Source: Massariosphaeria phaeospora (Eukaryota; Ascomycota; Dothideomycetes; Pleosporales). Taken from it: 64,000 nucleotides of DNA. The translations under genes and the position numbers were made by a program. The notes under the pieces are model-generated. The model was not told the DNA's origin. It made no database searches and was given only the letters and a program-made list of their open reading frames with translations. Below are positions 1 through 64,000 of the stretch, piece by piece. Positions within the stretch are counted from its first letter, which is position 1; each line of letters opens with the position of its first letter. The stretch lies in contig JAADJZ010000004.1 of assembly GCA_011032825.1 (NCBI GenBank), positions 1,798,001 through 1,862,000 of the forward strand. The letters are read 5' to 3'.

Positions 1-2519
1 CCCTTTCCACTTGCCGTTTCCGTTTCTGCTCACATACAGCACGAGGCTGCAGTGATCCCACTGATGAATTTTTCCAGCCGCCGGTGGACACCCGAGACTC
101 CAACCCCAGCTCACTTACCCACCCAGCACCACTCCGTGCCTGCCGACCGAACCCAAACTCAAACCGAGATTCCAGAAAAACATCTACTATGCTTCTTAAC
201 TGCCAGTATGCCGAATCTTTCTTCTCCGCTCGCAATCGCGTTGCCGACTTCACATATAACAACTCTGCGATCTCACGCAGCCAGCCTCACGTCTCACGCC
301 TCACACGCCACCGTCGCCACCTGTCGGCAGACCCAAATCCCGAGACTGGACTGAATTATCTCCTGGGTGTACAGTATTCTCTTGATTGCTTGTGCAGCCA
401 CATGCCGCGCTTGGCCCTGCTGTGCGACATTGTTTTCTTCCGAACGAATGTTACACGGGGACGGGGGTCGTCATGACTTTGATGTAGAGTGCTGGAGTGG
501 AAACCGAGACTGTGCTCGACATGGCTGGTTTGGAGATGGGTTGGGTAGGAGATGGGCGTTCGGGATGTACGTGTATCGGCATTGGTATACACGCTGAATC
601 GATCGTAGCGACAAAGTAGAGTCGGTTTTGTGATGTGTTGTGAATGTGATGCGATGGCAACTGCGAATGAGGCGTGCATTATTGGGTAGTACAGTATATC
701 ATACCATATCATATATATACTAGGAACTCGCATATCTCAGCGATAGTATACCCACAAAATATAGAGTCGTAGAGTGACGGCTTGATGTCGACGATACCAC
801 TAAGTCTGGAAGCTGTGAACTTGACGTCAACACCCTTTGTTTTAGACAGTTAGAACACGGTAGGCAGAGGCGAGGCTCGCAGCAATACAGCTTTAAATTA
901 TCGTTGGATGGATTTAACCTGAGCCAAGTCGTGTTGAGGCTATTCCCTCGGATCAAGTAGTAAGTACGTTCGCGAACAGTCGGATTTTATTTGGCATTTG
1001 GCAATCCACCCAAAATAGCAATCAGTTCAGTTCCAGACCCTTCCGCTCAGCTCAGCTCAGCCCAACTCTGCAACACATACCAGAAAGTGCGTTCCGACCA
1101 TGTATCTATCTACCCATCTCCTCCAACGGACAACATCCTTATTGACTAATCAACACCTGCGTGATGTAAACACCCTGTTCTACATAAAAAATAGTCCGTT
1201 CCAGTTTCTCGCCTTTTCACTCCTCCTCGCAGATAGACAACCACGTCACCAGTCCAGTCCAGTTCGGCAAGCTCGAGCGATAGCACGCCCTCAGGGATAT
1301 CCAAACCGCACCATCTATCGAACCAACTAGTTTCTCCATCTTCGGCGCGGACCAGAGTACGCAAAGCCATGATAGTACGGCACGCATATCTAGAACTGAA
1401 TGTATATCGCTGTTCCTAGAGACGAGAGCAGAGTCCGATTGTTTTGTAGAAAAGGAACAGGCGGCCGAGAGCTGCACCGGCGACCAACTGGGCAACTATC
1501 TCAACCGACACTATGTCATAATCCGACGGCGGCGAAACATCACGAGGCTGTACGCAGAGCGTCGGGCGAGAAGGTGAGTTGCCCCAGCACGCGCAACTCT
1601 TCCCCGATTACATGCGTGCGATTCGTCCAACGTCTCGAATCTTGACTGAATGGTCGAAAGTACCGTGTATGCCGCTGCGCTCGTGTCGTTCTTCGGGTGG
1701 TCCGGCACTAGACCAACGAGTCCAGCCCTCTAGAAGAAGTGAAATATCTGAAAGAAAGACCAAGACGTTGAGAAAGCTCTGATACAGCATCAGCATCCGC
1801 GAAACTGCAACGCAAACGCCGATAAAACCACTACATCTGCACTGCGCCGCTATATAGTGCCGCAAAGACGTGAACGAAGAAGAAGTCAGGGGGAACAAAT
1901 GTCTAGGGCTTTTTACTAACTTACTCTTGCCGACACTACTATTGCGCACTGCGTCCGCCGAAGCGCGGCTCTAGGTTAACAATGGTAACGGAACGCAACA
2001 CTTTCTTCTAGTCCCCTTTGAGTTGAGCCTCTGTGCTGGTTTTATGGGTGGGTGCCAAAGTTGGGATCTGTAAGAGGGAGGGGGGGATGAGGGTTGTAGA
2101 TGCTCGTGAGTCTGCGTGCGGCGGCTTGGGTGGGACTTTGGAGATATGTAGAGTACGCATTACATGGTAGCAGAGGTTTTCCGTTTGGAGTGGAGCTGCA
2201 ACGTTTGCGAGGGCGGCAAGTAAGTGGAAAGATTTGAGTGTATCAATATTTGGACAGATGATGTAGATGAATAGTTCAGATGACCAAGTAAGCCAGTGGC
2301 TCAATATTGATCCACCGCATCCTGCACAGCAAACTCCTCTTCCCACTGATCTGTGCAAGTACGCCTCGTTCCCATGCTAGCAACTAATACAGTCCTGCTC
2401 ATATGACCTCGTCCATCTGCGCAGTCGCACATCTTGTCGTTGTCGAGGAGGAGACTGAACGTTGGTGACGGTGGGGTGAGCCATACGCGATCCTGTCTCC
2501 CCGTTTGCTTGAATACTCT
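1..2519. other. Gene-free or unresolved stretch
   Basis: Only short overlapping open frames (up to about 130 codons) on both strands, with no recognisable domain, no signal peptide and no convincing intron chain. I cannot support a gene here. A short or fast-evolving gene, or UTR of a gene beyond the left edge, is possible. Confidence 0.5.
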
Positions 2520-3812
2520 CTAGCAAGGTTCCGCGACGCGTTGGCGATCCAGCCGGGTATCGGCGATCCAGTCGGCAAGGACTTCTGCTGAGTATTCCAT
2601 AAGGGCTGAAATAAGTTGACCAATACGAACGCCTTCTTCGTTGTGAAGGCGTACTAGGAGCCGCGTGTGAGATACCTCGAAATCGCAAAGGTGGACAGCA
2701 GGCTCCCTGGCCGCAACGTAGATTCCAACAGACTTGCATGGCGGCTCAGTGATGAAGAAGGAACCTATAATCTTCGTGAGTTGTGATGACGGTAACTCAG
2801 AAGCCTTGAATAGACACTCTTGAGCTGAGACGCCAGGCTGTAACCGAATGTCGCATCGTCCAGACCTTGCAGATATGCGATTTGGGAAAAGGTAGTCCAG
2901 GTACGGGCTGATCTTGAGTTGAGAGAAGTCCAGCCAACAGCTTTCTGTAGTGTATGTAGACGCACCGAAAAGTTCTTTGAATCTGGCCGAGGTCTGCTCT
3001 GGTATTTCGCAAACTTGGGTTAGATATGCAGGAAAATATATTTCCACTTCAACAGGATACTCCGTCAACCACCTTCTGTATTGAGGCACATCTAACAGGT
3101 TCTGTTGAAACTCTTCGAGTTCCTCTTCAATAGGCTGGGGCCATGGTGGATCAGATTTGATATGCTGACCATATTCAATGGGCTTGGAAGATGTGAGGTT
3201 TCCTACCGGAGATGTGATAATATACTCCACTGTGGCACGCCAAGAATGCGATAAATTACAAGCTGCAAATAACTCTTTCAGCTCAGCGCAACGGAGAATC
3301 TTCTCTAGAAGCTCTGGGATGCGAAACAATCGGTGGCTAGCGGCACTAGTTCCGCTCCTGGGTCTTGACACTGGCCTTATGGCACTATAGCAGGCGACAG
3401 AAGGCTTCGCGAAGGCGATCAGGCGGGCATCAAACATGCTGAGTGTCCTGGAAATCCAAGTTTGTATGCCCGCCTTGGTCATCTCATACGGCATTCCAGA
3501 GTCTGGTCTAGACTTGGGTCTCTGATGTCGATACCAATCATGTTGAGCGGCTTGTAAGCTCTTGACTAACAACTTCTGTGCGCCACGGCCAAGCGAGTAG
3601 AATTCCTGCAATCTACCCGGCTCATGCTGCCCAACAAGTTCAGCCTCACTAAGCAGTTGTGATGGGGATAGAACAATCTCGTACCCTTCTTCGGCCCTTT
3701 CTTCTTGCTCCTTCATTGCATGCCACAGAACGGACCATTGAGTGCATTCTCCAGATATATGATCCTCGCCGACGCAGGAGCACGCGGAAACCACTTCATT
3801 ATGTGCAGCCAT
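2520..3812 (-). CDS. F-box-like domain protein
   Basis: Intronless frame of 430 codons. Residues about 162-202 read as an F-box (start LFRIPELLEKILRCAELKEL, followed by SHSWRATVEYIITSP), the usual form in large dothideomycete F-box families. Such proteins normally bind Skp1 and recruit substrates to an SCF ubiquitin ligase. The N-terminal 160 residues hold Cys-x-Cys near the start and a charged helix; the C-terminal 220 residues show no known repeat (no LRR, WD or kelch), so the substrate is unknown. I chose the ATG at 3812. An in-frame ATG at 3929 adds 39 Ser/Thr-rich residues and looks like leader sequence. The gene is alone on its strand, with the MFS gene's 3' end about 860 bp upstream. 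Confidence 0.75.
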   Translation of the reverse strand: MAAHNEVVSACSCVGEDHISGECTQWSVLWHAMKEQEERAEEGYEIVLSPSQLLSEAELVGQHEPGRLQEFYSLGRGAQKLLVKSLQAAQHDWYRHQRPKSRPDSGMPYEMTKAGIQTWISRTLSMFDARLIAFAKPSVACYSAIRPVSRPRSGTSAASHRLFRIPELLEKILRCAELKELFAACNLSHSWRATVEYIITSPVGNLTSSKPIEYGQHIKSDPPWPQPIEEELEEFQQNLLDVPQYRRWLTEYPVEVEIYFPAYLTQVCEIPEQTSARFKELFGASTYTTESCWLDFSQLKISPYLDYLFPNRISARSGRCDIRLQPGVSAQECLFKASELPSSQLTKIIGSFFITEPPCKSVGIYVAAREPAVHLCDFEVSHTRLLVRLHNEEGVRIGQLISALMEYSAEVLADWIADTRLDRQRVAEPC

Positions 3813-4123
3813 CGTGATGACGCAACAGCCCACCGGAAACCTGTCGGCAAAGGTCGACGAGCGGAAGGACGGGTCGGAAAGATGAATTAAAGTCGTAGAC
3901 GAAGACGTTGGCGATGCACAGCGGAACACGGAGGGAACGAAAGTTTTATAGAAGAAGGATGCGCGGTTGCCTGATCAAGCGAACCACGGTAGAACCACGA
4001 AGCACAGACCAGACCACCACGTGACCCCTTCTGCCTGATGGCGCTCTTCAATAATCTCTAGACGATTAGCAACTAACACTCAATTCAATTTCTTTGGATA
4101 AGTGCCGATTACAGCCGTCATGG
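3813..4123. other. Upstream region of the F-box gene
   Basis: About 310 bp with no reading frame of note. It should contain the promoter of the minus-strand F-box gene; no clear TATA element was seen. Confidence 0.4.
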
Positions 4124-4660
4124 ACACTACATACTGGAACCAGCTAACAGTTCGAGAGAATCATAATACTGCACATTGCCATGAATAGCAGATACAACAT
4201 CTCTTCGTAAAAATACGAAAAACCTCTCTACCTAGTTCTACTATCTACTACACTTCCAAGAACATACAGCCTCCCTCGCATCTTCCGTAACAGAACCAAA
4301 TACAGTTGGTACAAGCAATTAAACCAGCGAACAGATCAAGAGAATCGCAATATTGCACATTACCTCGTATAGTAGATACAACATCCCTTCGTAAAAACAC
4401 AGTAAACCTCTCTCCCTAGCTCTACAATCTGCTACACTATCAACAGCACACAGCTTCTCTCGGCATCTTCGAGCCTTAGACGTTGATACCCTTGCCGTAG
4501 GCAATTATATTAGAGCCAGGCCAAGAGAATCATGACACCGCACATTATCCTGTACAGTGGATACGATACCGCTTCGTAAAATCAGAGTAAACCATTCTAT
4601 CTCGTACCCACCCGCATCTATCGCAAATTCAGGAAGCACACAGACTCGCGGCAACCCCAC
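4124..4660 (+). repeat. Three degenerate tandem copies of an approx. 184-bp unit
   Basis: Shared blocks recur in order in each copy: AGAGAATC, then GCACATT (GCACAT begins at 4171, 4355 and 4540), then GATACAAC or GATACGAT, CTTCGTAAAA, and a pyrimidine-rich tail with AGCACACAG or AACATACAG. The spacings are 184 and 185 bp. Copies 1 and 2 are closest; copy 3 is more diverged and its tail runs up to the stop codon of the adjacent MFS gene. No coding potential is evident. Confidence 0.8.
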
Positions 4661-4671
4661 CAGCATGCCCA

Positions 4672-6800
4672 TCAAGCACCACCCCAGCTAGCGCCGCCCG
4701 CCCCCACCCCCGTGCTACCGAGATTCGAGCTCAAGCGCCTGAACCCGAGTCCCATACCAATGGGCACCGACGTCCTTCTTCTGACCGGGGTGCGCCTACT
4801 ACCGTGAGAATGACTCCTCACATGCCCCATGCTATTCCGTCGGTCGCGACGTCCAGGCTGTGTGCCGCCTTCTTCAGTGCCGTCCGTTTCCTCGTCACCA
4901 GAACGGGTGGTGGTGCGAGAGAGAAGCCCGGTCGGCTCGCCGTACTCTGATTCGGAAAGGGGATCATCGTCGTCTTGTCCAGTGGCCTTGCGGCCGTCGT
5001 CGTCGTCTTCAGTCGAGCTAATGGACGCAGCACTAGCGGAGAGGACGCTCTCTTCATCGGAGTCCGGGTCGTCGCCGAAACCTTTGCCTTCCTCTAGCCA
5101 CCATATCGGTATGCACGCCAAAGCGGCAATAGCCGACAGCGCCCAGAAAGGCACCAGGACATAACCTCGCTTCACGCCCAAGGTGAAAAGACTGCCCCCC
5201 AGAGCAGGGCCGACGGCGCGTCCTATGGCGGAGACACTGGTTGCAATCCCATTGATAGTGCCGAGGAAGCGGAGATTGCCGGCGCTGTTCGTGATCATTA
5301 TGGTCGACGTGGGGAACGCAAAGGTGCCCGCAACCCCCCTGATCATCAGCAGCATCACCATGGCGATCTGCCTGAACGGCTCGGGGAGCAGGGAGATGAA
5401 AGGCGTGACGAAGAAGACGACAGGGAATATGAGGAAGGCGATGCGGAGACACCGAAGGACGCCGAGGTATCGCGCGACACGGGGGAAAGCTACGAATTGG
5501 ACCGTGGTGGACGAGACGGAGTAGAAGGTGAATATTGCACCGATATGTCTAGGGCCCAGTCCAAATCCCCCAGCAAATTTGAACGGGAGGGACACGTTGG
5601 GATCGTCGATGGATTGCGGGGGATGATGCCAAAACACTGGGAGCAGCTACGATAATTAGTAGGAACCATACCAATTTGAGAGCAACAACGCACCTGGTCG
5701 TAGGCAAGGGAATAAAGGGCCAGCATCGTGTACACAACCAGATTCAACGTAGTCTGAAAAGTCAGGACCTCACGCATACCGGGCGCAACTTGTCTCTCAA
5801 CCATGATTGAAGATATGTCATTTCCGGTCTCTTCATCGTGATGTGGTTTATGGTGAGCTAGAAGAGACTCCCTTTCGGGTTCCTCCTTCGTGCGCGGCCT
5901 CCACAAGTAGTACGTTTTGCGCACCCAGGCCGTGAGCTTCGCCCCAATCACAAGTCCGTAGTCTCGTTCGTTCTTCTTGGTCTCCAGAGTTTCCTGAGCT
6001 TGTCAGCATGGTGCCTTAAGTGATAGAGACGGGGGTTGTACATGTAGAAATAACCATCCTGTGACGATGCCGATGGCGAAGATGCATGCTGATACTATGT
6101 TGGGCAGCAAGTAGGGGTACCTCTCGAGGAAGCGATCGCCACGGGGTTTGAGAGGGTCTTGGTTGAGCGGGTTGGATAAGACACCGCCCAGAGTCTATGG
6201 TTGTCAGATGCTTGGTGCCTGCCTTGGTCATGATGCACGTACTGGCCCAAAAACAGCCCCAATGCCGAAGACTATAGGCATGATACTGAATGCACGCGGC
6301 TGTAGCTCCTGTCAAGATATCAGCATTCCAGTCATGCTTGTATGTCCCATCGCGCACCTTCCACGGACAGAGCTCCGCCACCATGGTCCTCAGTATGCCC
6401 ACGTTCCCATTCCCCAAGCCCTGCAGCGCGCGAGCAGCAATGGCCATTGGGAGACTCGTCGAGAAACCCCAGATCAACATGGTGATCATGGTGTTCACCA
6501 GCCCCAGAAGGATCGCAGGCTTCCGGCCAAAACGGTCGGCTGCCACCCCCCACGGTATCCCCATGGCCGCCTGGGCAAGCGAAAAGCTGGCTGCCGTGAA
6601 GCCGGCCCACCACGCGATGTCATTCTGCGGAATGCCGAAGGACTCGATCATCTCGGGGATGTAGGGCAGCACCGACGTGAGGGCGAGAGGTTCGGCGAAT
6701 CGACATATTGCTGGTGCAGTATTAGCAGTTTGTTCTGCGTGTTGGGCGATGACTTGCAGAGGATCACCAGCTGCTTGACTGGCAAGCGGCGTTCTGTCAT
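4672..6800 (-). CDS. MFS transporter, DHA1-like (six exons)
   Basis: Exons: 6800-6758, 6710-6358, 6308-6243, 6194-6042, 5993-5694, 5646-4672. They join in frame to 629 residues. All five introns are 47-54 bp. Intron 1 uses a GC donor (GCAAGT) with an AG acceptor; the frame before and after it (PVKQLVIL, then CRFAEPLALTSVLPY) shows the junction is right. Motif A-like GVAADRFGRKPAI follows TM2, then GNGNVGI and, across an intron, LQPRAFSIMPIVFGIGAVFGP-type sequence. This is the fungal group related to plant ZIF-like and bacterial TetA drug:proton antiporters. The last 150 residues form an acidic, Ser-rich cytoplasmic tail. Substrate cannot be read from sequence; efflux of metals or small organics is typical. 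An in-frame ATG at 6938 would add 46 residues. Confidence 0.88.
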
Positions 6801-7989
6801 GACGGGGTGCTGTCGAGCCCGGGAGGCATTCTCTGAGTGAGAATAAGAATGACGGGAATAAAAGGCGTGAAGGGCGCAAAGAACTGCGGCCTGAGGCGGC
6901 GTTTGCGGTGTGCTTCCTGCGCGCCCCGCAGCGCCCACGATGACGGTATTAGCGTCGAACAGTCATGCGCCGGCTAGAAACTCGTCTAGCGGCCATCGCG
7001 CTGCGCATTTGCCCCCCCTTTACGACCTCTGCAGCAGGCTTCCATTTGCCTTGCTCGTGTTGATGGGAAAGGCCGCCGCGTGATGCCGTTGATGGTGATG
7101 TGGTGTTGGTGGAGTTGGTGACCCCTGGACCATGGGCGATGGTTGCAAGCCTCAGACCACGACTCAGCCTGTGCGCCCGAGCCGGCCATGCCATCACCAG
7201 CGACGCCGTAAGTATCCATAAAATTTCCGTGCATCTCTCTCAAGCCGTATGCTATCAGCTGAAATATTTTGTGTTGCTCTCCTATCTCTTTCTTCACGTC
7301 CAATCTTCACTCATTCGTCAAACTCTGGAACTATCGCGAAACCACCTTCAGGGAAAATATTCACCAAGTCCTACGCTTAACACAAGGCTCCCACGACAGC
7401 GTGAAATTTCCAGCAAGACCCCACCCGTTCATCCTCCTGATGCGCCACATCCGGTTTGGCACCCTTCACTTCTGCGCGTGGCGTTATACCGACTGTACAA
7501 GGGGCAGGTGCTTGCCACTCCGCGGGGTATTACCCCGAGCTCCAACGTCACACTCGACTCTACATCGCAATGGTGATGGCTCACTTCACTACAACGAGAG
7601 AGCTAGACCTGTCTTGATTTATATGCTGCGTCGTTCCTAGCAATTCTAACTGATCTAGCCCTATCGTACCTTTGCTTACGCATACTGTTTAACGTGCCGT
7701 GTGATACTAAAGCGTTTTAAACTAGGAATCAATACAAGTTAGTAGGTAGAGCGACAGGAAACAGCTTTTCAGGTACTCTTTAAATTCTCTCGAATCTCTC
7801 TATTCGTTCTCGCAATCATAGAGCTGCTGCTCCTGATAACAGTTCTACTTTATTATTCGAGACGGAATGAAGTCAATCTTTTTCGCTATCTACTACTCTT
7901 TCCCGTAGCTGTTTAGAAATTCAAATCAAGCCCGTATCAGGTATACCGCCATCTCTCCCCCTGGATGGAGAATAGATCTCGAACCCATT
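6801..7989. other. 1.2-kb intergenic stretch
   Basis: Lies between the 5' end of the MFS gene and the 3' end of the next minus-strand gene. The longest frame (7100-7576, plus) has no domain and implausible composition. Nothing else was recognised. It should contain the MFS promoter. Confidence 0.45.
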
Positions 7990-8859
7990 CTACTTCTCTG
8001 CCTCCTCATCCCACATCTGCTCCCCAGCCTCCTGCCTCCTCACCCCCTCTTCCAACTTGCTCAACTCCCTCTTCATCGCCTTCGTCACCCCATCCCTCTT
8101 CTTCCTCGCCGCCACCTTCTTCTCCGTCGTCTCCCCCTCCTTCAACTCTTCCGCGCTCGCATGCGGACCCGCCCTGATCTGCCCTTTGCTCTTGCCCACC
8201 CACCAATGCGGGTCGACACGCGTTTCAGGGATGTAGTGCTGCGGCTGCGACTGCGGCGGCGCGCCGAGCTCGTACGTCTCCGACGTGGCCGAGCTGCGGA
8301 TCAATCGCGCGATGTGCGAGGCATGCGCGCCGCGCAGGAGTTGCAGAGCCGGGCTCAGGGGCACGGTGTTGTAGGTGAAGAAGGTGGGGACGGGGAGCGG
8401 CGTGTTGGGGTGGTTGCGGTAGTGGGCGTGCGTGTAGTCGATGCACGTGCGGATGCGATTGAGCTCGGCGGAGTCGTCTGCGGCGTCGAGGTTCGCTGGT
8501 GCGGGAAATGGGGTGGTCTCGCGGGATGAGGCAACTGTTTCTGAGGCTGTTCCCGTGTGTGCAACTGACGAGCCGAACTCTGAGGGCGGTGCAGATAAGC
8601 TGGTCTCGGGCATTGAAGTTGGGAAAGGCAGGGGCCCTTCGGCGGTGGAGAGAAGGTGCTCACCACGGGAATCAGTCGCACCGGAAGAAGCAGCTGTGTA
8701 GCCTGGTCCAGTAGATACAATTGGCGAGCCCATGTCTGAGGGCGGTGCAGACAAGCTCGACTCGGACGCTGTAGTTGGAGAAGCCACGGTACGATCGACA
8801 AGAGGGGGGTGCTGCATGTGCTCGCCGTGCTCGTCGCGGGAGTTATTCGTGTTTGCCAT
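7990..8859 (-). CDS. Hypothetical protein with duplicated N-terminal motif
   Basis: Intronless, 289 residues. The N-terminal half is Ser/Thr/Pro-rich and contains a repeated segment: SESSLSAPPSDMGSP and later PETSLSAPPSEFGSS, about 50 residues apart. The C-terminal half looks folded: a helical stretch (RIRTCIDYTHAHYRNHP), TFFTYNTVPLSPALQLLRGAHASHIARLI, then PETRVDPHWWVGKSKGQIR and a charged coiled-coil-like tail (KKVAARKKRDGVTKAMKREL). No signal peptide or membrane segment. Family not recognised. The ATG at 8859 lies in a good context (GCCATGG) and is preferred over an upstream in-frame start at 8889. A TATA box lies about 115 bp upstream. Confidence 0.65.
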   Translation of the reverse strand: MANTNNSRDEHGEHMQHPPLVDRTVASPTTASESSLSAPPSDMGSPIVSTGPGYTAASSGATDSRGEHLLSTAEGPLPFPTSMPETSLSAPPSEFGSSVAHTGTASETVASSRETTPFPAPANLDAADDSAELNRIRTCIDYTHAHYRNHPNTPLPVPTFFTYNTVPLSPALQLLRGAHASHIARLIRSSATSETYELGAPPQSQPQHYIPETRVDPHWWVGKSKGQIRAGPHASAEELKEGETTEKKVAARKKRDGVTKAMKRELSKLEEGVRRQEAGEQMWDEEAEK

Positions 8860-9475
8860 GGCGCATCGATCTCTCCAAGAGGATTTCAAGTTAAGAATCG
8901 GTTGGCGTGTGTTTTGGGTGTTCCTGTACGAAGTTGCAGGCAGAAAACAGACCGACGATTTCGACGACCCACCCTATATACTACGCGAGGTGGCGGTGTT
9001 TCCCCTAGCAACTGGCCATCGGAACCACGTGCTCCTGTATAGCTGCTACGCAGCGGCAGCTGAGTGAAACTTCAACCTCGTGGACTGGGGGAAAGCTGGA
9101 AACCTGCACTGCAGCCTTGACTCAGCTGGGCATGCCGGCACGTTTCTGCTACCCTAGTGACAGAAGTGCGCGACTGTGCTAGATAGCAAATAGCGGGCAG
9201 CTGCATTTCAGAGCAAGCCCACTCGCATAGTGTGTTTTCACTTGTACATGTTGTACTTGGACTATTGCAATTGGATGGGTTGCATAGTTTGACTCGACAA
9301 TTCTGACTTGTTGCTAGGATTGCAAGACGTGGGTGCATATACTGCTATCTGCTATCATTATGCATTGCCCGATCGAGATCATGAGCAACGCTCTAGACAG
9401 CATACACCATACAGACACAACTACACCGTCTATGCCAGCAAAGTCCTACACCATTGTACCCATCAACATCCCATT
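8860..9475. other. Spacer with promoter of the 7990-8859 gene
   Basis: No supported gene. The right part is 3' flank of the next minus-strand gene; the left part holds the TATA element listed separately. Confidence 0.4.
8975..8980 (-). promoter_or_regulatory. TATA box of the 7990-8859 gene
   Basis: Reads TATATA followed by GGG on the minus strand, about 115 bp upstream of the chosen ATG at 8859. Confidence 0.45.
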
Positions 9476-10006
9476 CTACCCCTCCACGCCCTCCCTCCCC
9501 CCTCTATCCCAAATCCCAATCCTACCCCAAATATCATCATCATCATCACCGCCATCGTCTTCCTGCATCCCCTCCCCCTCCTCCTCATCACCCCTCACAC
9601 TCATAAACGAACACCGCCCACACGCCTTGTGCTCGCACCAGCGACACTCAACGCCCCAGTATCTGCCAATTCAGTCAGCTAGTCGTCAGTAGCAAACGCC
9701 TGGTTTCACTTACCCCGGCTCATACGTGAAGTTCGTGCCGTACGGCGACATCACGGCTTTCCAGTGCGTCGTCGTGAGGTGGGTGTTCACCCGGGTGGGA
9801 ACGGGGTGTAGGTGCCGGTGGCAGCAGCGCCAGGTGAAGGTTATGGGGAGGAGGGGCGTGTGTCGGGGTTGTGCGTGGCGGGGAGGAGAGTCTGGGGAGG
9901 TGTGGGGTGAGGTCGGGCCTGGAGCGGGAGTTCGGGCTGGGGACTGGGTGGCGGCGGTGGGCGAAGCTCGGAGGGTGGGCGATGGGGTGCGAGGACTGAC
10001 GGCCAT
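9476..10006 (-). CDS. Small Cys-motif hypothetical protein (two exons)
   Basis: Exon 1 10006-9714 and exon 2 9662-9476, separated by a 51-bp intron (GTAAGT donor, CAG acceptor); joined product 159 residues. The junction completes a Gly codon and gives FTYEPG-YWGVECRWCEHKACGRC, with two Cys-x2-Cys pairs that could bind one zinc. The N-terminal 50 residues are Pro/Ser/Thr-rich and precede FTWRCCHRHLH. The C-terminus is acidic, with five consecutive Asp. Family not recognised. It is divergent from, and similar in plan to, the 10405-10854 gene, sharing about 400 bp of upstream DNA. Confidence 0.6.
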
Positions 10007-10404
10007 TGTGATTTGGGGCTGGCGGTATTTTGGGAACTATTATGCGGGTGTGGTCGTCAGGTAGAGTTCGCTGCATTTTATACATGTGGTGAGCATGGCC
10101 AGGGTCGCCATCTGCAAATTCATGCAGGATCACGAATGAGCAGAATTCGCTACTCGCGGAGAAGAGGCGTCCTAGACATACCAGACATAGACTGCTGCGA
10201 TTGACCGAACACTTGAATGCCGGCCTCGTATTCAAGTGTCAAACAGCGCGAGTGCAGGTGAACTCGACCAGCCAACGCACTCAAAGTCTCCATTCCTAGC
10301 GCTTGCAATACCAAAACAACTACTGAACCGCACCTCCATACTCAACTACCAGGTAGATAATCCAACATCTCTACCATCAACCTGCAGACATCGCCAAAAG
10401 CACC
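10007..10404. promoter_or_regulatory. Bidirectional promoter region of two small Cys-motif genes
   Basis: The 398 bp between two divergent ATGs (10006 minus, 10405 plus) has no gene and must hold both promoters. No clear TATA box was found on either side. Confidence 0.45.
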
Positions 10405-10854
10405 ATGAACACCCCTCACGATCTCCACCGCATCAGCGTCGCCCTCGACACCTACCTCGAAGACCGCACCCCCTGCGCGCCCTCGACGCTCAACCTGCAG
10501 CCCTACATCTTCTCGCGCTGGCGCTGCGCCGCCGAGGCCTGCAGCCACATCAACCAGCACGCCAGCACGCGGCAATTCACCCCGCGTCCGGACGCGCGCA
10601 CCGGCCGGTCGGAGCTCAGCTTCGTGTTCGACAGATGCGCCAGGTGCGGGACCGCGGCACACCCCGGGTGCACGCTGTGGGAGGTGTATTGGCTGAAGAT
10701 GGACGGGCAGAGGGAGGCGCCGAAGAAGGAGCCGTTTGTGCTGGTGCTGGATTGGCGCAAGATTGAGGAGGAGGAGAGGAGGAGGGCGATTGAGAAGGAG
10801 GTGTGGAGGGATAGGGAGAGGATGTTGAGGGATATGGGGGAGGAGGGGGAGTGA
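10405..10854 (+). CDS. Small Cys-motif hypothetical protein
   Basis: Intronless, 149 residues, ATG in good context (CACCATGA). Contains IFSRWRCAAEACSH and, after about 30 residues, FDRCARCGTAAHPGC, i.e. Cys-x4-Cys-x-His and Cys-x2-Cys with a further Cys, compatible with a small zinc-binding fold. It then has LWEVYW and a basic/acidic coiled coil (EEEERRRAIEKEVWRDRERM). No signal peptide or membrane segment. Order of elements resembles the divergent neighbour at 9476-10006 (a W-x-C start, then Cys pairs), suggesting an old inverted duplication. Function unknown. Confidence 0.65.
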   Translation: MNTPHDLHRISVALDTYLEDRTPCAPSTLNLQPYIFSRWRCAAEACSHINQHASTRQFTPRPDARTGRSELSFVFDRCARCGTAAHPGCTLWEVYWLKMDGQREAPKKEPFVLVLDWRKIEEEERRRAIEKEVWRDRERMLRDMGEEGE

Positions 10855-11105
10855 TGGCGCGTATGGGAGCTTTGGGGAGACTTGACTATTATAAGCACAA
10901 GCACAAGCACAAGCATAAGCGCTATTTTGTAAGAAACACATTTCGTAGAAGATGAATAAAGATGACGAGTTCGAAAAACTGACCCGGAAGTTTGACGGAG
11001 ATTATGCGCTGCACCTAGTAACGCAAGCCTTGACCATGATATCGTCCACTCCAAACATATGACAATCCGCCATTCTCTTCAGCCGCCTCAACAGTTAACC
11101 ACCAC

Positions 11106-11918
11106 TCAAGCTGGTCCAGTATCCACACTACCTCGGAACGGAAGCTCTCTCGGGGACCTCCAAGTATCGCACGGCAGAAACCTCCAAGCTCCGCTATGTT
11201 TCCGCCCAAACAGATAATGCACGATATACGCCGAACCCGCCGGCATCTTAGGCCAGTCATTGCCGCCCTGGAATGTCTTGTCGCACAAGCCAAGGACCAT
11301 CGGAGGCACGACGCTCTTGTCCTGTCTACCAGCCTCGGCCTCGGATTCTCGGTAGATGGAAAGGAGCTTCGCACTGTGCGCAGAGTTTGCTTCGACGGAA
11401 TCCATGGCCCAGAGCGTGTCGATCTCGGCAACCAGATGCTCACGAAAAGGATCGGCAAAAGCATCGATCAGTTCGCGGAAGCGGGCACCAGAGAAAGACG
11501 AGGGAGTCGTCGTTGTGGCGTACTCGCTGAATGCAGTCAGGCCGTCCGCAAAAGCATGGTGTTGCTCGACGTTTCCTTGGAGCGATCCCAAAACGACTCC
11601 AGCGACAGCCTCGAACGCAGGGAACATGGCCGTTTCCTCCATGGTGTGATGATGCATCACCCACGCTGTCCAGGATGCGGCGAAAAAGAGGAAGTCCGCC
11701 ACCTCTTCTTCCGGGATATGCGGTGCTTGGATGTAGAGCGCGTTGAGGCCGCGTAGCATGGCGTTGTGAGCAAACGCCATTTCGTTGGCGATGTAGTGTG
11801 CTGGGTGGTCATCCTGGATAATCCTTAACCCGAGGCGAGCTTCAAGGACACTGGAAAACCTACGAGAGTTTTGGTTGCAGAAGGTGTTTCTAGCAAAGCC
11901 CAAGGCTTGTCGACCCAT
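11106..11918 (-). CDS. Hemerythrin-like (HHE) domain protein
   Basis: Intronless, 270 residues. Residues about 45-125 carry the HHE metal-site pattern: MAFAHNAMLRGLN (His51), WVMHHHTMEE (His89-His91, Glu94/Glu95) and EQHHAFADGL (His120/His121). The pattern fits a di-iron four-helix bundle found in many fungal cytosolic proteins, with suggested roles in oxygen, NO or iron handling. The C-terminus has the family-like FGRKHSGAWRFLPCDTW. No signal peptide. Minus-strand neighbours on both sides are unrelated. The exact biological role in fungi is not established. Confidence 0.82.
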   Translation of the reverse strand: MGRQALGFARNTFCNQNSRRFSSVLEARLGLRIIQDDHPAHYIANEMAFAHNAMLRGLNALYIQAPHIPEEEVADFLFFAASWTAWVMHHHTMEETAMFPAFEAVAGVVLGSLQGNVEQHHAFADGLTAFSEYATTTTPSSFSGARFRELIDAFADPFREHLVAEIDTLWAMDSVEANSAHSAKLLSIYRESEAEAGRQDKSVVPPMVLGLCDKTFQGGNDWPKMPAGSAYIVHYLFGRKHSGAWRFLPCDTWRSPRELPFRGSVDTGPA

Positions 11919-12455
11919 GTTGTGAATGGCGCCATAGCCAGAAAGTAGTGTAAGAAGAGCAAGAAAGTGAAGTCAGCCGTAGGTAAGTGATCTCCTAAGG
12001 CTTTCTTTGTTTTTTCTCAGCTGGAGAGCAATGTCGTTGCTCTGCATAGAGAGAGTTTCATGCGCTCTCTCTCCCAGGCCGCAGGTCGTCCGGACCTAGT
12101 TCCCGTGAGCTGATGTAGGTCTAACGTATGTAGGTTAGCGTTTGGGGGCGACAAAATGAATGGGCCAAAATGGATGAACCAGCCTATGTATTTATTTTCA
12201 GCCCATTTACTTTGCCGCAGGAGTGGGGGCGTATACTGTCGTGCGAACAAATTAACCTACCAGCACCGCCTCTTTTCTGCATCCCCTCTTCCCGTGTTAA
12301 TAGGTGTCCTCAGCTAGATGCCAACAAGAAAGCGTGGCGAAGCTCACTAACAGGGACGGCCTCATCAAAAAACAACAGGCGCAAAGCCGCGGTATATTTT
12401 TCCGCAACTGTACCTCGCCCCTTCCACACAGGACAACGCATCTGCCATCAACCGC
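11919..12455. other. Intergenic region upstream of the hemerythrin-domain gene
   Basis: About 540 bp without a supported gene; presumed promoter of the HHE gene and 3' flank of the next minus-strand gene. Confidence 0.4.
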
Positions 12456-12923
12456 CTATTCGGCCTTGCCCACACGCGCCTTCGTAAACCCCGCCTCAGC
12501 CAGAAACGCGATCCTCAACACAGTCACAAACGTCGTAAGCCCAACAGTGCCCCAATCTTCACCGCGCCACGCCGCCGGTGACAGCCGGCCCTGTAGCTTC
12601 AGTGCGTCCCAAGCCGAGTACAGCATCGCGAAGTCGATAAGCAAGATGGCAGTCTGTACGTATTTCCAGATCTTCAGCTCGTTGGTTGCGCGGAGCAGGG
12701 CGCCAGAGAGGAACGCGACAGCGACCATGCCGCCGCCCGCCTGCTGGAAAATGAATCGGTAGTTCGGGTTGACGCCAGCCTCGTTCCGAAGGGTCGCCGG
12801 AACGAGCGAGTTGACAACGAAATCTGGGGATACGAAGTCGGTGATGGCGCCGGCGAACGAGACGATGGGGTCAAACCAGGTGAAGAAGAAGTGGTAGAAG
12901 CCGGGAACCACGCTGGTCGTCAT
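12456..12923 (-). CDS. Small multi-pass membrane protein, DUF7704-like
   Basis: Intronless, 155 residues. Four hydrophobic segments: FFFTWFDPIVSFAGAITDF near the N-terminus, IFQQAGGGMVAVAFLSGALL, YVQTAILLIDFAMLYSAW and TTFVTVLRIAFLAEAGF. The N-terminal pattern (PGFYHFFF-WFDPI) resembles small fungal membrane proteins grouped as DUF7704; that assignment is from memory and should be checked. No catalytic motif. The ATG at 12923 is the only in-frame Met before TM1. Confidence 0.7.
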   Translation of the reverse strand: MTTSVVPGFYHFFFTWFDPIVSFAGAITDFVSPDFVVNSLVPATLRNEAGVNPNYRFIFQQAGGGMVAVAFLSGALLRATNELKIWKYVQTAILLIDFAMLYSAWDALKLQGRLSPAAWRGEDWGTVGLTTFVTVLRIAFLAEAGFTKARVGKAE

Positions 12924-13395
12924 CTTGGGGAATTCCGATTTCGTAGTAAGTCAAGGAGAATCTGTAATAGCGTAAGTTGAATGCGCTGGCCAAAGTCAGT
13001 TGACAGTTGGGATTGAGAAAGCTGGTGAGGTGAGGATAGGAGCAGGGCGTACGCTGTTTAAGAAAGAAAACACCGGGCGCGAGTGGGTCCCAACAGCCAC
13101 TAGCAACTGCAACCACGTTGTGCCCCACAATAGCCCTGCATGGCGAAATGCACTCGCACGAGATATAGATAGGATGTTATGATGATCATCTTGTTCGAAC
13201 ATATCTGGCCCTTCAACCAATCCTTATAGGCAGTCAGTACCGACACCGCGCCTAGTAACTGTTCCCTTGCACCTCTGTAAGTCCTTTGTACGTTACTTAG
13301 TTTGCTGGATATAACATAACTTTATAAAGATGCAGGGAACAAGTTTACATACTACTGAAATCGTCTATGCTGTCAAAAGGATTGCCTATACCGAG
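12924..13395. other. Intergenic region
   Basis: About 470 bp between two minus-strand genes; no supported gene or clear element. Confidence 0.4.
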
Positions 13396-14472
13396 CTAAA
13401 GCCCCTCACACCTAGCACACGCACAGTCAAACCCCCAGTTCTTCTTCAACAACGCTACTCTCTGCCCACGATTCCACTTCCTCTCCTCATTGCTCAGATA
13501 CGTGATGGACAGCTCCTCACCCTTACCCACACCCACATCCCGGCCTACCCGGAATTCCCATGTTCGACCCACCCTTCTCTTCTCGATAGTCGGACCGCAC
13601 GAGTGGTTAAAATAGGACGCAGCGGGCCAGCAGCCGTAGCCGAAGAACTCGGAGCCGTCGTCTTCGAGAGACCGGATGCCGAATGCGTTGTGTGAGTCGC
13701 GGGACGAGAGGAGGAATAGCGTTTCGGCAGTGACGATGGGGAGGAGCGCGAGAGGTAGGATCGCGAGGAGGTGGAGATATGTGCGCGTATGGGCCCGCAG
13801 GTCGTAAGCGTCGGGGTAAGGCGTTGTGTCGACGGCAAGGGCGAGCAGGCGATCCCATTCGGCGGGTTTGGCGTATTTCCACAAGATACCGCAGACGCAG
13901 AAGCACATGACGTCGGGAGAGAGAAGCTGTTGGAGTGCCTTCTGTAGTGCTTTGCGGTGCTGTTTGGTGGCCGCAACGCCGTCGTTCGCTTCAACGGCAC
14001 CGTTGTTAACAGCGCGTTCGCCCTGTCGAGCAACCCGGATCAGCGCAGCCTGTGTAGCGACACTCTCCCACTGCGCGATTATCTCCTTCGATTTCGGGCG
14101 AGGCAAATCGGCGTCCACCATCTCGTTGTCCTCTTTGCTCCGTCCCTTGACCAGCTTCTCGACCGCCGTCCAAGCCTGCACTCCAATATCCCCATGCCAT
14201 TCCTTCCACTTGTTCTGACACTCCTCATTGCAGAACGCGAAGCCAACTGTCTGATTCCGAATGTTCAGGTCGTGGCCGTGCTCGTAGCCAAAGCACTGGC
14301 CGCACACTTCACGCCGGTATGCGCGCAATAGGACCGAGAGCGTAAGGTCGTCGGAGCGCCAGACAAGCGTATCCGCTGGAATAGCGCGGGTCGCGAAGAT
14401 GGCACGGCCGGAATGTGGTGTGTGGCGGATCTCGAAAAAGGGAGACGAAGATCCTACGGCTAGAGTCTGCAT
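13396..14472 (-). CDS. SET-domain protein with split MYND-like Cys region (SMYD/SET5 type)
   Basis: 358 residues from the ATG at 14472; the open frame extends a little further upstream but has no ATG, so a short 5' exon is possible. The SET domain begins with FEIRHTPHSGRAIFATRAIP (about residues 13-32). It is interrupted by a Cys-rich insert (CGQCFGYEHGH, then FCNEEC) resembling the MYND insertion of SMYD/SET5 proteins. It resumes near residue 270 with YGCWPAASYFNHSCGPTIE, GRDVGVGKGEELSITYL and post-SET Cys residues (CACARC). NHSC and the Tyr of ITYL are the S-adenosylmethionine and catalytic positions of active SET enzymes, so lysine methyltransferase activity is plausible. Substrate unknown. 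Confidence 0.82.
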   Translation of the reverse strand: MQTLAVGSSSPFFEIRHTPHSGRAIFATRAIPADTLVWRSDDLTLSVLLRAYRREVCGQCFGYEHGHDLNIRNQTVGFAFCNEECQNKWKEWHGDIGVQAWTAVEKLVKGRSKEDNEMVDADLPRPKSKEIIAQWESVATQAALIRVARQGERAVNNGAVEANDGVAATKQHRKALQKALQQLLSPDVMCFCVCGILWKYAKPAEWDRLLALAVDTTPYPDAYDLRAHTRTYLHLLAILPLALLPIVTAETLFLLSSRDSHNAFGIRSLEDDGSEFFGYGCWPAASYFNHSCGPTIEKRRVGRTWEFRVGRDVGVGKGEELSITYLSNEERKWNRGQRVALLKKNWGFDCACARCEGL

Positions 14473-15931
14473 GGCTGCGATGCTGCTGCTGTTCACGAGG
14501 AACGATGGGGAGGCCGCGCCTGGAATACAAATCGTCCTATGATTAGCGCGCAGACTACTAGTTATTCAGTCGACCGATTCCCCAGTGATCCAAAAAGTCC
14601 TGGACGTTGCGGAAGATATATGAACAACGAAGTCCTGGTCAGTTTCGTATGTCCCTGATACTCACACCAGACGTGAAAGATCTGAGAAAGAGCGCCATTG
14701 CGAGTGGAGTAGTTCCGGTGCGCGTAAAGCTAGCAGCTGGGGAATGGTGAAGGCGAAAATAACAGCGGAGGCAAGGAGGACGGTGGTATGTACTTGTGTC
14801 TGGACTTTGAACTAATTTGGGCCAGACCGTCGGCGGGAGCTAACCCGGCGATAACGATAAGAGAAACGCGGTGTGACACAACATTGATATTTCCACATCG
14901 CTGTTTCTCCTATCTACCATCTTCAGCGATGGATCATCGAGGTGAGTCTGAACGTGTTGTCGCATCGTACAGCGGCACCGAGGTTTGCAAAGGCGCGTAT
15001 TACCTACTAACCGAATAGGTACAGCTGCATTGCGTCATCAGCGGCATGATCAGCGTTACAGCAACACTATCCATATTTGTTGAGGGAGAGAATTCGAAGA
15101 CCAATCGCAGCGAAAGAACGAGTGCGCTTCAACTATGTTCCTCGAGGGACTTTGGACGGCGTATCTCACGTGACTAGCTGTTTTTCATCACGTGTAGCCA
15201 TATTGCGCCCTGAGCCATCTCAACATCTTTGTACTGAGACATAACCGACACGTTTGAATCCATGAGAGCAGGCAATCATCCCGCCATCTGCGTTTGCCGG
15301 CGCCGAAAGCAGCCTGGAATTCTCACTCCTCTAGCAGCGACACCGTCTCATCACAGACACGATGCTTTCTACGGTTGCTTTGCCTCCGCCGCTGGTTTGG
15401 TTTGTTTCATTTTGTTTTGTTACAAACCTCTGCTCTCAATCGGCCAGATTAAAGGAGTCTTTGCGGGAAGCTGCACGCCTAGCGCATGGATACGTGCAGC
15501 ACCACTTCTGGCTCCAGTCTCAGTCTTCGGCCTGTTGCAAACGGGATGGCACACCGCCTTCCAAATTAGTCCGTTTGTTCATACCGACACGGATTGCTGG
15601 GGAGACCTTTCCTGGCGCACCCGCGCCTTTGTTCCACCGCTCCTGACTGCACAGTTGGCATATTTATAGGCTTTGCCCGTACTTCTACTTTGCTACTTTG
15701 CTCTAGTTTTAGTTTCATTTCAGATCATTCCCTTCAGTGGTCTGTCGTCAAGCATATGCCCAGTAACGGCGGTTGTTCTTCCTCTCCACATCCAGGAATC
15801 TTCGGGTACGACTCCGCACCACATGCATACCTACACAAACGTTCGTCTAACTAAAGCATAGATCATCCGGTCCGCGACCACAACAGTCACACCCATCAAA
15901 TCCTCAATCTCTTACGGCTCCTTCATCCGAG
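14473..15931. other. Intergenic region with possible spliced small ORF
   Basis: About 1.45 kb between the SET gene (minus) and the next plus-strand gene. Two CACGTG palindromes lie near 15167 and 15189. A possible two-exon small ORF at 14929-15083 is listed separately. A 135-codon frame at 15262-15669 lacks domain features and is not called. Confidence 0.4.
14929..15083 (+). CDS. Possible spliced small ORF (25 codons)
   Basis: ATG-GAT-CAT-CGA-G is followed directly by GTGAGT; 77 bp later CTACTAAC and an AATAG acceptor resume the frame, which stops after 21 more codons. The splice signals are unusually complete. The encoded peptide (MDHRGTAALRHQRHDQRY...) matches nothing I know. It may be a 5' leader intron of a longer transcript or a short peptide gene; coding status is weak. 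Confidence 0.25.
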
Positions 15932-16534
15932 ATGGATCTCGAATCTGTCTGGCTCATCGTACTTCTCCTGGTCTACCTCTCCTGGTGGAAGTGGAAGGGC
16001 AAGTTCAGCATGGAATACATGCTGGAGTACCTCTTCGTGTACTGCAGCATGCTCCTATTCGACGAGGCGAGCCCTCCCCGCAGGGTCGGAACCATCGCCT
16101 GTTCCATCCTCGCACCTCTCATCTTCCACGCTTCCGGCTATCTGGATTTTCTCATCGCAAGCCTCTACGATGGGTTTCTTGGAGCGGGACCCGTACGCCC
16201 TGGCCAATCTGAACATCCGGAGATCGTAGTGGACAACGAGAATGCCCATGACTTCATGTCTCACCAGGCTGTACGCCCTGAGCCGAGACGCGCCAACGAG
16301 TCACGGCTTCTTGAGGAACTCAACCAGATGTTCCGAAGCCAACCCCCACACGAGAGAGCCGAACGGATGGAACTTCTTGAGCTCGAGCTTAAGCTTCTGA
16401 AGAACGTCCAGAAAGAGTCTATGCGCAACTGCAGACATCCTCGCCAGGGCTTACGGGTTGCCCCCGATCCGCTGCCCCTCAGAGAGAACGGACGAGGAAG
16501 GGGATTCAGGGACGATCATGACATCTTCTACTAA
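15932..16534 (+). CDS. Small membrane-anchored hypothetical protein
   Basis: Intronless, 200 residues, start GAGATGGAT. An N-terminal hydrophobic segment (SVWLIVLLLVYLSWW) and a second region (VGTIACSILAPLIFHASGYLDFLIASL) suggest two membrane passes. They are followed by a soluble tail with an amphipathic helix (RLLEELNQMFRSQPPHERAE, ELLELELKLLKNVQKE) and a basic Arg/Gly C-terminus. Family not recognised. Its 3' end faces the 6.3-kb repeat-module interval. Confidence 0.6.
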   Translation: MDLESVWLIVLLLVYLSWWKWKGKFSMEYMLEYLFVYCSMLLFDEASPPRRVGTIACSILAPLIFHASGYLDFLIASLYDGFLGAGPVRPGQSEHPEIVVDNENAHDFMSHQAVRPEPRRANESRLLEELNQMFRSQPPHERAERMELLELELKLLKNVQKESMRNCRHPRQGLRVAPDPLPLRENGRGRGFRDDHDIFY

Positions 16535-19500
16535 TGTTGCACTCGTAGCCGCAACACGCTGGGCTATAGGGCCACACCAAATGGGATGTGTGCATCTTTG
16601 AGACCTATTGGATCTTCTCTTTGGTGGACCAAACTACTATTTCTTATTTCTTTTCTTACACTCATTCATCGCTCTTGTACGGGTACGCCGATAATCAACC
16701 CGGGCGATGTCCATGGATTTATTCTAAAATGGGGTTTTTCTCACTTCTCGTATGTATGTCCTATGTCAATAATTCGGAGGAAACATACATGTGCGGATAT
16801 TGCACCTCGAATCAACATGGTATCGAATGCTCAAGAGGAGCCACATTTGTTCGAATCAACATGCTTGTAACCTTGGCATTATTTAGTCCAGCTAGTATCT
16901 TCATCTATTCAGAATAAAATGTCCCCGCTCAACTCATATGTTGACGATCATTTTCTGGGAACTCGATGCGATCGATTATGCCGAAAATTCAGCACGTGAC
17001 GCGTTGACAGACTCCCTCCCCATCGCTTGCGCCATGGAAGTTCCGAGGAGTGTATATAAGCACCTTATCTCTCACATATTTTCCACTTTCTACTACTTCC
17101 CACACAGGTTCCCCTCGACCTTTCTAAAAAAAAACCAGTTGCTTGCTGACATGAGGTCCGGAGCGTGCCTCTGCTTCCAACTCTACTAAAACCCGGAGCA
17201 ATTTCCGAAATGTGTGTCTCTCTCGGGTGAAAGAACAGCTTCACAACACAACTATGAGTTCGCGCCGGCTGGAAATCCAACGAGGAGGCTCCGATGTGTC
17301 CGGAACTTTGGGAAAGAACAAATGTTGATTGAAAGTTGAATGTCCAGTGTTTGGATTATACTGGTGGCGCTACATCTAAATTTGAAATAACATGTCAGAA
17401 ACATTATGCGTTTGAGACTCTAGAAAGACGAAATGAGGCTTATGATGTCTCGTCTGTGCTGTGGAGCGGACGTTTCGGTAGATGGACTCGTGGATATATA
17501 AGCCCTTCTTTCAACACTCAGGTTCCGGACTTCACTCGACCTCGCTACAAAGCTATTCTACTCTCTAAAACCGAGCATCCCGCCAACATATGCTGGAAGT
17601 CGTCTCTCTGGGTTACTAAAACAAGTAGCTCCTTCATTCATGTTTGGGGCTTTGCTTCCTTGGCGTTCTAAAAGTGATTCCTGGACCTAGGGATGTCGAG
17701 TCGCCAAAACCTACGAGAAACAATCGAAGGGCACGCGGAGTCGGACTCGTACATGACACTTAAAAACATTTACCGATTCATGCTATGAGAGTAGGCCGAC
17801 GCTTGACGTATTCATTTGGATATAAGAACTTAGTTCCAGATTATCATGGAACTGAGAAGATCGAACAACCTAGAATCTCTTCGGCCTTGCAAGTATGCAG
17901 ACATCCCCCTTATGACGAAAACACCTGGAAACCTTGTTTGTAAAGTCCGAAGATTGCGAGGCATTCCTTTAGGATCACGAAGTAATCGTACGCACCTTGA
18001 ACAAGCTTGGGTAATGAATCACCATGTGTGTGGTTTTTCGGTGCTGCAAAAAAAATTCTACTCATTCCATTCTATGCGTGATTCTGCAGTTTATTGCTAA
18101 AAATTACACTCTTGCGTTGCCATGTGCGCGGTGTCGAGACTCTGAAACAGGGGCATTGATGTGCTTTGTGGTGGGGGAGAAGGAAGAAGCACACTTGAAT
18201 CAATATCGAGATAATGAATATCGCAATGGCTCTTCCCAATGCCGTAAAGAAGGGGTATATAAGACCTCACTTTTTTCCTTCCCTCCGCTCCTCACGACAT
18301 TAGTTTAGTGGTTATCTTTGTCTGAAAAAACACCACACAAGCGATACATGGTTCTTGCGCGTCTTGCGGCGGCTCTAAAAACTGGAAGATATGTGTTAAT
18401 GGAAGTCCGGTGTTCTGCGGAAACTAAAAAGTGGATCACTGGTGTAATGTCTTTCAGTCAAAAACGGATTGTATAAGATCCACGTGCGGCAGCGGGATGC
18501 AACGCACTGTGGAAATTTGACATGTGGAAATATTGATTAAAATCCAACGACATAGACCCGATGTCCGACTTCGTCTCTGCTTCGTTCAACATCAAGTCAC
18601 GGTACCTTTTCTCGACAAATTGTTCTGGCTAGCTTTCCATGGATCTTAGTTGTCTTCTAAACAAAAGATATTATCCAAAAGACGTCATGTGGAGGGTTTC
18701 TCGTGTCGCTCAAGGTTAATACCAAGTCTACAAAGATGCTGAATGTCTAGAACATGCGCGGAAATGTACGAAAACGCTCAAGAATTGTGGACCAAACCTA
18801 CATCTTATTCCTATCTTCTTATTCAATAAAATGAACAAATCACCGCCTATTAAACCGATAAGTTCTTTCTCTGCGCTCGGATACCTATCGAATAAAACGA
18901 GAATACCATCGCGATATGTGTGGAAGTTTCGTATCAACGAAACCAAAAAAACTATACATTTCATACACACCCGGTTAAATCAGCGGTTCTGATACCATTG
19001 TCGTGATTCAAAAACTGCCTAACAGTATTACTATGGAAGGACTGGCCCTGGGCCCCTTGTCCACATCTACATTGAGTAACCTTCCGGGACAGACTTTGAA
19101 TCTTTTCGCATTATACGAATGACATCCCCAACAGCCTGGTCCATGTGTCCTTGTTCCTTTTCCTCCCGAAGTATTAAATCTTATGGAGCCAGCTACTATG
19201 CCCAAGATCGACGACTGAATTCCATCCCTCGTCGCATACATAACATGTTACCCCTCTTCAAAAGTAGAGGCAGTAATGACCGATGGTGTGTTTCCGTGTG
19301 GTCGCTGCATCGAATCCCCAGTCGCTTAACCCATGCGGAACCCTCATTTTCGAAACCATTAGCACACTCGTGGCATCCTTTGAGTTAAAAGGACAAAATT
19401 CAATGGTGGCGATGTTCATTAGAAATAACACTTCGAAGCCTCCTAAAAAGTTCACTGTGTTCGTTATGAACATTGGCCTGTGGCCTACGCAAGACAACAA

Positions 19501-22500
19501 AATTATAACAACATGAATGCATGGTGTGGAAACTCAGACGCTTACACTTCACTCAATGATAAACTCGGTCTTCGCTTACTTTATCCTCCTTTTATCACTC
19601 ATTTCACACATCCCGAAGTATACAACGTTCGTTATGATGTGCCCATGCTTCTCTCTCTGAGGCTGGATATGCTAGAGATATACAGCACTTGGTTTCATGT
19701 GCTCCGGACTTTTGCATCCTACTGAAGTCAAAACAAGCTGACGCCATTCCATGTGGAGCTCCAAGCCTCTCGAACTATTTGCTCTTCTTTATACTATATT
19801 CAACTTCCGCGCATCGAATCCAAAATCTGGAGTATAACGAATGTATGTGTGCGCTTCTCTCGTCGTGCAGCTCGACGTGACAAAAGTAGCACGATTCAAA
19901 ATCATGTGCTGCTTCCGGTTCCAGCAACGATTTGAGTACTACGACGCACCAGAGACCAAAAACACCGCAATCGCTACTGTATGTGGAGGTTCATCCTTGT
20001 CCCACCAACAATCAATATCCATCCTAAAGTTCAAGCCCCCCTCAACCTCTAAACTCTCTTTGTGTACACGGCAACTCCTCTTTTCACATTAAATTCAAAA
20101 AGACGCAGCCTCGCACTCATGTGGTTTTTTCTGGTCCCCCACAGCTCTATATCACAAATTAAAAAAACATGAAAAGCAGGCTACCATGTCCTGCTCCCGG
20201 CCCAGACTTGCACGAAATATCATGTAAAATTCTCGCTAAAATCAAACATCACTATAAAATGTGTTCTGTCCAACCCACGACAGATCGTCATATTAACATC
20301 CTCTTCGCATATATAATACCCCCTCTTGTCCTTGCTGTCTTCTCTCTACTTCACAACTATATCTCCATCGTACTATAAAAAGCTTCATGGCGACTGTTCA
20401 TGTGCCGTTCTCCTCTCTCTTCTGTGCAATACGATAAGTAGCAATGTCATGCGGTGTCTGACGCGGACAAAACAGCAGGCGAACTCGTTCATGTACTCTT
20501 TGACATAAAACAAGGCAAGCCTGCAAAACATGTGCTTTGCGCTTCCGGAAATTCTAGTCAAAATCGCTCGCAGATGTTCCTGGAAATCGAGCGTCCGTCT
20601 ACTAATGTCCGTCTCGATCTCCTGTCCGTGTTCTGCAATCAAAAATACTCAACCTGTTCCAAATGTGCTCTTCTTCTGTCTCTGCAGATAAAACAAGGCG
20701 GCACACATTGATGGTGTCGGGCGCGAACAAAATACCTAGCATCCAAGTTTACATGCTGTGCGACAAAAAACAAAGCGGCATACGTCCGAATGCTGCTCTC
20801 GGTTCCAGAAGCCCTTGCACCATATCACAATCATGTCCAAAAGCCGAGAACATTTGCTTCGATGTTGAATCTCGACGTCTTCCAGTGTCAAACTCACCGA
20901 CCACGCACTTCGCCTTACCTAACAAATCCGCATACAACCTTCCAACACGCCGCACCGTTTCAAATGTGCCTGTCCGTTTCTCTCTGCTGGTCATCGCACC
21001 AAAAGTCGCGTACCTCCCGTCCATGTGTGCGGCTCGCGGTGCGAAAACGGCTAGAAGATTGAAATATGAACTTAAAACAAAGAGGCTGGGATACATTTGG
21101 ATGTTGGACTCCGTGCGTGCGACGACTTCCCCAAAACTGGGGTCCAAAATCCAGATGCACGGTATATAGGCCCCCCCGTGATCCCTCTGCTCTTTCTCTA
21201 CTACACCACAAACTTCGACATCGGTCCTTCTAAATATGTTGAAGAAGTGCCACATGTGCGCTGCGATTCCGGTCTGCTGCGACACATAATAAAACCCGAA
21301 TACCTCCAAATCATGTGGTTGTTGTTCGCGGTTCCGAAAGAATCCCTACACATATTCATGATACCTAGAACCTAAACTCAAAACCATTACACCCATGGTA
21401 CATGTGGAGTTTCGCCAGAACATGCGTGATGATGAAATATTTCTGGAATCTGGCGGGAAGTCGTCCCGGCACATATATAAGCTATGAGCTCTTTCTCTAC
21501 ACCTTACTTCCCTTACACGGGCGGCAACCTCAACGTCGGGTCTTTTGAAAACGATTGCGCAATATTGCCATGTGGCTCCCCTTCTATTCTGCTGCTCAGC
21601 AACAGAATTGCTGCAGCTTATGAACATGTGCTTGCTGCTCGTGGCTCCAAAAATTATCCATCAATATTACATGTGAGGCAGCTGTGGAATGAAGCAAACC
21701 ACGAGATGATCGATGTGAGAGCGAAGACGAAAGCCACGTACATAAGCCCACAGCTCCTTCTCTCCCTTCTTCCGTCACGCGCTATCTTCGGGCTCTAGTC
21801 CTCTAAAACATCACAGCCGTACATATGATGTGTCTTGCCTTCTCTTTCGGCTCCCGAAAACTAAAACATTATCACACTTTCGATACGTGCTGTTCGCAGC
21901 CTTTGAAGAACTTTACACAACAAAACCATGGCTGGAGGATCTAAAAACACGGCTTAATACCACGTGATGACCACGGAGACGGGCGCATGTCATAGCCCAA
22001 GTATGGTGCGTCCTGCAACTGGCAGAAAGTACGCTACTATTCGAAAAGAACCACGGGGATCGATGTGTTGTATATAGGTCCCTAATCATCGACCTCTTCG
22101 CCTTTTCTTCCCTTCACATCAGGGACCTGTGCGTTCTCTCTAAAATTGACACAACAGTATATTCATGTCTTGCTCTCCAGCCCCATCTGGAAAACAAATA
22201 CTCTCTCTTCTGGGCAATGTGGAGGCGCTGGTCCTCTTCTGAATTTGAAAGCGCGCTGTCAATGCAGCGAAAATGCGCTATGGGCGATCTCATGGAAATG
22301 GCGCGGCGTGTGGACCAGAAGTCTTGACGTGGTCAATTCATGCAGCGTTGCGCAAAACTGAGATTAAAACGACTAGCCATGATTTGATGAGTGCAAGAAG
22401 TCGTTGTGGATTAAGCAGTGTGGATAAATAATACAAACTCGAACGTCTGGCATCCCATGTGGTCGGAATCTGGGGACGGCGCCTAACAATGGGTACATGA

Positions 22501-22844
22501 TTGTCCCCAATACCTAGACCTACTACCGTATGCAATCTGCTTCCGTCAAAAGTCACTGATGCAGTAAGAATGTGGATTAAGAATACCGGAAGTACTGCGC
22601 ATGTGGAGACCGGGCGGGCCACGGCAACTTCTCTAGAAACCGGAACACCGGCTTGTATATGTTTGCGGTGGTCGAGAATCTCTGTGGGGCGTAGTTCCTG
22701 CATAATCTACAAGCCGCAATCGGCAGCTGCAGTGGCTTATGTTGGAAGCGATCAGCGTGAAAGTGTATGGCATTCCAGGACATGTTTGAGTGCGATCAGA
22801 GCCTATCGTCTGCGCTAAAAAAGGGCCGGAGATGGACCTCATCC
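16535..22844 (+). repeat. 6.3-kb gene-free interval with degenerate TATA / CTAAAA / CATGTG modules
   Basis: No long conserved frame on either strand. From about 16.98 to 22.7 kb the plus strand repeats a loose pattern: TATATAAG or TATATAGG, a C/T-rich tract such as CTCTTTCTCTAC, a CTAAAA-like motif 63-77 bp after the TATA, and an ATG 86-98 bp after it. Eight modules fit (TATA at 17053, 17495, 18256, 20310, 21163, 21474, 21739, 22071). In addition CATGTG occurs about twenty times (for example 18023, 18521, 19903, 20529, 21253, 21569, 21624, 22452), often followed by a CTGCTTCCGG-like stretch and an A-run. The copies are too diverged for simple tandem repeats. Flanking genes converge on the interval, so ordinary promoters are not expected. 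Nature unknown: relict mini-gene array, non-coding RNA locus or clustered binding sites. Confidence 0.6.
21163..22167 (+). promoter_or_regulatory. Four consecutive core-promoter-like modules
   Basis: The clearest part of the array. TATATAGG 21163, TATATAAG 21474, TACATAAG 21739 and TATATAGG 22071 are 311, 265 and 332 bp apart. Each is followed by a C/T-rich tract, then CTAAATA 21240, TTGAAAA 21545, CTAAAA 21803 and CTAAAA 22140, then ATG at 21254, 21570, 21825/21828 and 22165. Two modules also share GATCGATGTG upstream (about 21708 and 22059). The TATA-ATG distance is similar to that of the dihydroxyacid dehydratase gene in this window (about 90 bp). Confidence 0.5.
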
Positions 22845-24515
22845 TCAGTCCTCCTCATCATCACTAGCAAGATCGAAGTCGTCCGTCTTCAGCATCCTCT
22901 CTCGGTCCTCCTCATCATTATCCGAGTTCCAGCCCTCTCGCGCAGCAACCTCCTTGACTTTATCCACCCTCCATCCCGGGTGGCTTGCGAACCATCGATC
23001 GATCTCTTCTAAGCTCTTGCCGGCAGTCTCCACGATGTAGTAGTACACAAACGGTACAAAGCTTGCGTTGAAAACCGCGTAGATCAGGTACAGCCCCCAG
23101 CCAAGATGATGTATACCGATCGGTGTAGTCTGCACAACGATGTAGTTGAACAGCCAGTCCGAAGCCGTCGCCAGCGCGGCTCCTTTGGACCGCATGGCCA
23201 ACGAGTTGATTTCGGCTGGGTACAGCCACGGCACTGTGATCCAGCCGAAACTGAAGGCGGTGAAATAGAGGAACATAAAAACCGTGGCGACGATTCCGGG
23301 TACGAGCCGCGAGGTGGGGTTTCCTTGACCGATGCCGACGGATATGGCGATGCCGAGGAATGCGACGGACATGCAGGCTGCGGAGGCCATGAGCAGGGGA
23401 CGTCGACCGACGCGTTCGATGACGAGGATGGAGAACCAGGTTGCGCTCATGAAGCAGAAGGCGTTGACTGTCGAGATCACGCGAGCGGTGAGTTCGGGAA
23501 GGCCGACGGAGCGCTGGAGAACGAGGGGTAGATAGTAGCATAGCACGTTGATGCCAGATAGCTGCTGTGCCATCTGCAATAGAACGCCCAAAGACATCCT
23601 TCGTGTTGCCTGACCTCCTGCGAACACCTGCTTCCACGAAGCCTTCGTCGCCTGCTCTAACCGCACCGACTCCTTGATCGTGTGAAACTCGTCCTGGACT
23701 TCGGCGTCGCTATCGCATAGGGCTTTGAGCACTACCTTCGCTTCGGCATCCCGTTGTCGCATCAAGAGCCATCGCGGGCTCTCCGGGAGAACCCATATCA
23801 TCGACAAGATAACCACGGAAAATAGAAGCTGAATGCCCAGTGGAAACCTCCATTGCGCGTCTCCTGTCGCTCCGCTAAAGACGAGAGTGATCACGTTACT
23901 CGCGACAAATCCGCCAACATTGACAGTCATCTCCTTGACCACGGCGCGGCCCTTCTCCTCACTCTTGCTGCACTCGACGTGCCAGACCGGCGCCGTGGCT
24001 GTGTTCCCGCCATTGCCAATGCCAGCTACAAATCTTCCCCACACCAACCAGTTTAGGTCCTGCGATACCGTCTGTATGACAATGCCGACCGTCATGATCA
24101 CGGTAGACAGCAGCAGCATCCACCGCCGCCCCAGCTTCTCGCCCACGAACGAGGACAGTATAGCGCCGAAAAAGCAGCCGAGATCGTAGACGGACGTGAC
24201 GAAGCCGAGGACGGGGAGCGAGGGGTCCTGGAAGAAGGTTAGAAAGGGCCGGCCGACCATGATGCCGCCAAACACCCCTTGCTCGTAGCCGAACAGGCAC
24301 ATCACGGTGCCCGCCGCAACGGATATGGCTGTGTGGAGACGCGGCCCGGCGAAGTAGTAGGGCGTGTTCGAGGAGCGGAACTGAGCCTCGCTATCATCGT
24401 GGTCTACATTGAGTCGTGAGCGAGGCCGTCCGGTGTGGTCGTCGCGGTGCTCGAGATGCGCGTCGGCGTTCAGCGGTTCGGCCTCAATGGAGGAGTGCAG
24501 AGGTGCGTAGGACAT
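22845..24515 (-). CDS. MFS sugar transporter
   Basis: Intronless, 556 residues, twelve predicted membrane segments. Diagnostic motifs are in order: GYEQGVFGGIMVGRPFL in TM1, VGEKLGRRWML in loop 2-3, PESPRWLLMRQRDAEA after TM6, QQLSGINVLCYYLP in TM7, VIERVGRRPLLM, VPWLYPAEINSLAMRSKG and ETAGKSLEEID after TM12. These mark the sugar porter family, proton-coupled hexose or related sugar uptake at the plasma membrane. The exact sugar cannot be read. The N-terminus (50-60 residues) and acidic C-terminus (DNDEEDRERMLKTDDFDLAS) are cytoplasmic. Start chosen at the first ATG (24515). Its 3' end converges with the repeat-module interval. Confidence 0.92.
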   Translation of the reverse strand: MSYAPLHSSIEAEPLNADAHLEHRDDHTGRPRSRLNVDHDDSEAQFRSSNTPYYFAGPRLHTAISVAAGTVMCLFGYEQGVFGGIMVGRPFLTFFQDPSLPVLGFVTSVYDLGCFFGAILSSFVGEKLGRRWMLLLSTVIMTVGIVIQTVSQDLNWLVWGRFVAGIGNGGNTATAPVWHVECSKSEEKGRAVVKEMTVNVGGFVASNVITLVFSGATGDAQWRFPLGIQLLFSVVILSMIWVLPESPRWLLMRQRDAEAKVVLKALCDSDAEVQDEFHTIKESVRLEQATKASWKQVFAGGQATRRMSLGVLLQMAQQLSGINVLCYYLPLVLQRSVGLPELTARVISTVNAFCFMSATWFSILVIERVGRRPLLMASAACMSVAFLGIAISVGIGQGNPTSRLVPGIVATVFMFLYFTAFSFGWITVPWLYPAEINSLAMRSKGAALATASDWLFNYIVVQTTPIGIHHLGWGLYLIYAVFNASFVPFVYYYIVETAGKSLEEIDRWFASHPGWRVDKVKEVAAREGWNSDNDEEDRERMLKTDDFDLASDDEED

Positions 24516-25134
24516 GGCAGTGGTGCGTTTGGTCGGCTTCGATAGCAATGCATCTGGGTTACAATCAGTGGGCAGTTCGGGGGTGGGGTGCGTGCTATGT
24601 GTGAGAGGTAGACAATAGGGGAGGATGTCGTTTGTCGTTCAACACACCTGGACAGCTTGGCGCCGGAGGTGATGCGGGCTTGGCGTTGGGTTTCATCGCG
24701 TCTCGCGCGAACGAACCGCGACACTTTCATCGCTACACCACCAGAAGAGTGTTCTTCCATCATCGCTCTCGACGACCTATGCATGCGCATCGAGTTGCGC
24801 ACATCTTAGACTCTCCAGTGACCAACTGGTCAACACACGCATTACTGCACGACGATCCCGGACTTTCTCTATCAAGCGTAGTGCAATGCTTCGATGACAT
24901 ATTCACAGTTTTGTTCTTCAATACTCCGTACAGCCTTCCAACACGCCCCATGTTTGGAATCTTAGCCTTGTCTTTGTGACTCTGCAACGCGCTGCTGATA
25001 CTGGTGCCGACACACTCAGACCCGCCACACAGGCTTTCACCTATACCCCGAGGCTCTACTGATCCAGTGACCATAACACCAACAAGCATGACTACAGACC
25101 ACTTTAATAATAGGGCCCTTCGAACCTTCTTCAG
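24516..25134. other. Intergenic region upstream of the sugar transporter
   Basis: About 620 bp with no supported gene; presumed promoter of the transporter and 3' flank of the small membrane-protein gene. Confidence 0.4.
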
Positions 25135-25531
25135 TCAATCATCGCATCCCTGTTCCGAGGTAGGCTGTACCGCTGCCTGTGGCGTTGAGACTGTAACTTC
25201 ACTGACATGTTCCTCTTCATCTGCACAATGCAGGTCGGTATACTGCAAAAACGATGTGTTGAAGCCACTGACCTTTCAACCCAGTTTGTCCCGTTCGCCC
25301 AAGGATAGCCGCAGCCAACAGCAGTCCTACCATTCCGATGATTATGGAAATGAGGCCAACGGTAATCGCGATGATGCTCTCACTTGACAGCCGCTGGGGA
25401 TCGTTTGTCAGATCAACCTCCAGTGCGACGGGTGCCAAAGGCTTCGGTGGCACAAAGGGGAGGGTTCCTACGAGGTACTAAGTTAGTTGTTCGATAATTG
25501 GGGCCGGTAACAACTTACTGTTTTCGAACAT
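25135..25531 (-). CDS. Small single-pass membrane protein (three exons)
   Basis: Exons 25531-25519, 25467-25273 and 25220-25135 join in frame to 97 residues. Introns are 51 and 52 bp with GTAAGT and GTCAGT donors, CTAAC-type branch sequence in the first, and TAG and CAG acceptors. Product: short N-terminus MFENRTLPFVPPKPLAPVAL, one membrane segment (IIAITVGLISIIIGMVGLLLA, about residues 45-66), a basic turn, and a soluble tail rich in Glu, Thr and Gln. No signal peptide is evident, so a tail-like or type III topology is likely. Small proteins of this plan are common in dothideomycetes but uncharacterised. Without splicing only the middle exon is visible. Confidence 0.68.
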
Positions 25532-25990
25532 GATAGCCTTGTCTATGGGGTGTGAAAACTGAACCAGACGGGATACCCAATTCGAGTTTGGTGTCGACTC
25601 GAGGATGTGTATCGCTTGTGTTTGGGATGGCCGGGTTCTTTTATATTGACAGACGTTGGAGCCAGAAGAACCTACGAAGCGCTATCCCGCAGAATATCGA
25701 GGCCCGGTCCTGTGCACTTTCCCTAGCCGCAGTTCATCTTGCGGGTCGCCATTATGATATAAACAGCTGCAGAAGAGCCGATCGGCTGAATCGTGACAGT
25801 TCGATGTCAGCAGGAATAGCCAAGTATCGTCAGAGTAGGAATCTTGGGAAGAGTGTCCCTGGATGCTAACTTGGAAGAAGCCTTCAGCGACCTCGCATAT
25901 TCCTACAAGTTCCTAACGGCAGCCAAATGCTCGAAGATCCTACAAATTCCTGACGGTAGACCCACGCGATGGTTCTCACAAGACACTGGG

Positions 25991-26160
25991 CATGGAGATC
26001 GAGCACGGCCGTACATCCAGGACAAGGCGCAGGCCAGTCACCGAATTCGTATTTCCACGAGCCGAGTCCGGTCATTTGGCTGTGGTGGCGGTAGGAATTG
26101 GCAAAACCGCTGGAGTACATCGAGATCGAGCACGGCCGTTGATCCAGGACAAGGCGCAAG
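25991..26160 (+). repeat. Direct repeat pair, 127-bp offset
   Basis: GAGATCGAGCACGGCCGT followed by ATCCAGGACAAGGCGCA starts at 25995 and again at 26122, with only a few differences over about 42 bp. The sequence between the copies is not repeated as clearly. Confidence 0.7.
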
Positions 26161-26445
26161 TCAAGCAACACACTCCTCAATCCACCTGCCGAATCCCACC
26201 AATTCAATTGATCAATTAGAGTCGTGCAGGCATTGCTGACTATGTTCACTACCCACTAGTATCAAACGCGACAGATATGATTCGCCATTTCAATGTTGTG
26301 GCAGTATGAATTCCCAGTCTGCTGGTTCCGGTGAGGCTCTCCGCAGCAAATTTGAGCTTTGCGAAAACTTTCTCCGCTGGCCGAAGGACCCGTAGCGATG
26401 AGGGCGTCCAGTGGTATACGTGACGCTCCGAAATGATTCGCTCAC

Positions 26446-26585
26446 GATCGAGCTGACATGGCTTGGCGCATAGTATTCCTAAAGCCTGCAGGACCAAGAC
26501 TGACAGCGCGCCTATTATACGATCGAGCTGAAGACTACGTAGACTTGGCGCATCGGATTCCTAAAATCTGCAGGGCCAAGGCGTT
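26446..26585 (+). repeat. Second direct repeat pair, approx. 75-82-bp offset
   Basis: GATCGAGCTGA (26446 and 26521), CTTGGCGCAT and ATTCCTAAA (26475 and 26557) followed by CTGCAGG-CCAAG occur twice in the same order with small spacing differences. Confidence 0.6.
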
Positions 26586-26795
26586 GGCTGTGCTGACAGC
26601 CTGCATCGCCCACTTGTTCTGCACGATTCCTACTGTGCCTACATACCGGTCAATGACCAACATGACACCCATCTCAAAGCATCTATGTAGCGGCTAGACC
26701 TCCTCATACTGACACTGCACCACCCAACTCAGGCTCTATTTTCCATATCTCGTTGTGATGCGCGGTGCCATCGAAAGACTTGAAGAATCAGGGAG

Positions 26796-29278
26796 ATGGA
26801 GGAGCCGACATTTCAACTGGTTGACGTAGGGGACGAGTGAGCCTTCCAATACCTCTACAAATATTCACTAAGCTTTGCATTTTGCTGATTTACTTCAGTG
26901 GGTCTGTGGAGCACACGTCCTGTTTTTACCTCACTGATGACGGGCAACTACGTCAAAACTTCGATAAATCTGATGAATTTCGGTCTACTCACCAATTCGT
27001 TGTTATTAGGTACAAACACTTCGCAAAAATCGATGTACTCATGAAAAGATGTTTCCTTCGACGTGAACTCGGACTCCGTTACGCCCAAATCTGGAAGAGA
27101 CCTAGTTTCGAGCTAGATCCCGATGCGCTGGAACTTGAACGTGTAGATTTCAGGGTGATTGCAGACCAATACGACAGGCTCAGGGAGACTCTGGATCTAA
27201 TGCAAGATAGCAGGCCACCAAGCTATCGCCACGAAAGGAGTAAGGTGCTAAGGCTTCTAGTCGATGGTTTCCTCTTGAATTGGTCAATTATTTTTGGGAC
27301 AGTCCATCGACCGATCTTGAGGCAAGAAGGCATGTCCCGAGCCCATTGGCGGGATATGCATAATCGGAAGATGTTACAGCACAGGAGGATGATGTATGAC
27401 CTGTCGACAATACATACTAAATTCCAAACATTTCACACACAAACCTTGGACGACCATTTCGCTGCGAACATCAAATCTGTTCGCCTTTCCACCTGTATCG
27501 ATCCAGTAGATCTCGCCGACTCGTTCGTGTGGGACATAGGGAAGAGTTGTGAAATTAGCCAGTCTGAATATGCATTTCTGGGCAATGCTGTCGCAGGATG
27601 TCAAGAGTTCGAATCACTACTCGCGGAGCTTCACCACATAGACTCAGAAGACGCGGCTCAATTCCAGGGGTTACAAGTTATGATCCACGACGTGAAGTTA
27701 GTCCGGCTCGCCATGATGGGAACGCCCTGGAGTAATGCTTTCAACAGTATTCGGCGTCTTACAAACACTGAAAAGGAGGATATCACCATCTCGTGGCTGC
27801 ACTCAGCTTTCAGAGTGCAAAATCAGACGTTCCATGACCGAGTCAGGAATATCGACTGCGACGTATCGGCATCCACTAGGACCGCGTTTCCCCGCAAGTT
27901 CATTCATCAACAAGATTACAAAGCTTGGAATAAAGGCATAGCAACCATACGCCGGTTCCTCCGAGGAACACTACCCAGTACACTCGAGAAAGTTTGTCGA
28001 TTGCTTCAAGTAGCCTATGCCATGGGCTCGCAAGATCCGAGTCACCCAGATTTTCGAACGTGCTTTCTAGACGACTTGGCTCGTTGGAGGAACATTGTAC
28101 CCGATCACAGCATTGCTCATTTTGATACTATTGTCAAAGCGGTCTGGGGGAAAACGTTCAACGAAGCGGATTCAATTGCTTTGTCTGAGAATGGGTCCAA
28201 CAACACCCTAATCCATCTTCAAGAAATTCTCTCGGGCGTGATTTCTCGTTGCCCCGCTGCAGGAAATCTCAACGAGGAGGACCAGGATGATCATCAACCA
28301 CACGGTAAAGAGCAGTTTTTTGATGCAGCCGCTCACCCGGACTACGTGGGTGAGCAGCCTGCACTTGGAAGAATCGAGGATCCACGAGCGTATCCAGATG
28401 TTCGCAAGTTGCCAATTCTCGAGGACTTTTCCACGGACACCGTTGTTCAACTGATGATGATCGGAGCTATCTTTGGTTTCATATTTTCTTTCTTGCTAAG
28501 TATGTGGATCCCTGTGGCCTTCGACGCAAGTTTGATTAACGTAACTGACGCATGGGCCTATATAGTCTTTCACTCGTTTACTTTGCCATCTTTGCTCTCC
28601 GAGCATGTGAAAAGAGGAGACATCAACCCCACGAACTCTGAAGAGCGTAATCTGCTCACGCTTCAACTGTATTTGGGAATTCTAACCCACACCCACTGGG
28701 CAAACAGTGAGAGCTATTACGAGAAGCCATTCCCGCCCCACTCACACTTCACCACATCAGAAGAAGAAAACGTACAAAGTACCCCGGACATGACGATGGC
28801 GGACACGTCAGAACCTGATGATCCGTAAGTCACTTCATTTAGCTGGGACGCATATACTCAACTAACGTTAAGTCGATACAGCCATCGAGCAACATCTCCA
28901 GCACAGCCAGCTCTCTCACCACCAGCGTCTCAGTCTCAAACAGTAGAGCGACCACAGTGCCCCCATTGCAGCAAACAGTTTTCAAACGTCGGAAATCGGA
29001 ATCGACACGTGCGGTATGACTGCGGAAAGGAAGGTCGATTTCCGTGTCGCCATCGAGGTTGCGCGAGGGTACTGACGAGGAAGGCTTACCGCGACAAGCA
29101 CGAGTCGCTGAAGTGCCCTTTCAAGAATATCGAGCTGGAAATTCAGGAGCCCACCTTCTCGTATGATATCCCATTCGATGCTTCGTCGGTTATTGATGTG
29201 CGGCAAGAATTTGCACAAACTCTAGCGACTGCAGGGTGGGGACTTTCATCTGGTAATGGAAGCTTGAGAGTCGGTTGA
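26796..29278 (+). CDS. Long protein with hydrophobic segment and C-terminal C2HC zinc-finger pair (three exons)
   Basis: Exons 26796-26836, 26899-28824 and 28882-29278; 787 residues in frame. The upstream ATG plus a 62-bp intron (GTGAGC to TTCAG) replaces an apparent non-ATG start. Intron 2 is 57 bp with a CTAAC branch site. The long central region (residues 15-600) is mostly helical and unrecognised. Near residue 540 lies a strongly hydrophobic stretch, VVQLMMIGAIFGFIFSFLLS, possibly a membrane segment. The last exon encodes CPHC-x12-H-x4-C (CPHCSKQFSNVGNRNRH, then VRYDC) and CRHRGC-x12-H-x4-C (CRHRGCARVLTRKAYRDKH, then ESLKC): two C2HC zinc-finger-like motifs. A nucleic-acid or protein-binding role is inferred only from the fingers. 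Confidence 0.72.
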
Positions 29279-30345
29279 TGTTTTGTCTTGTACTATCGAA
29301 CACATGACTGTCGGTTTTTTGCTATGGAACGCATAAATTTGTGCCCTTGCTATCGAACCACATGCATCATACCTCCGGGGTTCAGGCAATACTACTTATT
29401 CGTTTTGCTGCGGTGTCCATCCTGCCCGTTACGTCTCATCTGTATTCCCCTTGATCTCCACGACCGCTTGTAAATGCACTGGCTGTACTAGTTATCATAA
29501 TTCCTTACATCTATCCTGTAGCTCTTCTAAAGGCCTCTACAAAAAGGGTCTTGATACTCCAGATAGTGCCGGAATCGCTTGTCTTCTCGAGAATATAGGT
29601 CCATAACCGAGCTACAGCCTTAGTTAAGAAGAGTATACATGATGCGTCAGTACATTTGGAACGAGCCAGAGTGATGCGAAGTGTCTGTAGCGAAGAACTG
29701 TCCAAGGTATCGCATCACTTACTGGAAAAAGGAGTGGTGGCCAGCAATTCAGCGAGCCATTCTGCCGAATTATGAAACTGCCAGGTTGGTTATAAGATTT
29801 AAAATGCATCCAATAAACCTATGATATAATAGTAGATGGGAGAGCCTGCAAAAGAGATTCCGAGACAGCGATGAGGGTCGCGCCAGTCCTTAAACGCTTT
29901 AGCGGCATTAGTTAACGTTAGCGCGAGGCCCGCACTTTTTGAACAAGTCCATGACCGCTCCGCTCAGCGCACCACTTCACCACCTCACCACTCCATCATC
30001 TCGCCACCGCTGTCCATTGATTGATTGCTGACTCAGATAGATTAGATCGTTTTGCCATTGCTCTCGACGATATGAGCAACCCCTAGTGCGATTTAGGGTA
30101 AACTTCGTTTGCCCTAAGATCGAGGCCTCGTCGTATCCACGGAAGACCATTATGCTCAAGCTTGAGCTACTCTGCACGGTAGTCGAATTATATTCACATC
30201 GAAGAGCGCACACAATCAGGTGTTAACCTTTGATACAGCTAGGTATATACAGTCAAAAGTGATGCCCACGGACAGTCTTTCAACGGAGAACATCTCAACA
30301 TCTTACAACGACGGAGATGTTACCGGCAAGACGCTCGCGCTCCCT
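29279..30345. other. Gene-free stretch
   Basis: About 1.07 kb between convergent genes. Only short frames; no transposon or RNA gene recognised. Confidence 0.5.
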
Positions 30346-31581
30346 CTACTGCTCTTCCAAAACATCTTTCTTCTCCATCGGCGGCCTGAACCCACAATAC
30401 TTGCAGGTATCCGGATACCCGGTCCACGGCGAGTTGGGGATCGGTTGTCCGCCCTTAGCTGTCCACAAGTTCACGGCCTGGGGGTTCTGCTTCGCCTTGG
30501 GGTTCACACCGATGTCGATGGTTGCGTATAGGCCGTCCTCGATCTTGCTGCCGATGAGCGAGATCTTCATGACCGGGTCATCGCCGCCCTGTTTGCCCAT
30601 GTTGAAGAGCGGGTCGACTGCGTTCTTGGTGATGGCTTGCTTGTTGGTGTTGTAGGGGGCGGTGGCCTCGACCTGCGCGAGGAAGTTTTGCTCGATGTAG
30701 AACTGGCCGACGTGCGAGATGGTGCCGCCACGGATTGTGTTGTTTGCAAGGAGTTGGGCACCGTGGTGGATGATGGCTGAAGACCAGTTAGTGGGCGGTC
30801 AAGAAAGAGTAGGACACAAGAGTACGTACTGTGGAGATGGTTGGTGCGGCCGACGTAGTGTCCGGGGATAACGGTAGTGAAAGTTGCCGTTCCGTTTTTA
30901 CCGGTCGGCTGGACCCCACGCAGAGCGTTTGTTGCGACCGCAGTGTTCGAGCCGTCGCCGTTGCCTTTAGCTACTACACCTGTGTAGACACCCTGTCGAC
31001 GTCAGCCAAGAGTCAATCGAGTCAGCTCGAACAATGGTCCGTACCGTGGCATTAGATCCCCAGAGCTCGACGTAAGCATCCGTCACTGGTTTGCATCCCG
31101 ACGTGTCGATGATATTGATGTCTAAGTGCGTGATAGCACCCTTTTCTCCAGTAAGGACATCGGACCTGATCAACTCGCCCATGACCCCTTCACAACCGTA
31201 AGTCTTTGCTCACTCATTTGAAACATTTTTGCGAGACTTACAGTAGGGGCCCTCGGTCGACTCAGGGTCAAGCGTGCACGCCGCACTGGCGCCATACTCC
31301 TCCTCAGCCTCTGCCGGATCACGACGAACAATCTCGTGCTCCTTCGCAAAGCCCGCCGCCACTCTCAGCTCGTGCAGCCTGGCCTCGCGTCTGATGTGCT
31401 GTTCCCGGACCCAGCCACTCTCGACAAGGTCCCGCTTGCACGAAGCAACGTTCCGCCTCTCCGGATGGTCGAGATGAGCCTGACGCCTCAAAATCTCCCT
31501 GTTAGTGTTGCCGCCCGGGTGAGCAACCACGCCTGCGGCCAAAAGAACGGCAGCGGCGAACGCCTGGGAGAAGAGAACCAT
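30346..31581 (-). CDS. Secreted intradiol ring-cleavage dioxygenase (four exons)
   Basis: Exons 31581-31242, 31187-31045, 30992-30830 and 30776-30346; 358 residues. Introns are 52-54 bp. The protein starts with a signal peptide (MVLFSQAFAAAVLLAAGVVA, then HPGG). The first junction restores EGPYWVMGELIRSDV, the usual start of the catalytic beta-sandwich. Expected ferric-iron ligands are visible: Tyr in NATGVYTG, Tyr in PGHYVGRTNHLH, and the two His of HLH. The family cleaves catechol-type rings between the hydroxyls. Secreted fungal members act on lignin-derived or plant phenolics, but this substrate is unknown. Cys residues (TSGCKP, DTCKYCGF) could form disulfides. Downstream gene is convergent. 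Confidence 0.88.
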
Positions 31582-33110
31582 GGTGCCTGAGTATCCCTTT
31601 CTCTGTTGTATTCGGATCAGTTCAGTCAAGAGCAAGCAAGAAGAGACAGCAACAAAAAATCTCCAGAACTAGCGGTTGAGTCTGCCCAGTTTATATTCGC
31701 CCAAAGCCATCGTTATTGCGGTGTGCTCGGTCGTACTAGCAAATATCACTCTGGATACACGGATCTACACCACCAATGCGCCGTTCCAATCCAAAACAAG
31801 GATTCCATTCCTCCAGCTTCCAGAAAAAACTATCATCGCCGTAGTGCTCTCAGATTGTCATCATAATCGCCACGATGGTGATAGGCTGCGGCATATGGCG
31901 CCAAGACGACGTGCCGCACCTTGATTGCGTCTTGATTGAGGGGCGCCATCATGCGCATGCTTGGCAGCGGGGTGCAGCCGGTTCTCGTGGCTGTCGGAAT
32001 CGCTGCATGGCGGATAAATCACATCATTGGGCGGCGAGCGAAAGGGGTGGATATTTGGGGATTAGCCGGACCTGTAAGGTGCCGGTTCGGTAGTTGGAGA
32101 GACGGTAAGGGGATGTGTTGGAGTTGGGGAAATTGGATGAGGAAGATGAGGGTATAGGGTGCTCTGGGCTGTGCGAAGGGCATTATTAATTGGAGATGGC
32201 TCATACGGTGGCGGTGGTTTGGGTTGTGACAGTTTAGGGATGGCGGCGATGTTGGGATAGTGCGTGGTAACGACGAAAAGTAAAAGCAAGCACGTCAGAT
32301 GTCGTTCGGCGGCGCAGTGCATAGGAATCAGGTAGGATTATTGTTTTGATTTCTCAGTCATTCCCTTTTCTAGACAGCCATCACTTTCTCTTCTCCAATT
32401 GGAACGTCGCTCCCAAGCCAACAACCTCTTTGAACACAGCTAACATACAGCAAACCACAGCATCACGTCGCAACAACATTTCTCCTTTGCCACACACCCA
32501 TGCCGGCAATCGCCCTCTTGGGACCATCTACCCCGCAGTCCCGAGCCCCAAAGCCGACCTGCGAGATGAGATGAGATGAGATTGAAATAAAAAGATGCGA
32601 CCACATGTGCCGCTAGGCTCAGCAGTCCATTCCGGATCTGCGCCAAGAGCACTATGTGCATATGCGGGGAGGTTAGATTGGCATGCGCGTTTGTGTAGAG
32701 TGGAAAGGTTGTGGTCTCACCATGTAATTTGCAAGTTACGTAGCTGGAAAACAAGGCCTTGCTGGTGATGACCGCCAGTGGATATTTGGGGTGAAGGATT
32801 GGGTTTGGTTGGGGAGAGGGGAGGGGAGGTGCTGTGGGCAAGTCGTCGGAGGCTTTGAGCCGAAGGGGGGGAGCGTGTGGTGCGGCGCGGATATTTGGTT
32901 GTGGGCATAGATATTGGTGGCGCACCGCTCCTGGACATTGAACATTCGCAGCACTGCTTTGCTTCGCCCCGACTACGTCGCCATGCTTTTTGTCGTGGTA
33001 ACTCGGGATCCCGGATCAGAGGAGTTTGTACGGAAGCCGAGACTGTGCGTTGCAAAAGCGCAGTGAAACCTACTGATCGATTCGGTGTGGTTAGAAGTGC
33101 TCTTTTCTGT
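31582..33110. other. Gene-free stretch
   Basis: About 1.5 kb. No supported gene. A short GATGA-type minisatellite (GAGATGAGATGAGATGAG) lies near 32563-32581. Left end should hold the dioxygenase promoter. Confidence 0.45.
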
Positions 33111-33684
33111 CTACCGTTTCCAAAACGTGCCGTTCATGTCTTGCACCGCCTGTACCCAGTCCCTCGGCGTCTCTACACCATCACCGTCATCTCCATCTCC
33201 ATCACTGTCTCCCTTGCTTTCTCGTTGCCTTCGCTCCGCCAACGCGTTTACCAGCGCTTCCACAGACCTTCCCGCCAAACTCCCTCTTCATCCACCCCGC
33301 TCTCATCGTCACCATCTTGATCTCCCCGTCTTTCTCGTCTTTTGAAACGAAGTCATCCATATCGTGCTCCCAGGGCGACGGCGGCCGCGCATGTGAGGGG
33401 ATCAGCGGGCCTTCGGTCTCGAGAGAAGTATCGTAGACCACAGCAAAGATCCCCTCTTCCCCAAGCCGTAAATCGTATCCGGGTGTGAGAGCCGGTCATC
33501 TGGCACGCCGCCTTCCCATCGACTGGCGAGCGAAGGGTGGATGTATCTGTAGCCAGTATCGATAAAGGTAGTGAGGGTGTGGGCAAGAGCGGGTCTGCCC
33601 TGCCCTAGCCTCTATATCTTCGGCGTGGTGGAGACGGAGTTTTAGAGAAGGTTTAGGTGGGTCTGAGGATGGTGTTGACACCAT
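33111..33684 (-). pseudogene. Broken hypothetical reading frame (three single-base shifts)
   Basis: From an ATG at 33684 the coding frame moves three times before a stop at 33111. Protein-like sequence continues across each shift: LKLRLHHAEDIEARAG, then HTLTTFIDTGYRYIHPSLAS and EGGVPDDRLSHPDTIYGLG, then EEGIFAVVYDTSLETEGP and GWMKREFGG, then SVEALVNALAERRQ and VETPRDWVQAVQDMNGTFW. Shifts lie at short G runs (plus-strand C runs) near 33596-33605, 33456-33465 and 33264-33272: one apparent extra base, one missing, one extra. No introns fit. A decaying gene and homopolymer sequencing errors are both possible. About 190 residues if intact; family not recognised. Confidence 0.5.
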
Positions 33685-35411
33685 CCTGGTGGGTGTATTA
33701 GTGGTGGTTTAAAAGTCGGGGAATCGTAGCAGTACGCAGTACCGTTCGGGACTTAAAGGTTTTGCTAGAGCAATGTTGCTTGGGCTAGAGGGAATTAGAG
33801 CCAACAGGTTCGTGGATTACCCTTACTAGACATCTTTCCGCCAGAGGCCGGGTTCGGGATTTGTGCCCTACTTGGCAAAGGACGCTTCAGAGGATCTTTG
33901 AACGGGGAATCGTTGCCAGAACTCAAACGGCGAGGTCTCGGATAGGTCATCTTTTACTATTGTTTACTCGATGGGGCAGTCGCATATACTGTAAAGCCCT
34001 ACCAAAACGGCTTAGTCATAAGGGCGGAATACCTTCTTATCTTGCAGCCTCCGTCTCGTTTGAAATCCGAGCAGAGGACAAAATCCTGCTCCAACTTTGC
34101 GTTAAGCAATCTTTCCCAAATGTAATAGTTACCAATTTTATTGCTAGGTTGCGAGATTGGACGTGAGATAGTTGGGGATAAAAGCCGAGGGGTGGTGGGA
34201 GGGGTAACACGACCGCGCTTCGGCCACCAGCAGACATTCACCTTCGACACTTTCTCCCACACGAGTGTATCTGCAATGCCCGAAAACCTTTTCGATAGCA
34301 CTATATCAGGCCTAATCTCGCAGCGTCGAATAGGCCCAGCAATGACGTCCCAAGCCGGTCGGATGCTGGCTCGGATGCGCTTTCGCAATAGGTACCATAA
34401 TACTAAATATGTTCACCTGAAGCTAGTGTTGTCGAGTTCAGTTCGGACCAGCATTGACCTAGACTGTAGATGATCCAATACCTACATGTCGGATATAAGA
34501 ACGCAGCTAGAAACATATTGTTATCTTTACGATCGCTTGAAAAAGGCGATGAAAGCGCTGTACTCGCAGAAGCACGAAGATTGGAACGGTCACTTTGGTG
34601 TCTTGAATTTAACCGATGGAGATGCTGGCGGATATCAGTGGATTGATCGAATACCGTATAAACGTACAGTATTTGCTGAACCCTAGCAGAGGAATTGTCC
34701 CCAACGCCAACGAAGCGTCTCCCTTCACTTCGTATATACGTTATACTGTCAGTAGCATGACAGGTAACCCTTATCAACGTTCAGCTTTATCGCAAGTTCA
34801 TACGGTACGGAATAGTCCTCTATTTTTGAAGTGACTGAAATTGCGTTAGTTGATAATTGTACCATGTAGTAAGCATGGCTCCTCCGAAGGCAGCCATGAA
34901 AAAGGAGCGGAGCATCGTCCTCCACGATATGGGATGGGTCATATTTCTCCGACTTCACTTGGAATCAATCCAGAAATGTATTTCGGCACATTACGCACAT
35001 GAAGTGAAATCTGAGCTCGAGTGACGACAGGACAGGAATACGTTGGTCAGAAGGGGGCCTCGCAAGCGGAAAGAAACTCGGCCGTAGCGACTTGTGCGCG
35101 TTAGAATGTACTTGGGTACGGCGCTGAAACTACCCTATGCGTTACACTAATTTGTTGGACGTCGATGGAAGACGGCGACGGCCTTGACAAAAAAAATGAG
35201 ATGAGATGAGATGGCGGTGCTGCCGGCGAGGTATTGGATCGGATCGGGTGCCAGGGCAGCCTTGGCACAGCGGCCCGAAGATGTTCCGGGTTAAGCGAAG
35301 CGCACGAAATCCAGCACCGTCGACTCCCGTCGACTTTTCAACTTCCGACAGCTTGCCATCTTCGACCCCATCGCCTCCCCCCTCCGACACAACCTCTACA
35401 ATACCATCAAA
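33685..35411. other. Gene-free stretch upstream of RPS19
   Basis: About 1.7 kb of mostly AT-richer sequence with short frames only. A GATGA minisatellite lies near 35198-35213. The last few hundred bp are the RPS19 promoter; no TATA box was obvious. Confidence 0.45.
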
Positions 35412-36235
35412 ATGCCCGGTGGAGTCGGTGTTAAAGATGTTGAGGTATGCGCGACACCGCTGCCGCAACCGCGCGACCAGGACTGACAGACTCTCCCCGC
35501 AGGCCCGCAAGTTCGTAGCCTCGTACGCCGCTTTCCTTAAGCGCCAAGGAAAGCTCCCAATGTAAGTTGTGGACGTTTCAGCTGATGCGGCATGCTAACC
35601 GTTGCGCAGTCCAGGTTCGTTGCAATCCGGCGGGTGAAGAATTGCCTGAATCCCGTCGCTGGGGGATAATTGTACGTTCAGTTTGCTGACCATTGTGCGT
35701 ACGTTATCTACAGGCTGGGTGGACACGTAAGTCAAGATTGAGCGTCTCTATTCACTCTGCAAACTGCTAACATCCACACAGTGTCAAGACCTCGCGTATG
35801 TACTCTAAACTCCGCCTGCATGGGTCGCGAAATCTAACGACGCTGCTGCAGACTCCAACGAGCTCCCACCCCAAGATATCGATTGGTTCTACATCCGCGC
35901 CGCCTCGGTCGCCCGTCACGTCTACATGCGCAAGACCGTCGGCGTCGGCCGTCTGCGAAAAGTCCACGGGTGCGCCACACAACGCCCTTTTTGTTACCCC
36001 TCTAATGATACCCAGCTCCACCAAGAACCGCGGCTCGCGCCCCTCCCACCACGTCGATGCCTCCGGCTCTGTCGACCGCAAGGTGCTCCAGGCTCTCGAG
36101 AAGATCGGTGTCGTCGAGCAGGACGAGGACAAGGGCGGGCGTCGCATCACACAGTCCGGCCAGCGGGATTTGGACCGGATCGCCCAGACCACACTCGAAG
36201 CCGATGAGGAGGACGAAGATGATGACGACGAGTAG
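35412..36235 (+). CDS. RPS19: 40S ribosomal protein S19 (eS19), seven exons
   Basis: Exons 35412-35444, 35503-35561, 35610-35614, 35714-35726, 35782-35795, 35852-35969 and 36016-36235; 153 residues. Exon 3 is only 5 nt (TCCAG); it is needed to read KLPIPGWVDTVKTS, which is conserved in eS19. Other family sequence: [92 protein letters not shown]. The protein belongs to the head of the small ribosomal subunit and is needed for late 40S maturation. The acidic C-terminal tail ([12 protein letters not shown]) is typical of fungal copies. The intron-rich 5' half is also usual for fungal ribosomal protein genes. Introns are 46-99 bp. Confidence 0.96.
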
Positions 36236-36660
36236 ATGTGCGGATCTCGGGGGCTTTGCATTTGCGGGCGGTACGGATCATATCTGGGTCACGGCTTATG
36301 GCGTTCATCACGAGTGCGCTGGGGCTGCGTAGCCTAGGACATCAAAATATGGAAATTGGCTTGGCCTGAGAGCACAACATCGACCACAATCTTGAGCGTG
36401 TGCTATGATCGTGTATCTTGAACCTCGTCTTCGCTGTGACATCCCTATACGTGCGGAACGGTATCGTGGCTGAATGGAAACCAAAACTCGAATTTTGAAT
36501 TCTTATCCAAGAACTGATCTAACACCGTCTGCGCACGCCAGTTTCCATGCTATCTTTCTAGTTAGTCTACACCAAACTCCAAGATGCCGCGACCACAGCC
36601 ACAGCCACGCTTCCCTGAGCCTTTCGTCTATTCAAATTCACCCACCGCATTCCCTCGCCT
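36236..36660. other. Spacer between convergent RPS19 and DHAD genes
   Basis: About 425 bp holding the two 3' flanks; nothing else recognised. Confidence 0.5.
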
Positions 36661-38808
36661 CTAAAAGAGATCCGTCATAGCCCCATGGCTCGCATCCCCC
36701 ACCAACTTCGCATACTTGGCCAATACCCCCCTCGTCACCACCATAGCCGGCGGCACCCACTCCGCCAGCCTCCGCGCAATCTCCTCATCACTAACGTCCA
36801 TATCGATGCGATTCCGCACCGCATCAATAGTAATGACATCGCCATCGCGCACCACAGCGACCGGCCCACCAACCGCCGCCTCGGGACACACATGGCCCAC
36901 AATAAACCCATGGCTCGCGCCACTATAGCGACCATCCGTCACGAGCGCCACATTCGTGAGCCCCGCGCCCATAATCGCCGCCGACGCCTTGAGCTGCTCG
37001 GGCATGCCCGGCCCGCCCTTCGGCCCCTCGTAGCGCACGATAAGCACCAGCGGCGCGCCATGCGGGATGCGGCCCGCGGCCAGCGCGGCATCCAGCTCGT
37101 GCTCCTTGTTGAAGACGCGCGCGGCGCCGCGGAACAGCGTGCCCTCCTTGCCCGTGATCTTGGCGACGGCGCCGGCGGGCGCGAGGTTGCCGCGCAGCAC
37201 CTCGATGTGGCCGGTCGGCTTGATGGGGTTGTGCAGCGGGCGGATGAGCGTTTGGTCCTGGGGGAGCGAGGGGTAGGGCGCGATGTTTTCGGCGAGGGTT
37301 TTTCCTGTGACGGTGGGGATGCTGCCGTCGAGGAGGTGTGCGGCCACGAGCAGCTTCATGACGGCGGGCATGCCGCCGATGTCGAAGAGGTCGGCCACGA
37401 CGAAGCGGCCCGAGGGGGCGAGGTCGGCCAGGAAGGGGATGCGGTTGCTGACGCGCTGGAAGTCGTCGAGCGTGAGGGGCACGTGGGCGGTGTTGGCCAT
37501 GGCGAGGAGGTGCAGCACCGCGTTGGTCGAGCCGCCCAGCGCCATCATCATGACGAGCGCGTTTTCGAACGACGCTTTGGTGAGGAGTTTGCGCGGCGTG
37601 ATGTTCTGCTCCATACACGTGCGAATGGCGGCGGCGGCTTTGGCGCATTCGCGGAGCTTGGTGGGGGAGGTGGCGGGGGTGGTGGATGAGTTGGGGAGGG
37701 TGAGGCCCATGGCTGTGGGGTGTTAGAGTGGGGCGGCGGCGGTGGGGATTGGGGGATAGGGAGTGCAGTCTTACCTTCGATGGACGTACTCATCGTATTC
37801 GCCGTGTACATGCCGCCACACGCGCCCGCGCCGGGACACGCATTCCGCTCGATATCCTCCATGATCTGCTCGGGCGTATACTCACCCTCGTCCGGACTCT
37901 TCAGCTTCTGATACATGTACGCGCCGTGGCTCTCAAAGCACGTGCTGATATTGATGCGACGGCGCAGGGTTTCGCTGTAGCCGGGCTGGATGGAGCCGCC
38001 GTAGACCATGATCGAGGGCCGGTTGTGGCGTGCAAAGGCCATGATGACGCCGGGCATATTCTTGTCGCAGCCGGGGATGGCGATGCAGGCGTCGTGGTGT
38101 TGGGCGCAGGTCACCGTTTCGATGCTGTCGGCGATGATTTCGCGGGTTTGGAGGGAGAAGCGCATGCCTGGATGTATTGGTGAGCTCTGTGATGTCGATC
38201 TGAGGGTCGTTAGGCTTACCCTCGCCGCCCATGGTGATGCCGTCCGAGACGCCGATGGTGTTGTACTGCCATGCCAGCATGTTGTCTTTGAGAAGATTGG
38301 CCTTGATCTCTTTTCCCAAGTCGAGTACTACGATACATAGTCAGAGGACCCGAAAGTACTAGTGTCACAAGTCTGGGGGACCCCTCGAGATCATGATATC
38401 TCTACTCATGGGATGAAAGTCTCGATGGCGTAATTGTTTAACTCACAGTGCATACTGCGTAGACGTTAGCAAAACATATAAACTCGCTGTACGCTTATCA
38501 CTTACTTGCAAGGGTTGCCCTCCCACCACACAGACGCAACTCCGACATGGGGGTATGTCTTCATGGCTTCCTTTGACGGAACACCCGCAGCGTAGAGCAT
38601 TGCCTAGAGAACATGAGTCATGCTGTGACCAAATCCTCAATGGTATGCGTACTTGAGCTCCTGGAAAGTCATGTCCGTTGGTAAGGGTAGACGAGAACTT
38701 GTTCAGTGCAGGCTGGCCGTCTCGCAATGTACCATCGGGCAGATGACGAAAGTCGAGGTAGCGCGGCTCCTCGGGCTGCCGTTGCTTTTCGAGATTGGAC
38801 GGGTCCAT
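36661..38808 (-). CDS. ILV3: Dihydroxyacid dehydratase (IlvD/Edd family), six exons
   Basis: Exons 38808-38653, 38603-38506, 38454-38447, 38327-38220, 38167-37775 and 37712-36661; 604 residues. Exon 3 is 8 nt (TATGCACT) and restores NPCN-MH-LLDLGKE across the family motif. Iron-sulfur cysteines are in WEGNPCN, PGCDKNMPG (Cys157) and GACGGMYTANTM. C-terminal GRYSGASHGFIVGHVCPEA and GGP follow. The enzyme dehydrates 2,3-dihydroxy acids to 2-keto acids, the penultimate step of valine and isoleucine synthesis. The N-terminus (MDPSNLEKQRQPEEPRYLDF) lacks an evident mitochondrial presequence, unlike canonical Ilv3. This may be a cytosolic paralog, or an upstream exon was missed. A TATA box lies about 90 bp upstream. 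Confidence 0.93.
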
Positions 38809-38893
38809 AGTGGAATGACTCAAGCTACAAAGAACAGGAGAGAGATGACTTGATCAGTAGAGGTGGAGAAGAGTGGTAGGAGTGATGTTGAGG

Positions 38894-38900
38894 TTATATA
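38894..38900 (-). promoter_or_regulatory. TATA box of the DHAD gene
   Basis: TATATAA on the minus strand, 86-92 bp upstream of the chosen ATG at 38808. The spacing resembles that seen in the module array at 17-22 kb. Confidence 0.55.
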
Positions 38901-39966
38901 GCAAGGATGAGACTTGGGAGTCGAGGGCTGGTCAAATCACAAGTAAAGTTGAATGAAACAAAAGTCTAGCGAGGTGGACTCTCTCAAGTAGAAGATATTG
39001 TAGATCAGGTGGGATCAGCTATGTACGAGGCGTGGGTAGATGCCAGGTTCCCGGGTAGCCTCACCAATAGCCTGGATACGTGGGTATTGCCGAGTACGAA
39101 GCAAAGCTTGATCGAACGAGAGAGCCATGACAGTGGGGGCGGGTTGTATTTTTCACAGAAGCTTGCTAACGCCGAGGTACCGATGGTGACAATGAGGGGT
39201 ACAAGTCACAAGAAGGGCCATCCAGGGCGCACTACGTGTGTTAGCTCAGAGCAGCAGAGCCTGTAGCCAATGGTCAGAGAGTTGATTGCACGTCAGGCTG
39301 TCACGCTTGGAGCCAGCGGACAGTGCAGACAATGGCGGCCGTTGCTATCGCGTGCTGGAGACAAGTGCTGCGGGGTGACGCCCGGACGGCAGGCGGCGAG
39401 AAAGCCGGCGACCAGGCGGCTGTGCGTGTATGTGTATGCAAGACGTGCTGGAAGAAGCTGTACGAGAGTAGCATGTATTTGGCGATGCCAGGGTGCTTCT
39501 CCGTGCGGCGGCAGTCCAATGGATGGGCATGATGGCACTGAGATGTCGAGGAGTCATGTCCCGAGACGTAAGTGGAAGGCGTGTACGTTAATCCGACTGT
39601 AGCATGCTCAGACTTGGAGGTACACCGATGTACTGGTCTAGCTATCTATCGATTTACTGCCTACTCATGTAAAGGATGCCGTCAGATATGCAGTGTGAGT
39701 TGGCGCCCGGATAGGATGCTGCAGTGCGGTGGGTGGCTCTAGGGAAGGCGCAATCGTCACCCGGCTTGATCGTTGAGGGAGGCGAGGCGTGGAGACGAAC
39801 AGGGTGTTCGGCACTAGGGTGTGAGTCTCAGAGGAAGCCCGAGGAGCAAGCGTGGTCCAGGACAGCAGAGGTGGTCGACACATTCTAGGCAGGAGGTCAG
39901 TATGTTCAGACCGTAGTCTGTGTCGAGCCCTGGAAGAGCCAACGCGGACAAGCGGCGACGCATGAA

Positions 39967-39995
39967 GGATGCAGGATGCAGGATGCAGGATGCAG
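39967..39995 (+). repeat. Heptamer array (GGATGCA)n
   Basis: Four consecutive copies of GGATGCA, followed by a diverged copy. Confidence 0.85.
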
Positions 39996-40150
39996 CACGC
40001 AGGCCAGTGTGGTCGAAGCCAGCAAGACGCGTGTAGAGGACCGTATCCAGTACTCGTACGGAGAGTGTAGAAGAGAGTGCTTGCAACATGAGGAAGTCGC
40101 GACAACGCCCAACGCCAAGCCGTCCACGGTAGGGCTACCGGCGCCTTCCG

Positions 40151-40188
40151 CAGTGGGCAGTGGGCAGTGGGCAGTGGGCAGTGGGCCC
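40151..40188 (+). repeat. Heptamer array (GTGGGCA)n
   Basis: About five consecutive copies of GTGGGCA ending in GTGGGCCCC. Confidence 0.85.
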
Positions 40189-40743
40189 CCGCCTGACATC
40201 ATCTCTCATCTCTCATCTCTCGCGCTTTCCACGTCTCGAGCTTCTTCTATCCCATATCTCATATCCCATCCCATATTAATCAAAATGGACAAGCCGTCGC
40301 TCCGGCTGCACTGCTCACTGCTCACTGCCCACGACGTCTGCCCAGCACTGCTCCCCGGCTTCCCGTCCGCAGCGCCCGTCGTCCTAGGTGCCCTTCCCGC
40401 ACCCGTCACCCATTTCCCGGCCCCAAAATGAGGCGGCCGCGACCCTTCCACGACAGCGCGCCGGTGCAGATTGCGTCTTCTCCCGCGCTGTAGGCTGGCT
40501 GCCGGCTGAGGCAGCAGCAGCAGCACACCCGCCGTGCGGCCTGCTGCCCCAACGTGCGCGCATCGCACCGTCACAGCCGTCCCAGGCACCGGCAACTCTC
40601 TGCCACCGACACGGCCACGATCCCGACCGCCGCCCTCGATTGGCCCGCGCCTTCCTGCAGCACGACACCGCAACGCAGCCCGTCCGTCGCACGCCTCCGC
40701 CCCTCGTTGAATATACATACAGCCCGCGAGCACGCAAAGCGCC

Positions 40744-43145
40744 ATGGAGCCTCATTCGCGCCCTTGCCCTTCACCGCGACATGGCACGTTCCAGCTTCCA
40801 CAGGCCCTCGTCCTGCTGCTGAGCACCGCTCTGGCCGACTCGTCCCACCACGCCGTAGCACCCGCTGCCTCGCACGCTGACCGCGAGCCAGATATAAAGA
40901 TCGCAACCCGCCTGTTGGCCCTGTTGAATCCATTCCTCGATCGCCGCGCTTGGACAACTTCGGTCTTTGTGGGCATGGTTGAGCTGACGGCTCTCTGTGG
41001 CATTGGTTCTGCGCTCTGGCTATGGAGCAAACGCGGCGCGAGGGGAGAGCCTGCAGGCGAGACTGCGGGCCCCAATGCACATGCAGATGGTGCCAGCCAT
41101 GGTACGTTCGTCCCTTCCCTCGCCATCTGCAGTGCACCAGTGCACCCCGGTGCAGCCAGTCCCATCACGTGTTTTACCTGCAGCCGGAGCTGTGTCCCGC
41201 TTACACATCTGGCAGTAATGCTGTGTGGGGCTGACTTTGCGTAGACGCTGCTGCGAGCGATCCAGGCTTGTTGAAGAAGCATTCGACCCTCAAGTCGTAT
41301 ACTGTGTCATCGACTGGCTTCACCTACCCAGCCATCCGGACCTTCTACCGGCCCCACCCCCAACAGGACAAGCTCCCCAACAAGCCGAGCCCGCTGCCGT
41401 TGCTTGTTTTCATCCACGGCCTTGGCGGATCCGCTGCGCAGTTCCATCCCATCCTTATTAGTCTCTCCAACCTTGCCTCCTGTCTGGCCATCGACCTGCC
41501 GGGATGTGGTCTATCTTCCGTTTCCCCCACCAGCTGGGAGGCGTATACGACCGATGCCCTGACTCAACTCCTTGCCGTTGTCATTGAGGCGCACCGGAAC
41601 CGTGATGAAGGCCAGAATGTAGTCTTAATAGGCCATAGCATGGGATGCTCCTTAGCCGCACTGTTAGCTTCGTCGTCCTCTCCAAATGCTACCCTGCTGT
41701 CAGACTATGTTAGCGGCATAATCGCCATCTGCCCCAAGGCCGACCCGCCGACTGAGAAACAGCAAAAGACACTGAAGACGATGACCTCCATTCCAGGTCT
41801 TTGTTTCGATCTCATGAGGAGGTGGGACCGAAGGGGCGGCATCAATAGCAAAAGCGTACTGCGCATGGCGGGTTCTGGTGCCGACGAAGAGACGAGAAAG
41901 CTCCAGTTGCGATTCAACCAACAGAGCAGAACCGAAGTATGGAGGCGCATGAGCCGCGGTATGATCGGCGACTATTCCAAGGTGCCCCCCAAAGGTGGTC
42001 TTCCCGGACGTGAAGTCTGGTCTGGCCTACAAATCCCCGTTTTCCTGGCCGCCGGTGAAGCAGATGAAGTTACCCCCGTGGAGAATGTTAGACGCATTGT
42101 CCAGTTCCTGGGAAGAGACGTCGCTGCCATTGAGCCACCGAGTGAGAAGGCGGGTTTACCTATTGCGGCGGCCCCCTTTGATCCCGCCATGGTAGATCCT
42201 GAGCTAGACGAGCGGAAGCATCAAGACTCAGGCATCGACGCAAGAGATTTCCCATGCCTCGAAAAGGATGCACAACTCAAAGACGACGCAACAGAGTCCC
42301 TCGCATCCACCAGATCCACCAACGACTCCGCCGTTGCGCCTGCAGAACCCAGAACCGATCTAGCCACGGTCTCCACCCCCTCGTCTTCCGCCACGACTAG
42401 TCTACCAAATCCTCATCCCCGGCGCCTCGTTCTCAAAACCGCCATTCTCCCCGCGCCCGCCTCGCACGCCCTTCTCTTTGCCCCCTCCACAACCCGCCCT
42501 CTCGCGGGTCTCATAACCCACTTCCTCGCCACACACATCGACCCGCGCCTCTCCCTTGGCTGGCAACTCACGCACCTCTCTACCTCTGGAAAATGGGACG
42601 TCAAAAACCTAGCGAAATGGGCCGCCGTCGTCCCCGTGTCCGAGCCCATCGCCAACACCTTCCACGCCCTAAAAACCCTTCGCGAAGTTGACGAGACGCA
42701 CTCCCCGAAAGTCTTCGTCAAGCAATGGGCCGGCAAGCTCAGCGACGTCATCGACATCTCACACGACGCACCCGTCTACGACCCCGCGGGCCTGTCCTCG
42801 CCGCCCCCCGGCCTGCCCCCGATCCGCTACCACAAATTCCCCACCGTCAGCAAGCAGCCGCCCACAGTCGCCGAAGTCGCATCGTTTATCGCGCTCATCG
42901 ACGGCATCCGCGCGGAAAATAAGGCTGAAGGGCGAAAGGGCCTGCTCGGCGTGCACTGCCACTACGGGTTCAACCGCACGGGCTTCTTCCTCGTGAGCTA
43001 TTTGGTTGAGCGGCTGGGGTTCCGCGTCGAGGATGCGATTGAGGCGTTTGGAAGGGCGAGGGCGCCGGGCGTTAGGCATCAGCATTTTGTGGATGCGCTG
43101 CATGTGCGGTATTGTGTTGGGTTAAGGAAGGCGCCGACGCTGTAG
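40744..43145 (+). CDS. Membrane-anchored alpha/beta-hydrolase fused to a dual-specificity-type phosphatase
   Basis: Exons 40744-41101 and 41245-43145 (143-bp intron, GTACGT to GTAG); 752 residues. The N-terminus has hydrophobic ALVLLLSTALA and a membrane segment TSVFVGMVELTALCGIGSALW. The hydrolase domain follows (about residues 145-320): LVFIHGLGGSAAQFH, nucleophile elbow GHSMGCS (Ser251), then AAGEADEVTPVENVRRI supplying an acid. A low-complexity Ser/Thr region follows. The C-terminal 220 residues hold a phosphatase with HCHYGFNRTG (Cys691, Arg697), the CX5R loop. Its form resembles RNA 5'-triphosphatase or DUSP11-like enzymes. A general-acid Asp was not assigned. The domain pair suggests dual activity, but the substrates are unknown. 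The second exon has no own ATG, so the first exon is needed. Confidence 0.78.
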
Positions 43146-44834
43146 GTGGGTTGATGGCGGAGAGAGAGACGTAAGGTGAGGTGAGGCGGCGGGGCAGGAG
43201 AAGTGTTTACGATCGCTTTCTTCCTGGGCGGGCGGGTTTTGTATCATATTCTTTGTCCCTGGTTTCCCTTTCGCGCCGTTTCCTCGTCGTTCGGTTGTTT
43301 TTCGCGTCGCCACGCTCAATTCTTCTTTCCAACTTCAGTACTGTATTCTTTTAGCGGAGCGGAGCGTTTTGGCGTTTTATAGTTAGGGTTTTAGCTAGAG
43401 TGTGGGTATATGGTGTGGCATGGTACGGGTAGGTGGGTGGGTATTAGGGGATGGATGTTAGGTACTTTCCTTTCCTTTCTCCTTCAGGTACCTGGGATGG
43501 GACCTTGGAGGTAGAGTGAGTGCGGTAGTGTAGCGCCAGTAAGATAATCAACGGCATTGCTTGCTTGTTCACGCGCTTAGTTTACTCGCTCGATTGCTCG
43601 CTCGCTCTACTGGAATGAAATGGAATAAGCGGGCGGCTAGGTAGTCATCTCTCTTCGAATCTTGATGTAGCTATCTATCTTTTACCTCTCCATGCATGTA
43701 GCTAGCTGTGTCTATGTGTCTATACATACATGTACACATCCATGTTCCCGTGTACGTTCGTGTTCATATCCATGTCCATGTCCGTGTCTATATATTGTAT
43801 ATTCCGTATTTCGTGGTTTGTAGTTCAATCTCATGGTTTCGTTGTCGGGCTGGCTGGGCTGGGCTGGGCTAATGTAAATTTGCATTTGCATTGGTAGGGA
43901 TTTATTCTGCATTTGGGTTCGGGGTTAATAGGGGAAAAACTGTCGTGTGTGTATGTAAGCGAGGAAGGTAGGAAGAAAGAGAGAGAGGTAATAAGGGAGG
44001 CAGCGAGGGAGGGAATAAGTAGGTAGGTAAAGTAAATTAGTTTCGAAATGCGCTTGTACACGTATGTACACGAACCTCGGTAGACAAGATTATCAACGCG
44101 TATATTCGTGTGTGTATAATGATACATGCATATCTATATACATACATATATATATATATACATATATGTATGTGTGACAACATGGTTTACAGTTTTCATC
44201 TCATCCTTGTTCAAGTGTAACGTAAGTCCTTTGGGGTAAAGGCAACTATTGTTTACTTATAGTGTTATCCTACAGTGGGTCTAGATCAGGCTGAGGCTAC
44301 TCGCGCTATTGATCAGACGAATCACCTCATGTGTGACAACATCAGGCAAGCTAAGCAAGCCTACCTTTTTGCATCCTATCCCTCCATCTCCCATCTCCCA
44401 AGAGCCAATCAATCAACTACAAGCCAAGCTATACACCACCCACACACATATACTTCATTACCAGACCATGCATGGAACCAACCACAACTAATCCCATGCT
44501 ATAATTACTATACTCACCAAGTACTAGACTAACCAGCTTTCACGCTGGGGGAAAACCAGTAGATAGACTTCTTGGAAGCATGGGGCGAACATGGCTGAGT
44601 GGGCAAGATGACATTGGACGGCAGCAGTCTGAAAGTAGATGGAGCCTCCACAAAAACAAGATTAACCTGCTTGTCTGCTAGCAACTGACCGACAGACGTT
44701 GCGGAATTGATGTGGTCAGATAAAACTTGTATTCCGGAAACTCCTTGCTATGCTACCCAGGGTATCTAATAATCATAAAACACTGACAAAAGGGGTCGTT
44801 CACATTCAATGAGCCAAGCCCGGTCGGCTGGCCT
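43146..44834. other. 1.7-kb gene-free spacer between convergent genes
   Basis: Low-complexity sequence: (TGGGC)n near 43848-43870, TA-rich alternating DNA at 44141-44177 and degenerate CATGTC/GTGT stretches near 43715-43790. No gene seen. It contains both 3' flanks. Confidence 0.55.
44141..44177. repeat. TA-rich microsatellite
   Basis: CATACATATATATATATATA-type run embedded in ATACAT repeats. Confidence 0.85.
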
Positions 44835-45753
44835 TCAAAACCACGCCAAGCTCCACAGAGCAGGCATCTGTGGCCACCGCTCCTGCCAGGCAGCCAAGAT
44901 GTCCGGCACGCGCTCATCGAAGCCTTGACGGGCAGCACCGCCGCCCATGTCCCATCCACCCTGTCCGTAGGCTTCTCGTTCGTTACCTGCGGCTTCGTTC
45001 AAGCTCAGCGCAAGATCGAGAATCGCTTTGCCGCCCACGAGCGCCTCCTCGTGATTATCTCGTATGTCAACGTTGAAGACATGGACTGGGCGGTTGAGCT
45101 TGCCGCCTTTGTTGTGCAGGTCTTCTAGCACGGCATCAAAGCAACGCTCCTCGCATGTAAAGATGATGTCGACGACGCCAGCTTCGGTGCCGGGCGCGCC
45201 TTGGTCTTCAGCGTGGTCGAGGCGTGGGCGGCCCGGGACCCAATCTTGGAAGCGCTCTGGGTAGCCTTTGATTGTAAGGTTGCGGCCAAGCATGTTGAGC
45301 AGGCCATTTTGTGTGTACAGTTGGGCGTTTTGTGAACTCAACTCTTGGTGGATGGCGCGGTAGGTAGTGCTGTTGAAGTTGTAGACATTGGGCTGGTGAA
45401 TAGTGGGACCGGGGAGGCGGACCAGAGAGCCGGTGCCGAAGGAGATGGTAGGAAGCTGGGCGGCCGCGAGTTGGAGGTGGGCTTCCATTGAACTGGGCAC
45501 GTTAGATTGCTTGATCGTAGCCATCAAAGAAGGGGGCTTACCGGTTCTGGTTACTGGCGCAGACGGTGCAGAACTTCAGCTTGTACTTGTTGTCTGGCAC
45601 CGCAGCGCTCGAGGCGGGAGCATCGTTTGCACCGTCCATACCCATGCCTATCGGTTGCGGTTCCATCGGCGGCGGAGGCGGTGGTGGCGGGGGCACGGCG
45701 ACAGGCTGCTGCTGCTGAGGCCGTGACCTCGCAAGCCGCGGATCGGCCGACAT
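44835..45753 (-). CDS. SSU72: RNA polymerase II CTD phosphatase Ssu72 (two exons)
   Basis: Exons 45753-45542 and 45492-44835; 289 residues with a 49-bp intron. After a Pro/Gln-rich N-terminus ([17 protein letters not shown]) the catalytic domain begins [14 protein letters not shown], and the intron splits the codon of that Arg. The joined text CASNQNRSMEAH is the CX5RS loop. Family sequence then runs [69 protein letters not shown] and [17 protein letters not shown]. Ssu72 removes phosphate from Ser5/Ser7 of the polymerase II CTD and is part of cleavage and polyadenylation factor, acting in the nucleus in termination and 3'-end formation. The poly-Pro leader is longer than in yeast. Start is the first ATG. 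Confidence 0.95.
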
Positions 45754-48036
45754 GATGGAAGGCAAGCGCCAAGGATGCGAAGAAGGAATGGAAAGAGGCT
45801 ACGACGCTGCCAACAAGGGCAGGCTCACCGCCTGGATCTGCAAACTTTTCATGGCGTCAGTCAATGCTCGACAATCGATGCAGCGGTAGAATAAGCGAAC
45901 TCGAGCAAGCAGATCAGAATTTTCAGTGTATATTAAGTTGGTCCTCATAGAGAATAGGACAGCTCCAATAAGGTGTTCATCATGTTGCGTGCAGAGAAAG
46001 GAGGAAATGCAAACGGGAGAGAGCAACTTACTCGGCGGACAGGCAATGCGCGGTTGGCGAGCAAGAAAGGCGGGCACACAAACGGCGATGACACTGCATC
46101 TATGATCTATCGTTGGGGCGTGGTCGCCGATGATGAAGGAGAAGTCGATGGACGGACTGAGGACTGGACGGAGGCTGGCATTGTGGGAGAATTTGCGCTG
46201 ACTAAGGCGCCCAGGCCAGGCCGAGTTAAGCCTAATGCGGGGCAAATGTCGACCCCCGGAACCAGATGGGATGATGCACCGCATCGGCGAAAGGACTCGA
46301 GATGGCGTTTGTTGCCACCGGGACGACTTCCTGTTCCTGGCGGGCGTGGGTGATGAGAGGTATGCTCTGGGGGGGTATACGTGTATCTCCCATCTTCGAA
46401 GTTTGCAGGGTGAACTGTGGTGCCCGGCTCGCACTCGCACTCGCACTCGATGCAGGAGGCCTGCCCGGCCACCAATCGCAACCCCCCAGGCGATCGTCAG
46501 CTCTCCCGCCCGCGATCCCTAGCCAAAAGCTTGTCAGCGGGTGCCATCTGGTTAGAACTTGAGCGCCGCTGGGTTGCTGGACTGATGGCAGTGCAGCAGC
46601 AACGCCGAAGGGGACAGGACCAACTGTGGCCGAGGATGTGGCCGCTGTCATGATGGATTTGGTGGAGAGAGAGCCGCATCTGCCATCGGGTCGCGACTCG
46701 CAACAGCTTCACCGCCGGCCTGGCCGCTGGCGCGCATCTCCCATCGGTAGAGCTGGCTGGCATGCGCCGACGGCATCGTTAGCCTGTTTCATGTGGCTCA
46801 CGCGCTGGGTGCTAGGGAAAAAGCAGCAAAGCCTCATCCCCGGCCAGCCTGCGCTCTCGCTGAAGACGCCGCGGGCCCCGTCTGCTGCTGTTTCGTCCGC
46901 TCCCACCGCCCTCGACACCAGCATCGCCCACTCGCACCCCTCAAACCACTCGCTCGGCACGTCGCGAGAGAGACAGAGCGCGGACATGCGCGGCGCCGTC
47001 CTGCTGGCAGCCTGCCCGAACCGCACCTGAAACATCGAAGGCGGGCCCGCGTCCAGGCCGCCGTGCTGCTGCTTGTGGAGTCGTGCTCCCCTCTCGCCAT
47101 CGAGGGCCAAAAATAGCAGCGGCCGCATCTGCATCTGCATCTGGTCCACGACAGCAGCGGCCACTGGCAGACTGGCACCAGTAACCAGTGACCTCCACCG
47201 GGACACACCCTCTCTCACACTCCACCCCTCCCCCTCCCGCACGCACACACGCGCCGAATATCTACGTCCGCCACCCGCTCTCCCAGGCCACCGCATCACC
47301 CATCGCCATCGCCATCTCCTCGCCCACTCCCACACACTCACCCACACCCACACCCACACCCGCGAGGTGCCGCCGCCGCCGCCGCTGCTGCCGGAGCGCA
47401 CCCGGGCCTTTGGCAGTGTCAGTGTCGCTGCTCTTGCCGCCGTGCTGCCGCTCGTTCGCTGTTCGCCGTTCGCTGTTCACTGCTGGGTAAGTCTAAGCGC
47501 CAGGCCCGTCCCCCGCCCCCCACAAACCACAACCCACAAATCCACCGAGCGCTTCTCCAGCCGCTGCCTGGCTGCCCTGCCACCAAACTTCTCGTCGCCG
47601 CCGCCGCCTCCGCCTCCGCCTCCGCCAGCTGCCTCTCCCCAATCGCCGCGCGCTCCTCCTCCTTCGACTCGCCCTTCTCGAGGCCCCTCAAGCGCAGCCG
47701 GGCCGCCCATTGGCCCGCGCCGGCCTCGAAACAGCGCTTCCAAACATCGAGGCAGACTGGCTGGCGACGGTGCCCTCTGCTGTCGCGCGCCCGCCTGCCA
47801 GGTACCAGCGAACTGCAGCTCAGCCGACGCCTCTACACTGTTCGCGCTGGCCTCAGACGCTGTCTCCCGGCCAAGGCGTTCGTCTGTGCTGCCTCTGCGC
47901 ATCTCACCTGCAGGCCAGCCACCCACGTAGCCCTGACGAGGGCTGTCGCCGTGCTCGCCGCATATTAAAACTTCACAAGTACACTGCTGACCTCGCAGAC
48001 ACTCTAGTTCACTACCAGCACTACCCGGCTCCGCGC
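45754..48036. other. 2.3-kb spacer between divergent SSU72 and SH3-protein genes
   Basis: Contains both promoters and 5' leaders. GC-rich with CT/CAC-rich stretches and (CGCCTC)n near 47596-47632. An intron-like GTAAGTCTAAG lies near 47484, so the SH3-gene 5' UTR may be spliced. No supported gene. Confidence 0.45.
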
Positions 48037-49626
48037 ATGACCGACCTCCTGGCCGACCCCTCGCCCGACGCGCGCCGGCTGGAGGGCATCACCGAAGGCT
48101 TTGTCGTCCGAGGCCGCCAGAGACACTCAGACATGGCTGCCGATGTACTGTCTTCCCGGAGCGAGCCCGGCGCCCTCGCATCCCCCAGCGCAAACCGCAC
48201 ATCGCTGCCCTCGCTCATCACATCCCCGCCATCCAAGGCAAAGCTGGAGCGCGCAAGCTCGTACGCCAACAAGCGCCTCTCCACCTTCTCCAACACTTCG
48301 GCTTCGCAGACGGTCCGCTCCCGGCCCCAGTCGACGGCATTCCCCATCTTCCACTCGAGTCTGCCGTACTCGCTGGTGCGAGACTTTGCGTACGGCCCGC
48401 TACACCCCCTCTTCTACGGACCCCTCCCCGAACTACCTTCTGACATGTCGACTCCGGCGAGCGAAGTCGGGCGGCGCCTGTCAGACCCGCCACCGGTCGC
48501 CTTCAACGCCGACGGAGCCGGGTGGTCCGCGGGGCAATGGGACCCTGGCGAGCAGCTGCCGCAGACTTCGTATGCAGACGGCCCCCCATACCACGAGGAC
48601 CACGACATCCCCAGCCCGGTGGTCCGGAGCAGGATGCGACACAAAAAGCACAAATCAAACGTTGTCGACTTCGACCAGACGCGTGGGCGTAGGCTCTATT
48701 CGGACGAGCATCGTCGGGGCTCCATCGTGGGTCCCAACAGCGACATGTATCACGTCAACGAAGTCGAGGAAGCCACCCCTGCCCCCCCAAGTGACTATAT
48801 CACATACCCACCCGAACCCGAGCCATCATCGTCGTCTTCACTAGAGGTCCCGGCAGGCGCTTCACGGCGCGACTCGCACTTTGCCACACTCCTGCCGCAG
48901 AGGGCTTATGCTGAAAACACTGCTCCGCCGCAAAACGAGGACGAGGAGATGTCGGAGCCAGAGGACTACTGGAACGATCAGAGCCGCTACTCCCGCGACT
49001 ATCAATTCACCATCGCCTCGCCCGAGGAAGAGATGCACGGCAAGGCCGTGGCTCTGTTCGACTTCATACGAGAAAATGACAACGAACTACCTTTGGCCGA
49101 AGGCCAGGTCATCTTGGTGTCGTACAGACATGGTCAAGGCTGGCTCGTTGCGCAGGATCCGAAAACTGGCGAGAGCGGATTGGTCCCGGAGGAATACGTT
49201 CGACTACTCCGAGACATCGAGGGTGGATGGAACGGCCTCATGAACGGCCCTGCGCCCCAAGAAGCAACAACCAATGGGAACGGGAACGGGAACGGGAACG
49301 GGAGCGGCCCTGAAGGGCTTCTGTCGCCCATATCTGCGGGCACAGAAGCGAAGACGCCGACGCAGGCCGAGCACCGGGCATATACGCCAGTGATCTCCAC
49401 ATTTTCCACGAGCACTAAAGATCTAGAACCGTACCCAAAAGACACCCTCAGCACGCCAACCAGTACCGAAGAGTCACCCTTCTCGAGGCGGAGCGGCTCA
49501 ACCGAGAGGGCACCAGCCGAAGGCGCAGATACAGGGAGCCAATCCGCCACGGCTCCAATGGAAGGTGTCGAGAAACGTCCTGAGCCTGAGGCCCAACCAC
49601 AGCAAAGCCAAGAAGCTCGATCGTGA
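48037..49626 (+). CDS. NBP2: SH3-domain protein, NBP2-like
   Basis: 529 residues from the ATG at 48037. The open frame continues upstream to 47710, but that part reads like leader sequence (Cys- and Pro-rich, no structure), and MTDLLADPSPDARRLEGITEGFVVRGR looks like a genuine start. The SH3 domain is at about residues 334-392: GKAVALFDFIRENDNELPLA, EGQVILVSYRHGQGWLVAQD, ESGLVPEEYVRLL. The preceding SRDYQFTIASPEEEMH is shared with fungal NBP2-type proteins. Yeast Nbp2 is an adaptor bringing phosphatase Ptc1 to the HOG and cell-wall MAP kinases. The rest is disordered, with a repeated Asn-Gly stretch (NGNGNGNGNGS). Divergent from SSU72. Confidence 0.82.
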   Translation: MTDLLADPSPDARRLEGITEGFVVRGRQRHSDMAADVLSSRSEPGALASPSANRTSLPSLITSPPSKAKLERASSYANKRLSTFSNTSASQTVRSRPQSTAFPIFHSSLPYSLVRDFAYGPLHPLFYGPLPELPSDMSTPASEVGRRLSDPPPVAFNADGAGWSAGQWDPGEQLPQTSYADGPPYHEDHDIPSPVVRSRMRHKKHKSNVVDFDQTRGRRLYSDEHRRGSIVGPNSDMYHVNEVEEATPAPPSDYITYPPEPEPSSSSSLEVPAGASRRDSHFATLLPQRAYAENTAPPQNEDEEMSEPEDYWNDQSRYSRDYQFTIASPEEEMHGKAVALFDFIRENDNELPLAEGQVILVSYRHGQGWLVAQDPKTGESGLVPEEYVRLLRDIEGGWNGLMNGPAPQEATTNGNGNGNGNGSGPEGLLSPISAGTEAKTPTQAEHRAYTPVISTFSTSTKDLEPYPKDTLSTPTSTEESPFSRRSGSTERAPAEGADTGSQSATAPMEGVEKRPEPEAQPQQSQEARS

Positions 49627-51654
49627 ACGTTTCGCATCGGACCCTTGATCTACCCCTCCCGTTATCAATGCGAACGAACGGTTGCCACTACGAGCGATTT
49701 GGTCAATCATTTCTCCGTTGGACTTTCTGCAACCCGATCTGTCACATACTTCGATACACGACATCGGTCGAATTTGGTCCGCACCTGACCCGTTTAATCC
49801 ACCGTCCACGACTGCATACCCAGTCCAGACTGGTTGTCCGTTTTATCCCAAACTATAATCTTCAAGACGTTCGCTTCACTTCCGTGTTTTAACCCATACT
49901 TTTTTTTTATCGGGACTTTGCGAGGTTCCCGTCTTGCATTCAGTCATGTTGTGCGCCCGCCTATCCGTGCTTTTGGACTTCGAGGCGCGCATACGGGAAT
50001 GCCTGACTTGACGATTACACTCCCCCCAACGCCGGTCATGAATCTTCTCGCTATACTTGCTAGCTAGCTTCGGCTATTTACCCTAACTTTTTCTCTGTTC
50101 TACTCGATCTCGATTTTTGCATGTCATGTCATGTCTGCTGCGGAGAAAGAAGAGAAGGAGAAGTAAGGGCTCCGGGCATCCGGGCTTTTGAGGGATGGGC
50201 TGGGCTGGACTGGGAAGAAGAAGAAAGAAGAAAATTAGCCGCTTGTGCTGCTATGTATTTGCAGGGCTTCATGTGGAGGAAGGAAGGAAACGAGTCATCT
50301 GAATCTGTCTGCAGGTGGGTGTATTTGATCTTTCCCGCCACCCACGCGGCGACTTGTACTTGTACGACCTTTTTTTTTCTCTAATGATTGAAGATGGATG
50401 AGGCATGGATTCGGGCGGGAGGGAGGGGAGGCTCAGGTTGGGGTGTATTGGTGGGTGGCTGGGCTGAATGGAGGCCAGTGATGGCAAGGAATACGGCACG
50501 GCATTCCACGGTGCGGACCCCCGCTGGCGACGAATAGGCTGCTGGGCTGGGCTTTGAGTTGAGTGAAGGCCGCAGTCCAAGCATTTCATGAAATGCTATG
50601 CAATGTCGTAGCCATTAAGCCTGTTACGTGTGCCATACAAATGCCTATACAAAGTCCAAAAACATAAAACCCGATTTCCACACTTGCTTGTTTGTTGTGC
50701 TAGAACTTGTCCAGTTCAGTTCACTTCCGTTCAGTTCAATGCAGTTCTGCTTGTCTCCCCTATAAACATTCACATTTACTTCCAGGTCTACGTCCACGCC
50801 CACTTACTCGTGCACCTTTCGCTTTCGCTTATACGCCTCTCTACTGTCCTGTTCCGTCCTAGCCTTCTCTCCCGCTACTTAAACAATATCTATCTATTTA
50901 CTCCACCTAGGTAATGGTAATGGTAATCGATCGTTATGTCTATGCCTGCCTGTTTGTCGGTAGTTTTGTTTGTTGGTGGGTTTCAGGCAGGGCAGGGCAG
51001 GGCAGGGTAGAGCAGTTTAGTGCAGTGCAGTGCAGTGTAGTATTAAGGGTGCTGGATAGAGAGGTGGAGAGTTGGATGGATAGATGGATAGATGGACGTA
51101 TATAGGGAGTAAGAAAGAAAGAAAGAGAGGAGAGAAGCAGAAGCTGAAGTAGAAGCAGAAGGTAGTAGTGTTTGTTTATACGTGCGTAGTAACAGGGGGG
51201 GATAAAAGGATAGAGGAGGGTAAGAGGCTTGAGAGGTGGAGTAAGCGAGTAGAGAAGAAGTAGAAGACGAAGTAGAGAAGAGAACAGGTGCATGCATGTA
51301 CATAAGTGTTGTATTTGCGCCGCATTTAGCCATCCGTTTCAAACTTACAAACACAAAGCGCTCAAAAAGCGTTGAACTCGTTAATCCGCAGAATTCACTT
51401 AACAGTCTAGTTCCGTTTAGTTCAGCTTCGTGTATTCTGTCATCTCCAAGACCTATTTAGCCAAAGGCGCAAGGCGAAGTTTTTTTCGCGCGTAGTGTAT
51501 GGACCCAGCTTAGTTTAGCTTAGCTGGTTTGGTTTAGTTTCATTAAGAGAGGTAGGTAAGGTAGTAGGTACGAGTATGACGTTTGGCGCTTTTGGCTAAC
51601 GTTGGGTTGACGTAAGGAAGTTGTCGATAGAGAATGGATCGAGGGATCGGATAG

Positions 51655-51790
51655 GAGTAAAGAGAGGTGAAAATAGAAAGAGGAAGAAGAGGAAAGGATA
51701 GAAGAGATAAAGAGAGAGAGAAGAGGAAGAGGAGAGAAGAAAGGACAGCAGAAGAGAGAAGAGAGAAGGGGATAGAAGTAAATGTTCACT
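51655..51790 (+). repeat. Long purine tract (GA-rich)
   Basis: About 130 nt nearly all A and G on the plus strand (AAGAAGAGGAAAGGATAGAA type). Such a tract could form triplex or other non-B DNA; no coding role. Confidence 0.8.
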
Positions 51791-51856
51791 TGGAGGAAGG
51801 GGCGGTAGAGGAAGAAGGTGTTTGGGAATTAGACGAAGTGCTGGATAGGTAGACAG

Positions 51857-51857
51857 G

Positions 51858-51892
<35 letters not shown>

Positions 51893-51893
51893 T
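51857..51893 (+). repeat. (GATA)n microsatellite
   Basis: About nine uninterrupted copies of GATA. Confidence 0.9.
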
Positions 51894-52053
51894 AGTAGTG
51901 TCGCAGGTACATAGTAAGTAAGACTAGACGTAAAGCTAGGAATTGTGCCTGTAGAATAATTGGATTCAACTAAACTGCAAGGCCAACAGTATATACGAGT
52001 ATTTAGGCAACTCTCGATCAAGCTATCTGTCTTCCTTCCTCAATCCTCCCTCT

Positions 52054-54989
52054 CTATCCCCCCCACCCTTGCACCCCCCCAACCACCAGCCCCGCCACCG
52101 CAACCACCCACCCGGCGACCCCAAACGCCCCCTGCACATCCCCCTCCCGCACACTCCACGTAACCGCAAACACCACACTGCCCACCCCAAACGCCGCCAG
52201 CACCACGCCCCACACGCGCTGCGCCAAAAAGCCCTCCACCAGACTAATCCCCCAGCCCATCCCGCACTCCAGCCGCGCGCGCCGCTTCGGCGCCCGCAGG
52301 TACGTGATCAGCTCGCCGTCGTAGTCGGCCGGGTGCGTGAACAGGTGTAGTAGGTAGGCGCTGCCGACGGGCGGGATGAGGTCGACGGGGGAGAAGGTGT
52401 AGGGGTGAGGGGAGGGGGAAGGGGACGCGTCGCTGGCCGTCGAGGTCGTCGATGTAGATGTAGATGTGGACGAGCAAGTCGCCGGCGGCATCGACGGCGC
52501 AGCGCGAATATCCGCAAAGCGATTCCGATGCACCTCGAACTGCACAAACTCAATCGTCGTCAGGCCGCGCAGGCGCGCCCAGCGGCGCCACGGCCGGTTG
52601 AGCTGCTCGTAGTGCGCGCGCAGCGCGAGCGCGAGGTCCTTGTCGGAGCGGATGCGCGCGGCGTTGACGTCGACGTGCACGAGCTTGGGCGTGAAGCGGC
52701 CCTCGTTGGCGCACGTGAGCAGCCACGACTCGGGCGCGTAGCCGTTCATCGGCCATGCGAAGGGGTTGGCGGCGCTGAGTTGCGGAGGGCTGTGCTTGGA
52801 TGGGGCGTTGGAGGCGCTCCAGCCGCTGCTGCTGCTGTTGTAGGTTGAGGCGGGGGTGGCGAGCGTTGAGGCGCTGCTGAAGATGGAGGATGTGGAGGTG
52901 GAGGTGCTGGTGCGGCTTTTGGGGCTGGGGGCTGTGTGGCTGCGGGGGCGGTTGAGGTATGCTTCGAGGAGGCGGGCGGCGCCGGGTCGTTGCTCGATGA
53001 AGTCGTCGTAGAGAGGCTCGCCGCATGTCTGCGTGCTGTTAGTGAATGTTCGAGTATCAGGGACTCATTTGTGAGGGACTTACGCATGTCCACCGCACGC
53101 GGACATGGTTCGGAGCGACTGGACGCTCGCTCCCATACCGCTCTCGCAGCGCGTGGAGGCCGTCGAATGCCTTCTCCGCCAGTGCACTTAGAGCCAAACC
53201 GCAGAATGTCACCATGGGGTTCCTGGTATTGACCGGTATAGAACGGATCTCGAGCTCCGGCGGCAGCGAAATGTCCCCAGTGTTCTCTTCACTGACTGGC
53301 TCTTCGATCCTCGGCACGGTTTTTGGTCGCTCGCGGATTCGGTCCATGCTCTCGTTCACAGTCCCGAAGGCTTCCTCAAGGGCCTCTCTCAGCTCATCGG
53401 AAGGATGGACTTCTGACCAGGCTGGCGATGGAGCATGTTGGTTTGTCTCAGCAATATGTATCGATGACGAGGACGACGAAGACGGCTTGTGCGTGCGTGG
53501 TGATGCCCTCCGTCGATTCACTGGCGATGTGCTGGAGGATTTTGCAGCCACGTCAGTCTGGAGTCGAAGACGCGACTTGGGTTTCAAGGCGCGGGCAAGT
53601 TCTTCTGCAGAAGATCGGCGAGGCAGCTTCTGCTTGCCGGTTTGCTTTTGACGGATTGGATGTTGCCAGGTATTGTAATCATCTGGAGCGGAATCGTCCT
53701 GGGTCTCAGGTTGGCCTTGGGGATCTAGCAAGCGCCGCCGCGTAATTGAATACATATCTTCAGGTGGAGGCAGAGAAGCGCTACCCGCTGCAATGGAGGA
53801 GAAAGTGTTGTGAGTACGGAACTTTACAGATTTCCGGGCATCGGATCGATGGAGATTTGAGCGCGCCGCCTTTCCAGGCACTCTTGCGCGAGTTCCCTTC
53901 TCGACCCTTCTTACGGGCCCAACCAGCGAGAGGCCGCGCGTGGGGGTCTTCACTATACTTGACACTGATGCTGTCCGTGCTAGAAACACCGAATTGTCCC
54001 GGGAGAAGGGTTCAACGTCAGTGAAGTCTTCTTCTAATCGGTCACTGATCGAGCGCACATCCGGAATTAGTGTCTCGGCATCACTGAAGCCTTCTTCGGA
54101 AACGATGGAGTTTCTGAATCTGGCATCAAGGACAGCCTGACTGAGCGGTGGGCTGTGCACTGTCGATGGTGGCTGGATCCCGGGTTCATTGGACGTGCCA
54201 ATCTCGAATGGTGCCGATTGCTCATTCTCCGACACGTGCTGAGCTTCGGGTAGAACAGTCCCGTCGAGTTCTGCTCGTGGCAGGCCTGAACCGAGTTCCT
54301 GCGGAAGCACCAGTTCCCCAGCAGTCTGCTGGCCCAACTCTACTTCCGCAACCTGGTTTGTGTCGCCATTGGACCCCTTGAGGAGCCTCACTACGAAGCC
54401 CTTCCCGCTCTTCTTGATCCGCGCTTTTATATCCGCCAGCTTGCGCGACTGTGTGGAGACGGTCGAATCGCTTCTCGAGAAGGTGACATTCCAGTCTGGC
54501 ACAACTTTCTGAAGGAAGTCAGGCGGGATGGCATCGAGATCCGACCATTCCTGCCGGTCTTTCTGCGGGCTCGTCGGAGGGCTCGACTTCTGTGTACGAT
54601 AGAGGTCGGAGACGTCGTAGCCGAGGCTGGGGAGACCGTGGAGGTTGGCGTACAGCTTCTTGGGAGCGACCGAGTTGGGGGGAGAAGCATCCGACGAGTT
54701 GTCACGTTTCGAGTCGATGTCAACGACCAACTGAAACTTGCCTGGGCTGTCTTTCTCCTCTTGCAACGTGAGCGTGAAGGGGACCGACTGTGTCTTCTCG
54801 TACTGGGGCAGCGGGGTTGTGCGTCCTTCTTCCTGTATTTGGAGGTTGGCGAAGTCCTTGCGAGGCTGGCGGTTCGTAGCGGGGCTCTGCGGGACGGGGG
54901 AGACTATGGTGGATGCCTATGGGGAGGGTGGCTATCAGCGATCGAACTCTATGTAGGTGTTATAGGCTGGTGATGCGGCTACTTACCAT
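52054..54989 (-). CDS. Large fungal membrane protein with RVRWTC-CG motif (three exons, first is ATG only)
   Basis: Exons 54989-54987 (ATG only), 54916-53084 and 53028-52054; 936 residues. Introns are 70 and 55 bp with GTAAGT donors. Residues 1-530 are mostly disordered and Ser/Pro-rich. A conserved-looking core begins PMVTFCGLALSALAEKAFDGL and HVRVRWTC, then across the intron TCGEPLYDDFIEQRPGAARL. Next come ESWLLTCANEGRFTPKLVHV, FVQFEVHRNRFADI and DLIPPVGSAYLLHLFTHP. The C-terminus has GWGISLVEGFLAQRVWG and two hydrophobic segments (VVLAAFGVGSVVFAVTW, AGWVVAVAGLVVGG). I know this as a recurring but uncharacterised fungal family; function unknown. The second exon has no plausible ATG, which supports the tiny first exon. 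Confidence 0.75.
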
Positions 54990-56178
54990 GGTGCTATCTC
55001 CAATGCCGTCTTGCGACGTGTTTGGGAGAGATGCCTGAGTGGCGTAGCCGCAGTCCACCGGGCAGTCATCGCGCTTTTTGATCGACCAGGCTGCCGTCAG
55101 CGGGCAGGTGAACGCATGAGGTAGAGACGGGACGTTTCTGGCACTGCCACTGCTCCTGCGCAAACGCGGGGCGCGGGCGCATGTCCTTCGGGACGCTGAT
55201 TGGCTGTGACGCCGACGAACTCCCCACGGACCTGCAGACCGGACGCAGCACGCCTCATTTCCTCCACACCGGAAACATCAAACATGTCGTGACGTCTTGG
55301 GGACTCTCTTGAACTAACGGTAACAGCGAACAGATGCTTCTCAACTGCAGCCTTGGGCTCGATTCGATGGAAGTCGATCGAAGTCGATGCTTCCCTGCAC
55401 CAGCATCGCCATGGAGAGGCGCAGACAATTCACCCCTGGATTGGGCTCGATATACTTGCTGTACTTCAACAATCCGGAGTGTACGCTGTGCGCTGACTGA
55501 AAAGAAGGCCAACGTCTCCGAGGGCAATCCTCGAAGGTGGACGAAGATGGACGGGTGGCTGAAGCTCGCCGCAAAAGACGGATGGGAACTCGAACGACCG
55601 CGTGCGGGCCTGGGATAGCCCCATCATCACGACCCGTTGGGACGACGTCGAAGGCGTGAGGAGAGTGAGGTCAAGATAGAGTCGTCCACGACGTTGACAG
55701 TGGCAGTGGCAGGGGCACCCGTTCCGTGGCTCCTTCTGGGAGCCTTGTGGCTAGCACGCCCCAACATCTGAACGTCATCTCGAGCGGGACCACCACCAAT
55801 CCACCACCGCCGCCGGAACTTTTGAAGAAGTCGATTCCACAAACCACATCAGCGGTGTCATATGTTCGGCTCTCAAATTCTGCCTCGGCCTGATTAGTTG
55901 GCCTTTGTGCCGGCAAAACCCAGAGGCTACTTTAGCACCACTCGGGTTATTGTTGCTATACTTACTTCCCCGCAATATCCACCATGGGGGAATTTCTCCG
56001 GCTTAGGTCTCCCCGCAATCTACGTACCTATAGTAATGCTTATAGTGTGAGAGGAAAACCTCGGGGCCACAAGCTAGAACGTGGGGCGGTGGTAGCCATA
56101 TGAAGTAGCTCAATCTGACAATATTCCGGAGTGCCTATTTCGATTTCCACGACTTTTCTTGCCCACTGCCACTTCACG
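54990..56178. other. 1.2-kb spacer between divergent genes
   Basis: Lies between the 936-residue protein gene (minus) and the GH93 gene (plus). No supported gene or clear TATA box. Confidence 0.45.
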
Positions 56179-57297
56179 ATGAAGCTCATCACCGTTTTCT
56201 CCACCATACTACCGCTCGTGGCCGCTGTGCCTCAGCAAAAGGCTCCGACTACTTTCTCCGGAGTGACAGTCTTCACACCACCGTCAACCTACACGGATCC
56301 GCGCGTACTTTATGCGCGGACAGCTGAGCTTCCCAACGGCGATCTTCTTGCAACATGGGAAAACTACAGCCGAGAACCACCACGAGTGTACTTCCCCATA
56401 TACCAATCATCGGACAAAGGATATACGTGGAAAGAGATCTCACGGGTACAAGACACGGCCAATAACTTAGGCCTGCGCTACCAGCCAGTCCTGTACGTCC
56501 TACCCGAAGAACTTGGTGGCTATGCGGCCGGCACTGTGCTTCTTGCCGGATCTTCTATCCCGACGAACCTTGCCACCACACAGATCGACCTGTACGCATC
56601 GCGGGACAAGGGCGTGACATGGGAGTTCGTGTCCCACATTGCTGCTGGTGGAGAGGCAAGGCCCACTAACGGCCTCACACCGGTTTGGGAGCCCTTCCTG
56701 ATGAAGTACAAGAACACGCTCATCTGCTACTACTCGGACCAACGCGACAAGGCCCACGGGCAGAAGATGGTGCACCAAACGACCTCAGACCTGAAGAAGT
56801 GGGGCTCCGTCATCGACGACGTCGCATACTCCAAGTACACCGACCGCCCCGGCATGCCCACCATCGCACTGCTCCCGAACGGCAAGTACATCATGACCTA
56901 CGAATACGGCGGCGGCCCCGTCGTGAAGAACTACCAGTTCCCCGTCTACTACAAGATGGTGTCGGACCCCGAGAAGTTCGGCCCCGCCAGCGGCATCTCT
57001 CTCAAAGCGAGCGACGGCACGATTCCCACGGGCTCGCCGTACGTGGTGTGGAGCTCCGTGGGCGGCGCGAACGGCACGATTATCGTCTCCGCGCATTCGG
57101 GCGGCCAGATCTATGTGAATACGGGTTTGGGCGAGGGGCCGTGGAGGAAGATTAATACCCCTGAGGGGAACAGCTATACGAGGCATTTGAGGGTGTTGAG
57201 CGATCCGACGAAGCTGTTGATTATGGGTGCGGGGCAGTTGCCGCCGTCGACTACGAATAAGGTTACGGTTACGGTGATGGATATTGCGAAGTTGTAA
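56179..57297 (+). CDS. Secreted GH93-type exo-arabinanase
   Basis: Intronless, 372 residues. Signal peptide MKLITVFSTILPLVAAV. The rest reads as a beta-propeller of the sialidase superfamily: PRVLYARTAELPNGDLLATWENYS, Asp-box-like SSDKGYTWKE and SRDKGVTWEF, GLTPVWEPFLM, YYSDQRDKAHGQKMVHQTTSDL, RPGMPTIALLPNGKYIMTYE and a last blade HSGGQIYVNTG. This fits family GH93 exo-1,5-alpha-L-arabinanases, which release arabinobiose from arabinan in pectin side chains. Other secreted sialidase-fold enzymes are the alternative. The ATG at 56179 starts the signal peptide; the frame is open further upstream without an ATG. The NCS1 permease is next downstream. Confidence 0.83.
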   Translation: MKLITVFSTILPLVAAVPQQKAPTTFSGVTVFTPPSTYTDPRVLYARTAELPNGDLLATWENYSREPPRVYFPIYQSSDKGYTWKEISRVQDTANNLGLRYQPVLYVLPEELGGYAAGTVLLAGSSIPTNLATTQIDLYASRDKGVTWEFVSHIAAGGEARPTNGLTPVWEPFLMKYKNTLICYYSDQRDKAHGQKMVHQTTSDLKKWGSVIDDVAYSKYTDRPGMPTIALLPNGKYIMTYEYGGGPVVKNYQFPVYYKMVSDPEKFGPASGISLKASDGTIPTGSPYVVWSSVGGANGTIIVSAHSGGQIYVNTGLGEGPWRKINTPEGNSYTRHLRVLSDPTKLLIMGAGQLPPSTTNKVTVTVMDIAKL

Positions 57298-58188
57298 GAT
57301 GGAGGATATACTGTATGTATATTGGCAGCGACGAGTGAATGGAATACTCCAAATCTTCAATTTGATCATGAGAATGTGTTCAGGTAACTTCTGATTGGTG
57401 AGCGCGGTGCGGGGGATGCAGAAACCACAAAACAACCCGCTTTCACGACAACACCTCCACCACACACTCTTGCAGCATCTCGTATCACGAACGCGGACCC
57501 CTATTTGTAGCTAACTCTTTCAGAAAATGAACACCAATAGCACGATCTAACCCATTCGAGAGCTACTTCGCGTTCCAATGGTTATTAGCTCCTCTTGTGC
57601 TCTTATCATCGAGACGACAGGTAGTGCTGTCCACCACGAACACCAGTCTCTAGCTGCGCGAGCCGTCAACAACATGTCTTGCGCAACAGTATGTGGTTGT
57701 ACCTGCGCGTCGTAAATTCTATAAGGGACCTAGCATGTCGATTGCGCACCAATTAATAAAAATGCAGGAACCCCGAACGGCTGACGAGCGACCACAACTA
57801 CCACCTACTATCTACCGATATCCTGCCCCTCTTGACACAGACGGCCAGTGCCGTTGCCACTCTATCGGTATTGGCCGTCCGGGGTTTTATTATCAAGGAG
57901 CTCGCCGTCGATTGTCCACTCACAGCCTCGTCTGCTGGTCTTATCGGTAGCCCGCAGGGCTAGACCTAGATCTGCAGGTTGCTAGCTTATGCAGCGGGAG
58001 GTTTGCTACACCTCATGCGAGGTATATGTATTCCGCCGTCTCAGGCAACAATAGGAAATGGTGGCTCACCGTGAAACCGCACGATCATTTTCAACGACGA
58101 AACATCGGGATTGGAGAAGCAACGAGTTGAACTCGAATACACGATCCACCAGCTGCATGTTGCCGTGTGTTGCACGCTACACTCAGAG
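57298..58188. other. Intergenic region
   Basis: About 890 bp between two plus-strand genes. No supported gene; presumed promoter of the permease. Confidence 0.45.
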
Positions 58189-59911
58189 ATGGCGTTCCAA
58201 AAGTACCACGGCGATGTCGAAAAAGGCCCTGAATCAGGCGAGTCTTACCATACCGAAGAAGGCGCAGTCCCTGGCGAGAGTTTTGAATCCGGCAACACCA
58301 TGTACGCGAAGATCCAAAGACTGGCTGGGAAGCTCCATGTTGAACAAAGGGGAATCGAACGAGTGCCCGAGGACGAAAGACACGATACGTCGTATCTGAA
58401 TGTGGGGACGATGGTATGTCATGATGGCTGCGCCTCTCGAACAACCACAACGCCGAAGTTGACACGCGTCGTAGTGGCTCTCTTGCAACATGGTCGTCTC
58501 GTCCTTCGCTATTGGTCTGCTCGCGCAAGCGCTGTTCGGCCTCGGCTTCACTGATGCGTGTCTCGTCTGCTTTTTCTTCAATCTGCTTGGAGTCGCGCCA
58601 GTGTGCTACTTTTCGACGTTTGGACCGCGATTTGGCTTGAGACAAATGGTACTGTCCAGATTCTGGTTTGGTTACCATGGCGTCAAGCTCAGTATGTCGT
58701 TCCCTTTTCCATCACAGGCTTGAACATATCAGCTTACCAAACTACAGTCGCCGTATTCAACGTCCTCGCCTGCCTTGGCTGGTCCAGCATCAACGTCATC
58801 GTGGGCGCAGAGCTCATCCACGCCGTGAACAACGACGTCCCCGGATACGCCGGCATCATCATCATCGCAGTGTGCACACTCCTCATCACCTTCTTCGGCT
58901 ACAACATCGTCCACACCTACGAATTCTGGTCTTGGATCCCGACCTCCATCGTATTCCTGATCACCCTCGGCGTATTCGCACACTCGGGCGCTTTCGTCGT
59001 GATACCCATGGGCGCAGGCATTTCGGAACTGGGCGCTTGTCTCTCCTTCGGCAGCGTCATTTACGGGTTCGCAACGGGGTGGGCGAGCTATGCCGCCGAC
59101 TACACCGTCTACCAACCTCCCACGCAATCCCGCACCAAGATCTTCTTCTGCGTGTGGACCGGCTTGATGATCCCCCTGCTCTTCTGCGAGATGCTCGGCA
59201 TTGCGCTCATGACCGCCACGACCATCGACAACGGCAACAACCGCTACATGGCAGGCTACGAGCATTCCAAAACCGGCGGCATACTCGCCGCCGTGCTCTT
59301 CCCGCCCCTCGGCGGCTTCGGCAAGTTCTGCCTCGTCGTCCTCGCGTTGAGCATCGTGGCGAACAACTGTCCGAACATCTACTCCGTCGGCCTGACGATG
59401 CAAGTCCTCGGGCGGTGGACGCAGCGTGTGCCGCGCTTTGTTTGGACGACCGTCGGCACGGCTGTGTACATCGCAGTCGCGATCCCCGGCTACGAGCACT
59501 TCGAGGTGGTTCTGGAAAACTTCATGAACTTCATAGGTATGTGGCCAGCGCAGTCCGTCCGCCTTACTTCACGCTGATCCGATGCTGTCTGCAGGCTACT
59601 GGCTCGCCATCTACGAGGGCGTCGCGCTCTCCGACCACTTCCTCTACAAGCGCTCGATGCGCGCCTACAACCCGGCGCATTACGACCAGCCCGAGAAACT
59701 TCCACCCGGCATTGCAGCCGTGTTCGCCTTCTGCTGCGGCATTGCAGGTATGGTAGTCGGGATGAGCCAGGTGTGGTTCATTGGGCCCGTTGCGAAACAT
59801 GCGGGCGAGTTGCCGTTCGGGGGAGATGTTGCGTTCGAGCTGGGGTTTTCGTGCGCGTTTGGGAGTTATGCTGTTGCGAGGTACTTTGAGCTGAAGTATT
59901 TTGGTCGGTAG
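58189..59911 (+). CDS. NCS1 purine/cytosine-type permease (four exons)
   Basis: Exons 58189-58413, 58475-58691, 58748-59536 and 59595-59911; 515 residues, introns 56-61 bp. Family sequence: MYAKIQRLAGKLHVEQRGIE, then HDTSYLNVGTMW at the first junction, VVSSFAIGLLAQALFGLGF, GLRQMVLSRFWFGYHGVKL and, over intron 2, AVFNVLACLGWSSINVIVGA. Next come GFATGWASYAADYTVYQP, ALSIVANNCPNIYSVGLTMQ and, over intron 3, ENFMNFIGYWLAIYEGVALS. Matches the Fcy2 group that takes up cytosine and purines by proton symport at the plasma membrane. About twelve membrane segments. Exact nucleobase not readable. Confidence 0.92.
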
Positions 59912-61486
59912 ATGAGAGATGGGCGAGTGCGAATGATCATCAGCGTTTCTTCAGGTCGCCGTGTCCCAGGAGATTTCGGAACGCAACGTGTTGATTCATC
60001 GACGCGAGTACAGTTGTCAGCGCTCGGGAGGAAATTACGCTCACCCTACTCCGTACAATCTGACGACCACGAATCGTTAACCGCATCGAGCGGCATCTTC
60101 AATTTTCGTTGCACCAAATGCCTCGGTCTTTCACGGAGTAACTGGGTGACGCGAGCACGCCGCTGTCTCTCAGAAAACACCAAACGTATCACCAGTTCAG
60201 TTGCCGGACTCCGTTCACCGCTGTCGTTGTCGTTGTTTCGAAACTCTTGACTAAACATGTTTATGCGTGTTGTTAGGCCGCCCAGCGCACAGGAACTCCC
60301 CAGCGCTTACGCCGGTCGCGTCGCACAGCGTCCTTGACTCCTCGCCGAGACCCCAATCAATATCCTGAGCCATGGCAATCCATAGGTCCTGGTTCGCGGC
60401 GCCAGGGACAACGTGTTTTGCTCCTTCGCGCACTCTTTGACGTGGTCCGGTCCTGCACGGTGCAACGGGCCACTCAAGCGAAGCGGTTCCTGACGGATGC
60501 GCTCGACCTCAGGATCGGGTCGCTTGACTGGTGTTTCAAACGTGCAGTCGGTGGTGGTGATTTTCCTCCAATGACATGAAGAGGTTGGCGGCCAGATCGG
60601 GAACAGCGGCATGGCGCGAGATCCGGTGGCCCCACCGGCCTTCAACGTCAACGTCAAAGTCCTCAGGAAAGTTCGCGATCTGGAACTGAGGGTCGGTTTT
60701 CGTTGCTAACACAAGATACAGATGCTATGGTAATTGCGATCAGTCGATTCTAAACTGGCGTTGTCGTTCCTTACCCACTTGTCAGCAGCTCGTGTCAAAC
60801 TCCCCGCGGCATAATTCATCTCCCCTCCGCTTCATCCGACATCACGACAGGACCGTGATTTACGGACGCCACACAGCAGCCCCGCATGCTCGCCACCATC
60901 TGTAGGAAACAGCGAATCGCCTTGGCGGCGGTTGAGATTATCTCGAAGATGAGAAGGGGCTCGGGCGTTTCGTTTCATGCGCGCGCTAATGCTTCCAAGA
61001 CCTCGACGACTACTTAACCGAAGCACGTGGAGATGACTTGCCCGCGTATCTGATCGTAGCATGAGACGCTTGGCTCGTTGTGATGGGTGCGTTTTCGTTT
61101 CCTGCGGTTCCTTGACGCTGGGCCCACTTGCACGGAACAACTAGGGACCCCTTACAATGTCGGGAGTGGCGGCGCCAGGATTGACCCACGAGTCCGTAGA
61201 CGCTTCGGTGCCACTAAACATGAGGCGTGCTTGGGGAGAGTGGGGTTTAGCTAGTTCTGGGAAGACTGGGTGAGCAGAGATAAATAGGCCGAGTCTGCAG
61301 CTGCTGATAGAATATCCTCATCACAGGTCATCAACTTCATCTTCGGTTTTATACCAGTCCATTCTTTACCCACATTCTTTCGTCACTTCACTGTGTGAAG
61401 CAGGCAGACGTTCATTTACACTCTCGCTCAACACATCTGTCTCCTCAAACAATCTTGACCTTCTCCATATCCGAAGAACAATCGCA
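59912..61486. other. Intergenic region upstream of the AA9 gene
   Basis: About 1.57 kb with no supported gene. The last 150 bp are pyrimidine-rich, as in strongly expressed fungal genes. Possible TATA-like sequences are TAAATA near 61281 and TTTATA near 61347. Confidence 0.45.
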
Positions 61487-62479
61487 ATGTCTTTCACCAC
61501 CACACTCTTCACCCTCGGCGCCATGGCCGCTACCGCCATGGCCCACGGTACCGTCAGTGGCCTCACCATCGATGGACAGTTCCACGGCGGCTTCAAGCTC
61601 GACTACTACTACAAGAAGCAGCAGGGTCAGCCCATCCCGGAGACCGCTGGCTGGTACGCCGAGAACCTCGACAACGGCTTCGTCGAGCCCAACGCCTTCA
61701 AGACCGCCGACGTCATCTGCCACAAGAACGCCGAACCCGCCACTGGCAGCGTTTCCGTTGCCGCTGGCGGAAGCATGGCCTTCCACTGGGACACATGGCC
61801 CGAGTCCCACGTCGGCCCCATCATCCTCTACGCAGCGCCAGTCGCTGACTTCGCGTCCATCAAGAAGGAGGAGCTCAAGTTCGTCAAGATCGAGGAGGCC
61901 GGCTTCAAGGCCGGCTCCTGGGCCGCTTCTGACCTGGTCAAGAGCAACAACACCTGGGCGTCGACCGTGCCCGCCACGCTCGCCGCCGGCAAGTACGTCT
62001 TCCGCCACGAGATCATCGCGCTGCATAGCGCCGGCACCGTCAACGGCGCCCAGAGCTACCCGCAATGCTTCAACGTCGAGGTCACGGGCTCCGGCACCGC
62101 GAGCCCCGAGGGCACTCTCGGCACCGCCCTCTACACCCCCGATGAGGAGGGCATCGTGTGGAACGCATACGGCGACAACAGCGCGTACCCCATCCCCGGC
62201 CCCAAGCTCATGGCCGGCGGCTCCTCTACCCCGACTACGCCTTCCACTCCTGTAGGCGGCAACTCGACCACGCCCATCACCACACCTTCTGCTACGCCCT
62301 CTACCGTCAAGCCAGTGGCCACACCTTCTCCGTCAGCTGGCAGCGGCGACGCCGAAGTGCCTAGTACCGAGACGCCCGCTGACGGCGACCTGCCCGAGAC
62401 GTTCACCCTCGACACCTTCATTGCATGGCTCAAGGAGAAGGCGTCCAGCAAGGTGCGCCGCCACGCTCGCCAGTTCTAA
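61487..62479 (+). CDS. AA9 lytic polysaccharide monooxygenase
   Basis: Intronless, 330 residues. The signal peptide (MSFTTTLFTLGAMAATAMA) leaves His20 as N-terminus, one arm of the copper histidine brace. The other copper His is His108 in ESHVGPIILY. Second-sphere residues are His180 (ALHSAG) and Gln189-x-Tyr191 (NGAQSYPQC). Cys78 and Cys194 would pair. The C-terminus has a Thr/Ser/Pro linker from about residue 245 (STPTTPSTPVGG) but no cellulose-binding module; it ends in a short helical, basic segment (DTFIAWLKEKASSKVRR). The family oxidatively cleaves cellulose or related beta-glucans outside the cell. All active-site positions are present, so it should be active. Confidence 0.95.
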   Translation: MSFTTTLFTLGAMAATAMAHGTVSGLTIDGQFHGGFKLDYYYKKQQGQPIPETAGWYAENLDNGFVEPNAFKTADVICHKNAEPATGSVSVAAGGSMAFHWDTWPESHVGPIILYAAPVADFASIKKEELKFVKIEEAGFKAGSWAASDLVKSNNTWASTVPATLAAGKYVFRHEIIALHSAGTVNGAQSYPQCFNVEVTGSGTASPEGTLGTALYTPDEEGIVWNAYGDNSAYPIPGPKLMAGGSSTPTTPSTPVGGNSTTPITTPSATPSTVKPVATPSPSAGSGDAEVPSTETPADGDLPETFTLDTFIAWLKEKASSKVRRHARQF

Positions 62480-62926
62480 ACGTGTTATGATTTGTACATG
62501 AGGGGATGAAGGGAAGGGGCATGCATGGCTGTACATGGCTATTCCCCACGCCATGACCTCGATAGTCTTTTTTCGTAATTTCTACTGGGAGGCTGGGTTT
62601 GCTTGCTGTTTACCTAGTTGGTGCGAGCATTAAGAGATATGGAGAGGGCTGTGTTCGTTTGTAACGGACGAGAGATTTCTCTTCTTTGTGTATATATCGC
62701 ACCTTTTTCTTGCTAGGTCGAAGCCATGTTGGCTCGATGTGGCTGTTTTCGAGACACATTCGTCCGCAATCTATCCTATATGCAGAATATCTTCTCACTT
62801 CATCATGCTCTTACTTTCTCATGCTGTTTTATGTTTCTAGTTAGTGAAGTGTCGCATTGGCATTGTATATCTCACACATCACTCAAAGCAAGACACATTT
62901 ATTATAAAAAAAAAATCATTGTTCGC
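62480..62926. other. 3' flank of the AA9 gene
   Basis: About 450 bp without a gene; no repeat noted. Confidence 0.5.
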
Positions 62927-63394
62927 TTATGGGCCCCGACGCCCTCTCACGGCGCCGGCGGCCCGCCTCGTCGTCGTCGTCGGCCTCGTCCTCTTCCTCT
63001 TCTTCCTCCTCCTCCTCCTCCTCTCTAGGCGGCGGCCTATCACCTGTCAGCTTCCATTCACCCAGACAACACAAATATGAAGAAACTTACGGCGGCATAT
63101 GCCCAGAGGGCGCGCTCGAGCGCGGCGAGGCGGCCCGCCCGGCGAAAGACCAAGCCCCGAAGGGCGGCGACGAGGGTGCGGCGGCCGGGGGTCACCAATC
63201 CCCCGACCACCATCTCCTGGCGGCGGAGGGCGGCGAGGGTGCGGGCGTGCTAGATCATGGTTAGCACGGACTTCAATGGTAGGGAAGGTGTCTAGATATA
63301 CCTAGCGGCGGAGGCGGGCACGCTCCGCGAGGAGCTGGGCGCGGGCGAGGGCGAGGGTCGCGGTGGGGGTGGTGGTAGCGGGGGCCATGGCGGT
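62927..63394 (-). CDS. Possible spliced low-complexity gene (frame unresolved)
   Basis: Three exon-like blocks (63394-63302, 63249-63091, 63043-62927) are separated by 52- and 47-bp intervals with full splice signals: GTATAT donor, GCTAAC branch site and TAG acceptor, then GTAAGT and CAG. Two frames stay open across the last two blocks. One is Ala/Arg-rich (HARTLAALRRQEMVVGGLV, ending RRGP). The other continues through the first block as well and is Pro/Arg-rich with an acidic run of Glu and Asp. An ATG at 63388 leads into a stop at the end of the first block. Low complexity makes any call weak; upstream exons may lie at 63.7-63.9 kb. Confidence 0.25.
62960..63024 (+). repeat. Trinucleotide-rich run (CGT/CCT)n
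   Basis: Consecutive TCG then TCC units on the plus strand; on the minus strand this is the acidic or Arg-rich coding run of the possible gene. Confidence 0.75.
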
Positions 63395-63598
63395 CTATAA
63401 TCATGTCACGGTTTAGAGTCTCTCCTACCTCACGTGTAGTGGCGCCTCACCTACGCTGAGGTGCGACTACCTATCCTGCACTAGCGCTGTTTACAGCCAC
63501 TCATGTATATCTACGTTCGTAGCTACACACAATACAACCTCAGTTCAATCCTCAATTCCCTACGCACTGCTTGCACTCACCCTGACAAATCACTTTCA

Positions 63599-63865
63599 GT
63601 TAGCTCGAAATCTTGTTGGCAAAAGAGAGGGGGATATAGACAGGGTACTCAAGGCCATTCAAGAGAAGAAAGGATATACGTACGCGGCGGCGGGTGGTGG
63701 GTGGTGGGCGGCGGTCTATGATCACTCTCAGTTAGCTCGAAATCTCATTGGCAAAAGACAGAGGAGTATAGACAGGAGACTCGAGATCATCCAATAAAAG
63801 AAAGGGTATACTTACGCTGCGGCGGGCGGTGGGCTGGTGGGCGGTGGTGGTCGCGGTGGTGGCTA
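63599..63865 (+). repeat. Tandem duplication of an approx. 130-bp unit
   Basis: AGTTAGCTCGAAATCT starts at 63599 and 63729. Each copy continues with TTGGCAAAAGA, TATAGACAGG, AAAGAAAGG/AAGAAAGGATATAC and ends in a GGCGG-rich stretch. On the minus strand each copy contains an exon-like GCCGCC/CACC block followed by GTAAGT or GTACGT. Confidence 0.85.
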
Positions 63866-64000
63866 CAAGTTCGGTCCAAATTAGCAAAATCCCCTTCGCA
63901 AAAGCAAGCCGTCACTCTAAAAGCCCTATACAAGGCTCTCAGAGTCCAGCACAGCGCCAAACGGACAGGGTAGGAAAACAAATACGGACAGGAGTGGGAG

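What the first reader, a model, noticed from the sequence alone, without database searches (positions are those of the whole stretch)
16980..22800. Gene-free interval built from degenerate TATA / CTAAAA / CATGTG modules
Nearly 6 kb between two convergent genes has no conserved coding frame, yet the plus strand repeats one loose architecture again and again. Simple satellite DNA would be more uniform and random spacer would not repeat. A relict or active array of tiny transcription units, a non-coding RNA locus or a large binding-site cluster would each be new. Nothing I know of in fungi matches it.
Basis: seen in the sequence. Interest (0 to 1): 0.85.

Follow-up and report, generated by a model that had tools for sequence, protein, structure and literature searches.

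The report
Fungal arrays of tiny guide-like units
A gene-poor stretch of a mould genome is one of many one-directional arrays of tiny promoter-led units, in which an 18-letter segment of fixed length but fast-changing sequence sits between two fixed tags; it looks like an undescribed library of short RNAs, though no RNA data were at hand to prove it.

Summary
The core is a two-box unit of fixed spacing, AAAA-18 nt-ATG: 45 in the interval on the plus strand, 0 on the minus; 500 dinucleotide shuffles average 3.3, maximum 10. Each of eight TATA boxes has an ATG 89-98 nt downstream. Arrays of this unit recur in the same 42-Mb genome (Massariosphaeria phaeospora by an identical neighbouring protein). 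In 22 stretches chosen for the motif I found 26 arrays: 106 kb, 711 units, 20 on the other strand. TATATAAG + TAAAA + ATG occurs 193 times genome-wide, 1 in the control. Units are phased to the TATA box at about +93 and +145. No coding frame; no Pfam or Rfam match in the interval.

New: in duplicated copies in other arrays the 18-nt spacer differs more than its surroundings (identity 0.56 versus 0.74; lower in 32 of 38 independent pairs), while its G+C content is unusually uniform. Best reading: clusters of tiny transcription units making short RNAs with variable, guide-like segments. Transcription, processing and targets are not shown. Main rival: arrays of two-box protein-binding sites with a free spacer.

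The parts
16938..22602 (+). the array: 45 strict units (AAAA-18 nt-ATG) and 8 TATA boxes, all on the plus strand
17053..17153 (+). transcription unit 1: TATATAAG 17053, first-unit ATG 17151 (+98), next ATG 17210
17495..17592 (+). transcription unit 2: TATATAAG 17495, ATG 17590 (+95), next 17640
18256..18350 (+). transcription unit 3: TATATAAG 18256, ATG 18348 (+92), next 18399, 18447
20310..20402 (+). transcription unit 4: TATATAAT 20310, ATG 20400 (+90), later units to 20862
21163..21256 (+). transcription unit 5: TATATAGG 21163, ATG 21254 (+91; its A box is TAAAT, so it is not among the 45 strict units), next 21313, 21402
21474..21572 (+). transcription unit 6: TATATAAG 21474, ATG 21570 (+96), next 21671
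21739..21830 (+). transcription unit 7: TACATAAG 21739 (variant box), ATG 21828 (+89)
22071..22167 (+). transcription unit 8: TATATAGG 22071, ATG 22165 (+94)
15851..16534 (+). left neighbour: open frame matching hypothetical protein BDV95DRAFT_287728 of Massariosphaeria phaeospora, same direction as the array
22845..24638 (-). right neighbour: sugar transporter (Sugar_tr), facing the array (tail to tail)

Best explanation
The interval is one of many clusters of tiny RNA-polymerase-II-type transcription units, all reading one way. SHOWN in sequence: a TATA box (often TATATAAGCCCC), a CT-rich stretch with a start-site-like CTACAC around +40, then at about +93 an ATG preceded by AAAA with 18 (+/-1) nt between them; further AAAA-N18-ATG units follow about 50-60 nt apart. 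In tandem copies the 18-nt spacer differs more than its surroundings, keeps its length, and has an unusually uniform G+C content. INFERRED: the units are transcribed into short non-coding RNAs; AAAA and (C)AUG are processing or loading signals that define a short segment; the segment is a variable guide that pairs with other nucleic acid, perhaps through the Argonaute proteins, of which the genome has an ample set. The clusters would then work like nematode piRNA clusters: many small units, fixed signals, diverse products.
For: Fixed spacing: AAAA->ATGTG offset 22 85 v mean 5.1; also for endings not used to choose the loci: ATGG 147 v 15.4, ATGA 67 v 10.7, ATGC 35 v 8.7, no such peak on the other strand. 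One-strandedness: 711 v 20 units in 26 arrays; in 76 kb of non-array parts of the same loci 26 v 33. Phasing to TATA: of 97 TATA boxes, units at +80..+109 number 67, +110..+129 4, +130..+159 39, -20..+79 3; a TATA lies at -112..-80 of 79 of 296 leading units, of 19 of 441 non-leading units, and at a control offset of 10 of 296. Genome: TATATAAGN{52,80}TAAAAN{17,19}ATG 193 v control 1. Not coding: no frame or phase effect after the ATG in 708 units. Spacer turnover: 38 independent duplicate pairs, spacer 0.563 v flank 0.736 (32 of 38, p 4e-6) and v other interior 18-mers 0.718 (32 of 37, p 2e-7); in L035 ten units about 60 bp apart share ATG+0..+14 at mean 0.76 but spacers at 0.33 (random spacer pairs 0.26). 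G+C of spacers under-dispersed: variance ratio 0.81, 0 of 3000 column permutations as low; below the +14..+32 window in 999 of 1000 bootstraps over loci. RNAi genes: PIWI domain at 9 places, RdRP at 5.
Against: No RNA data. No target found: spacers show no excess matches or complementarity to their neighbourhood, to other array DNA or the rest of the window, or to an rDNA relic; 2 spacers of 737 tried have no second match in the genome at <=1 mismatch. No hairpin around the units and only a weak, partial excess of a hairpin before the first unit. With selection on one flank only, the spacer effect shrinks: independent pairs 0.465 v 0.525 (p 0.086) and 0.508 v 0.602 (p 0.029); in 16 full-period alignments the spacer is below 'rest' in 6 of 9 and below near flanks in 10 of 11. 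Spacer turnover could not be tested in the window's own array, which has no alignable duplicates. 217 of 296 leading units have no TATA of the form sought. G+C is also somewhat under-dispersed upstream (ratio 0.85-0.89 in some windows).
Confidence: 0.42

Rival explanations
1. DNA-level rival: each unit is a two-box binding site for a protein (or pair) touching AAAA and (C)ATG two helical turns apart; the spacer is free to drift, the rest is recent duplicate. Polar arrays of such sites between convergent genes could block transcription or replication in one direction, or nucleate chromatin.
For: Spacing of 21-23 bp with +/-1 jitter is typical of two-box DNA sites; arrays lie tail to tail with the next gene in 6 of 6 cases where a Pfam-recognised gene was placed downstream; a free spacer explains its divergence if everything else is constrained.
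Against: Phasing to a TATA box and near absence of units from -20 to +79 points to transcription units. Non-motif flanks stay near 0.72-0.74 identical although they are not shared between arrays, so general constraint on them is not expected. Uniform spacer G+C is not expected of a wholly free spacer.
Confidence: 0.27
2. Long or short non-coding RNAs whose repeated AAAA-N18-AUG units are sites for an RNA-binding protein (sponge) or repeated RNA-processing sites; the sequence between does not matter.
For: Same architecture data; repeated units about 50-60 nt apart downstream of a promoter.
Against: A rigid 18-nt spacing without local structure is unusual for RNA-binding proteins (inference); does not explain uniform spacer G+C.
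Confidence: 0.18
3. Remains of protein genes, transposons or an ordinary satellite, the motifs being chance or inheritance from a repeated ancestor without present function.
For: Arrays do arise by tandem duplication; RIP-like decay exists in this genome.
Against: No Pfam match in six frames of the interval, no homologue of its plus-strand ORF, no reading-frame signal, shuffles far below, boxes kept while the sequence between them is lost.
Confidence: 0.08

Closest known systems
Nematode type I piRNA (21U-RNA) clusters
   Same: Clusters of very many small, sequence-diverse units with a fixed promoter-linked motif at a set distance; the number of loci is large and product sequence is free to vary (PMC6436959, passages seen; others by search listing).
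   Different: [quoted passage not shown] here TATA-led units carry one to several spacers bounded on both sides by boxes, in single-strand arrays of about 1.5-9 kb. No small RNA, no Piwi loading shown.
CRISPR arrays
   Same: Conserved repeat and unrelated spacers of fixed length in tandem, clearest in L035 5718-6276.
   Different: Fungal nuclear genome; spacer 18 nt; repeats differ between arrays and decay within them; many internal promoters; no effector identified, and the TnpB/Cas12f-like Zn-ribbon family PF07282 gave no match in the genome. A likeness of CTAAAAC before the spacer to Cas13a repeats is recalled only.
Fungal milRNA / siRNA loci
   Same: RNAi genes are present.
   Different: No hairpin or inverted-repeat precursor around units (one search lists only short imperfect pairs).
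Box C/D and H/ACA snoRNA clusters
   Same: Short guide segment beside fixed boxes, clustered genes (recalled).
   Different: No Rfam match; no stem enclosing the guide; spacers are not conserved.

Membership tests
Nematode-type piRNA clusters | clustered, sequence-diverse small units with a motif at fixed distance | tested here: met
Nematode-type piRNA clusters | Ruby/SNAPc-type motif upstream of the small RNA | tested here: not met
   unsupervised motif search and k-mer lists gave TATA, CT-rich, CTACAC, AAAA, ATG only; no scan with the Ruby motif itself
Nematode-type piRNA clusters | small RNAs bound to a Piwi/Argonaute protein | not testable with these tools
   no sequencing data; PIWI-domain genes exist
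CRISPR array | near-identical repeats with unique spacers of constant length | tested here: inconclusive
   seen in L035; elsewhere repeats are diverged; spacer length 18 +/-1
CRISPR array | effector or adaptation genes | tested here: inconclusive
   only PF07282 was searched, no match; other Cas families not searched
OMEGA/Fanzor guide RNA | TnpB/Fanzor gene in the genome | tested here: not met
   PF07282 no match; other Fanzor models not searched
milRNA/hairpin small RNA | stem enclosing the unit | tested here: not met
   matched arms -10.37 v mismatched -10.83 kcal/mol in 308 units
Known RNA family (Rfam) | covariance-model match | tested here: not met
   one sub-threshold match, E 3.7, on 14500-26000; other arrays not scanned
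Protein-coding gene or transposon | open frame with homology | tested here: not met
Simple satellite / tandem repeat | uniform head-to-tail copies | tested here: not met
   no Tandem Repeats Finder row in 16980-22800; no self-alignable copies in the window array

The most novel reading that the evidence does not exclude
A fungal nuclear genome carries of the order of a hundred one-directional arrays of TATA-led micro-genes that together encode thousands of short guide RNAs, each an 18-22-nt segment bounded by AAAA and AUG, diversified by rapid spacer turnover: a eukaryotic guide-RNA library analogous in logic to piRNA clusters or CRISPR arrays but of separate origin, possibly feeding an enlarged Argonaute set.
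Probability: 0.28. Interest if true: 0.97.

Novelty: categorically new. Interest (0 to 1): 0.86.

Why it matters
If the units are transcribed guides, a filamentous fungus has its own piRNA- or CRISPR-like guide library, which would be a new genome-encoded targeting system and would make the open question of what fungal Argonautes beyond classical quelling do directly testable. Even under the DNA-binding rival, about a hundred polar arrays of a rigid two-box site between convergent genes would be a new kind of fungal chromosome element.

Tried and rejected
RNA hairpin enclosing each unit: rejected. Hairpin before the first unit: only a weak excess (15 of 64 strong stems v 7.5 in shuffles; t -4.6 on 76 units, a few counted twice through alternative anchors); kept as a possibility for some arrays. 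Coding or tiny start codons: no frame effect, and A is not enriched at -3. Poly(A) sites: spacing resembles hexamer-to-cleavage distance, but jitter is +/-1 and the spacer is T-poor at -11..-9; judged unlikely from recalled knowledge. Meiotic DSR motif (UNAAAC, recalled): depleted, 4 v 9 expected. Spacer pairing with own neighbourhood, shared spacer words, rDNA relic: none. Fanzor-like effector: no PF07282. Viral contigs: 2 single matches in the whole collection, taken as chance. The looser genome pattern AAAAN{17,19}ATGTG is hardly above its backward control (1282 v 1172); only its clustering on contig C1 is informative. Literature: nine searches answered found nothing describing such arrays; passages of one paper were read, the rest are listings. 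Full-text coverage is limited to open-licence papers.

Full report
OBSERVATION. The interval was tested against dinucleotide-preserving shuffles: CATGTG 20 plus / 1 minus (2.2 expected), CTAAAA 14 / 0 (3.7), TATATAAG 4 / 0 (0.05). An expectation-maximisation motif search without preset motifs returned AAAA, 17 variable bases, CATGTG. The offset between AAAA and ATGTG is 22 in 14 pairs, where the mean over offsets is 0.6. With a unit defined as AAAA within -23..-18 of an ATG, the interval holds 45 on the plus and 0 on the minus strand, the other 57.9 kb of the window 11 and 1, and 500 shuffles of the interval average 3.3 with a maximum of 10. The composite AAAA-N17-CATGT occurs 12 times in the window, all in the interval and on the plus strand.

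NOT A GENE OR KNOWN ELEMENT. The interval matches only itself in its genome. Six-frame translations with stops masked match no Pfam family; the plus-strand ORF has no homologue but itself; Rfam gives one sub-threshold match; no tRNA gene was found in the window and no tandem-repeat row falls in the interval. The neighbours are a hypothetical gene on the plus strand and a sugar transporter on the minus strand. The transporter is identical to a protein of Massariosphaeria phaeospora whose contig has the length of C34, 2,182,507 bases, so the host is a Pleosporales fungus.

GENOME-WIDE. AAAA-N17-CATGTG occurs 174 times against 50 for its backward control (100 places listed) and visibly in same-strand clusters. 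I fetched 20 stretches around such clusters and one from a TATA-based search; these were chosen for the motif, so counts of CATGTG-type units in them are biased. Counts not used for the choice agree: AAAA to ATGG at offset 22 147 v mean 15.4, ATGA 67 v 10.7, ATGC 35 v 8.7, with no peak on the other strand. Each of the 22 stretches, the window included, holds at least one array; 26 clusters of six or more units cover 105.6 kb with 711 units against 20 on the opposite strand, while 76 kb of non-array sequence in the fetched loci has 26 and 33. A stricter, independent pattern, TATATAAGN{52,80}TAAAAN{17,19}ATG, occurs 193 times, its backward control once; TATATAAGN{72,96}CATGTG 23 v 5. A looser pattern is uninformative in total, 1282 v 1172, though its listed hits on C1 fall in about seven same-strand clusters. 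About a hundred arrays per genome is my extrapolation from that 3-Mb contig.

ARCHITECTURE. Relative to 97 TATA-type boxes on the array strand, unit ATGs are nearly absent from -20 to +79 (3), peak at +80..+109 (67), fall at +110..+129 (4), peak again at +130..+159 (39) and more broadly at +170..+209 (28); 63 of 97 boxes have a unit at +84..+106, against 1 of 19 on the other strand. All eight boxes in the window (four of them variants of TATATAAG, picked after seeing the pattern) have an ATG at +89..+98. Conversely a TATA lies at -112..-80 of 79 of 296 leading units, 10 of 296 at a control offset, and 19 of 441 non-leading units; so most leading units lack this form of the box, and arrays differ (for example 15 of 23 in L045, 0 of 9 in L042). 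Between box and unit lie a CT-rich stretch and CTACAC-like words, TCTACA at a median of +42. Successive units are often 40-65 nt apart. After the ATG there is a short A-poor, G/T-rich stretch.

SPACER. Within arrays, copies arise by tandem duplication, in direct orientation far more often than inverted. In 38 independent pairs of homologous units spacer identity is 0.563, flanks 0.736, other interior 18-mers 0.718 (32 of 38 and 32 of 37 lower; Wilcoxon 4e-6 and 2e-7). Local alignments may be biased, so I also chose pairs by one flank only and compared the spacer with the far flank: all pairs n=140, p 7e-7, and n=49, p 0.009 (not independent); independent n=51, p 0.086, and n=34, p 0.029. In 16 alignments spanning a full repeat period the spacer is below the near flank in 10 of 11 and below the rest in 6 of 9. 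In L035 ten units about 60 bp apart share ATG+0..+14 at 0.76 but their spacers at 0.33. Recent duplicates exist with identical spacers (L041), so spacers diverge after copying rather than always being inserted anew. The window array, L036, L039 and L051 gave no alignable copies. G+C counts of spacers vary less than expected: ratio 0.81, below all 3000 column permutations (lowest 0.813); the +14..+32 window has 0.99, and spacer < control in 999 of 1000 bootstraps over loci; upstream windows are in between (0.83-0.95). 730 of 737 spacers are distinct.

NEGATIVE RESULTS. No pairing of arms around units, none of spacers with their neighbourhood, no excess of spacer words elsewhere in the arrays or the rest of the window, none against an rDNA relic, no second genomic match for 2 spacers tried, no reading frame, no TnpB-type Zn ribbon.

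CONTEXT. Where a Pfam-recognised gene could be placed downstream of an array it faces the array in 6 of 6 cases (window, L033, L042, L044, L045, L053); upstream neighbours run with the array in 6 of 7 (window, L032, L033, L038, L041, L051; not L047); L037, whose upstream neighbour is a transposase frame, and L050 were not counted. Of 20 flanking or overlapping frames scanned, 14 had a Pfam family, mostly housekeeping or transport genes, with two DDE_1 transposases. Six open frames of 230 aa or more lie in arrays (L037, L039, L043, L044, L048, L049); two were scanned without a match, so 'gene-free' is not proved for every array. The genome has PIWI domains at nine places and RdRP at five.

INTERPRETATION. 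TATA phasing argues for transcription units; fixed length, high divergence and uniform G+C of the spacer argue for a segment whose pairing strength matters while its sequence is meant to vary. I therefore favour short guide-like RNAs (0.42), over two-box DNA sites (0.27), protein-binding or processing sites in RNA (0.18) and relics (0.08). [quoted passage not shown] Nine literature searches found no account of such arrays.

Noticed in passing
G000:C23:1474287-1474440 (locus L052): The only 5.8S rRNA match in the genome search looks heavily C-to-T / G-to-A changed against the recalled 5.8S sequence, as repeat-induced point mutation would leave it; the intact rDNA seems absent from the assembly.
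   Followed up: no
own genome, contigs C4, C12, C15, C27, C30, C48: PIWI domain in 14 pieces at nine places, three of the pieces with two or more stops inside or broken frames at C15 and C30; more than the two Argonautes recalled for Neurospora.
   Followed up: no
locus L039 7000-9001 (C8:596-598 kb): A second array on the opposite strand begins beside the one described: 11 units in the first 2 kb of the array-oriented sequence on the other strand, with a TATATAAG-CATGTG match at C8:596991.
   Followed up: partly
G000:C1 222003, 287198, 653247, 2972726: A nearly identical word around GTGTTCGGCGAACC(T)ATGTG recurs at dispersed single places in the pattern list; perhaps the end of a short dispersed repeat.
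   Followed up: no
window 63589-63848: Two tandem copies of a 132-bp repeat, 83% alike.
   Followed up: no
L045, L048, L050, upstream of TATA boxes: Words such as TGATGATG lean to the array strand (27 v 7 in 26 arrays) and lie about 40-140 nt before the next TATA box; possibly the 3' end of the units.
   Followed up: partly
L037:7260-8999 and L051:6415-7509: DDE_1 (Tc5/pogo-like) transposase frames lie near two arrays.
   Followed up: no
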